Position numbers and translations under genes: made by a program | The notes under the pieces: model-generated | Seen by the model: only the letters and a program-made list of their open reading frames with translations | The model's database searches: none | Told to the model about the DNA's origin: nothing | Shown here: one piece after another, positions 1 through 64,000 of the stretch | Numbering within the stretch: the first letter of the stretch is position 1 | Layout: the number at the start of each line of letters is the position of its first letter | Assembly: GCF_016859285.1 (NCBI RefSeq) | Contig: NC_053418.1 | Coordinates: forward strand, 20,642,829 to 20,706,828 | DNA length: 64,000 bases | Source of the DNA: Xiphias gladius | Lineage: Eukaryota; Chordata; Actinopteri; Istiophoriformes; Xiphiidae | Reading direction: 5' to 3'

Positions 1-2488
1 ATGGCTTAACAGGCCCATTACGTGCAGGCCTGTTTGTCACTGAAAATGTAGGTGACTCTTCACATATCCAGTGGCTGCCAGTGAAACATTAAACAAATTA
101 AATGGCTGACTTCTTTTGTGGTCGCAATATATCTATCTATCTATCATCTATCTTCAGAGGTAGGAGGGGAAAAGCTGTCTTGTGAAATGCTTTATTGCGC
201 GAGCTGCTGCAGACGTTTAAACTTGAGCTTTTGAGAAATGAGATTGTGATATAGAGATGGATAGACCGAGGAGGTGGAGAGAGATTTCGAGAGCAAATTA
301 TTTTGTGCCCGGCTGTGCAGCTCATACATTTTACCTCCAGCTGTGCCAAAAAAACAATTCTATTATTTCTGATACCCTTGATAGATTCACTTTTTTGGTG
401 AAAAAAGAAAGGCATTGCAGCCGTTACAGAAGTGTATTGTTGTCCAAAATCAATTAAACATCGGTGTGTAAACTGTCTAACTCTAGTTTTTGCAATGTTA
501 CTTTCAAATAAAGCACAACATATTTTGGGTTGAGAAAGATATATGACCCCTTAGCTTATAAACCCTTGTCAAAATCTGTTGGAAAAACCTGCAAAATTCA
601 GTGTGGTCGGTCTGCAACGAAGGTTGTTTTTCCTAGTTGCTGAGGTACAAGGTTTTGACCAAACAGCGACAAAATGGTGCGCTCATGAGAGAGATAACAA
701 GGGGGAAAAACAGTAATTGCCCACATTATTAGCAAGCATTGTGCCAATACAGCTGCCCCTAAGGTGTGAAATATGACTTTCACAGCCACAGATATTAAAA
801 CATCCCACAACTAAATTAATTTTAAAGCAGCAATAATTGTTTGGTTTTTTTTGGTCACCCAGGGGCAGCAGAACAAGCTAGAAACGCTACACTGACATAT
901 TATGACCTTATAAAGTTGTGGTAAACATTTGCCTGTGGACACATCGTCCAGACACAGAGCAACATTAGTATTTGGAATCATGTCTCTGGCAAACTGATGA
1001 ATATAAGTCCAGTATTCACTTTCCTTTTAGCTCTGTCTTGGCTTCCACCAACTACTGAGGAAAATACCTGACTCTTTAGCAGTTGAATGCTCCATTATGT
1101 TCACGTTAACCGTGACTGTCTGCTGTTTAGTGCTAAGCAGTTAGGGTACAGTGGGTTTATCAGATTTTTTTTTTTTTCTCACTGAAAACAGCTGCCTACG
1201 GCTGAAAACAATGTTGACGGGAGCTGACAGAGTGAACTTGAACAAGTTAGTTGCATGACATAAAACCAAAACAATGATCTGATAGGTGCTACAAAAGCTT
1301 AGCGGAGCTGAGGGGAATTGCAGAGTTGGGTGATTATTATCTGTGGGTTCGTCCCTACAAGCGACCCCTATCACATTACACATCACATTGACCAATTGAT
1401 CATATAATATTGTTGACTGGTGCAGCTTTAAAGAGAAACGTAACACTCACTGAGAACTTCTCGCCCTTGTGTTGTGATGTACAAGTGTACTCCAGGGTGT
1501 GTCGTTACACTGTGACATCACAACATCACCTGTGACCACACACAACAACACCGAGACTTGAGGTTTACAACCAGAAAGGGCGCTGAAACACAGATTACGG
1601 CCTGGTCTGAATTAGTCTTTATTTACTTGTTTAATATTTTTTATGGGGACTTCTTATGCTTTTAGTAGATACTGATGGAAGAAAGATGACATGAAAACAG
1701 TTCCAGTTCATGCTCAGTCATCATTTAGCACAAGGGCACCCCATGAAGCTATTCTTTAAATTAGCAATGGATTGCTTTACACTTCCTTATAGTCCCTGAG
1801 AAGGACTTCTGAAATGTCAAGGAGAACAGAGGACAATCCACGAATAAACACAGAGCCTGACAGCTCACCTTTTTAAGATGTTTTGACATGATCAAATTCC
1901 CACAATTTATTTTTCTCTGATGACAAAATAATTCCTCCTTCAATAAACCAAATCAAACAATCACAACTTATCTTGTACTACACATCAAAACAGTGATTCA
2001 CTGCTAAATCTGTCATTGTCGACAGACTTATGTGGCAGCGGTATGCAGCCTGACGCCAGCATTAGTCGGGGAGCATTGGTAAACTGAGGCTTTTCCTCAT
2101 TTCACAGTCAGGGAAGTACTCAGCCAAATGGTAGTAGCTATATTTACAAGCATGAGAGCATGGAATAAATAAAAACCCTGAGAGATTTGTGAGTTGTTTT
2201 TTTTTTTCCATATCTCATATCTACTTGGTTTCGGATTTCCTTCTCACATTCCCTCCATATTAACTCCAACACATTAAATCTATGCACGGTTTTGTAAACT
2301 GTGTGATTTCCCTTCAAGCTTGTCCTCTTCAAGCTGGGTGTTCTTGAAGGGAACATCATATAAAGTCTGATACCAGTGTGATGGCATTCCCGGACTGGCG
2401 TTGTGATAGAGTGAGTAACAGACATAAGGGAGAGAGGAAGGAGCAGAGAAACGGCTTGAAAGTTCATTCAAAGTTTTTTTTAAAAAAA

Positions 2489-2552
2489 TATACACCGATC
2501 ACCCACTGCATTAAAACCGGTAGCTGGTTTAAATGTGACTGATCGGTGTATA
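2489..2552. mobile_element. 64-bp palindrome made of Tc1-type transposon termini (micro-MITE)
   Basis: Twelve-base perfect arms TATACACCGATC (2489-2500) and GATCGGTGTATA (2541-2552), with further imperfect pairing inside (ATTAAAACC against GGTTTAAAT). The outer sequence matches, from memory, the terminal inverted repeat of a common fish Tc1/mariner family that starts ATACACCGATCAGGCATAAC. TA bases at both ends fit TA target-site duplication. No transposase sequence is left. Confidence 0.65.
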
Positions 2553-2964
2553 TCGGTCTGAAATTCTGTGCTTTTCTTTATAGACAGGGGGGCACTTGAG
2601 GCTGTCGCCGTTCTGAAAGATTTATTGAGCCTATTTATAGAATGTCTACCTGGCAGAGTCAGAGCACTTACTACAGTGCTCAAGAGGGTCACATGGCTTG
2701 TCTGAATGATAGCAACTTCAGTGTGCTCGCACAGAGGAGCAATTCAATTAATGTCACCTAACTATTAAATTCGCCAGCACTTACATACCTGGCAGTGGCA
2801 TAAATCGATGAATGAATCTGTAAAATGAATTAATGAAGAAGTTAAATAGCTCTCTGACTTAAATGTGTGAGTGCAGGTGATCAAATATATGAACATGCTT
2901 TTAATTAGTAACATCAAATTGATTAAAAAGTTTAAAAAAAAGCAGGTCCAGTATTTGTCCATTC

Positions 2965-3115
2965 AATATGAAGCTGGAGCCAGGAGGCAGTTAGCTTAAT
3001 TTGGCTTAACATACAGACTGGAAGCAGAGGTGCTGGTAGGCAGAGTTTTTTTTTTTGCTTTGGATAAGAAAGCAAATAAGCATATTTCCCATAATGTCGA
3101 ACTATTCGATTCCCA
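2965..3115 (+). repeat. Dispersed teleost repeat, partial copy
   Basis: Contains AAGCTGGAGCCAGGAGGCAG, then ACAGACTGGAAGCAG and, after a poly-T stretch, CCCATAATGTCGAACTATTC. These strings recur in many percomorph genomes in one short non-autonomous element; class uncertain (MITE or SINE). Recognised from memory, not by a library search. A related fragment lies at 5370-5470. Confidence 0.55.
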
Positions 3116-3272
3116 TTCATCATGTAAACAAATGACATACAGTATAGGCTGATTAAAATGATACTGTTTATATCATATATTTTTGAATTGATGTATTTCA
3201 CAATTTATTCCCTAGACAAAAGTTGAAGAGGTCTTGGACATCATCTTGCTTAATGAACATGACAATACTCAC

Positions 3273-4170
3273 CGATGGGTAGCACCAGGAAAAAAGGCAG
3301 CCAGCACAACACAAAGCAGCCAACCACAATGCCCAAGGTCTTGGCAGCTTTCTTCTCACGTGAGAACTTGAGCAGTCGCAGGGCGAAATGTGTGCGGCTG
3401 CGAAGGGCCTCGTCCTCTGATACAGTTGTGTTGCCTCTGTGTATCCTGAGTATCACCTGCTCTGAATCGGACTTCTCTGTCTTGTGGCCCTCCTTCAGGC
3501 CCTGGCTCTCTCTGTGAGCTACCACATAAACCCGACAGTACATAGCCAGTATGATGGCCAGAGGGAGGTAGAAGGAGCCCACAGCAGAGAAGATAGCATA
3601 ACCTGGCTCCTCTGTGATCTTACAGATGGACTCGTCCTCCGGAGCTGGCTCTTTCCAGCCAAACAAAGGTCCGATAGATATAATGATAGACAGCATCCAC
3701 AGCAGCATCACTGCCAGCAGAGCCCTGCGTTTTGTCATTATAGCTGGGTAACGCAGAGGGTAACTAACTCCAATGTAGCGGTCCACAGAGATAACACAGA
3801 GGCTCATGATGGAGGCAGTGCAGCAGAGCACGTCCACAGCTGCCCAAACATTACAAAAGGCCCGTCCAAACACCCAACGATCCAGGATCTCAAAAATGGC
3901 AGAGAAAGGTAGTACAGTGGAGCTCAGCAGCAAATCTGCCACTGCAAGATTAACTATAAAATAATGTGTGACTGTCCGCAGGTGTCGATGACAAACTACT
4001 GAGAGGATTACGAGGATGTTTCCCACAACTCCAAACAGAATGAAGACACCAAGCACCAAGCCCAAAACCACAGCCTTGACCACGTTGAGCTCTGGGACTA
4101 AAACCTGGCTGCAGTTGGAGCAGTTCTGTGTCAGAGGAGCTGGGGTCATATTGTCCAGCACAGGAACCAT
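3273..4170 (-). CDS. adra1a: Alpha-1A-type adrenergic receptor, exon coding N-terminus to TM6 (partial gene)
   Basis: Class A GPCR for adrenaline/noradrenaline, expected to couple to Gq at the plasma membrane. The 299 complete codons hold an extracellular N-terminus with sequons (NMT, NCS), TM1 from about residue 31, NLAVADLL in TM2, the ligand-binding Asp in WAAVDVLCC of TM3, DRY followed by IGVSYPL, an ECL2 cysteine in DESICKI, and CWLPFF in TM6. The loop-3 text KSDSEQV-LRIHR and the SYPLRYP segment match ADRA1A better than ADRA1B or ADRA1D. The first in-frame ATG is at 4170; the longer open frame starts from TTG and has a stop upstream, so I reject it. The exon ends after LPI plus one base at a GTGAGT donor (3272-3271), the family's conserved intron after TM6. 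TM7 and the tail are not in the window. Teleosts have two adra1a copies and I cannot tell which this is. Confidence 0.93.
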
Positions 4171-4248
4171 CTGTTCCAATTCTATGCTGATGCTCGACAC
4201 TGTCCTCTGCAGCAAAGGTAGACTGGAACACGCACCTATTTAAGTTCA
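4171..4248 (-). other. adra1a: 5' UTR part of the adra1a coding exon
   Basis: Minus-strand sequence between a likely splice acceptor and the receptor ATG. Reading leftwards, a pyrimidine-rich TTTTTCTGCTGTAG precedes position 4248, a convincing 3' splice site. The frame of the receptor is closed here by a stop at 4242-4240, so this is untranslated. Inferred by eye; transcript data would settle the boundary. Confidence 0.55.
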
Positions 4249-5369
4249 CTACAGCAGAAAAAGGATATCAGGGCATTCTCATAAAAGCCATTAGAGTAAT
4301 GATCACATTAAGTCTGTCTTGTCCAAACATAATTTGAATGATGATGCCTCTGGCAAATGAGCCATTACGCTGGCGATGCATCAAAAAAAATAAAACTACA
4401 GGAATGGATGCATGCAGAAACACTGAGAGAGAAATGTAATATATGCAGACAAAACCTACTGCGCTGAAATCAGAAAATCCATCTTGAAAATGTTAAAACT
4501 GACTGCTATTATGCAGCTGGTACAACACGACTGTCGCATTACAGATTGCAGAGACAAATGGATGATCATCAAGACAAATCTTTGCATGTTCTCTGAACCA
4601 AAAACTGCAGTTTGGGCACTAAATTCAAGTTCATTTTCCTAAAAATATTGGAGTGAGAAATCACTTTTCTTGGTTGGATGGTAGTTGAGCAGTGGGCAGC
4701 ATCCAGGTTCCTCCTGTTGATCGCAGGTGGCAAATTCAGCTTGAACACAGCAAGAAGGATACAGCAACAGTATGCAGTGCCTTTGAAAAGGAGAGACAGA
4801 AGAACCTTCTTTGAGAGAATTGACACATCCATCACATACACTATAATACAAAAGCATTCATCTTTGTTTGGTTTTTTTTTTTTCTTTTCCATGTTACTTC
4901 GGCTCAGATCTATCAAGACTGTGGGCGAGAGACAATGCCTGAGCCCCAGTTGCTGTCAGATCAATGTGACCACAGCCTCATCCTGTGCTTATCGACTAAA
5001 CACAATGTGAGGTTGAGGAATAAAGAAACCGATATCAGGACTGACCAGTTGGCCGTTTCGCTGAATTGTCCGGGAAAAATCACACAATTCAAATTCTAGA
5101 TGATATTGAGCCAAACCAGGACAGCTGGAGAGTCAACAATGCCATAGCCTCAGTCACAGGACCTGATGTGTATTTTATTGCCATTTTTTGGTGCTAATAT
5201 GATCTTCAACTGACCTACACCAAGATAAGCCTAACCTCACTCTTAATCTCTTAAACAAATCAGTATCCCACTATGGCCTCTACAAAGCTACATGAAAAAA
5301 TTGACAGTTGCAATTTGACATTAATTATTGTGTGTGTATTAAGGTGTAGTTATATTGAGCGTACATTGG

Positions 5370-5470
5370 GCAGATTTTGTTACCTTTGGACAGAGCCAGG
5401 CTAGATGCTTCTAGTCTTTATGCTAAGTTCAGCTAACTGTCTGCTAGCTCTAACTCCATCCAGCAGTGCT
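5370..5470 (-). repeat. Fragment of the same dispersed teleost repeat as at 2965-3115
   Basis: TTTGGACAGAGCCAGGCTAG followed by TATGCTAAGTTCAGCTAACT. In full-length copies that I remember, these strings sit in the middle of the element, in the opposite orientation to the copy at 2965. Degenerate. Confidence 0.5.
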
Positions 5471-6839
5471 GATTTTGGCCAGGAGAACTCTTTCACCTTG
5501 ACAGATGTGAAGTTAATCCTGTCTGTGCAGATTCCTGACATTTGTAATGTGGATGTGCCTTAACTAAATGTAGATTAGATTAGTTAAGTTCTAGTAAAAG
5601 TAGTGCGGCCATGTTGAGGATTTTCAGATTTTGTTAAGCTGCTTTATTTGAGACTAAATAAAAACTTCATCTCATCGTTGCCCTCTTTTCTACTGAGTCA
5701 GTTTCTTATCTATCTATCTATCTATTCTTGTTCTTTTTCAGCAGCCCCTCAGCCTTCACAACAATGCCAGGGTCAAAAACGCTTAACGCAAAGAAAGACT
5801 GTGCAAAGACAATGGTGACGGCGCAGGCATTATGCAGTCTCCTCAACTCTTTAGCCCCCTCCTCTCCTACGCTGCGTCAAACTGTTAACCACCGGATGAC
5901 CTTCTCCTCTGCGCCCCACAAACCTCTGCTCCACACTGGATGTACAGCTGTTTAACGTGTTTGATTGAGTTTTATGACCCAGGTTGGCTCCTGTGCCGGC
6001 ACGGTGCGGGAAAAACCTGCATACAGCAGCCATCATAAGGCAGCACCTGGGACATTCTTCCACCCACTCAAGTAGAGGATGGAGGTGGGAGGGCTGATGA
6101 CTCTAAGGTAGTTATGAGAGTAAGAGTTACATGTTTATCCACTGGAGCATTGCGGGAGCTCATTATGCCATCAACATTTTGCACTATAGAAAAGATTGAG
6201 TTACCTCAGCTTAAAGTATTAAGTGTCCCCGCTGCATTAAAATTGTTTGTAACTAATTTTAAACATACTGAGTTACAATAAACTGGAGACATTATACTTG
6301 ATGGATTTACTGTTAGACAAGTTCAGTCATATTGACTGGATCCATTCTGTCATGTAAAGTTTAAGTTTTAGATTTATAGTACAGCATTTAGGTGGCAGAC
6401 ATTCACATCAGTGATGGAATTGACATTTGTGGTTCCTCGGCGACTGTATTACAGTAACAGTAAGAGTCTCGGACTTGGAATTGAATTGCTTATGAATCAT
6501 CATGTTTATCTTTTTGTCATTTTTGTCTGAGAAAAATTTGTTGAGACGATAATAAAGCCTTATGTCGTGAGATACATGTTGCGGAGATTTCCAAGGAGCC
6601 TAACAAAACCTAATGTGATTAATTCATTCAGCTCGTACTTTATAAAGATTGAGGCTTGTGATTAAAATTATTAATTTTGAGACAAATGGAAACTGACAAG
6701 CTTATTACATCGGGCTTCTGATAAACAACCTATTTATATCACTAAACTGCAGGATGAGTTTAAAGGGGTGTGGGATTTCAACTGGGATGGATATAGATTC
6801 AGGTGCACTACAGTAATGCACACTGGTTAGGCTCTATCC

Positions 6840-6970
6840 AGCACTGAACTGTTTAATATTCACACAGAGTTACACACATCTAGAGTGGGAGTTACCCAGT
6901 GAAAGAGCAGGCATGCTGAAGGGTGGCGGCGAGCCGGAGGTTAGATGCCTTGCCCAAGGGCACTTAGTAG
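6840..6970 (+). repeat. Possible SINE-type repeat remnant
   Basis: GGTTAGATGCCTTGCCCAAG followed by GGCACTTAGTAG resembles a widespread fish repeat segment (TGCCTTGCTCAAGGGCACTT). A second piece may follow near 7285-7312 (CAACTGAGGCCACGG). Family and ends not settled. Confidence 0.35.
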
Positions 6971-7027
6971 ATATTCGCCTTCACTTTGTTTTTAAAACAC
7001 TGGAGTTCCTTCCTGTTACATGCATGT

Positions 7028-7043
7028 CCCCCCCCCCCCCCCC
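7028..7043 (+). repeat. Poly-C run, 16 bases
   Basis: Uninterrupted C run within the adra1a intron; likely unstable in length and error-prone in sequencing. Confidence 0.9.
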
Positions 7044-7916
7044 AGAGTAGTCTACAAATATACGCTTTGTGTTCTTGGCTGTTTCCCAGGCAGACACACA
7101 ACAATGCCTTGATATGGTTGATGTGCAGCTCCTGCTGAGGGCTGGACAGGAATCCACAATAATGTTGAGGAAAGCTCGAGAAGCGCAGCCTCTCTTGTCT
7201 GCAGTTATTTTAATTAGCCAGGAGTAAACATCCATTCGGGCTCAGATTTATAATCTCAGCCTCGTCACTGGTGTGCTGGGGTAATTCCCAGCTCTATCAA
7301 CTGAGGCCACGGTGCAGGACTACAGGTGATACCTGACAGAAAGTGACATCCGCCCTAATAAAATGACAGAGACAGGGACTTGTAGGCATTTGTGATGGTC
7401 AGTTGTCGCTCGAGACCTCGCAGTGCATTTCTCTGCTATTGTCTAATATCTTTATCCACATCAAAGGATGGTTTCTCATTACATTTAAGTTTAAGAAACT
7501 GAAGAGAGATTTAAAAACATCAGAAATAGCATCTATTTATAGATCAGTGCAGCATAATAATAATATATTAGACAGGCAACTCACTTAGATTGGAAAGACA
7601 ATTATAGATATTCAAGCAGAGCCCATTTGCCAAGATAAATCATATGCTTCACTACTTTACAAATTATAGCTTAAAAAATAAGAATTAAACCAACGTTATT
7701 TTTGGCCAGTTATGCACAATTCATCATCATTGGATTCTTAAATTCTGATAAAGCGTTCCTCTTTTCTGTTTTTTAATCAAAGTTCCACTCAGAAACAATG
7801 AAATTTATCCAACGTCTGCGTAACCAGCACGGGAAGCAAATGAAGAAACGCGTCAATTACAATTAGAAATAATACGACGGGGGGGGGGCAACGAAAATAA
7901 AATTTCCGAGACTCAC

Positions 7917-8250
7917 CTAACTTTGAGTTTGGTTTTCACATCCCGACCGCTGCGTGTCCGAGCCTCGTCTGGACGCGGTTGTGACTGCTGACTCGCACCA
8001 GGAGGAGACGGTGCGGGGAGAGCCAAGTGCGCTCATCGTGGAGAGCCCTCACATCTGCCGGCACGGGCGCTCGACCTCCAGGTGCTCCAAGTCTCTTCAT
8101 ATGATGATGAGCACCAAATGACTCACTGCTTTCTCTTCGACACCCCCCACCCCCCCACACACACTCGCTCTCCCCCACCCTTCCACCACCAGACCAACCA
8201 TCCTCATCCTCACATCACCCCCCCTCAGCATCACTCCCCGTGCGTCATCG
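7917..8250 (-). promoter_or_regulatory. adra1a: Putative non-coding first exon and promoter of adra1a
   Basis: A CpG-richer island in AT-rich surroundings. On the minus strand it ends in TAG followed by GTGAGT (intron starts 7916), a near-consensus donor that would splice to the acceptor at 4249-4251. Between about 8140 and 8225 the minus strand is strongly G-rich with runs of five to seven G. The right-hand limit and the transcription start are guesses. The link to adra1a rests on strand, distance and donor/acceptor fit. Confidence 0.5.
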
Positions 8251-11084
8251 CGACCGGTCACTGTCTACCCATAATGACTTTTCATTCAGAAATGTGTCGC
8301 TAACGAGCGTCACTCACCTTATTGCCACCTGTCAGACTGCAGTGTTACAAGATGATGTACTTTACTTTTGTTTTAAAACAGTCATATGAATTATGTAAGT
8401 CTGGGTAGTAAATCTGGCGACCTCATGTACCGTCATGGCATTATTTTCTATTATAATCTATCCATACTTTTACCTGCAGGAGCTGTGTTCGATTGAATAT
8501 TTTATTCTATCGAATCACTTCTCAAAACTAATATGAATGAATTTTTGGTTCTGTTTCTGGTGATTTTTTTTTTAGTTTCGTTTGGATTTAATAACTGAAA
8601 TTATGTTTTGTAAACAGTGTAAATATAAAACTAAAGATGATGATAGTTTTTTATGATACAGTTTTATCATTTTAGATTCCGTCAGATAACAGCCCAGATA
8701 TTACAGTGTGAACATTTTGTAAACAAGGGGTACCAGTGAAATGCTAACTGGAAACTACACTGTACTTACAATGTAAAATGTCTTTATTTTATAGCCCACA
8801 TACCCCTGACCTACACTCTAACAAAGAATCACCACGCTTTTCTTTACACTCTATGTTGTTGTTGAATAAAGTTTCTGAGTGAAAATACATGTATTTGGCT
8901 TTGTAATCTTTAAGATCTGATGCTATGACGGGACATAAAAGCCAGCCTCGGTTCTTACTCTTCCCTTGTATTTTATCATAATTTTAACAACATGCAGATA
9001 GCTATTTTGAGTTATAAGGGGTAGACCCTCCTTCCAAGGCTTAACCTAATTCTTTGTTCCCCAGCATCAGCAATAATGTATATGATAGTAGTAATAAAAA
9101 GCCTCCCATATTTAGAAAACTCTCAACAAAGTAAAGTCTTCTTTGTAATTTTTACCCCATTTGTTCCATTTCAGCAACAATATTACCTCAATAACAATAT
9201 AACTGTAACCTGTATGTAGGTAATTTAATTACAGTGTGCTTTATTTTCTATGACAAATTTATAACCGACTTATTCCCCAACCTTTTGTCTTCTTCCCTTG
9301 TATGTATTTATTTGTCCTGGTATAGGTAGTGGTACCCAGTAGTTATTTTATTGATACCCTCTGTATATTAAATAATTTATACTGACTAATTACAGTGTAA
9401 TTAATGCTGGCTGTAATCTAAATAATTTCCTCTTTATCTTATCAACAGACCTAAAAAAGTAACGCACATTTTGTTTTGGGGAGGAGTGGCTGATTCCTTT
9501 CGTCCCACTGTGGACAAATCTCTGGTTTAGCCAGTTGGTTTATTCTTTCTTTTTCCAGTTGGGTCTAGATATAACGGCTTTAACCTGGGGCTGCTGCCGG
9601 CTCACGGAGATTTTAAGCCCCTCTGTGAAGTAAACATTTGACCATTTAAAGTACAGCTTCTCAGCTCAATCAATGACTAGACTTTAATCTTACAATGCTC
9701 TGTGTCTTTCTGCCCGCCTTTATATCCTGGGGGCAAATCTACTTTGCCGTGTCAAAAGCAAAATCATAAGCACACTTCTGAGCTCTTTAAAAGTACATTC
9801 ACATCGGCAAAAGGCACTGAGTAACATAAATAGTCATTTCTATTCTGTGTTCACAATAAATTGATTATTTTATAAAAGCAAATGTCATAGATGGAGTGTC
9901 TTTAAAATTGAAAAAACAATTTTCACAGCAATTTAGGTTACAATTATCCTAACATTTACAGAGATTATGGCTCATTATTCTGCCTTGCACTGATACAGAC
10001 AGACAACCTTCTAGATAAGTATTCGCTGCAACAGCAGATCAATTACTGTGCAATTATGTATGCATTAAAAAAACAAGTCATCGAAACAATATTAAATACA
10101 AAATTTAAAAAAAATTACAAAATAATTAAGCAGTGAAATGATACTCAGATGTTTCTCCTGTGTATTTTCATCTGGTTAGAGTTTATCGTGCCATCTAAGA
10201 CCTGTTGGAAAAGCAATTACCTGTCTGAGCCGCCCATGCAGTGTGGCAGGCTGCTGAGTTTGAAAGATACTGAAATCAATATCTCGGCACTAGGAGAAAC
10301 ATTTCTCGTCATGGAGGCAACCAACCTGAGCTGAGCTTTCACACTAATGTTGGCATTAACAGTGACATTACGGTGATTTTCCTCTCCTATGGTTCTGACT
10401 TTGACAAAATCAGAATAATAAAATCAAAATAATCAGAACAGGTAAATGCAGACAGCTATAGTGAAATGCCATAAAGCTGTAGGAGAAAATTGTTATAAAA
10501 TGCTTTTCATTGCATTGTTCACATTGACACTGCAAAATAGAGGTGATCGACATCCTCATTGCATTGTACTGCAGCAGTCAGATGTCCACCCACACACAAA
10601 CACAGCTAACCTGAGCTTCGCACTTGAAATTTCAGATTAAAGAGGAAGAAAAACACCTGACTCATCAGTGGCAATGGACAGAATTACAAGACGTATTACT
10701 GCAACTTGCTACAGCCATCCTTTATGGAATACAGCACCTGCAATGACATGACCAAAGTATTATACATCACTTCATCATGACTGTTTGGCATGAATTTTAC
10801 ACAAGCTCCTAGTGTTCCGGGCCAAGTGGGGATATTCCGTGATTCAATCAAAGTTGACAAATCCTTCCTCATTTTATTGTCCTCAATCAGAGGCATAAAT
10901 CCGATATGGTTATGCATTCACAAATGTCAATGTTTGAAGTCGGTCATTGAAAAGTGATTTTATTACATTTGCATGGTGTAGTTATTACTAGGGCCATGAG
11001 GTCTGGTTGTAACATTTTTAAATATAATCATTTAGTACATGTTTTCTCATCTCCCACAATAAACAATAAAAAATTAACAAGACT

Positions 11085-11470
11085 AAAGGTCTACAACCGT
11101 GCTGTTCTGGGAGGCTGTACTTTGAGCTAAACGCCATCATGCTAACATGTTCACAATGACAATGCTAACATGCTAATGTTTAGCAGGTAGAAGGTTCATC
11201 ATCTTAGTTCAGCATGTTAGCATGCTAACAATTGCTAATTAGTACTATATAAAAAGTGAAGCTGAGGCTGATGAGAATGGCAATAGTTCTGCATGTATAT
11301 AAATCAAAATACTGGACAAATTGAAATTTTGACCTGCTGGAGGCATAAGATGAAAGGTCAGTGGATTACCAAAGTCAGTTAGAATCACTGTTGAGATATT
11401 TCAGTCTGAACCAAAGTAGTGGACAGACTCACCAGCACTGCCATCCACTCAGCTGTGCCTCTAGCATAGC
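11085..11470 (+). repeat. Dispersed percomorph repeat, copy A
   Basis: Shares an ordered set of motifs with the copy at 48866-49390: GCTAACATGCTAATG, AGCAGGTA, GCTAATTAG, GCTGAGGCTGATG, and a late block ending in GACAGAC before a CACTGCCATC-like end. It is a very abundant interspersed family in percomorph fishes as I remember it, with no coding capacity visible. Diverged and internally shortened relative to copy B. Confidence 0.65.
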
Positions 11471-11973
11471 TATCAATAAAAACAGAAAACCCTTGCCATA
11501 CCTTATACATATGTATTACTGTTCATCAAATGTTCAATATACAAGCACACATACAAGCAATGCAGAAAACCACAAATCAACGGAGTCATTTCCTTCTTCC
11601 ACATGTGGCTCAGTGGGCCAAAAAATAAAGAATTGTATTAGTCCCAGCAAAATTATTTTAAAATTTGAAACGCTTGTTGCTCAGCAGCACCTGTGCACCA
11701 CACACATGTCCAATTTGATCATATCTGAAACCTGGTCGGGTTTTTTTTTAAGTAAAAAGGCTGAGCCACAGGAAGACTGCATAATGTTCAAGGGGTATAA
11801 TGGTTTTATTGGGCTCCAGTTGTGGTGCTAGCTGCAATTGCTGTAATGAAGACAGACCTAATTATCAGACAGACAGGACTCTAATTATGGCCGAAATGCT
11901 GCTCTCTTACTGTTCAGTGTCATACTCAGGGGTTAGAAGGGGTTGCTGCTGTCTTCTTACCACACAGCCTTAT

Positions 11974-11975
<2 letters not shown>

Positions 11976-12067
<92 letters not shown>
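11976..12067 (+). repeat. (AC)n microsatellite, about 46 units
   Basis: Uninterrupted AC/CA dinucleotides. It makes a spurious Thr-His open frame that should not be annotated. Confidence 0.97.
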
Positions 12068-12070
<3 letters not shown>

Positions 12071-14175
12071 AAGGGCTAAGTGTGCTCAGCTGTTCTGATG
12101 CTCCTCTGTGCTGGCATTATGGTCTAGTTGCAGGGATTATCTAGCATGACAACATGACTCTGCCCCCCTCTGACCGGTGACAGTCTTGCCTATCATCTGA
12201 TTAATTAATAACAAGTCCAGATGTCACTGCAGATGTTGCAGCTTTATTATTTGTACTGAGTGGTACGGTGCACCAATATTTCACAGGGCAATCCCACTGA
12301 AATCCTAAAACCCACATCTATTTCAGAAAAAAAAACAAAACAAAAAGCAGACAGGACTAGTAGATGATGCATGAAGTAATGTCTGAAAATGAACAAAAAG
12401 GGCAGTAGGGTTACTTACAGATAGATTACTCCATCAGTGGTCTCATTCTGAGCCCGTTCGGTTTGAATTCATGAATGTAAATAATTGCAGATTTATCCGG
12501 TCTTGTAGATTGTTTCAAGGCCATGGAGCAGATAAATGAAATGCCATGTTTCTAAATTCAGACTGAGGAAGGGTAAGCAGCTTGTGCAGTGACCTTGATT
12601 GTGAGTATTGAACATCCAAGCGAGGTGACGGGACAGATAAGTGCGACTGATTTGGCGTACAAAGGAATACGGAGCAGTGACGCAGTCTTGGTGACAGCTA
12701 ATGAATGCAGTCAACATGTGGTCACAGCACAGTGAGATATGAGTAAGGAAACTGGCATCGATAATAAGGCAAAGGGCAAAGTTTACCTCTATTACTGTCA
12801 GTAACAGGTACAGTGAAGATGGCATCATGTCCATGCAAAATGTCTGCACAGTCAATCATGTCAGGGGGCAGAGGTGGCTTCTATTATGGTTTTCTTCTGG
12901 AAAAGAGAGGACCAGAGGAGATACAGTATTTGGGAGCTGAATGCGCTCCACATGTGTGCACTGCCATTTGCAGTACTGATGCATTTGGAACTGAAAGAGA
13001 AAATACCTTCGTTTAATCCCCCTAAAACTAAGAGGAAGTCTAGCTGCATCGAGGATAGCTTTATAGAGATTGTTTTTCTGCAGAAGCTTGGATATATTTG
13101 TAAATATGTATAAATATTGTAAAATTGAACAGCGAGAGCATACAGTGCAGCATATTGCACAGTGATTCATACTACATGTAGTGGAAAACAACAGGAATGT
13201 GAAACACGATTGATTTTGGGGCTTATATCCCTCCAGAGAGCAACGATATGGCCTTAAACTACAACAATGCAACCTTCAGTCAAGGTCGCTGAGCGTACTG
13301 ATGATCGCTCAAGACGCGCTCTCTGCCAACAAGTACTTTAAAGGCAGCAAGAGCGTATTATTGATGCTGCGAGCACATCTAATAAGAGTATGCATTTACT
13401 TTATTATTACGGCTCACGAAAAGAACAGAGTATTTCTAGATTATATCCAACCTGTGGGCATTTATCCTTGAATGTAGAGTATACAGCTCTGCCAGAAAGC
13501 TTGAATCACAGCGATCCACTGTTCCTCTGTAGCTTCAGGGCTGTGCAGCTATCTGAATTCTGCCTACAGGGGAGTCTATATTTGTCTATGTGACAGTCCA
13601 ATTTCCCACAGAGCAGCAGGGGAATGTGAGAAACACAATTTGAAAAAAAGGGAGGGAAAAAAAAGACAATATCCCTCCCACAACAGCTTTAATTATTCAT
13701 TTCAGGGAATTGTCAGCAATGTTATTTTTGTGTGTGTTTTTGTCCGTTTCAGGCTCAGTTGTTCACTGGCCAGGTTATTGCTGTGCACGAACAGAGGGCC
13801 GACAGCATTTGGCAGAGATAACTTGGTATACACGAACAACTGAGGCCGCTTCTCCCACAGTTGAATTTTCAGAGATTATTTTTTTTGTTCTAAATATTCA
13901 ACAATTAGATGCACCAATTATTGTTATGGGATCGTGACTTTAATTTATATTGATGGACAATGGACATCAAAGAGACTCATTAATGTGTCATTTTGGGAGA
14001 AAAGTAGCTGATTAAGTACATTGTTTTGATATAACGGTTTGTGATTTTTCATCCAGTGGAGTCCGTGACTGCCCAGAATTTCTATTTTGTAAAACTTCCA
14101 AGCAAGTATGTGAAATAAATATTGCGTGTGAAATTACACTCTGTGGCTAAAAACAACCTTTACAGGAAGACTCTA

Positions 14176-14200
14176 TGTGTGTGTGTGTGTGTGTGTGTGT
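14176..14200 (+). repeat. (TG)n microsatellite
   Basis: Twelve uninterrupted TG units about 670 bases upstream of the tmem230 start codon. Confidence 0.9.
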
Positions 14201-14866
14201 CTCTCCGCTTCTATTACATGAAATTGTAACAAAAATCTGCAGCCTAGACAGAAACTTTATCTTCTGAGAACACAGTGTGATTAGAAAGCTGGCCTGACAG
14301 AACACCTCAGGAAATGAACATCCTCACAAAGAGATGAATCTTGACGCCAGAGTGTCTGCGGCTCACTGTGACCTGTCATTTTAATAAGACCTGACAGCGC
14401 CCCCTTGTGGCCGGCATGGATCTGTGCAAATCACCATTGAGAAAACACTTCATCAGAATAAAGCAGTTTGACATCTTTGAATTTATATGATGCCCTTAAC
14501 GCAATGTTGACACTGCATGGCACACATGACATTGAATCTCGGAATAACGCTGAATCCAGATTTCCATAATATCCAATAACGCGCTTCGGTGTGCGCAAGC
14601 GCAGAGCAGGTAGATGCGTATTGAAAACAAGGAAGCTCCATGTTACAAGGCCTAAAACAGACAACACTCTGCTGTAATCTCCTCTTAAGACCCATTTTAG
14701 GAAATAGCAGCGGTTCTACCTCAGACCGGGTGTAATGTTTTACTTCACTTCTACACTGACGGCTAGTGAGTGATCCGGATGATGGCTGCGGTGTCGTCGA
14801 CGCTTCTGTAGCCACATTGACACACTGAAAACAAAGTGTTAGCAGGCTGCTGAGCAGCTGGATAAG

Positions 14867-16384
14867 ATGCCTGCTCGTAACCTTGTGTCCAACGGGATTC
14901 CTAACAGCAGAGTTAGGTACTCCAGGCTGGCCGCTGATGATGACGGCTACATTGACTTACAGGTAAGACAGGTCGCATAATGCGAGGAAAGCCCGCCACC
15001 TTGCAGATTGTATCACAGCGATCCGTGCTGGACGAGGGGAGGGTCTTTCAAATTTTCTGGCAAACCCAGTCAGTGTTTCAGGAATGATAATGTCATTTAT
15101 ATCTTATATAATTCTGTTTTTAGCAGCAGTGATTGACTTATTGTCCTTATTGACTGGAGGTCATAGTTCACCCACTTTTAAAAGTGAAAATTCGGGACAT
15201 GATGATAAATAATGAGCAGAAGGGGGCATTTCGGTGATTTTAGTATTGCACTTCCATAACATGGGAGGACATTCTTAAAAAGTGGTCAGAATCGAGGCAG
15301 CAGAGGCTGATATTTCCTGACTCTTAGTGCCTTGTATGGATCAAGCTCCAAAAACATTTGGTCCTACACTTCCCACAATGCAAGTCGATATAGGTCTTTG
15401 GTCTTTTGGTAAATACCCCTTTATTTCAAACTCCATGCCCCCAGTTTGTAACAGAGGTTTTTTTGGTCATAAATTTGTAGTTCCCGTTCCCAAGTTGAGA
15501 TAACACTAATGACACCATCAGAGTTATTTTCTCTTACTTGAAATATCTCCTCCAGAGTCACAGACGACACTATACGAGTGTTTTCATGTTTTCATTTGCT
15601 GCACAACTAGTAAATTGACCTTTGTGTTAAAAATTGTTGGTTTACCCTTTAAATCAGCATAAATAACTTTGTCATGACCATCAGGTCATGGCTCCACTAT
15701 TTATTCAGAGGGAATTCTATGCATAACCAGATATTTACATCCTCAAATGACAGTTTCATTGTTCATAAAGTCAGCTCACTTGGATAGAAAATATCTGTCT
15801 ACCAGTCTCAGACTTTTACTTTCCAAGAAGTACCAGTGAATCATGAGCCAGACTAATTTTTTGCTTGTCTAGTGTATGAGTGGGAAAACAGGCAGTGCTC
15901 TATAAAGCCTGCTGTGTCTGTGAGAAAAGTCTTTTAATTAAATATTTCTCCTCCTCTCCAGTTCAAAAAGAGCCCACCCAAAGTCCCATACAAAGCCATA
16001 GCACTAGCTACGGTCCTCTTCTTAATCGGCTCTCTGTTAATCATCATTGGCGCCCTTCTCCTGGCTGGATACTTTGGAGTCACTGTGAGTACTTTTTCAA
16101 AGAGCAGGTTTTTGTAATTGTTTTTTTTTTATTTTTTATTTTATTTTTTATTTATTTATTTATTTATTTATTTATTTTACAGCAAAACAAATAATATATC
16201 TATCTTGACTGAATAAATGTCTGACATGCTTGCTGCATTTCAGCCCTCAGACCGAACCGTGCCTGTCCTTATCATTGGGATCCTTGTCTTCCTGCCTGGA
16301 ATTTACCACCTACGGATAGCTTACTATGCATCAAAGGGCTACCCAGGGTACTCCTATGATGATATCCCAGACTTTGATGACTGA
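14867..16384 (+). CDS. tmem230: Transmembrane protein 230, complete, three coding exons
   Basis: Small two-pass membrane protein of secretory, synaptic and recycling vesicles. Coding exons 14867-14962, 15962-16084 and 16244-16384 join in phase 0 to give 119 residues (human: 120). The N-terminus (residues 1-32) ends in DDGYIDLQ. Exon 2 carries [18 protein letters not shown] and TM1. Exon 3 carries TM2 ([14 protein letters not shown]) and the conserved ending [11 protein letters not shown]. Both donors are strong (GTAAGA, GTGAGT); both acceptors are CAG, the first at the end of a pyrimidine tract. A poly(A) signal AATAAA lies at 16627-16632. The T-rich ATTT repeat at 16130-16181 sits just upstream of exon 3. 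Teleosts have a and b copies; I cannot assign which. Confidence 0.96.
16130..16181 (+). repeat. T-rich (ATTT)n tract in tmem230 intron 2
   Basis: Runs of T broken by single A, turning into regular ATTT/TTTA units, about 60 bases upstream of the exon 3 acceptor. Confidence 0.85.
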
Positions 16385-16626
16385 CCTACATCGTAGCTTC
16401 AGAGTCTTGCTGGGCTTGCATGCACTCATATATGGTATTGCTTGTGCTGAACTGCAGGTAGTGATACCTTTAAAGAAAAAGAGGTCTAATCGTCGCCGTG
16501 AACTACAATGTTATTCTGATAGATTTTAATGCCCACGTAGTTAATGCCAGTCTGCTGTTATGAAGCCATATCAGTATCAGATATTGTTTGACTTGTATAT
16601 TTGTTGTTTTGTTAGCTTGATTAATT

Positions 16627-16632
16627 AATAAA
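16627..16632 (+). terminator. tmem230: tmem230 poly(A) signal
   Basis: Canonical AATAAA 243 bases after the stop codon. A second AATAAA occurs near 16923 and could serve a longer transcript. Confidence 0.6.
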
Positions 16633-18027
16633 ACAGTGATTTGATGAGTCCTTTTTATTTGTATAATATTATTTTTATTACTTAGATCATCTACACTCAG
16701 AGACATTGGCATTACTTAACCCTCATACTCATTTAATTCATGTAAAATCTCGAGTGTCAGACAAGGGCCTGTGATTAATAGAAACCAAACAGCGTCAATA
16801 CGTCACTGTCAATAACCTTACAATGATTTGATGTACAACACATTTTAGCTGCTAATTCAGTATGTAGACAGTTGTAGACAATATTTTATGTTGAGATGGT
16901 TCTCAGAATGGTTTTCATGCCAAATAAAACTGGAATTGTTTTCAGTGCGTTTTCACATATGACTTGATCCATCCATATGTTCAGTGGTAGAGAAAATTCA
17001 TAAAAACTGGCTTACAAGCAATCGATTTACAATTCAATTTCGCAAATATATCAGGCTGTGCAGACTAGGCTAAGTGATATACCTGCATCTTACATCATGC
17101 TGTATAGCTTGTCAGGCTGACAACTGATATTTAATAAAAGGCTAATATGGTTTTGTCCATAATATGATCAGTCTACGGTATAACGCAATTTGCCCTACCC
17201 TCCAATTAATTCTTCCTTACTGTGCAGAGTTGGTCTTTCTTGGAGGATTTCATGTGATTAATGCCATTCTGCCAATCCTTTGATCTCCATATGGTGCACC
17301 TGGCCTGTGAGAGTGAACATTGTCAAACAGGGACGCGCACACGCAATTAAGGCCCGTCATTCTGTCAGCCTGCATCAAGAGCCTTTCCTCCTCTGTTCGG
17401 CGCTATCAACTCACCAATTTCAACATGATTTGAAAGTGTGCTGGTGAAAGGCAAGGCTACCACCTCCATTTCCTTTGCAGGATAATGTCATATATAAAAC
17501 CCATTGCCAGTAAAGGTTGCATCCTTTCAGATGCTTGGCAACCAGCTGTTTTAGAGGATGTTTTCAAGGATAGTACCTTGTGTTCTCTTTGTATTTCTTG
17601 CTACCAATTGTACACAGTCAGTCGGCCACTAACCACAAACTGCCTGGTCTTAGATCAGATCAAACACTTTACATAAGCTTAAAAACTTTTTTTCTGAAGG
17701 CTGCCTTCTTTTTCAAAAAGCACTCACACTTACAAACAAACTCACTGAGAAAGGACAGATTGGCTGTGCTGTTCCTGGTATCTCTGCATTTTTTGCCTCA
17801 TCAATTTACCATTGAACAATCCAGTATTTTTTTATACCTTTATAATGTGTGCTTTCTATTAACCCTTGATTTGAACGGTATTCATTATTACTACACAGGC
17901 AGCAACTGCTGTAGGAGAAAATTACTGTTAAGAACTCATTTTATATGAAAACCATAAAACCTAGTATAGTGACATATTAGATAAGCACAAAGAAACACTA
18001 CAATTGTGGAGCAGACATATAATAAGA

Positions 18028-18059
18028 CGCACGCGCGCACACACACACACACACACACA
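18028..18059 (+). repeat. (CG/CA)n dinucleotide tract
   Basis: GCACGCGCGC running into pure CA units; an alternating purine-pyrimidine stretch that could adopt Z-DNA. Confidence 0.85.
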
Positions 18060-19267
18060 ATGAGTGTATAGTAATATTCTAGGAATATTATACTAATTTA
18101 ACTACAGTTGACATATTATTTTGTAGCCTTGTCAAGCCACAAAAAGTCATCAAGGCACAATCATTGTAAACCAGTAATAAAGGTCTGTTGTGCTAAATTA
18201 CGTCATTAACCCCTCTTACTCATGCACAGTGTCCTGGACCTCATCGGTCTCTGTTGATCCAGACTAATGTCGCCCCCTTGTGGTGATACAGACTGTTTGG
18301 CGATGTATTGGCTATATTAAACCGTACGGTAAACAAGAAAGAGTAATGTGTCCCCCGATAACCCAACCGACCGCATCCCCGGCAGCTCATAAATGACAGT
18401 ACATCTGCTCATATTTGAATCATTCACCACTCAGTTTAGGAGGACATCAAAAGAAGTGGTTCTGAGGTAAGATGATGAAAATCTTTGAAAGTAAAGTTAC
18501 AAAACTACCTCTCCCTCTCTCTTTCTTTTTCTAATTATACATATATGGAGGGTCGTCCAAATTAGTTTTAACAAAAAAAAAAGGAAAAAAAGAAAAACTT
18601 TTTTTCATGTCATCTGTGACAGCGTAAGGTTAAAAAAAAGATACAATATAATATAGCTAACTTGATAGCTCTTTTCGGTCTGTGGAAATAAATGTATTAT
18701 TAACAGCAAACCCAAAGTTTATGAAGCGAATAATAACTCTTGCTAGCTTTATGTTGAGCCATTAGCTGACATTAGCTCATAATTTGAACGAGTTGTAGTT
18801 TTTAAGGGCAGATTAATCATTTAGGTACAAATGTAATACAAATTTAACTTAGCATCTGCTTTGACACGTACATTTCTCTGGTTTAAAGGTGGTCAGAATA
18901 TTTCTCAAAAATTTTTTAGACAATGAGTCTTATTTCCCCACTTGACCTAAACTGTTTGGCCGTTTGTTCCAGTAAGTTAAAGTTACTTAATGTGTTCAAA
19001 GTCAGACTGTCACGTAGCTATTACAACAGCTTACATTGTAATAACTATATAAACATAGCCTTGTTATTCCAACCCTGCCACCATAAATGCTGTTGTTCTT
19101 TAATGTTTATGGAGCAGGATGTTCCGTTCAGATAATTAAAGTTAGCAGACATAAGTATGATATGGTTATTACAGGGATACCGCATATATAAGATTTACTG
19201 CAAGGGATGATACGTAGTAATCTTAATTAGTCTTAATGGGAAAATAATCAACATTTCTTGGGCAGGT

Positions 19268-19304
<37 letters not shown>
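19268..19304 (+). repeat. (TG)n microsatellite
   Basis: TG units with one early TTTG interruption, ending in GCGCACGC. Confidence 0.9.
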
Positions 19305-19306
<2 letters not shown>

Positions 19307-20199
19307 ACGCATGTATGGTGGGTGGTCAAACCCAATGAATTATTTAGAGTATGTCCCACCCGTTTTCCATTTTACATACTGGAATTATTATTTGTCCTCA
19401 GAGGACGATAGGAGATGTTTTTGTGGGGTATTTGCTGGATGCTGTACCAAACGGTCCCAGTCAAAGATTTAGGTGTGCGTTTGCCTTTTGTTACGATCCC
19501 CAAGTCTTTCCCACGGCAAGGCGCTTTTGTCTAAGGCGCTAAAAACACCAGCAGCATCAAGTTACACAGAGACAGGCGGCAAAGTAAAGGAAGTCGATAC
19601 ATTTTGCTTCAGTATAAAAGCATTTTTTTTTTTACATCCCAGACCTACTGACTATGCTCTGACCACAACCTGACATGATGGGACTTTTAAAAACAGTTTT
19701 CAGAATTTTCTGGTTTAAATCTTGTCTTGTCAAAACCAGGACTCTGAAACTGAAGCAACTAAATGAAATTCAGCCATCATTCATTTAAGTATTTAAACCA
19801 GTCCCATTTCTACATGTTTTCCATGAAAACTGCTTGCACTCATTAACGTAATGCTGCACAATTTATGCAACTAAGTAATGATTCATGTAGTACATAAAAT
19901 GTCAGTAAAATTGTGAAAATGCCCATCACAATTCCCCCGGAGCCCAAGGTAACATATTTAAATTGACTGTTTTAACCAACCAGCAGTAAAAAATGTAAAG
20001 ATATTCAGTCATCTAAAACAAAGAAAACTGAATAAATATTTGCTCATTTTTCCTCGATCAATCGCTTATTTGACCAATCTTTTCAGCCAAGATTTACGCC
20101 TTTAACAATGAATCTGTTTCTTCTTATATTACCCTTGTACCTCAGCAGGGGCTTTATCCTGAAAGGTGTAACAGGAAGCGTTGCGGTTCTGTTCGGTGT

Positions 20200-20838
20200 G
20201 AGTGACAGCGGTTCACGCAGCTCCTGTTGGAGGAGGAGGGAATGATAATAATGGGAGGAGAGACACGGAGAGACTATCAACAGCAGGGCTCTACCTAAAC
20301 GTGCAGTGTGCTCTCTTTCTGATGAAACTTGCTCCTGTTTGATGTTAAATGTGCACTGCGTCGACCGAGAGCCAGCTCTGCATATTTATGAAGTGAATCA
20401 TAAAACTCTCACTTATGATTAAAGGTACTTTGGGCAAGTTTAGACTAAGAAGATTGCGGACATAAAAGCCAAGGCGTGGAAAGTTTAAATGGACTTTAAG
20501 TGGGCTGATGTCGGACCCTTGAAGGTGGCTTGGGTTTATGGATTTCATTGAAACCGCAAAGTATTTTTAAGGACGACTGATAACCATGGAGGTCGATGGT
20601 CAATTTTTATTTTCCTTTTGATCCACGCACGGACTGAGAACAACAATGTGACCACCTGCGCTTTAGTCAACGGCGTCTTTTTTTTTTTATTTAAAGAGAC
20701 GTATGCTTTAATCTAACCTCTCCCTGAAAGGAAAGCAACTAACAGCTAAATTTGGTCTGCAAAACGAGTGTAAAAGAGGAGCACCAATGGATTGAAAGTT
20801 TGTACTTTCAGCTTCAAGTGAAGAGTGCCTCGAGCAAG
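20200..20838 (+). promoter_or_regulatory. igsf9: Putative igsf9 promoter and non-coding first exon
   Basis: The best upstream candidate for the igsf9 5' end. It ends in GAGCAAG followed by GTAAGG (intron from 20839), a strong donor. The next matching acceptor is CTCTTTTAG at 26788-26789, 35 bases before the igsf9 ATG. A short upstream ORF starts at the ATG of ACCATGGAGG near 20585. The left limit is a guess. Confidence 0.5.
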
Positions 20839-23800
20839 GTAAGGAGCTGTGCAGGCAGAGCCAAAGCATCCTCTACAGGCCCGCCACCTAAACATACAAA
20901 ACATCTTCTAGTAGTTGGTATCTCGTCTGTAATAGATCAGTAACACACTGTATCTGCTGGTTGGATAGAAATCTCTATAACATTTCTGTACTATTCTTGC
21001 TATTCCACTTATAGTGAGCCTATGTAATTCAGCGGTGACCTTACTTTATTGCCTGTTATTTCCTGTTTTAGCACTATAATATTATTTTGGAGGCCCGTAG
21101 TATTGTTTTGACATTAGTCTAGGTTCCATGTAAAATGTACTGTAGTAATACTGTGATACGTTGCGGGTTTTGTTTATGTTTTGTGTATCAGATGCAGCAT
21201 TTGTAATCTCCCAATGAGGGTGGTGTTTTTTTTTCCTAATTAAACCATAGTGAATAGATTTAACAGGCTAAAATAACCCAAAACTGATCTCCGTTCCCTG
21301 GATTAAAATAATGAGAACAATAATCAGTCAAAATAGTGCTTTTTTAATATTTTATTTAGGGCTCTCTCCTCTCTGCATGTATCAGACTCACTGTCAGACA
21401 AAAGATGCACCTGTTTTGTTTTACAGGTCTGGAGGGTGACATGGAGGACTGAGCATCACAATTCACTGTAGGGGTGCAGGAATAAATAGCCTGTGGCTCG
21501 GTGTCTGTTTTTATATGAACCAGACGGTTTATTTGCCTGCTACTGCACATGGTGCAATATGCTGGACAAAATCTAATTTTAGATGTTTTGTACAGAGGAG
21601 TGCAGCCGTCTTCTGCTTTTTACATGACATATACTCCCTTCACTAGCCTTTCCCTTTCTTTGTTTTTGTTGTGCTTGTTAATACTGACGGGCTAGACATG
21701 AGGTGCACAGAGGCACACATCACTCATGATGCCTGGAATCCCTTGCGTTGGGCCACTGGCTTGTATAGGGACACTGTTAACTTGTCATAAATGTAAGCTT
21801 CCTTTATTCTTCGTCAACTTGTAGGTTGATTTAGTCACCTTTGACACTTAATATTTCTTCAAAAAGGTACACCGGTGATAAATATTTACTTCCATTCTGG
21901 TCTTCTAAGAAAACATTTAATAATAACTCAGTTTTTGTGATTGCTTTTCCCTTATTTACAGGGTGATAGCTATGTTAAGCAACAATTTTTTTTTTCATTT
22001 TTCTCCCAGAATCATTCAGGCTTCCCTGGTCTAACAGATACCAGCTCATGTGTGTTTTTAGACAGTAATATACCACATATTTCAACATTTAGCAGGCCTT
22101 TCACTATTATACTGCACTGTTCAAAACACTATATGGCCAACTGTGCCCTGTAGGCATATTTTCATGCTGGGGGAAATTGATTGCATTGAAAATTAATATT
22201 AATAAATAATTGAAGAAATGTGTTAAACCAAAGCTAAGGGTGATTAGAGAGAGGTCTGAACACAGTTTAAGAGCCATGCAGTGTACCATAAATGGACACC
22301 ACTGTCTCGTTAGTGCTGTCCTGAAAGTGCCCTTTACATCTGGTCAGTGACAGCTGTCCCGAATGAAGAAATGAGAACCATATCAATTAACATTCTTATC
22401 TTAAATACCTAGGGTCTGTTGTGGTCCTTTGAGATTGTGTCCTGCCCTTCAAGTTTTAAGATAAATCCACTGCCATGCTTCAACACTGGACTTCAGCTCT
22501 CGAGTTTGTTACCTTTGGCTTTTAACGCTTGGTGTCTCTTGGTGTCGTGTCTTGAAAGTAGCTTTATGGGACTGACCTGTTCCTGAGAGTTGAGAGCAGG
22601 GAAGGACAAAGACTCAGGAATTACAAAAAGGATGTTAGCTACTCAGCTTCCATCAGACTCATGTCATTTTCTGCTCCACTTAGACCTCTGAGCTATATGA
22701 AATCATTCTAGGGGGGGAAAAAAAACATGAAATCACTCCCCTCATGCTTGAAGCATATAAGTGATTTATTTGTGTAATTTGCAGCAGTATTCAGTTGCGG
22801 CAAAATTGCATTGCACAGTGAAGGGAACACTTTCCAAGTTTCCCTGTGTGAGTAAATGAAAAACATTCAGCCACTACTCATTAGTCAACATTGTTATTCC
22901 CTCTAGCACCATGTGTTAGGTTACCAATGACCACTGTGTTAATCCATATACAGTGGGCTTTTCCCCTCACGAGACTAGGGCTCCAGTCCTGTGCACAATG
23001 TATGCTCAGTTCATTTCCTTTGATAAAGCAAATGTCAATACAGTTTCTAAATTGGGTTGCAGTGCCAGGGACAAAATCCACGAATTGATTACTGTGCTGT
23101 GTAGGCTGGTCCAACCAGTCAACGGTGGATTGGTGGTTTACAACCTATTCCTGTGTTAATGTCTGTGGTTCACATTTACCATTTGTGAAGATATGTTGTC
23201 TTTGTTGTGGGTTGGTTGTGTGATATTTCTACCGCTGTTCGAGATTTCTCTGTGCACCTTGCTGCAAATTTCCTGCTTGAGTTACATTTATACGTCCTGC
23301 TACGGGCCTGTTTGTGCTGAAGCTACGGCATCTGTCAGGATTAACAAGGATTACTAAAAGAGTAATGCTACTTCTTATCAGGCTTGTAACTGTCACTAGC
23401 ATCACTGGTGGCTCTGTTTAGGTACTGATGGATAACACACAGACCTTCTAACACTTCAGGTCAAAAGTTCACTTTTTGTGTTGAGTTTTCTGTGTGTCTG
23501 AGTTGACCTTAGACTAAAAGGAGAAACTGACAATTTAATTATCACATATCAAGTGTACAAGATGGCTGAAAAGACTACTGCACTGCTCATGTTAACTCCT
23601 GCACAGTGTAACCAATTATAAAGTGCACCTTAACTTTTGCATCATTCAGTTTATGCCTCCCGATCAGTTTATTCTAGTGTGATACAGAGGAGATGCATAT
23701 GGAGAGGTCAGGCTTACCAGCTGTTGCAGCTGACAGCTTGGAATCAGCTTTTCTTTTTGGTGGGTAGAGACCCAAATTTCTCTCTGCTGGCTGTGGCATG

Positions 23801-26789
23801 TGTCCTCCATAAAATGTGGAAAACAAGAACTGCTAGCTTTCTAGCAAGTAAGGTGGCCATGTTATCACCACCAGCAGAGATTGAGGAATCCCCGCAGGCA
23901 GAATAATCTGAAGTGTTAAGTGACTTGATTTCCCAGTGATTGATCACTGCACAGCCAGATGACAGAGCTTCCTCGATTTGTCTCACCAATTTAATCTCTA
24001 ATTCAATTACACTATTAACACTTGAAGCAGCAGGGCAGGATTAGTCTGGGTGTTACAAATGTTCTGTCCAGAAGGCAAAGTCCGGACTAGATCCAAAGCA
24101 ATTTGTGTCAGTGAAATCCAGTTCAACACTGCACAAGTCAGCAGTGTCCGCACACATTACACAGCTAAATGTCTTTTGGTGAAGCAGGCATTTACTGTTT
24201 TATTTATTTTTTTCTATTTTTTTGTATTTGCCCTCAATAACTTTTTGTAAACTTATGATTTGAAGGCTTTATTCTTTAGTCATGTTCGGCTTTCATGTAG
24301 TTATCATTTGACTGTTGAGTTTTTTTTTTGTGTTGTCACTTTTGACCTTTGAAAATCACATCTCAGTAATCTCATCATTAGAGCGTCAAAGTTCACTAAA
24401 GTTCTGTCTATTTCACTGCTGATGTCGATCCCATTTGCACAACTTCATTTCAAGTGAAGTTAAAATATTGTCTCTCAGTATTGTTGTGTGCGACTTGAAA
24501 GCAGTTGTTAATTATATCCACTTTCCCTCAGTTACCCTTGTGAGAAGATTAGTTTGTAGGAGTAAACCCCTCTCACTTCTCACATGCACAAGTATGTATG
24601 GTGCATGGCCTCACTGTTAAACAGGAGCTGTAATCCACAGTTATCCTTTCTTTGGAAATTAATTATGAGATGTAAACTATAATAGTTTACAGGTCTGCAA
24701 GTGCTAATGTCAGATTGCAGTCACAAAAATAGCAAAAGGTGCTGCTTTTGGTGTTTTTTGACTTGTCACAGCTTAAACATCTGGACTCTTTTTTTTTTTA
24801 GGCTCTCTCTATCTAAATACCAATTAAATGGCCCCTTGCTTTGCTCTTCTGCCTGAGCAAATAACCTGGTTGTGTTCCATCTACTTCTGCACCTGCAAAC
24901 AAAGCCCCCTCCAGGCTTCCTCTGTAATATATCGGCTCAGTGTGGGCGCAGCCCTTTATGTCTGTTCCCACAAGCCACTCATAGTATATTCTGGTGTGGA
25001 AGCACAATAAAACAGGCAGGAGCAAAGGCAGTATATGTTATGTTTTTTTGGTTTTCAAAAGTTACTTGCTGTTTAGATATAGATATTTTAGATATATGAT
25101 AGGATTTTCTCATTACTTTTGCTGTCATGTCATTAAAATGACTGTGAAGATGGCAGCCAAGATGATGCAGTGATGTGCAACCACTTCCATCATTTGATTG
25201 CTGGAGGTGACCCAAAAATGATTAGACTGAAAAGATTTATTTCTTTATTTTTTTGAATCCATTTTAAGAGTCCTTTTTATTCCTACACCCCTACTGAGCG
25301 AATAATGTTTGCTCAGTAGGAGTAATCCTTTCCTCATTACAAAAATTGCACTGAAATGATTTTGTCATGCAAAACTCTTCTGCCATTTTCGGTGTCCTTT
25401 CACCCTCCCCTCTTCATCAGCTGTTACTGTAAAGCCAAGCCCAATCTAATGTGTTTTTGTCCAGATCCTCTTCAGTGCTTGTGTAACCTTGGTTTTGTCT
25501 GCTTGTTTTGGAAAGGTGCTAAACAAAAGTTATTACAATCGTTCATGGCCAGCCCAAACAGCACAGTCCCATCAGTGTTGGTCAAGTGCAAGGAATTAAA
25601 TGCATCTTTCTCATGCTCTATTCTGGGCTTATTGTTTACTCAAGTGCAAACATTGCTGCTAAGAGACTAAACGTGTCCCTCAAATGATTCAGTTATCCTA
25701 CGCTTCTGCAGCACATCAGCAGTTAATAACCAACACCTACCTGCTCTCAAGAATAGCCTCCATCTTATATTACTTAAATGAACTTAAAGTAATAAGCTGG
25801 TATTAGGGGTACTGAATGGACTGACTTAAGGGGAAGGGTGGCCAGGTCTTCTATTATGTTTGAAGGGCAACAACTTAAACTAGTGCCTCCAATCCAATTT
25901 GAGGTGGAGTGCCTCATGAGTTGCTACAGCTGTTCTTATTGGTCAGACTGTGAAGTAGGCCCACAATTTGTTTAAGTGGAGTCCTGTTTGTGGGGCTCAT
26001 TACAGGATGAAATCAGTGGATCGTGCTGGTGTGCTTGCATGAGCTGTTTGTGCATTTGCTGTAATAGTCAGATGAACTGCAGTTGCTGCCGTTGGCTGCT
26101 GGATATGTACTGTAGTTGATGGAGTCTTGATTTCAGTTTAATTTCAGTATGTTGTCTAATGGCAGTCTAACACTTAAGTTCCCTTTTTAAGCATTGGTAA
26201 TAAGATAACATCTGGAGTCATGAAGACACACCTGTCAATGTTGCTCGTGTCACCTGTCAATTGCTGTTAGCCTATTTAACATGAGATGCGACCTTCTGGA
26301 TGAGCTGGACCAATCACAAGCATCAGGTTAATCTGTACATACACTTAGAGCCTTGTACAGGTCTTCTGAGTGGACGCACACAAACACACGTGCACAAGCC
26401 CACACATGCACGCATGCACACACACGCACGAGCACACACACAAACACTTTGGCCTAGGCAAGCAAACCTCAACAGGATGCCTACTCAATGCAATCTCATA
26501 CCATCCTGTCTATTTGTAGCACTTGTTGAAATAGTTTATTTACCGTAATCCAACCACATCTCAGACATGCAATGTCCAGAGGATTAAGTGTTTCAAAGAA
26601 CATAGTTATTTATTAACCAAGAAGCATCTGTTATGTGGTGTAGTTGTTGGATTATGAGTTGATGTTAACTTGAGGATTACATTTGTCTGAGGGGGGATGT
26701 GAGGGATGTCCTTGTGCAGCGGTGAATCTGTGAATGGTACAGTAGTATTCTGTTAAAGAGTAAATGGGATGTGTGGTCTTCTCTTTTAG
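20839..26789 (+). other. igsf9: igsf9 intron 1 (putative)
   Basis: Non-coding between the putative first exon and the signal-peptide exon. No exon of another gene was recognised on either strand. A 10-bp hairpin lies at 25290-25320, and CA-rich sequence at 26377-26445. Confidence 0.5.
25290..25320. repeat. Perfect 10-bp inverted repeat
   Basis: CCTACTGAGC (25290-25299) and GCTCAGTAGG (25311-25320) around an 11-base loop. No family recognised. Confidence 0.6.
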
Positions 26790-26824
26790 GTTGGGAGATG
26801 TGTGAAGAAGTGTGACGAACGGCC

Positions 26825-29800
26825 ATGGGACTGGAGAGACGGTGGCTTCAGGCTGTCACAACTGCTGTAGCCATCTGTCTGCTAAGTAAGTATGCTGATG
26901 CACATATGGATCCATCACATACATTTACAATGCATTTACTTATTTCATTCCTCATTTTGAGCTTTTACAGTTTTTCACAGTTACAGGCATTTCTAAGTAC
27001 TGAGTTATCTTCACCAAAGCTCTTAGTAGTACTCTTAATGATAAAAATGCTTTTCAAGAAACTGTTAACAAACCCTTTATTCAGAAAATGCATTCATATT
27101 ATCAAAACATTGAAGACATTTTATAAAAAGGAATAAATCATACAAAACAGCTGGAACTTTTATTGCAGTATGGCACCCACAATTAAATAAATCATTTTAC
27201 AAGTTGTTGTAGATTGTGTTCTGCTAACTTGCAAAAATACACAAAACAGTAAATCATGTTTTGAGACATGAGACATGAGACACAATCATGTAACACTGAC
27301 ATAGAAAATTCACTTAACGTGTAAATAGGACTTGCACATGTACAGTACCGATAAACTATGATGAAAATCTGCTTTGTATGATCGCATTTACATGATGATG
27401 ATGATGATGATGTTGCTTAGTAATATGTCATTGCTTTAGTCTTTGAAGACTTATTTTAAATATGTTCACCACATTATGTAACATTATTACAGTGTCTCTG
27501 TCACCTTTAACTTACTATTTTAGGTTTTAAATTCATTTCAATTAAATTCAATTAAATAATTGGTTGAATTTGTGCACATTTAACTTATTTTGTGTCAAAA
27601 CTATGGACAACCAAATTCATAGTTGGCTGTTTTATTAACTGCATGAAATGAGATTAAAAAGTAGAATCTTATAAAATGCTTTGTCCAGTGATATCATGTC
27701 ATATCTTCAAACAAATTTCCTTTTCCATAAGACTTTCTGTTTGGGCTTTTTTTAGTTTGTAACTCAACCAGTTGTTCTTCCTCTAATTGTCTGTCTGCCA
27801 TTTGTTTGCATTTTTACCAAAAGTTGATTGTTTACTAACATCAACAAGACCTATGTCCCTTAATATGGTGAATCATGGCAAAGCAGTTGGCATATGTCGC
27901 CATTTAGCTGCCTACATACAGTTTGAGTGACACCATAATGAATTTGGCATGGCTCCCATTGCCTTACATTGGAGAAAGTAAAGAGGAGGGGTTACAGCAC
28001 AGACATGAGTGGACGAGAGAGAATGGATCCAAAAATCCAACTTAAATAGTGTCTCTGGCTGTGGATTTAGATCAATCCTGGATTTATGCTACCCCCAACC
28101 CTAGGCACGCTTCTGTGTTTACGTTCATGTTTTTGTAAGTGGGGGCAGTGGGATTGATTGTACTGGTCCGCAGACCATGTGTGTACCCCAGGGGGTGGTC
28201 GGAGGTTGGCTTGAGAGAGCACAGAGGATCCAGTTGCCCTGCATCAGAGTATCACCACCAGCCCCCCTTCCGAGATTAAAGTAATCACCAGGCCAGATGA
28301 GTAGCAGAGCAAACACTGGCACCCAGTTGCGCTCACCGTCGTGAGTACATGGCACTGAGGGAGAGAGAGCGGAGTTAGAGAGAGGAGAGGCTGGTCCAGA
28401 TGTCACTAATGGGACTGCTGTGTGTTTGCAGGCTTTTCAGCTATACGATCTTGTCAAAAAATGGTACTCGATTGTTTTACATGCCCTCTGATGGCCTAGC
28501 TTTTGACAGGGAACACTCAGGGGAAGTCATATTCAGTGGCTGTTTCGAGGTCCAGTTCAACAATGCATTTATGGATACATTTTTGCTTCTTTCTTAATCT
28601 GTTTCCCACCAACTTTTCTGCATCTTCACCTCTTGCTGCCTCTGTGGTCAAGCTCCCTCCTCTCACCCCAGAGATATTACTTTGAAGTATTTTAACTATT
28701 CTAAGCATAGAAAGCAATTTTCACAGGAATGACTGACCAAAAATTCCAGAGAGGTTAATCTGGCTCTCTCTGGCAGCCATAACTCTTTCTAAAAGGCTCA
28801 TATTTCACAGGCTCTAATATAACATGATTTATGTTGTTTATTCACATGTGTAATCTTTATTGCTTTCTATGCTCTCAGCAAATGTACACAGTGGATCCTG
28901 TGCTTTATCCTGGTCATATGCTGTTGTCTTTACAGGTGTGTCTCAAGTTGTGTCATCGTTGGTTCGTGCCAGAGAGGGGGGCTCTGTAGAGCTGGGCTGC
29001 AGTCTCACTCATGCATCCAAAGAAGCCACCACCCCAAACCTCTTTCCTTTACATGTGGTGGAGTGGGTGCGCCTTGGTTACAATGTTCCCATCCTCATCA
29101 AATTTGGCGTGTATGCGCCTCGTGTTCATCCAAACTATAAGGGTAAGAGTTATTCAGATGTGTTCAATTACACATTCCTTTCAAAAAACTGATTTTACTT
29201 GACTGGATGTCCATTGCCTTGAAGTAGACCTGTTAGACCTTGCTTCGACGGAATCCTTTTTTGCGACTGCTTTAGTGGTTTGACAGCACATAAACCCTCA
29301 TGTGGGGTTTGATAAACATTTCTCAGTAGGACAAAGAAGAGCTGAACTTGAAGCTACCAGTTTGTTTCTGGAAGGATGCAAGAGACTGAGCACCAATTGA
29401 CAGATTTCACTAATTATGGTTCAGTAGAGTTTGGTGAGGGGAGGGGAGGGGAGGTGTCCATGTGACAATTTTTCTCTTTCACGTTGCATTACATGCATCT
29501 GTCGTGTGTGGGCAAAAGGTAGACATAAGGAGGTTACACTGGTATTTATGAAGACTTGGCCAGGGGAAGTCTGGATGAAACAACACCCCAAATAGGTAAT
29601 CCATCCAAACCACAATCCCTGTAATTACTGGTGGTGTTCAGTCTGTGTGTTTCCAGACTGCAGTTGTAGTGCAGGGAGAAGGGGAAGGGAGAGAATGCAT
29701 GTGTTTTAATGGAGGCAGTTAAAGGGGGGTGGGGTAGCTGAGCAAGAAGAAGGGGGGTACCAGTAACGCTGTGCATGGGAGGATTAAGAGTGTAGGTGGG

Positions 29801-32800
29801 GGCTTGGTGGTCTGATGACAGTGTTTTATTAGTATGCTGAGGGGTGACCCAGTAAGGGGAGATTGTCGTGCTGGAAGGAGGTTGGATGAAGCATTGGGAA
29901 TAATGGGAGTTTTCTTGCTAGAGCCCTATAATCCTGTCATTGTATTCCAGAGAACAAAAGACCAAGTGGGGTATCACAACCTCCCCTTGCTTTGCCAAAG
30001 CTAACAGGACTACTAGGACACCCAAATCCTATACTGTCCCCACTAGGTCACTAGAATGTACAGGGAACCTGGCTTAAAGGCCTCCACATTTGTCGTATTA
30101 GAACTTGTTTTAACAGGACATCCTACAGAAACATGATTGCAGTGTCATGATAACCCAGGAACCACATTTGAGGTCTACAAAGGCTGAACCACAAATAGGC
30201 TACCCCCACAGTTGGGCTACATGCGTTTGGCATGTTAACCCTCTTGTAGGTTGTTAACCATGTCATTGTTTAAGGGTAGTCATCTGATGCACAAGCAGCC
30301 ATAATGAAGTAAACAACATTGCAGAGATGTAGCAGAGTAGAAGACTGTTTGGGATGTCCCGATATTTTGCCATATCCATCACTTGTGTGTACTTGTCTGG
30401 TGTGGGCTTTACCCCTGTCTGCCTCAGATCCTCATATCTCCCCTCCCACTGGAGGCAGATGGTAGCATGTGAAGCGTGTCAGTGCTGTGGGTCTAATGTA
30501 TTCTACCCTCAAATTAAACTGTCGGGGGATTTCAGATTCAACCCACAAGACAGTCAAGTAGGCAACCATTTCCTGATATTTGTCTTGGCTTGTCTAAGAT
30601 CAGGAACAAGAGCACAGGGATGATTTACATTTCAAGGTTTGAGATCAAGAAACAGTTAAAAGATCAAGAAAATGAATTATAATGGGTATTGCAGCAACCT
30701 GTACTGGTGTTCAGAGCTGGGAGGGATTTACAGCATAATAGCTGCCTCCAATAAAGCTAAGTAAGGTGTCAGACTTGTATATGTAAGACTAATTCTAAGT
30801 GCTTCCTTTCCTTCCTTTGGTGGACTCATTGCATTGCAAATGCCGCACATTTAAGTAGGTTAAAATAAACCATAAAAAACATTCCCAAAAGGGTGTCTGT
30901 CTTTGCCCTGCTGCTTATACTCACACACACTGATGCTATCTGCCATTTTTAGAATCTGGGATGACTGTTTCACTCCATTAAACCAACAATTTTTTTTGAT
31001 ATGATATCAGGTGTATTTGAGGCGTGCCATGACTAGAGAGTGGCGTCCTTCTGTTCAACCTGTTAGACACCAGGCTCTCTAGGTCTCAGAGAGCTTCTCT
31101 TGTCTACTTGGAGTGAATCAGGAAGGTATTAGTACTCCTCATCCCTCCTCCTCTCTGTTTCATCTCGCAGGGCTGACCATTAGTCAACTCACAACAAAGA
31201 GGAAACAGCCGGATAAACTCTGACTGACACACTATTATAGTCTGTTTGAGTTGTAGTTGTTGAGACAATATGTTCAAGTCTTGCAGTGTCAGGATGGTTT
31301 ACTTTTGCAGGGCTAGATCAAACGTCTCTGTGTGCTGAAGTAAATCAGTAGAGACTGTGAGCAGGGGACTCCGACCTGAGGTTAGAACGACAATGGGCAA
31401 AACCCCAGATCTCAGCAGGCCTCCATCACGCTCTCAGTGTGACCTCTGAACACTGGAAAAGTTAAGGCCTGCACTTGTCGCACACTAGCACAAGTAATGT
31501 ACACACACACTTACATCTACCAGTGCATCTACACAAACCCTGAACTCAATAACCTTTCCCTTTGTAAACCTAAAGTGGAATTAAGAACTATGATTTTGCA
31601 AAGGTGAGTCTATTCGATGACTCCAAAAGTAAAATTTTAGGACAGCTGAAAGGTGAAACTGATCACCCTTATCATTACCAAGCAGTTTTTCTGCTACAAC
31701 TAGACCAGGATGATGTGCAGCAAACAATGACACAATGTAAGAAGAATAGATGGCTGCAATTTGGGAATTTCATGTTAGCCAGCTTACAGCAGCAGGTTAT
31801 TAAAAAGGTCCTCTTTACCTCATTTTTTAGGTGTGTCGCTGGCCAGATTCATATGAAGAGCAGGAGATCAGAGTCAGTGCTTCATATTAAATCCTGTTCC
31901 ACTTTGGAGATGTGGTCCAAGTGTCTTTTTGTGGCCTTTATGAAAAGTAGGAGGGTAATAGCTGAAGTACTCCACTGCTATAAGATTACTTAATGTGAGT
32001 GTAAAGTCGGATAAAGTTACGTTTTATTTTTAGGAACATTGCCCACAATATTTTGACAAAGTTTGATGTGCACTAATGATGTGGATTACTCTTGGAGTTA
32101 TTAAGGATTTTCTTCACCGCAATGAACTCCATATTTTAAGAATCTTAAAATTAATACTTTGCTTCATGATCATGTATAAGGGATAATGCCCAAGGTAAGT
32201 GAAGTTGCCGCTCTAGTGAAATTTGGCATGTGAGCTGTGTGTGCTTGCAGGTGCAGGGGTTAACAGAGCCGGACAAAGTGAGAGGGACAGAGTTAACTGT
32301 AATCTATCTCACGACAAAGAGCTATTCATAAGAGGGTTAAACTGATTAGGGAGACAGGAGGATTGAAGAGAGAAATTTGGGGGAGTGGGAGGGGTGAGCT
32401 GTCAGAGGCAGGGGGCTGGTCCCAGATTTATGATTGTATTCAAATCAAAACACATCCCACAATGCACCTCTGCCTGGCTCTCTTATGTACATACTGATGG
32501 ACAAAGAAAAGCAGTGCTGATGCTTCTCCAAACAGAATAATCTTTCTTCCGTTATAGTTACCCCTGCTATTGTATCACATGAAATTCACTATACTCCATG
32601 TATTATTATGTCAGTAAAAACCAGTGGGAACCCTCAATGCAAAAATCACATGTTGATTCCATTCCTTTGGAACAACAAAAGCCTTGTCCTCCAGCTTTAG
32701 TTACCATAAAACTAAGTGAACCTACAATATAACAGTACTACATGTTAAGAAAGTGTTTAAAATCACAAATGTAAACCAAAATGAACAAGAGTTACTATAT

Positions 32801-35273
32801 GTGGGAAAAATGCATGCAGTGTAAACTGTCCTTAGTTGCAGAAAAGCCACATCAATCTTGTCTTTAAACTAAAGAAAAAAAAAGAATAGAAGATCAGAAA
32901 CCGTGAGACATGGCCAGCCCCTGCCCAGCATCAAAGCTCTGAAAGATGAGTTATTCCTGAACTGCCACCCACTGGGTGAGAACCTGACTTTCGCTAGTAA
33001 GAAGAGGGTGCGTCTCAGAGGTTCACACAGCACCGGTGGATTAACGTTTCCATTTCATACCCTTGGCTGTGGTGCAGCTCGACCTGTTGAAAACAAGGGC
33101 TCATTTTAAGGTAGACTGGAGCTGTCATGTGATAGCTGCTGGAGAAAAAACAGTGAGGAGGAGGAGGGTGGACACAAGAAAGGAGCAGCAGCTATTGTTT
33201 CAGCCATTCTGTGTTCACCATAGACATGAAGTTTGTCTCTTGAGGAGGACTCGTGGACATTGTGCTAATGTAGCACCAAGGGGAGTGATGAATGTGTCTG
33301 CTGGAGAATTATGGAGCACAGAGGTCAGAAAGGTCAACCTCTCATTGGTTTTCAGTGGATTATCGATGCACACAATCAAGTAACCTCTCCATAACCTCTA
33401 GTTCAGTTCCTCTTGGATTTAGAAAAAGGGTGGGTTTTTACTGATATGGTTGATCATTTTTCAACTCCAGTCATTCCAGCATATTTGCATTATATCTGTG
33501 CATCAGGCCATCAGGGAGAAAAGCAACATTTTTTTGCTAATAATCTTTTGGCGCAGAGCACTGGCCTAGTGCCATTTGAGGTTCCATTTCAAGTCCAAAG
33601 ATGCAACATTCAAATTTAAATAAAGCAACATTTGTCACACAGCGTTGGCCTTTTGTCTGTCCACGGGCTGAAAGGAAAATAAAGTCCTCTCTTTTTTGGC
33701 CTCTCATTTTTTTTCTCTCTCCCTTTGCTGCCTCATGTTTTGTGGAGGTGAAACAAGACTGTTTTTTAAACCCAAACATGTTTTTCCCCGACTTGTAATT
33801 TTTCAAATCTGTGACAGAAGAAATCCACCCTCCCCCCGCATGATCGACCCGCCTCTACCCACGTTTGGCAACGCCGTGTTTCTACAGCAACTGAATTCAA
33901 ATCTAAACCTACAGCCCAGGCTTTTCTTGGTCTCATCACTATGGTAACCTGGGAGAATGAGGATTGGGGGGCTGCTGTCTCTTTGTAATGATGGACAAGA
34001 GGGAGGCTACGGGAAAGGGTTAAGTGTTTGACAGCGAAACCAGAACTCCCCTGTTAAGATCCAGGGGGCAGGGCACTCCCCAAATTTTGAAAATCAACAT
34101 GTATACACACCCACGTGCTTCTGAACCCACGACCAGTGCACATGGTCAGTCAGTGGGATTTTCACAGGCTGCGTTTTGTTCATGTTACAAAATATGACAA
34201 GAGGTGCTATTAGCCACAGTGATCTTTAAATATCCCATAATATTTAGCCACATGAGGATTAGGTTTATGTTAAAGAGGGTTTGTGTGATTTTGCACGTGA
34301 AAGTGTTTTTCCTCTTAGTCTGCAGTGGGCAGTTAATGCCATGTCTGATTGGAAAAGGTTGCATAGGAAATGGGCAGCTCAGGGAGGATCCCTCACAGAG
34401 AGATAAGAGGAAAATGCCTACAGTTATCCCCATACCTGTTATCATCTCCCTGCACATTTCCTCTATCCAAGCCCTACCCACTTGTTTGAAAGATGCTGAC
34501 CTGAAATCAGAGGCATTCATTTTATGGAGACTCTAAGTGAGCACCGCCCATGTAATGCTGGTCTGTCTTTTAGGAGGTCAGTCAATCATTAAACCTAACT
34601 GTTAACCACAGCAACAGCCCCAGTCAGGAATGCAGGGTTAATTGTTAGCTATTGATGTCTGTCTTTACTCTCAGTGTGTGTTCCACCATGTCTTAAGGCC
34701 ATGAATAGCGTTAAATGAATTTCATAGCTTTCAGGCTTTTCTCCAGTCACTGCTGTCTGGAGGTAAACCAGTGTGAATAGTAAGGATATTATGTTTCTTC
34801 TGATACTGTTTCTTCAAGGTTGCAGGACATTCAAGAATTCTCTTACATACAATATCTATGTTTAGAGGACATTTGTTCTCAACCTAAAAAATGAATGATG
34901 AAGATCATTTTTTAAATTTGCAGTGCCAAATTTTTTACTTTGCACAGAGGACTGAATGTGACAGCCATTACCTATATCATCTAAGCAACGTGTTGGTAGC
35001 AAGCAAGAATGACGGGATGCCGGAAACTTCTCAACATTCCTCTGTTAACTTTCGGACTGCTTTTGTCAGGGCCTGGTATGAGCAACGTGTGTGTTTTCTC
35101 AGTGTGTAAACCACTGAGAGTGAAGGGGGGGGAAAAAAGAGTTCATTGAGAGACAGAATAAAAGGAGGGTGGGTGGATGTGGAAGGGTAACTTCAGTACC
35201 CTGAAAACCAGTCTGCTGTCACCAGGCAACCTACAGATCAAGTTTCAAAGCCTGACAAGCAGTTGTTAGAAGT

Positions 35274-35322
<49 letters not shown>

Positions 35323-38300
35323 CACATGCACCTACTGTTTGTTCATAGATCCAACAGTGTGTTTAAGGGTGCTCACACACCAGTTCAGAGCGTGAATCTG
35401 CATGCCCCAAATTGTTTATCTCTGTCCAGTGCCCCTCATTGATAAACAATACAGGTGACTCATTTTATCATGCAGCCTTTGTAGAAATCCTTTTTAAGCT
35501 GAGGAATTACAAAAATGAAAAGAAGATAACAGACTCAAACACTTTTTTCTATTTTGGTGATTTAATGAAAATGCATTCAGGAGTTCTTGGCATGCTCATT
35601 CTAGCTCTCCACTCCACCCAAAACCTAAATGACAGGACATCATCTTCATCTGTAATCTTGCATATCATTACAATCATCAGTTGAGTGATTCATGTTTGTA
35701 CTACTTTACGGCCACTGACTTCTCATCCTCTGAGCTACATATTTGTCTGACACCTCTCTTATTTTCATAAATCTTAATGTGATTGGTTATTTGCTACAAA
35801 CAAATATGACTTTTAGTATAGCCTTTGTGACACTGGATGCCTGAGTCCTCTGCATGGTAAGCCCTCTTCCTGCTTGTGCTGACTCTGCCTGTCTGGCTGT
35901 GAGTCTGTGTGCTGACCCTCTCTCTCTCTCTCTCTCTTTCTGTGTCTCTCACCCTTTCCTCTTTGCCGCCCCCCCCCAGGCCGTGTGTCACTGACCCGGG
36001 GTGCCTCTCTGCTGGTGGAACGGCTGACCCTGGCGGACGAGGGCTGGTTCGAATGCCGCATCCTGCTCCTGGACAGCAAAACGGACAACTTTCGTAATGG
36101 CACATGGACCTTCCTCTCCATCACAGGTGCAGCACTGCAGGGTTTTGGGGACTTGGATGCTGCTCCTTTCTTTGCTCGTCACTGGCACTGTCCTTGTTTA
36201 GAAAAGCCACAGCACGATGGCTGGCTGGGACTCTGAAGTTCCTGGCAAGCTGAATACCCTGAGTTTCATTGCAGCGTATGATTAGGTTCTGTGTGATGTA
36301 CGGTGAACACAGTGGTCAAATCTTGTGTTTGTCTGTGCCTAGCCTGCTGTGAGCGGATGTAATTGTAAGAGTTGGTTTTAAGAATAACAGGAACAGGACA
36401 ATGTATGTGCTACTTGTGTGGGATTAAGGTAAAAGGCTTAAATCTTTTAACCCAACTACTTTTCACTCTGTCACACACGCACTGCTTATGCCGGAGTAGA
36501 GTTGGAAGTTGTATTGAGAGTGAAAATTAGTATTTAAGTAGTATTTGATATGGTTGTACTACAGTGACTGAAAGGGCTGCATGTGCTGCATCAGGCTACA
36601 GATGAGCACTGGATGCCTTTCTTGCACATAATAGTATTAGATCAGTGTAATACATGCAAACCCAAACTTGACACTGAACTTGTAGATTGACAGTGATGAA
36701 ATATTTCGTCTGCCAGTTTGTATAGTTTCAGGGGGATTCACTGAGGTTCGGTGGTATCTCAGTTATTGTGTAACATTTACATTTGTGATACTTGAAGCAC
36801 AAAAACACCAAGTTTGGAAACATTAATAGTGTCTCTCTCCAAATATACTGATACAGTTACTTATCTTGTTGTGAATAGTTTCAATGAGAACGCTATATCC
36901 AGCTATACTAACTGCCAATCTCCACACAGAGGGTACAAAAACTGCTCACAATGTCTGGGGATTATTTAGATAACATTTATTGAGAAATTGTTCAATTTGA
37001 AGATGTTATGGTTGGCTGTTAACTTCTGCATTTAGACTTCAACGTCAAGTTACTGCTTGGATTTTCCTCTATGTCCCATGTGAATATGTAATTAAAAATA
37101 ATTATTCCATCTTCCGTCTGTGTTCTAGCTCCACCTGTGTTTATCAAGAAACCACCAACTTTTGTGGAGGTTCTGCTGGGAGACTCACTGACTCTCAGCT
37201 GTGGAGCCCATGGCAACCCTCGACCAACTGTTGTCTGGCATAAAGACGAGAGTCCAATTGAGAAACATGAAAAAATTAAAGTGAGGAGCATTAAGAGATG
37301 GCATTTGCAGTATTTTAATTGAATACTTTATAATTAGCAGTTTCTTTAGGAGCAATAACTTCGATGTTCCGTTGAAGGAAACTGCTTTGTTGTCCTCTCC
37401 ATGACTGCTTCATGATGTTTCTCCAACTTTTCTCTCTTTCTTTGATCCTCTTGCTCTTTACCTTCGCCCCATTTTAGGTGCTCAATGGTACATTGTCTTT
37501 GGCCTCCGTCACAAGAAATATTTCAGGAGTATACAAATGTCACGTGTCCAACTCAGAGGGGAACCTGACCCACTCTATGCAGCTGCAGGTCAAAGGTCAG
37601 TGTCCAACTGTCAATCATCAGGGAGAGACAGAATCTCTGCTTATCTAGTGTAAGCATGTGCTGTGATGACCAGCTAACAAGACAGAGCTTTTGTATTTTT
37701 TGAAAATAACATCAACCACACGTCTTCTCAGATAGATTAAATTTTCTTCTCATCCCCGTCTTGCTCAAAAGCTTTATGATCTAGCTGTGCTACCGAAAAC
37801 CCAGTGAACAGTTTGAGAATCATGGTTACATAGTCTATACTGCCACCTAGAGTCTATTCCCTGCTCTTGCAATGATTTAAGACGTAAGAATTGGCACCAT
37901 TCAACGCTGACCTTTCTACTAATCATGACTGACTGCATCACTATACACAGACATAATATTTACATCAGCGTGTCTCATCTTTTTCTCCAATTTGCCAAAA
38001 AGGTCCTCCAATCATCATCATCTCACCAGAGGACACCACTCTCAACATGTCCCAGGATGCAGTTCTGCAGTGCCAGGCTGACGCCTACCCTTCCAATCTC
38101 ACCTATGAGTGGTTGAAACAAGGACAGAATGTTTACCATATTGAGTGAGTCCAGGTCTTTGAAATATCTATGAAGAGAAGATATTTCATGCATATTTTTT
38201 CTGCTAATGTAAAACATAGTGAGACATACCAATAATCAATCACAGTATGCTCATTTACTTCAATGGAATATGAAGAACAATTTATAAAGGAATCTCTTCT

Positions 38301-41300
38301 GACTTGCACATGTATTCTTTTTTTGTGATCAACTTTACTTTATTTTATTTTGCTCTAGATACATACATCATACACAAAAGAACACATCCAGTACATTAGA
38401 TAGAGTAGCACAAACCCCAGCCCAAAAGAGGCTCAGATCCTTGCATTCCCAGTACATATGCATGTAAGAACCTGTAAGCCCATCTGGGTATAAGTTGCAG
38501 TTTGGAGATGTCAACCATTTAGGGAGATTAGCCATTCCTCTGAGTGAGGTAAGTCCTATGGATATAGTTGCTTTGATTTGCACAGGTATTCTTGTGCCAG
38601 ACAGAATGGCTCAATTAGGTTTTTTTTCCAAAGCATGGTGCTAATGCAATCAATTCTAATTAGATTATTTATAAGACTATTATACCATGTGATCATGAGC
38701 ATGCTATAAACCTGAGACAAAGGAGTTTGCAATTTAGATTAAGGTGATATCATCCAAGGTTATGCTCTGAAAAATAACCTTTAGAAACAAAGTCCTTTTC
38801 TCACTACAGCAAAGAGTTTTTGTGTCAATGTCAATTTGATGACTTCTTAAAATGCACCATGTTTTGTATCTATTGGCTCTAGGTCCCTTAAATCCAGAGT
38901 GAAGATTTTGGTGGATGGAACACTTCTTATCCCTAATCTCATCCCAGAAGATGCTGGCAACTACACCTGTATCCCAACTAATGGGATATTGACCCCACCC
39001 TCTGCATCTGCACATCTGAAAGTGAAACGTAAGGATTTAGTCTGTTACACATCCATTTCCATCAACCCTGCAGGTCAAGGTTGCAGAGGTGGGAGCATTT
39101 CCCAGCATGCCCAGGGCGAGGACGTCTTTAGTTATATCTTCTTCTTTCATCTTAGACCCCGCACGTGTAGGCCGAATGCCCCGGGAAACATACTTGCCTG
39201 CGGGCATGGAGGGGGTCATAGTTTGTCCTGTCCAGGCTGATCCACCTGTGCTGTATGTCAACTGGACCAAAGACGGGAACGATTTAAATCTTGACAAGGT
39301 AGTGGTGGGCCATGGAAATCATGGAGTGGAAATTCTCCCAAAACTGCACGGGTACCTTGGAATCACTGTGTGTATTTTTTCCTCCTTTTATCTGTCCAGT
39401 TCCCAGGTTGGATGGTGAACTCCGAGGGCTCAGTTTTTATAACAACAGCCAATGACAATGCTGTTGGCATGTATACCTGTACTGCCTATAACAGTTATGG
39501 CACCATGGGCCAGTCTGAACCTACACAAGTCATTCTGCAGGTAAGGCTGGGCTTCTGTCTCTGTCTTCAGTTCAGAGAAAACTTCGTGCACAGTTGTACA
39601 TGAATAGACGTAACCAGGCTCCTTACCTCCTTCAGGACCCACCATCAATCCAAGTGCCTCCTCGGCTTGAGTATCTCCAGGAGGTGGGCAGAGAGTTGAT
39701 CATCCCTTGTGAAGCCAGTGGAGACCCCACTCCAAACATAACATGGAGCAAGGTACAGGAGGAGATTTTCAACTCTAGAGAGATGTGTTGCCTTATTTAT
39801 CCCCTATTTAACTTGTTGTGGCTGTCTTGCCTGATAGATTGGCCCAACGCCTCGCTCTCCGTACACAGTGTTGGCTAATGGCTCCCTCCTGCTGCAGCCA
39901 CTCAGTAAAGATCACCAGGGGGGCTGGGAGTGCCTGGCCACTAATCGTGTAGCAACTGTCAGTGCAGGCACTGTGGTCATGGTGCTGGGTGAGTGGGCTG
40001 ACCTTATTTCTGCGTAAACTGATATGTTGATATATGACACTTAACCTGAATGTATTCATGTGTGTTGTCAACAGTTAAAACTTACAGAGGTGTTTTTCTG
40101 TTCCGTAGGCACCAGTCCTCATGTTGTATCCTCAGTATCTGTCACCACCGAGATGAACCAGGCCAATGTGTCCTGGGTGCCTGGCTTTGATGGTGGATAC
40201 ACCCAGAAGTTCACAGTGTGGTCAGTAACATATAATACACAGTATGACACAGTTCTCAGCTGCCACCAACCATCCCAACTGTTTTAATTCAGTCTCAATT
40301 TTGGCTGTTTGAAATTTTTCCAGGGTCAAGCAGGCATCCAGGGGGAAACATGAATGGGCGTCTTTGCCTGTTCCCACATCCAAAAACTACCTACTGGTGA
40401 CCGGGCTACTTGCTGGCACCAGCTATCAGTTCAGTGTCCTTCCTCAGAATAAACTTGGCTCTGGACCTTTCAGTGAAATTGTTTCTGTGCAAACTCAAGG
40501 TTTGTGCAAGTAAACTTTATGTTTCAGTTTCCCTCACTCTCTGTAATGCTGTTTTGCTTTAAGTATCTATCAGTATGAACTAATATCGAGTCATATCATC
40601 AGCTGTGCCAACAGAAGCACCTACAGCTTTCACCACTCTCCCAATCCTGGATCCTCCAATACTCCTGTCAGCCAACCGGACTGGACAAGGAGTTTTCCTC
40701 CAGTGGTCGCCTCCAGAGGCTCCATCCTCTCCACTGACTGGCTATGTGCTACAGGCCCGCAGGGATCAGGGCGAGTGGGTCATCCTCAGCAGCAACATCA
40801 GTGCCAATCAGAGTCAACTACTCGTACGAGGACTGCTAAGGGTAATGATCAGTTTATTTCTTACTCAGCATCTGTACTTTCAAAAGATCAATTGGTGTGG
40901 CCTCTGTGTTTCTTGCTTTCACAACCTCGATGCATGTAGTTTAAATAGCTATTGTGCCAACAAAAAAAATTGTGTTATATCAAATGGATGTTATGATTTA
41001 TGTTATGATGATGAAAATGTTTGACAAAGTAACTTTCATCAGAAGCATTTTAGTTTATCTTTTCATTCTGAGGAGTTAATCAAACCCGGATCTTTCTTTC
41101 TCTCAGGACTCCAGTTATGATTTGAGGCTAATGTCTCGCAGCAACAAAGTACTCAGTGAACCCAGTGAGTCTGTCAATGTATCAACCATAGGTAAGTGGA
41201 TTTTTATAAATAACCACGAGCATTACATTGCATATTAAGTCAACATGAGTTTTGGCATACGTATATTATTGCATATATAAAAAATTAGCGTTGGTTTTTA

Positions 41301-44300
41301 GCAATGGAATTTGCAACCACCATTATTGACTCTTGTCTGATGACAGGGATGGAAATTTATCCACTACGCCCAAGTTTCTTGGAGGTCATCCCTGAGCCCC
41401 TGTTGGCTGGTGTGCTAGGAGGAGTGTGCTTCCTGTTCGTGGCCATCATCCTTTCATTAGTGACAGCTTGCTATATGAGTCACAGGAGACAGCGTCGGCG
41501 CAGAAAGAGAAGACAAGGTAAAACATCAGAACTCAAGGCACAAAAATTGTAATTGTTTAAACTGTGTTGGTGTGCAGAAAGCGCAATTGCTTATTTCCGA
41601 GTTTATACTAAATACACTTTGTCATGATTAGACAATTTCAGCTGTGCTATTGTTTTGTTATTTTAATCGTTTCTTCAACTGTTATTAGATCTGCCATCTG
41701 CCTTCCAGAAAAACTCATCTCCAGAGTAAGTCTTCTTACCATTATACCTCTATATTTTCAACATTTCTGTTCCTTCATCTATAACGTGATTTTAACAGTT
41801 CATGTACAATATCTATTACTCACTGTATTTGTTCCTGTATTTAAAAAAATATTCAGGCTTTAATGTTTTTTACTTAAAGTATCATTATTATAGCCATTGG
41901 TAGACTGTGGTTTAACATTTAAAAGCAACATTTCTTCATGCTACCAGGTGTGTGACTCCATAACTTAAGTCGATCATATATTTTTATTATCTAACCTGTT
42001 GATGACATTTTGACTACACTAAGAATGAAATGAAACTATTTTAAAAACATTAAAATAGTTTAGGCTTCATTACAATCTCTGCAATCCTTGATGTAGTATG
42101 ATTGTGCAGTGAGTTATAATTTGCACCTTTAATCATTTTTTGTTAGAATCTACAGTACTGTAAAGTTGTTTTAAGCCTTTTTTTTCTTGGCTACATCTTT
42201 CTCAGAGCTCACTCGCCTCCTCGCAGCCCCGACAGTGTCCTAAAGATAAAGCTGTGTCCACCACTTCCATTCTTCCCAAACTCCTCCTCCTCACAGTCTG
42301 ATCGGTCCTCCTTTGATAAAGGCAGCCGTGGAGAATACCACGACCAGCGGAAACAACTCTTGTCCAACTCATCTCCACCACCGCATTACACACTCTTTGA
42401 GAGTCATCTGGGGTCTCAGGCCCCCTCACCAACTGCTCTGGAGTCCATTTCCAGAGGGCCAGATGGGCGCTTCATTGTCCAACCATTGCCAGAGGGTTCC
42501 AGTCCCTCAAATAAGAAGAACATAAAGAAGGACGTCCTGCAAAGTAATGGTGGGGCAGGTGGCTCAGGGAGCAACCGGATGTCATTCAGGGACTCTCCAA
42601 AGTCAAGCAATTTGAGCTCAGAGAAGGACGAGAGGAAGGATTCCCCTCTCACTGTGGACGTCCCAGAGCTGAGCAGGCCTCCTTCCTCTCCGGGTAGAGT
42701 ACGGGCCATGGCTAGAAACTTCTCCCGTCATGGCTGCTTTTACTCTGATGATGAACAAGGCTCAGAGGCCCTACTCGAAAGAGCCAGCTTCTATTCAGAC
42801 AACAGTGAGAAAAAACCTGGTGATTCTTTCAGGAGACATCGCATGCTGGGCCACAGTGAAGATCTGTTCCCCAGTTTGGGCAGGAGAACAAAGCTTCTGG
42901 ATAGAGATAGAGACAGGCCTAACCATTCAGGCTACCAACCTATGGAAAGTCAGCTGACTAATAACAGCACCCTGGTCTTACAACTAGACAGTGAGCTGGA
43001 GAGAGATAGCATTAACAAGTGTGTCCAACTGGCAAAGGAGAGGGAAGAAATGGAGAGGGAGCTAGAGAGCTATACAGCCAATCAGAGAAGCCGTGGTCAT
43101 GGAAGAGAGGAGCGAGAGTCTAATACAACACAGAACCCTCAAAGGGATGCGCCTAAGTCAGAGGAAGAGCCAGTATGGAAGCCACAAGATGTTACTATCA
43201 GACAGAAACACAGGCCCTCAGGTCAGACAAGTCGGGTATCTGACTATCGGAGGGCGTGTTACTTTGGGAACACCAGCAGTCCCATGGACCGGCTCCGTAC
43301 GTCTCGCATACAGTGGGACATTAGCCCTGTTACCTCTGTCACCAGCCTCATTCCTGTACAGAGCACCTGGGAGACCACATCACCCAGGTCAAAGCATCCT
43401 CGCACATGTAGGGAAACGTCAGAAGACTCTCTTGCTCCTGATTCATCACGCTCACCAATCACGCAGAACACCTCCCTCCCCATGCTCTCCCCTAATGTCA
43501 CCTCAAAAAGCCCACTTGGTCTGTGTGTAGAAACAGCAGACAGAGCCAGGCCATTGAGTCCTCAGGGTGGGCCAGATATATGCAGGAAGTCCGTGACTGA
43601 GCAGGGCTTACGGGAAAGGACTCAAGACGGAGGTGTTGCCTCAAGGTCCAGGCATTCGTATGCTTATGCAGGAACTCAGCCCTGGGATTCAGCTGCCAGA
43701 AGTCCTTCAGTCGACAGTGAGAAGCCTGAAAGTTCAGCTTCTGCACCGTATACTCACCCTCAGAGAATGGCAGACGTCATAGCCACAAGGGATCCCAGTC
43801 CCTCAAGTTATTCTACCTTACCCTATGAACATCATGATATAGGGGCAAAGGCCAAAGACAGTGAGACTCACGGCCAGGATGATCGCCGGAGTACGGGGTT
43901 TTACTCAGAGCTAGAAAGAGAGGGTGTCCGAGCACGCTCCAGGAGGAGTGACAAATGTCTTTTCTCTGATAGTCCCAGCCCAATTTCAATACTGACTCTT
44001 GTAGAGGAGGTCGAGAGTGATCAATCCCAATTTTCTGTGCCCAGAATGTCAGAGTCTTTCAAGGCCAAGCCGGCAGCCCCATCTCCAAAAATGTCCCCAA
44101 TGCAGACAAGTGCAATTCTTGAGTACTTGAGTCTTCCAGGTTTCATTGAAATGAGTGTGGATGAGCCCGTGGAAGAAGCTGAAGTCACAGACACTGCTGG
44201 ACCAAGTTCAGTACTAAAGCCAGAAAAATCTCTGGTGGCTAAGCCTGATGTAGTTCCTAAAAACTGGCAGGTTCATGTGCAAGAAAACCAGGCCACGGAC

Positions 44301-46331
44301 TTGAACCAAAAGGTGGTTTGCTTTGAACAAACTCATTCTGTGGGTGCTGCAGAGCCCTTTGATGCTTGTAAAAAACAAGGCTATAAACGCTCCCTCAATG
44401 TGGAAGCTAGAGATTCTTCACTTAGAGTAAGATTTCCAGATGAGACAAGACCATCATTACCTGGTCCAGAGAAAAGTAGCAAGCAGCTCTATGATGAGAA
44501 AACACAAATTCATCTCTCGAATAAAAGCACAGGCAGACCTGAATCCAGACTTGGATCCAGGTCAGCTCACAACTTGTTCAGTGCAGCTAAAGGCATGGCA
44601 GATATAGTGTCAAAACACTCCCAGAGTTTTGTAGACAGTAGTGAGTCTCTATCGGAGCAATCCCAAAGACAAGCTTCTCAGGGCAGCAGGACTAATAACA
44701 TTGCGTCACGGATATGTCAAGCCCCTGTGCCATTTCTAAAGAAATCCTTAAGTATAGGCCCTTGTAGGACGCTCTCAGGCATGGGACAGCCTCGTCCTTT
44801 CCTAAAGAAATCCATCAGTTTAGGCTCACAGAGGTGGGAGCACTTTGAGAACCCAAGGAAATATATTTCTGAGAAGTGTTACTGGGACGAGTTCCCAAAC
44901 CCGGATGTCAGCGTGAAGTCGTACAGTTTGGGCCGTACTCCATCTTCCCTTCCCAGGCCAGGCCCCTCCTGGAGGGAGTATGTCCCATTCAGACGCCCCA
45001 GCATGGGGAGCTTAGAGAGGTCTCATCACGCACAAAGATCTTTTGCCAGTCCTTCCTACCTCACTCCTTCTATGTACCCACCGAGACAAACCTCTGTCTC
45101 CCCAATGCTGGAACCCTCTGATCCACGACGACAAGCCAGTGTTTTCCCTGAGCCCTCCAGATGGTCTCCCTCTTATCAAGAAACTCTGAGGTCTGCCCAG
45201 CATAAATATGTCCCCATGCCCTCCTCCATTCCTGTGCCCCAGTACCAACCCTGGCCAGGTTCCAGAGGGGAAAGCATGAGACCCATGGACCCCAGGAGGG
45301 GCCCTCCGAGGTCCTACCTGCCCAGGGGCATCAGCTGGCCATCCCCTTATTACGCCCCTTTCTCACCCAGGGAGGGAGAGAGTTATAGACAGCCAGACAG
45401 GATGATGGGGAGGGGAGGGGAGACTGAGATCCGGGAGGTAAGAGAGATCAGGGAGGGAGGGAGGGCAAGTTATGCCAGTCAGAGCAGTGGTAGGGGTAGC
45501 GCTGGTCTCTTCCGACATTCCCTCTCCATCACTCCCACACTACTCAGCTCCCCCGAAACCACAGAGGAGAACGAGCGGCACAGAGCTGAGATGGAGCTGC
45601 CTGAGAGGAGAGCGAAAAGGTGAAACGCCACCACACCTCGACAATAACCACCAACATTTTGGAGTGTCCTCTTGGCAGAGGGATTCATTCATGTTGCCAA
45701 ACTAACATTAATTTAGTTGTTTCTGTTTTCTCCTTTGTGATAACTGTTATATGACCGTTTTGTTTATCTCATTAGAAGGAACACATCAGTAGATGAGAGT
45801 TATGAGTGGGACTCTGCTGATGCCTGCGTGGACTCAGAGGTCCTGGACGCCACAAGGTTAGATCAGTCACAAATGGGCTCTCGGAGAGGAAGGGGGGAGC
45901 TCAGATATGATCAACCTGGTGGCCTCCAGGACCAACAACAGAAAGGTGATACTTTTATGTTTTTTACAATCTCGTGTGTGATGTTTTTGATGTTGCATGC
46001 GTCATTATGAGTTTAATGCTTGATGTGATGGTGCTGCATGTGTTCATCCTGTGCCCTTGTGCTGTGATTATTGTGAGCTTTTCCCATGACGTGCCCATCC
46101 ATGCATTTCCTCTCCCTGATGCCCTCCCCAGGCCCATCTCCCTCAGTCAGCTTGCCAGTTTCCAACCCACCTGGCTGCCAGTTCAGCCGCTCCCTAAGTG
46201 AGGCGCGCTTCAACGCTCTCCGCCAGGAGTACCAAGAGTACAGGCGGGCTCAGGAATCCATCTGTTCCCGTGAGCCCTGTCTCACCCCTGGCCACGATTC
46301 AGACTCTGACTCCAACTCCGCACTGCTCTAG
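26825..46331 (+). CDS. igsf9: IGSF9 / protein turtle homologue, complete, 20 coding exons
   Basis: Single-pass neuronal adhesion protein of the Turtle/Dasm1 family, involved in dendrite growth and synapse organisation. Exons: 26825-26885, 28936-29142, 35980-36126, 37129-37280, 37478-37595, 38003-38144, 38883-39028, 39156-39298, 39400-39540, 39636-39752, 39838-39988, 40109-40220, 40324-40499, 40603-40841, 41107-41191, 41347-41517, 41689-41725, 42206-45619, 45776-45945, 46132-46331; all phases agree, giving about 2,042 residues. Signal peptide 1-21; Ig domains about 25-138, 139-228, 229-324, 325-419, 420-508, each with both cysteines; FN3 domains 509-604 and about 615-712; TM about 732-756 followed by RRQRRRRKRRQ. 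The tail keeps family landmarks: RGPDGRF, YLSLPGF, SQSSGRGSA, RRNTSVDESYEWDS and a final NSALL. It is much longer than human IGSF9 (1,179) because of one 3,414-base exon. The a/b copy is not assigned. Confidence 0.95.
26886..28935 (+). other. igsf9: igsf9 intron after the signal-peptide exon
   Basis: No coding content recognised. A short (GAT)n tract sits near 27394-27413. Confidence 0.75.
35280..35322 (+). repeat. (TG)n followed by a run of 17 G
   Basis: TG units to 35305, then uninterrupted G from 35306 to 35322. Confidence 0.92.
35917..35979 (+). promoter_or_regulatory. igsf9: Extended polypyrimidine tract and 3' splice site of igsf9 exon 35980-36126
   Basis: A (CT)n tract followed by CTTTCCTCTTTGCCG and nine C before AG. 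Almost unbroken pyrimidines for 60 bases make this the strongest-looking acceptor in the gene, following its largest coding-region intron. Confidence 0.7.
38350..38590 (-). mobile_element. Degenerate L1-like LINE 3' fragment
   Basis: In an igsf9 intron (38145-38882). The minus-strand frame includes LTGSYMHMYWECKDLSLFW, which resembles the C-terminal end of fish L1-type ORF2 (a GT-x-x-HMFW-x-C-x-x-x-x-x-FW pattern). Only about 70 codons remain. Recognition is by pattern only. Confidence 0.5.
42033..42061. repeat. AT-rich 11-bp inverted repeat
   Basis: AAACTATTTTA and TAAAATAGTTT around a 7-base loop, in the igsf9 intron before the giant tail exon. Probably chance in AT-rich DNA. Confidence 0.5.
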
Positions 46332-48209
46332 CAGCTTAACTCGGTCCGTTATTCAGCCTGCCCTCTCACCTTTTTCCCTTTTTTTCCACCTGTCACTGTT
46401 GCCTGCCTGCTTCCTTTTTTTGCCTGCTACTGTATCATCCATGTGCAGTGAATTTGTGCATGCCAACACCTATGCTGCTCAATTTACATTTGACATGGTT
46501 TAACCTTGTCCTTTTAAGGACTGTTTTCTAATGCTGCACTGCTCTTTGTCTTTGTCTTTCACAGGTTTATCTACCCCAGATACCAAATAGCAGTTTTAAT
46601 GAACAGACGACAGCACTGTGGTCCCGGACACTGTCACATCTTGCTTGAGAATTTTCAAGTAAAATAACTCATTGTTTAAAGATTTTATTCTCTGTTACGG
46701 CAGACTAAAGTAAAGCAATTTCAAGAGACAGTACTATATGCTGTATGGTGTCATATGTGACACACTGCAACTCCTCAGTCGTTATCAAATGTCATATTCG
46801 TTCCACGCTGCTTTGCATAATAAAGGTGAGAAGGGATTATTTATTTTACAAAGAAGCTCATGCAACTGTATTTGGGGATTTTGTTATTAAACCATGACAA
46901 TCAGGCACACAGGGCCGCTTTTTTAATAGAAATGCTAACCCTTGACAGGTTTACTGTTGAGAGTTGCAAAAGACCTGCTTTATAAAAGCAGCTGCATGCT
47001 GCATGCTACATAATGAAGGCTGTAGTTCAAGTCTATGTCTATGGCATCAAGACTTCCCTTTAATAACAAAGGGATCCTAATGACAATTAAGTAGGTCTTT
47101 GTCCAAGATAACATCTGTTTGTGGAAATGTCGCCTGTGTTCCCAATCAAACAGTGCTCACAGCGTTTTCACCACCATCTCCCTCTGAATATGACAATAAG
47201 TATGTAACTAATAGTACTTAAAGATTACGTGATTGGGCAACTCTGATAATTGTACTTTGATACAAAACCTCTTATCAGTTCAGCTCTTATCAGTTACCTC
47301 CAAACAATCATTTCTGTATTTAAAAGTAGAATTTGTTTATTTGCCACCGTGATTTACCTGCTGGTTCCCTGAAATAGTTTCATGTTTCATACATATTTTA
47401 TCTGCTACAGTAACATTCCCCTGTTGGGACTTTTATTAATCAAATCACTTAACGCAGCCTCCCAGTATTTGTTCAAAATGTACAAATGTTTATATGTACC
47501 TTAATGTGAATGGACCCTGCTGTATATTCCTCTTCATCATTTCATCAGATGAAAAAATGCTACTTTACTCCACCTGAATCTGTCAAGCTTTTCCTCTGTG
47601 ATTAAATAAGAGATACTCTAAAACTTGATAAGAAACACGGGAAATGAATTTTGCCTTATATTTGTTAATGTCATAAGTACACGAGTTGATTGGCCCTTGA
47701 AGGGTTGAGCTGACGAGCTCATCAGACAAAGCTGATTGGAGGATTTAAAATGATTAAAAACATTTTTAAAATAAGTTTTGCTCACATGATAAGTATTTCT
47801 GTATATTTATTGGGGTGAGTTATGATATGCAACAATGTTTACAATTCACATTACTGATGTGAAGGCAACACTGTGAATATTTTCGACTTCTAATTCTGTA
47901 TTTGAATTACAAGTTTTATGAATTTTGCGCCCATTAGACTTTCTTTTTTTTTTTTAATTTTTTTTTTTACTGAAAAGTGAAAAATGCTGTTTTTGTATGT
48001 CACTGAGACTTAAAGAATATCTTTGTAGCTATACTTTGGAAAGATTCAACATTTGTTTTAGGTTTAATTATAACCCGGATGAAAATCTTCGTATGGATTG
48101 AGAATGCATTTCTGCTGATGGTTTTGAAAGTTTTGTACAAACTGGAAATTTTTATATCTTTCAACTTGGTCGTTGGTGTTGTCATTTTTATATGTTTGTA
48201 ATGAATAAA
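46332..48209 (+). other. igsf9: igsf9 3' UTR
   Basis: Non-coding sequence after the TAG at 46329-46331. Candidate poly(A) signals AATAAA lie at 46819-46824 and 48204-48209; the second follows a long AU-rich stretch and looks like the distal end. A strong splice acceptor at 46563-46564 lies inside this interval and may start an alternative last exon. Confidence 0.6.
46565..46590 (+). CDS. igsf9: Possible alternative igsf9 C-terminal coding piece
   Basis: After the tract CTCTTTGTCTTTGTCTTTCACAG, the frame continues as LSTPDTK and stops (TAG 46588-46590). It is phase-compatible with the donor of exon 45776-45945 and with an internal GTGAGC donor in the last exon (exon part ending 46269). Either splice would replace the NSALL ending. 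This could instead be a 3' UTR splice or unused. Confidence 0.35.
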
Positions 48210-50235
48210 TTGTTTTATTCTTAATGTATTAGTTGATTTTTCTTTTTTTAGTGCTTAGAGGAAAAGCATGTGACAATGAACACAGCTGCTGTTTAACTTG
48301 ATCGTGTCAACTACTTAACTTAATTTCAAGGGAAGGGCCATGCCTCAGCCACATCTGTAATCACCTGTCAAGTTGACTTATACCTAGTTAAGCCATCCTC
48401 TCCTCTTGTCTCAGTTGTCTCCACCCACCCTCACTTTCCCTTTCCTTTCTCATCCCTCTCTTTGCTCATCTCTACCCACACTCATTCTGTCTCTCATCCC
48501 TCCTTTCATCCTCTCTCTTATTCATACCCGTTCATACCTCTTGTCTCTCGCCTCTCCAGGTACCAACTAGGGTTGGCTGGCACAACACCTGAGATGCATC
48601 TTCATACTTCCCTCATATCATTAAACCTTTATCACACACTGGTGGGATGTGGTCCTTGCTAGGAAACCATTTTATCCAGATTCAGTGTACATGTGTCAGC
48701 ACAGCAATCTCATATTTTGTGTCCGCCACATAAACAAGGGGTCAAAGGCTCTGCCTTTTTGTCCTCCAGTTCTTAAGTTCTCTTTATGAACTTCCTTTAA
48801 AATACATAAGAATACACATAAAGTAAAAACTTCAAGTCAGCTTTATTTTAAAACAGGAATAAGAATCTACAGCCATGCTAGCGGCTCGGTGGGGCTGGCC
48901 TTAAAGACAGCATTGCTCTGAGTTAAATTCTAATGTGAGCATGCTCAGAGACACTGCTAACATGCTAATGATAAGCAGGTACAATGTTCACCATCTTCAT
49001 CAAGTGAAGCATTGTCACATTTGCTAATTAGCATTAAACACACAGTACAGCTGAGGCTGATGGGGGATGTTAGTTTTTCAAAAAACATTGACTTGAAGAT
49101 GGCACTACATAAAAAGTCAATTCATCAAGGGGAACATTGACATCTGTACCAAATTTCATGATGATCCATCCGGTAGTCGCTGAGACATTTCACTAAAAGC
49201 CAAAAATGTCATCCTGCTGGTGTTGGTAGAGTAAAAGTTGGGGGATCATCAAAGTCAATGGGATACATCCCCTGGGGACCAGGACTGTACAAAATTTCAA
49301 TGGCAATTCCTCCAATTGTAGTTGTGTGGACCGAAGCAGTGAACCAACCGACTGACAGACCAACAGTGCCCTCCATAGAGTCACGGTGCTATTTCACTCC
49401 ATCCTCAAACGCCCTGTGTTTCGATATACTGTAGATACCCTAGTGGATACCCTAGTGGACAAAGGTGAGCCATCTTACCACGGGAGGCAGCAGGTGCGAC
49501 AATGAGACATTGCACAACATCGCCAGAAACTGTCTGTAATATTAGTGTTTATTTCAAGGATTTGGATGACAGATTTAACTTATAATTTTCATGGAGTTTT
49601 AGTGATATTAAGAAAATAATAATAGGGTGAACAGTATGTCTACACTACAAAGAACAGTATGTCTGCACTACAAAAGACATTGTAGTGTACATCTTATGTT
49701 TGGAGATTATGTAGTGTAATGTACTGTTTTGGTGTTTTTTCGTGATCCCAAATCTGCAATACTGAATAAAACTGACAAAGGATCAGAAGCAATTGTCATT
49801 TAAGTACTGACCCTATAGATTATAAGGTCAGTGTTTGCTTTGATCAAATGCAGAGTTGAGCTTTCAACTATGTTTTGGTTGACCTTTACACAGATGTGTC
49901 ACTGGGAGGACAATGAACATCTCCCTGCCTGTCATGGGTCAGCAGTTGTGTCTCCGGTTCCAAACCCTGAACTAGGTGCATAGGTAGTGACTCATAAGTG
50001 CAGATCTGCTCTCTGTTGATGGTACCTGGACTCATACAGATGATTTGGCCCACCTACTATACATGTGGTATGTTTACCCATATTAACCAAGACCATCAAT
50101 AACACATGACAAGCCATTTGCTCTTTAACTAAAGCATTTATATTGTTTCAGATAAGAATTCATCACAATACAGACTCGTATGTTGTACGTCAACACCAAC
50201 TTCCTCTGAGGCTTTTTCATGTTCATTGTCTCAGC
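48210..50235. other. Intergenic region between convergent igsf9 and the ES1-like gene
   Basis: No gene recognised. About a quarter is repeat (48866-49390). A TTTATT at 49548-49553 could be the minus-strand poly(A) signal of the ES1-like gene. Confidence 0.55.
48866..49390 (+). repeat. Dispersed percomorph repeat, copy B (fuller)
   Basis: Starts near CTACAGCCATGCTAGCGGCT and runs through ACTGCTAACATGCTAATG, GCTAATTAGCATTAAACAC, GCTGAGGCTGATGG, two rounds of a TACCAAATTTCATG / TACAAAATTTCAATGGCAAT block, and ends in CCGACTGACAGACC. It is collinear with copy A at 11085. The internal duplication suggests a tandemly built consensus. No protein-coding content. Confidence 0.7.
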
Positions 50236-53200
50236 TTACTTTGTTGACATGCGCATGACGTGTTTGACCATATTTCCGATACCATCAAATATATAGTGAT
50301 AGTGATACTCTGTTTCCCACATGAAGGAAGGGGTGCTGACCACTTTGTTCTGCTCATCCACATAGGCTTCGTAAAAAGGAAAAGGTTAAGGTCAAAGCTG
50401 GAGTAATTTCAAAACAAAAATAATGACAAAATGAACATAAATCTATTCAGATTTTGTCCAAAATAATTTAGAGATTTTTGAGAGGATATATATGGCTCAC
50501 GGACATTGTGGCGTGCACCCATGCTCTTTACAGCCTGCACCATGTTTGTATGAGGCCAGTTCCCCCAGCGAGTGTTTTCGTCCCGCTCATAGCCCATGGT
50601 CACCTCGATGCTGGGCAACAAACGGCAGGCCAGCACAGGAGCCATGCTGGCCAGTCTAAAAACAGGAGCAGACTGTGAGCCGAGGCTTTTATCAAGTCAA
50701 GATTTAGAGGCAAGAGCGATCAGGGTGTGAGAATAATTGCCTTACCAGTATCCAGACAGGATGGATTCAAAGCCTGAAAAAGAAAAGCTCTCCCACTATA
50801 AAGCACTGAGGAAGAAGTGTGACGCTCAGTCTTCTCAGTGTGCACATGTAAAACTACTATTAATGACCAAAAGATGAATATGAGCCAAGATTACTGACTG
50901 TCAGCTGTTATGATCACCAATTGTCAATAAATAAAAGCATGGGACTACATCTGATGTAACAGCATGTTATTTAAAGCCCCCATGCACACACCTACAGTAT
51001 GGTCCACCCACACAGGTGTTTTCACCTCATCTACCTGACTGGACCTCTTCTCAGGATTGTGTTGGAGTGTGCTGATATCGCTCTCACTCCTTCTGTTATT
51101 TCTAGTGGATACTTGACAGTAGAAACAAAAACCGGGAACATGGAAAGAGAGTGAAGGGGAGACACGCAGCCAAGGTCTCAAACTGAACCAGGCATGTGCC
51201 GCCCTGTAAGGAGATGCAGTTTGGTGACCTCAGATCATTCTCAGAATAGCTCCTCCCAACTTGAACCTGAGCAGAAATATAATTGGATAAGTGGAAGCAC
51301 CCGTGTGGGTGTGATGTGCCGCTAAAGAAATTCAAGTGCTTTTAATGCCTATGCTTGGTTTTTTGTTGATGATTTCACCGTATAACAGGAAAAGGAAAAA
51401 CACAGATGTGACTAATAACATTTCAAAAAGGGCTCCGTTTGTCTCCAAAATCCAAAGTAAGGCAAGATTCTCAGTGCATAACTGAGTAGTCAGGCTTATA
51501 TAATGCTTGTAAGGGGAATTTACCCAGACTTTCAAGGTAATGTACCAGTCTGAAAATCACAGCCCACTTACAGTGTAGCTATGAGTCATGATCTGCCAGG
51601 ACGGCTTCAGTGAAGCTCTGGATGGTTTCCATGCAGTGCAGCGAGAACAACGCTACCTAAAGTGTACGATACTAGTGCCCACGAAGAATGATAGAAAGAA
51701 TGGAAAAAGAGAGTGATATTTGGCTGTTACAGTAACAGACCTGGTCATAATATCAGTCAGATAGTCATCTGTGGATTCAATAAGTTCAACTGTTAATCAT
51801 ATGAAAAATATCCTACTTTTATTATTTTTTTTTTTTAATCAGAGCGAGCAACCACTGAGTATCTTGAAGAAATAGAAATTTTAAAAACAGTATTGACTTC
51901 TGTTGACAGCGTATGCAGAGGTCTGCTGAGGTTGAAAGTCAGTACAGTCTGTGATAATGTCATTTTAATTGTCTCCCCGAAGAACTTCCCAGGCACTGAG
52001 CATCTCCCCCCGCTGGACTCCATCAATCTACACAGTGATATCTGCCTCTAAAGCTCTGTAAGCCACCCTACCTCAGTGCTGGCTGTTGCAAAGTGAATTA
52101 CAGCTCCTCAAACCAGATCTGAAATGTGGCCCTTCCAACTCCATGAAAATGAATTAAAGCGGAGCAGGCCTCTGTGAAGCCTCTGTGATTGCTTTGAGAG
52201 AGACGGTCTGACTTTAGACTTCTACACTGTTTGTTTTGTCGACAGATCAATTTAACAGATTTCAACAGAAGGGAACAATGGAGGGGGGGTGTATCTGAAA
52301 GCAGAGAGGCATCTGTCTTAAACAGCAACATGTGAATCCCAGTGATAATGATACTGACTCCTACATTGAACAGCAACGCCCACTTTGCACATCTTTTTAA
52401 GTGTCATTGTTTTCAATAATTTTTTCATTGTGTTTTCATTTTTGATCAAAATATTTTCAACTGCTCAAACTATTTATAGGCATTAATGGCAATAGGAAAG
52501 GATTACTGGTATTATCCTTTAAACGATGGCTGGGTCAAGGTCAGATAAACCCTACGTTGTCATGTCGACAGCTGCTTCATCCTCTCCTTCCTCCTCAGCC
52601 TCAAACTCTCCTCTTAAATTCCTGTAATCCTGCATCTCCTGTCATCTAAGACCGGCCATTCGTGGTCTGGCCACCAGGTGTCCCCTCATCTGACCCTGTC
52701 ACCTGTCTGCAAGGCCTCGACACCCCGAACAGTCCCCGTGGGCCAGTGTAGTAGCCAAAGGATCAGTTGCTTTCTACCAGATCACTTACTCTATGTAGCC
52801 TCAGTATTGGAGCCTTCTTAATGTCCCACCTGCTTTAGCCCTGTGGATTAGTTTACGTTGTCTCAGGGCCTTCATGTTGCCCACTTTACGCCGTCCTCTT
52901 TAGAGTGTAAAGACTGATTTTACTGCAGCGCCTCTTCCTACTGTGTCTGCTGTGATCAGTGGGAGACAAAGTGGAGACTTTCGCCGAACAGCCTCTGAAA
53001 TGGTGCACAATCTTGGAGGAGAAAGTCAAACAGTTTCTCAAAAAGTTCATAAAGCACGTTTTTACAAATTCACTGACATAATTAGTATTAAAGAAAAAAC
53101 TGAGCCTTTCTTTAACTTTAATTTCTTTCCTAGCTTTATTTCAGTTAACTAATGCAGTATTTTATTGAATTTTCAGACTTTTTTTGCCTATTTGTGTGAA

Positions 53201-54743
53201 TATTTTATTTCACATCTTGTGAATGTTTTCACAAATGTACCTTAGCCCATATTTTGTAGTTTTAGTATACTATTTACTATGTGTAAGCAAAAGGATTTTG
53301 AGAAGCTTTACACTTTGTTTACAGGAATATGCCATAACTATTGGCATTATCATTTATGGTTGTGGTATATGTGGTAAAAGTAAAACTTAGTTTCCGGGAA
53401 ACACTGTACCGACCATGTTAAACCAAACAAAATTCAGATGATATAACAGGCCAAACTATGAATACAAATGTTAATACTCATGTTTTATGCAAAACGTAAA
53501 TATAGATCTTCCTTTTTTTTCTGTTCTGTTCTATAAAAGCTCAGTATTCATTGTATGCCTTTCTACATTCACTCCAATGTCCCAATTCCATTACAGGGAT
53601 TGTTCACATCTCACATTTATCTAGTCTAATGTAATCTGATTTGAAGTGTGGTGTGAATTAAGTGCCACAGTGACACTCCCTTAATACTCGAACCTCTTGA
53701 TCATACACAAGTAGAGTTCCACAGTATTGCTCCTTCAGCACTGATGGATTGAAGAGGGACCAGATGATACATACCCAATAGGCTTGCGTGAACGGTGGAA
53801 ATCTTTAAGCACCCTTTCCACATCATTATGCAGCTTGCAGTCTTTGCCATCCTTCACAAAGGAGGATCTAAAGAGTTGAGAGATGTATGTTACTATTAGT
53901 GCTCCTTCTTTATCATACCAGCTTGTATTGTGTCTCATTTTACTCTATTTTACACAACACAGCCTCACAGGAATGACTTCAATTTTCATTGTTCCTCACA
54001 GACTCTTGATGATGCCGTGGCCTCCAGGAAAGATGACGGCATCAAAGCTGTTGACGTCCAGTTTGGACAGGTCCTGCATTTGCATCATTCCCTGTCCGTG
54101 ACTGAAGCGAGCCGACTCCACCAGCATGTTCCTGTGTAACGGCCGGAAATAATCACAAATAGGAACTTGTGGAATTAGTCAGGTCAGGGGAGTAACATCC
54201 GAAGTTAAGTAAATCACTGGGCCCTTCTATGACTCTGATCCATCTGATAGTGCATCAGTACTTCCTAACAAGCCTACCGGTTCTCGCCAGAGGCAGGTTG
54301 CTTTCTCATGTGGTCCATCACATGCATCTGCTGCTGATTTGGAGCAAACATCTTGAAGCGAGCACCGTTACGGCTGAGGTGGTACATGGTGCTGAAGACA
54401 AGAGATGTGAATTACCATCTCTGCATGATGATATGTTAATGCCAAATTCCTGTCCTGAGCCATACTCACTACACTCCCTCATGGACATCAGTCCCATCCC
54501 ACCAGCCACATCCTGAGAAAACCTGGAATACATTTTGATTCACAAATCACAATAATGCCCAAACTAATATTTCAGCCTACCTTTTTTTTTTTTTTGCCCG
54601 ATGTTTTATTGATTTCTTTCACTTACCACTGCAACATTGGTATTTCCCCAGTTGCCATAGTCACCGTGGTGAACAGAGCAGGCAGGCTGGCGAAAAAGAA
54701 CAGCCAGCGTTTGTTTTGACAGCAAAGTCCTGGTTGCCAGCAT
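50236..54743 (-). CDS. ES1/GATD3-like protein, probably mitochondrial, complete, seven exons
   Basis: DJ-1/PfpI-superfamily protein close to ES1 (GATD3, formerly C21orf33); the family's biochemical role is not well defined. Coding exons, reading leftwards: 54743-54627, 54522-54470, 54391-54278, 54131-54000, 53867-53775, 50655-50490, 50370-50236. Together they give 269 residues with every phase in agreement. Residues 1-27 look like a mitochondrial presequence (MLATRTLLSKQTLAVLFRQ). Then follow NVAVVFSGCGWWDGTD (family: SGCGVYDGTE), QMHVMDH, ESARF, DAVIFPGGHG, KDGKDCKLHNDVERVLKDFH, RKPIG-LASMAPVLA, and a tail ending GIGNMVKHVMRMSTK. The last intron is read as U12-type AT-AC (see findings); a GT-AG reading would lose five residues that the family has. 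The nucleophile elbow is GLAS where ES1 has GLCC. The intron between exons 5 and 6 is 3.1 kb. A divergent paralogue of es1 is my best reading. Confidence 0.88.
50371..50489 (-). other. U12-type (AT-AC) intron of the ES1-like gene
   Basis: On the minus strand the intron begins ATATCCTCT (consensus ATATCCTTT) at 50489 and ends TTTTTAC at 50371. ACCTTAACC (50384-50392) matches the U12 branch-site consensus TCCTTAAC, with the branch adenosine about 15 bases from the 3' end. The intron is 119 bases, phase 0. It joins REPY to EAYVDEQ, giving the same spacing as human GATD3 (KEVTEAHVDQ). Confidence 0.82.
50656..53774 (-). other. Long intron of the ES1-like gene
   Basis: Opens with GTATGT after KPIG and closes with TTTTTAG before LASM. 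No exon or repeat family was recognised inside. Confidence 0.8.
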
Positions 54744-56602
54744 GATTTAGCTTCAATCTCACTGTTTTGGGAGCAAAATATGACTTAACAGTTTGCCACC
54801 GAACCTGTAAAGACTTTTGATGGTTGCAATATCATTCTTGCTGTTGTTGTCCGTATATATATGCCCAGAGGGTGGCCAAGTGACGTTAACTTGTAAGCTC
54901 TATTTCCTGATAAGTGCCGCCGCTTCTTTGCCTAGACTGATCTATTCCCCTCCTGAACACCTTTCCCTATTACAACCTTGTTTATTCATCTGATTAACGT
55001 AATTCATTTGGCCACAGAATGACACTTAAGCTTAGGTGAGTAAGCTAAACATGTGCTTTAACCCATGAAATATCTTGACCCATTTAGAATTTAATTCTTG
55101 GTATTGGATCTGAGTGGAGGAAACTGCAGAAATAATGCAAACATACTGACTAATAATAATGACTTTTACACAACTCTCTGCATCTGTGTGCAGTTTTTGG
55201 AAATTCTTATATATGTATATGCGATGCCTTTATACAAGGCATACTGTATGCCCTTTAAAGTCTTATTAGGTTGTAAGGCTCTTACTCACTGTAATGCCAT
55301 TTTGCTTCTCCAATGTCTAGACAGTTAACCCAGAAGTACCCCGGTCACACAGAACTCATAGTGTTATATCAAAACTGTAGCTCTTAACTATAGGCTGCAC
55401 AAGATTCAGTGTCAAGTTACAGATGAAAAACGTGAGGCAAAATACGGCATTTACTTTATTATGTTCACTTTTTATGTATAAACAATCAAAATTTACATAC
55501 TGGTGATGAAAGTATAGCAACAGTTTGAAGAACAAAACACAGAAAATGATTTGAACAGAACAATATACAACCATCTAGAATCAGCACGCCAATCACAATT
55601 TTAACCCTCAGCTGGCGCCTTACATGAGTTGTTCCCATAAGATTCTGCCAAGAGGTTTAGAATTTGCTCACAAAAGACATCATGCATGGCAAACACACAT
55701 GAAACTGTCACATATGGTAATCACAAAGTACAAACAATGTTTCTTTTTGAAATGAAATACAAGAAACATGACACGACCAACATACATGGTGAGATTTCTG
55801 TTACTTAATGTCACCCTTTTTGTCAAACATACGAAAATGTTTCTCCATTTCTCCGTGGCTGCTAGCTATAAACACATGCTATGATCCTTTTTAAAATCAC
55901 CACAAAGACCCATCTCACTTTTTCTGACAATTTCCTTGTGTTATTTCAAGTACAGATGTGATTGAATAAGACTAAAACAGTGACAGATGTCTACAAAGCA
56001 AAAGAAAGGAAATAAGACACAGCACAGACTAAATAATAAATAAGGTCCATCTGATATTTTATATAAAATAAAGTCTAAAACAATCTTCTCAGTGTATTTC
56101 TGATTTTTTTGATGTATCAGTAAAATAAAATCATACACATGGCAAGCATATCACAAATTAAATCAAAACGATGCTTAACAAAGCTCCATCCATGTCCAAC
56201 GAAGAGCAATACAACCGCTGACAATCTGCCGACAGCTCAGCCTCAATAAATGGCATTGATCAGGCTGTTTCATCAATTACTTGTGATGAGGCAAGCCGAG
56301 CACTCCTTGTGGTTGAGTTTTCTTTACATGTAAGGACCAAATCCTAAAAGCCATTTACATGCAAATTATGAACTTCTGTGGTGAAAGAGAATTATTCCCT
56401 AAATTTCTGCCACCACTAAAGAAAGCTTTCATGCACCCAAGCACAGTCAGTCAAAGAGTTTGTGCACTATCCGTACACACACTGTGTTCTTTACGGAGAG
56501 TATTTGAAAAAGATATCCATTTGATAAAGAGTGGGGTTTACTCATCAAGCCAATAGCTGTGCTGAGAGAGAAGCGCGTGTTAGCAAGGCCAGTCTGGCGG
56601 TA
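54744..56602. other. ES1-like gene upstream region and tmem127 3' UTR
   Basis: Both flanking genes are on the minus strand. TTTATT at 55455-55460 is AATAAA on the minus strand and is a good candidate for the tmem127 poly(A) signal, giving a 3' UTR of about 1.15 kb. The ES1-like promoter must lie between there and 54744; no distinct motif was recognised. Confidence 0.55.
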
Positions 56603-57951
<1,349 letters not shown>

Positions 57952-59351
57952 CCACTCTCCGTATGGTCTGTTGTAGTGCTGGTGTCCCCCTTTACCGTCA
58001 GTAATGTGACTGCACTAAACGCTCCGTTGGTAACGTTGAGATCGGCAGACTGACTAACCACAATAAAAACTGTTAGCCAGCGCAGCTAACGTTACCAGGG
58101 CAATACACGGATGACGGCGGCCGTGGCACTTTGTTCGTTGTGATATCTAATGTTTCTAAACGAAGAGCAACCTTGCAACTATCTCCTTGATAAAAACATG
58201 TTTTGTATCTGACTGACGGGAACACAATGGACAGATGGCCTTCAGGCCTGTTAGCTCTCCTGTTGGTGTCTGAAGCTAGATCACGGCTAACGCCAAACGT
58301 CGCCGATTGTCGTACAAAAATAAACTTAACAGAGACAAATTAGATAAACTACAACATATTAACTAATTTTGATACCTACAGTGATTAAAACGACCATCAA
58401 TTTGGTACAGAAAAGACAAAGACAAAACAAAACAAAAGCAGCTTACGCTGGCTTACTGTAAAATATCGACTTCCTTGTTCACAGCATTCTTCCTCGTAGC
58501 TTCAATAGGCTGCAGTCTATACACGAGTGGCGATCAGTGCTTCCACCTACTGGTGACTGCTCCAAACACACAACAACAGCAGTAAATATGCTCATCTGCA
58601 TTACATTATTAAGGTAGATTTTTATTCCGATTATGTGATAAAATTATACAATAGCTATATATATTATTTTTATTTTACAACACACAAAAACATAAAGGTG
58701 GAATGTATGATACTACCTGGTGTGAGCAGGCGTAAATACTTTAAGTCACTGCACTTTATTTATAGATGTGTAGACTAAGAATAAGATACAAAGATATATA
58801 TTACATAATGAGACACAATTGGTAATTATACAGGTCCAAAAGAATAAATCAATAAATCAAATAAGAATTTGCTCAGAGAAATGACCTAAATGTCTTGTGG
58901 CGACAATCCCAATGAGCAGTAATTGAGTTTTCGGTTTTTAATTCTGAACGCGACAACTGTCCATGTTGGTATTTGTTATGCTTTATTTTTTTATTACATT
59001 TGTGGCAAGAATAAAAATAAAAATTAAAAAAATAAAAAAAATAAAAAAGAGAACGAAAAGAAACCCCACAATGCTTCGCGTAAAGCACCTGATAATCAAA
59101 GATGGCGGCATTTCCGATGTGGTTGTTTTAGTGAACTTTTGTACCTTGTTCTTTGGTGCAGATTCGCCCTTTTCCTACACTTCTTCTCCAAGCTGACGAG
59201 TGACTGTTGTTTGGGACATTAGCACCGCTTGTTTGTGCGGGTTTTTACGGCGCGTCGTGTTGTTTTTATTAACGGGTTTACAAGGAGTCGGTTAACTGTC
59301 AGCGGTAACCGACAGGGGACGGGAGACATTTGATATTTCACCAGCTCAGAA
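57952..59351. promoter_or_regulatory. Divergent intergenic region between tmem127 and ciao1
   Basis: 1.4 kb holding both promoters. CpG-richer patches lie near 58000-58140 (ACGGATGACGGCGGCCGTGG) and 59050-59350. AAGATGGCGGC at 59099-59109 matches the YY1 consensus commonly found at vertebrate housekeeping starts. An upstream ATG at 59070 opens a 42-codon frame that closes at 59194-59196, before the ciao1 ATG. The AT-rich centre (58600-59000) shows nothing recognisable. Confidence 0.55.
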
Positions 59352-61948
59352 ATGAAGGAGGCTCTGTCCCTGGTCCAGAGACTGAACGCACACCCGGACT
59401 CCCGGTGCTGGTTCGTGAGCTGGAGCCCGTCTGGGACGCTGCTGGCTTCGTGCGGGGGCGACAAGGCCGTCCGGATATGGGGACGAGAAGGTGAGCTAAC
59501 AACAACATGGACTGAATGAGAGTTAACTTCCAACACACGAGATGACACTGATTCAACATAATAATGGTCAGATAACATAATATGACAGTGTAGCAGAGTG
59601 TGGCAGGATGCGTCGTACCCTCTCTTGTGAGTGATCCAAAATGTCAGCAATGATGATATTTTATGTTCCTGTCATCCTGAAAATAATCTTCACCGTCAGT
59701 CTTTATTTGTAACATCTAGTAGGTGAGTAGTTATGAGTAGAACAAGCTGAGAATAACTTGAGACAGAGGTGTTTTATTTAGGGAGATTACAGTTAGAGCA
59801 CATCTCAATATATTGGGTCTGCAAGTAAAAAATGGTAGTTGCTTGTCATTGGCACAGGTAAGTGTGTAATTATATATCATAATACCATTTCTGGAAATTT
59901 AACAGAGAAACCATTTCTTACATAAAATAACCAGATAGAAATGTATGTTTTGGTTAATCCCGTTAATTAAATATGAAAAAAACTATGGTGCTTCATTACA
60001 TTGGTGCATGCATCCTGTAAATCCATTTTTGCTCGCTGATTTGTAAAATTGTCCTCAATATTTATTAAAAGAATTAAAGGCCTCTGTAAAAACAGTCAGG
60101 CAAAATCTCTGATGTCTTTTATTTTTTAGGTGACTCCTGGATTTGTAAGAGTGTACTTGAGGATGGACACCAGCGCACTGTGAGGAAGGTGGCATGGTCT
60201 CCCTGTGGGAATTATCTGGCCTCTGCCAGCTTTGATGCAACCACGTGCATCTGGAAAAAGAAGAACAATGACTTTGAGGTAAGGTGAGATGTTTAAATAT
60301 TTGCTTTGTGAAGTGCTGCAGCTTTTGTAGATTTTACCCAGAGTCTCATCTTGTCTTCTAGAGTTTGACTGTTTTGGAAGGACATGAAAATGAGGTCAAA
60401 TGTGTGGCGTGGGCCCCTTCAGGGAATCTGCTAGCGACATGTAGCCGAGACAAGAGTGTCTGGGTGTGGGAAGGTTTGTGTTAAGACTCCCGTGTGTCAC
60501 CACCTCAGAGGCATGGCATGAATCCAATTCATAATACGAAATCGTGTAATGTATTGATCTGTATCTCCCAGTTTGTTTATAAGAGTGAGCTATTTCCCTT
60601 TGTGTTTCAAAGTGGATGAAGACGACGAGTATGAGTGTGTTACTGTCGTGAACTCCCACACTCAAGATGTCAAGCATGTTGTCTGGCACCCGACCCAGGA
60701 GGTAGGTCACACTCTGCTCTGTGTGACCCTGAATGATTTCCCAATTTGTTGCACCGTTCTCTAACTATGCATTTACCATCTGTTTTTAAAGCTCCTGGCT
60801 TCAGCCAGCTACGACAACAACATTTGTATTTACAAGGAGGAGGATGACGACTGGGAGTGCCGGGCTACCTTGCAAGGACACACGTCCACAGTCTGGAGCT
60901 TGTCTTTTGATGCGACTGGACAGAGACTGGCCTCCTGCAGCGATGACCGCACTGTCAAGATTTGGAAGGAGTATCCAAATGAAGCCGGAGAGGGTGAGTT
61001 GTTAGCGGCAGAAGAATAATTAATCAAAACAAGGCGGTTAAGTTTGTTAGTAATTAAATTGTCTGGCTTTGTACAAATGTAAATTTAATGAACATCTTTG
61101 TCAAAGCATATAAAAAGAATAGGAAAATGACCATCTTGTGGGAAGTGGACAGACGACGGTGGACTTATTTTTTCTCCAACTTCTTTTTTTCTGCTCTGCT
61201 TTGCTCAACAGACTTGTCTTGGAAGTGTGTTTGCACTCTGTCTGGGTACCATGGACGAACGGTGTATGATGTCGCCTGGTAAGACCGCTTGGTACAATGC
61301 ACTCCCAGTCCTGCTTGTACCCTGGGTTTCATGAGATCTGTGGATTGGTCTGCTCGTTCACCAAGGTTTTCTCATCATCTCTGAGATTTCTCATCGAATG
61401 CTGTGCATTTGTTTTTCCATACTATAGGCAGAATTCGGTTAAACTCAGGGGAATGTGGCATTTTAGGGTAAACGTGCGCTGCCTCTCTTAGTATTGGTGC
61501 AGAAGGTAAATTGACACATAAGTAAAAACATGTCAGCTGTACTCTATGTGCAAGAAAGAATAACATGAAACCTCCATTCAGCTTAACTGATCACCAGCTC
61601 AATATGATGAAGCCATTTTGACATGTCAAATGCACTGTCATCTTCACAGGTCTTCACCTGAATTTGTCATCTCGTCAGATGAAACCGAAAATTTTTTATG
61701 TATGTGTGCTCAGGTGTCGGCTGACTGGTGCCCTGGCAACTGCCAGTGGTGATGATGCGGTTCGAGTGTTTAAGGAGGATGAGTCGGCTGATCCAGACCA
61801 GCTGTTGTTCTCCTTGGCTGCTCAGGTGACCAAGGCTCACAGCCAGGACGTCAACTGTGTCGCCTGGAACCCAAAGGAGGCGGGACTGCTGGCCTCCTGC
61901 AGTGATAACGGAGAGATGGCCATCTGGAGGTTCCAAGAAGAAGACTGA
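59352..61948 (+). CDS. ciao1: CIAO1, cytosolic iron-sulfur assembly WD40 protein, complete, seven exons
   Basis: Seven-bladed WD40 protein of the CIA targeting complex (with CIAO2B and MMS19), which hands [4Fe-4S] clusters to cytosolic and nuclear apoproteins such as DNA polymerases and helicases. Exons 59352-59490, 60130-60278, 60362-60473, 60613-60701, 60792-60993, 61212-61278 and 61714-61948 give 330 residues with all phases in agreement. Repeats are clear: [113 protein letters not shown] and [21 protein letters not shown]; the chain ends RFQEED. A poly(A) signal AATAAA lies at 62222-62227. Confidence 0.97.
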
Positions 61949-62221
61949 ATGTGCGGTGTCTCACTGAACAAAAAAAAGTTACTGCAATTTACACTGGCAA
62001 CTTTGTGGTCCTGAAGACACCACGTTATTCTTCACTCATATCTTACAGTTTATCTGATAGCTCTTCGGGATTCTGCTTAATATTATGGTGTATAAAGATG
62101 TCAGCTGCCATCTTTCATGTCTGTTTCTAAAATGATAATGCTTCAGTGCATCTTGTGCTTTGAGTCTACATATTTCTTTAACAGCTAAATTGAGAATTTA
62201 TTAATTCATGATGTTTATATA

Positions 62222-62227
62222 AATAAA
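62222..62227 (+). terminator. ciao1: ciao1 poly(A) signal
   Basis: AATAAA 274 bases after the ciao1 stop codon; the only canonical hexamer seen in its 3' UTR. Confidence 0.65.
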
Positions 62228-62260
62228 CAAAACATTATAAAAACTGTTATGTGACTTCTC

Positions 62261-62266
62261 TTTATT
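62261..62266 (-). terminator. snrnp200: snrnp200 poly(A) signal
   Basis: TTTATT on the plus strand, AATAAA on the minus strand, about 575 bases after the snrnp200 stop codon. Confidence 0.6.
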
Positions 62267-62841
62267 GCAAAAAATATTCCAGACAGCACATCATACTAAA
62301 AACATTTAGACCAGTCCAACAACTAGATTTCATAACAAAACAATTAAAGTCCAAAAATAAAACTGGACAGTTGTCTTTTGTATTTGAACTCCAAGTCTGG
62401 AATAAGTGTACCATCACTAACCTCATAGGGCAGTCCGGCTTGATAAATGTGTTTTCTAATCTACAACGGTTTTATCAAATTTTGGGTCAGACCTGAAAAC
62501 TGACAGTTGATCACTAAGTACAAAGTGTAATAGACTTAATACACTCAAAACCCAGACCGGTTTGCCATGTATTTGTAATACATGTTTGATTATATTAACT
62601 GTAAAAACAATCCTGTACACTATGATTCTGGACTGGTGTACATCATTCAGACGATTTAAAGTACTGAAGTGAAAGACATTGTTATTTTCACAAGAGTGTA
62701 GAGGATGAACAATGACATGCTTATAGGAAAAGTCAAGGGACATGAATAAGGCTGAATATCTACAGTAGTACAAAACAAGAAAAACCACCTGATCCTTTAT
62801 ATCAAACAAAATGTCGGAGGTTGCAATAATCAAGTTACTGA

Positions 62842-64000
<1,159 letters not shown>

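Follow-up and report, generated by a model that had tools for sequence, protein, structure and literature searches.

A predicted U12-type AT-AC intron in an ES1/ElbB-family gene of Xiphias gladius

The closest described counterparts of the intron reported here are the U12-type AT-AC introns of vertebrates. The published excerpts we drew on count 662 U12-type introns in zebrafish (PMC9501576), put the AT-AC share of this class in zebrafish at about 22% (PMC7367187) and give the proportion of human minor introns with conservation in zebrafish as 91% (PMC10639083). Consensus sequences are tabulated as RTATCCTT for the 5' splice site and TCCTTRAY for the branch site (table in PMC10853781). These two elements are given as the defining features of U12-type introns, which are described as having no distinct polypyrimidine tract and an optimal distance of 11-13 nt from branch site to 3' end (both in the excerpt of PMC3584512). 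Phase 0 is reported to be under-represented (PMC7367187, in part). A second related arrangement is the U12/U2 twintron, as in Drosophila prospero and human PRMT1. The locus studied here resembles these twintrons in carrying an in-frame GT-AG pair around an AT-AC pair, but its enclosing pair is a predicted one and has a weak donor.

The gene in question belongs to a family whose zebrafish member ES1 is described, in the excerpt of PMC4772128, as a mitochondrial enlarging factor of cones. Our literature search on C21orf33/GATD3 found no U12-type intron or minor-spliceosome link, and a broader gene-name search gave none among the matches listed. We analyzed a stretch of 64,000 nt from X. gladius (the window), which corresponds to C19:20642829-20706828 in a 690.8-Mb genome. 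We predict with high confidence that intron 6 of an ES1/ElbB-family gene, at positions 50489-50371 of its minus strand, is a spliceosomal AT-AC intron of the U12 type. Like its vertebrate counterparts, this intron has AT-AC ends, an RTATCC-type 5' site and a CCTTRAC branch sequence near the 3' end, and it is the single such intron among GT-AG neighbours.

An ES1/ElbB-family gene with seven coding exons

The gene runs along the minus strand of the window, with coding exons as follows.

54627..54743, minus strand: coding exon 1, with the start codon, 117 nt
54470..54522, minus strand: coding exon 2, 53 nt
54278..54391, minus strand: coding exon 3, 114 nt
54000..54131, minus strand: coding exon 4, 132 nt
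53775..53867, minus strand: coding exon 5, 93 nt
50490..50655, minus strand: coding exon 6, ending ...NVREPY, 166 nt
50236..50370, minus strand: coding exon 7, starting EAYVDEQ, 135 nt including the stop codon

Joined together, the seven exons encode an uninterrupted protein of 269 aa, and all six junctions keep the frame. Introns 1-5 have GT-AG ends. The product scored 203.1 bits against the NCBIfam ElbB model NF008747, which has a cut-off of 180, and the ES1-like identity proposed in the earlier note is borne out by this score. A Pfam scan of the product returned 0 families at 0.001. Four matches were found in a PDB search, all named ElbB/SCRP-27A or ES1-family, with the alignment covering approximately residues 36-263. 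Three of them (5lir, 1oy1 and 1vhq) cross the exon 6/7 junction without a gap; the alignment to 3l3b ends before the junction. The gene shares with the ES1/GATD3/ElbB (SCRP-27A) family a pass in the ElbB equivalog model and alignment to solved ElbB structures. We also considered an additional small exon at 50746-50773 and rejected it, as the direct join of exon 5 to 50655 gives KPIGLASMAPVL, which aligns gap-free with KPLGMCCISPVL of a paralogue on C23 (described below). The gene itself was the sole ES1-like match inside the window, and a search for a tandem copy in the 90 kb around the window (L082-L090) gave nothing better than E 0.87.

The cysteine of the GxxCIAP motif is replaced by Ser173 in the window's product (GLASMAP, exon 6, 50655-50490). 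This residue sets the gene apart from the relatives compared: cysteine occupies the equivalent position in 77/77 bacterial ElbB relatives and in both fish paralogues. Other near-invariant ElbB positions are likewise changed. Judged by these substitutions, the protein may perhaps have lost catalytic activity.

Other open frames are present in the window. We take the translation of 3250-4239 (minus strand) to be an alpha-1 adrenergic-type receptor by its look; on the same grounds, 38851-46330 (plus strand) presumably encodes an IGSF9-like protein and 56603-57085 (minus strand) a TMEM127-like protein.

Signals and placement of the sixth intron

The candidate intron and its signals are listed below; matches are counted against the tabulated consensus sequences.

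50371..50489, minus strand: intron 6, candidate U12-type AT-AC intron, 119 nt, phase 0
50481..50489, minus strand: U12-type 5' splice site ATATCCTCT, first 8 bases 7/8 to RTATCCTT
50385..50392, minus strand: U12-type branch sequence ACCTTAAC, 7/8 to TCCTTRAY
50371..50372, minus strand: 3' terminal AC, the intron ending 15 nt past the second branch A

The earlier note had described a motif at the 5' end, a second about 15 bases before the 3' end and a terminal AC on the minus strand, and all are present there: ATATCCTCT at 50489-50481, ACCTTAACC at 50392-50384 and AC at 50372-50371; the core CCTTAAC occupies 50391-50385. Its statement that all three match the U12-type consensus holds for the AC end. 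The 5' site and the branch site are each one base off the tabulated sequences: ATATCCTC has a C at +8, and ACCTTAAC has an A in place of the first T. Removing 50489-50371 joins exons 6 and 7 in the open 269-aa frame and yields NVREPY-EAYVDEQ, the splice product that had been predicted. Retention of the intron introduces an in-frame stop, which we counted in favor of an intron. Several features differ from those of vertebrate U12-type AT-AC introns, and we counted them against the reading. In addition to the C at +8, the distance between the second branch A and the end of the intron is 15 nt, slightly long relative to the quoted optimum of 11-13 nt. Pyrimidines make up 14 of the last 15 bases, so the 3' end is pyrimidine-rich where the excerpted description has no distinct tract. 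The intron is in phase 0, the phase reported as under-represented. Removal of intron 6, unlike that of these counterparts, is a prediction from DNA sequence.

The motifs by themselves are not rare and are not decisive. The combination of ATATCC, CCTTRAC within 300 nt and AC is expected 0.47 times per sequence sampled from the window's dinucleotide frequencies, and it was present in 36 of 100 such samples. When the three motifs were allowed within 2000 nt, the window contained 4 instances compared with 3.23 expected. In a stretch as long as the window, chance alone would produce such a loose trio, a point that we counted against the reading. Fixed spacing gives a different picture. Among 127,762 frames of 119 nt on both strands of the window, one combined an ATATCC[CT] start, CCTTRAC in place and an AC end, and this frame is intron 6; the product of the three motif rates at this spacing is 9e-9. 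The case rests on the position of the motifs at a junction favoured by homology, not on the motifs themselves.

We evaluated the junction by protein comparison. Around the intron 6 site we enumerated 66 in-frame, stop-free pairings of GT, GC or AT donors with AG or AC acceptors. Compared with the C23 paralogue, the AT-AC pair scored best of the 66 (516), followed by a GT-AC pair (507); the best GT-AG pair was 50500-50367 (495). Bacterial relatives served as a second reference. A contig search with the ES1-like protein alone found no relative; a contig profile search with alignment A1 gave 209, of which 80 were kept and fetched. Three with reading frames of 33-34 aa were left out, leaving 77 proteins. 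With an HMM of these proteins the AT-AC pair was narrowly best of the 66 (221.0), ahead of an AT-AC pair without a U12 donor (220.5) and the GT-AG pair 50518-50367 (220.0); 50500-50367 scored 213.1. We counted this narrow margin against our reading. It is small, we think, owing to an insert that precedes the junction in the fish proteins and is absent from the profile. By alignment, the MGARH..TPSFM segment of the AT-AC product is exactly as long as in 77/77 bacterial proteins, and that of the 50500-50367 product is 5 residues shorter than in all 77. The earlier note had expected the length of human GATD3, and the corresponding comparisons with C23 and the bacterial proteins point the same way. 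A strict regular expression for this spacing proved too strict, matching 11 of the 77 proteins (all with spacing 9), and the alignment was used instead. A looser expression matched 75 of the 77, all with the spacing of the AT-AC product; L020 and L079 were unmatched.

Genes for the minor-spliceosome snRNAs were found above cut-off in the same genome: U12 (125 bits), U6atac (131.4 bits), U11 (104.3 bits) and U4atac (98.6 bits). A second, weaker U6atac match fell below the cut-off. None of 14 control genomes was matched, which says little, as the presence of vertebrates among the controls is not given. An Rfam scan of the window gave 0 matches at gathering scores. The GUAAGG of the genome's U12 pairs 6/6 with CCUU(A)AC and 6/7 if the A just before it is included; a branch site with the complete consensus would reach 8/8. 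U11 pairs 5/6 with positions +4..+9 of intron 6, one of these pairs being G-U, and +8 is unpaired, a point that we counted against the reading. U6atac forms at most 6/7 pairs with +4..+10, and the two top-listed registers differ from the consensus register, making this a weak test.

We base the U12-type assignment on the sequence and spacing of the motifs, on the open frame and the fit of the protein, and on snRNA genes in the same genome. The reading in the earlier note is supported by the splice and branch motifs, the protein fit, the unbroken exon of the C23 paralogue and the U11, U12, U4atac and U6atac genes. The order of snRNP steps in minor splicing is textbook knowledge. If intron 6 follows it, the U11/U12 di-snRNP would bind AUAUCCUCU as the 5' site and CCUUAAC as the branch site, and U6atac would then replace U11. 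A branch A would attack the 5' AU, and the exons would be joined at ...REPY|EAYVDEQ to give the 269-residue protein. We infer splicing by this route.

Competing accounts of the junction

The junction contains a second pair of splice sites:

50367..50500, minus strand: decoy GT-AG pair enclosing the AT-AC intron, 134 nt, in frame, removes 5 residues

The earlier note had warned of this false donor, and both its GTGAGC (50500-50495) and its AAG (50369-50367) are indeed present, in frame and with a product 5 residues shorter. Its suggestion that automatic annotation may go wrong here is plausible. One account uses both pairs. In such a twintron, the minor spliceosome would remove the AT-AC intron from most transcripts, and the enclosing 50500-50367 would be removed by the major spliceosome in some transcripts, giving the shorter protein. 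The enclosing pair is in frame, and a pyrimidine-rich stretch precedes its AAG. Eighteen twintrons are reported in human, mostly nested (PMC3564746, in part). According to the excerpt of PMC8280824, 92% of A-type minor introns were more often retained, or more often spliced at alternative major sites, after CENATAC depletion in HeLa cells. Against a twintron stand the length of the shorter product, 5 residues under 77/77 relatives, and the strength of the decoy donor. With a rounded donor matrix, TCC|GTGAGC scored 2.53 and the gene's five GT donors scored 3.42-9.61, placing the decoy below all of them and close to the weakest. The decoy might still be used at low frequency, or upon failure of the minor spliceosome. 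We consider a twintron unlikely; it overlaps with our preferred reading, as the AT-AC intron is used in both. A working twintron would let minor-spliceosome activity set the relative amounts of two ES1-like proteins, one of them five residues shorter within a fixed-length segment, and in a bolder form the minor intron would have been gained after the split from the C16 and C23 paralogues. We regard this extension as a distinctly long shot.

The remaining accounts dispense with the minor spliceosome or with the relevance of the signals. An ordinary U2-type GT-AG intron could be the only one used, either 50500-50367 or 50518-50367, with the AT-AC motifs arising by chance. The frame is kept by both pairs, the bacterial profile gives 50518-50367 a score of 220.0 compared with 221.0, and chance would be expected to place a weaker set of the motifs somewhere in the window. 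However, the C23 comparison ranks 50500-50367 (495) and 50518-50367 (480) below the AT-AC pair (516), and the donors score 2.53 and 0.31, respectively, with the rounded matrix. The 50500-50367 product is 5 residues short of 77/77 relatives, the 50518-50367 product lacks the MGARH stretch, and the U12 motifs sit at the homology-favoured junction in one of 127,762 frames. This account is extremely improbable. The gene might also be a decaying copy whose splice signals are irrelevant. The long branch of its product (1.36) and the loss of a cysteine found in 77/77 bacterial relatives would fit such decay, but seven open exons, six frame-keeping junctions, a 269-aa product and an ElbB score above the cut-off argue for an intact gene, and we think decay very improbable. 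Major-spliceosome AT-AC introns tend to begin with ATAAG. Intron 6 instead begins with ATATCC, as U12-type introns do, and has a near-consensus U12 branch site in place. Splicing of the AT-AC intron by the major spliceosome is therefore scarcely credible, even though AT-AC introns make up 0.02% of zebrafish U2-type introns (excerpt of PMC7367187).

Paralogues and the history of the intron

We searched the X. gladius genome with the protein and obtained 14 matches in three places: the window gene, C23:18227839-18228914 and C16:19747617-19750025. The search scored the best candidates only, giving at least three ES1-family places. The C23 paralogue was modeled with four coding exons and GT-AG introns. 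Its last exon (L105:4726-4918) reads MGCKHVNKDVEEAHVDVKN and is unbroken where the window gene has its AT-AC intron, with equal residue spacing. The C16 paralogue has three exons, and its two inner junctions and last donor coincide with the three introns of C23. tblastn did not find its last exon in L106:5026-8001, which may reflect a pseudogene, a distant exon or an assembly fault. By eye, the sequence at L106 ~6080-6150 looks like a scrambled remnant.

Paralogue intron positions were compared by eye on an alignment. The window gene (54743-50236) differs from its paralogues in this respect, with 0 of 6 intron positions in common with C23 or C16; the nearest pair lies about 8 residues apart. 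The C23 (L105:3831-4918) and C16 (L106:2546-5025) copies have three intron positions in common with each other, an odd history for one vertebrate family. In a tree, the three fish proteins form one group apart from the 77 bacterial proteins (99/93), and the window protein sits on a long branch of 1.36. As the paralogues share none of the window gene's intron positions, the AT-AC intron may, judged from these sequences, either be ancient, with a loss in the other lineage, or have arrived later.

Intron 6 may already be recorded in intron databases (U12DB, IAOD, MIDB). The predicted intron would fix the 3' end of the ES1-like gene model, where a gene finder restricted to GT-AG introns could err by five residues. 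With it, a family of mitochondrial proteins would acquire a short minor intron of the AT-AC kind, and the mismatch of intron positions with two paralogues would offer a small test of how minor introns persist, disappear or arise.
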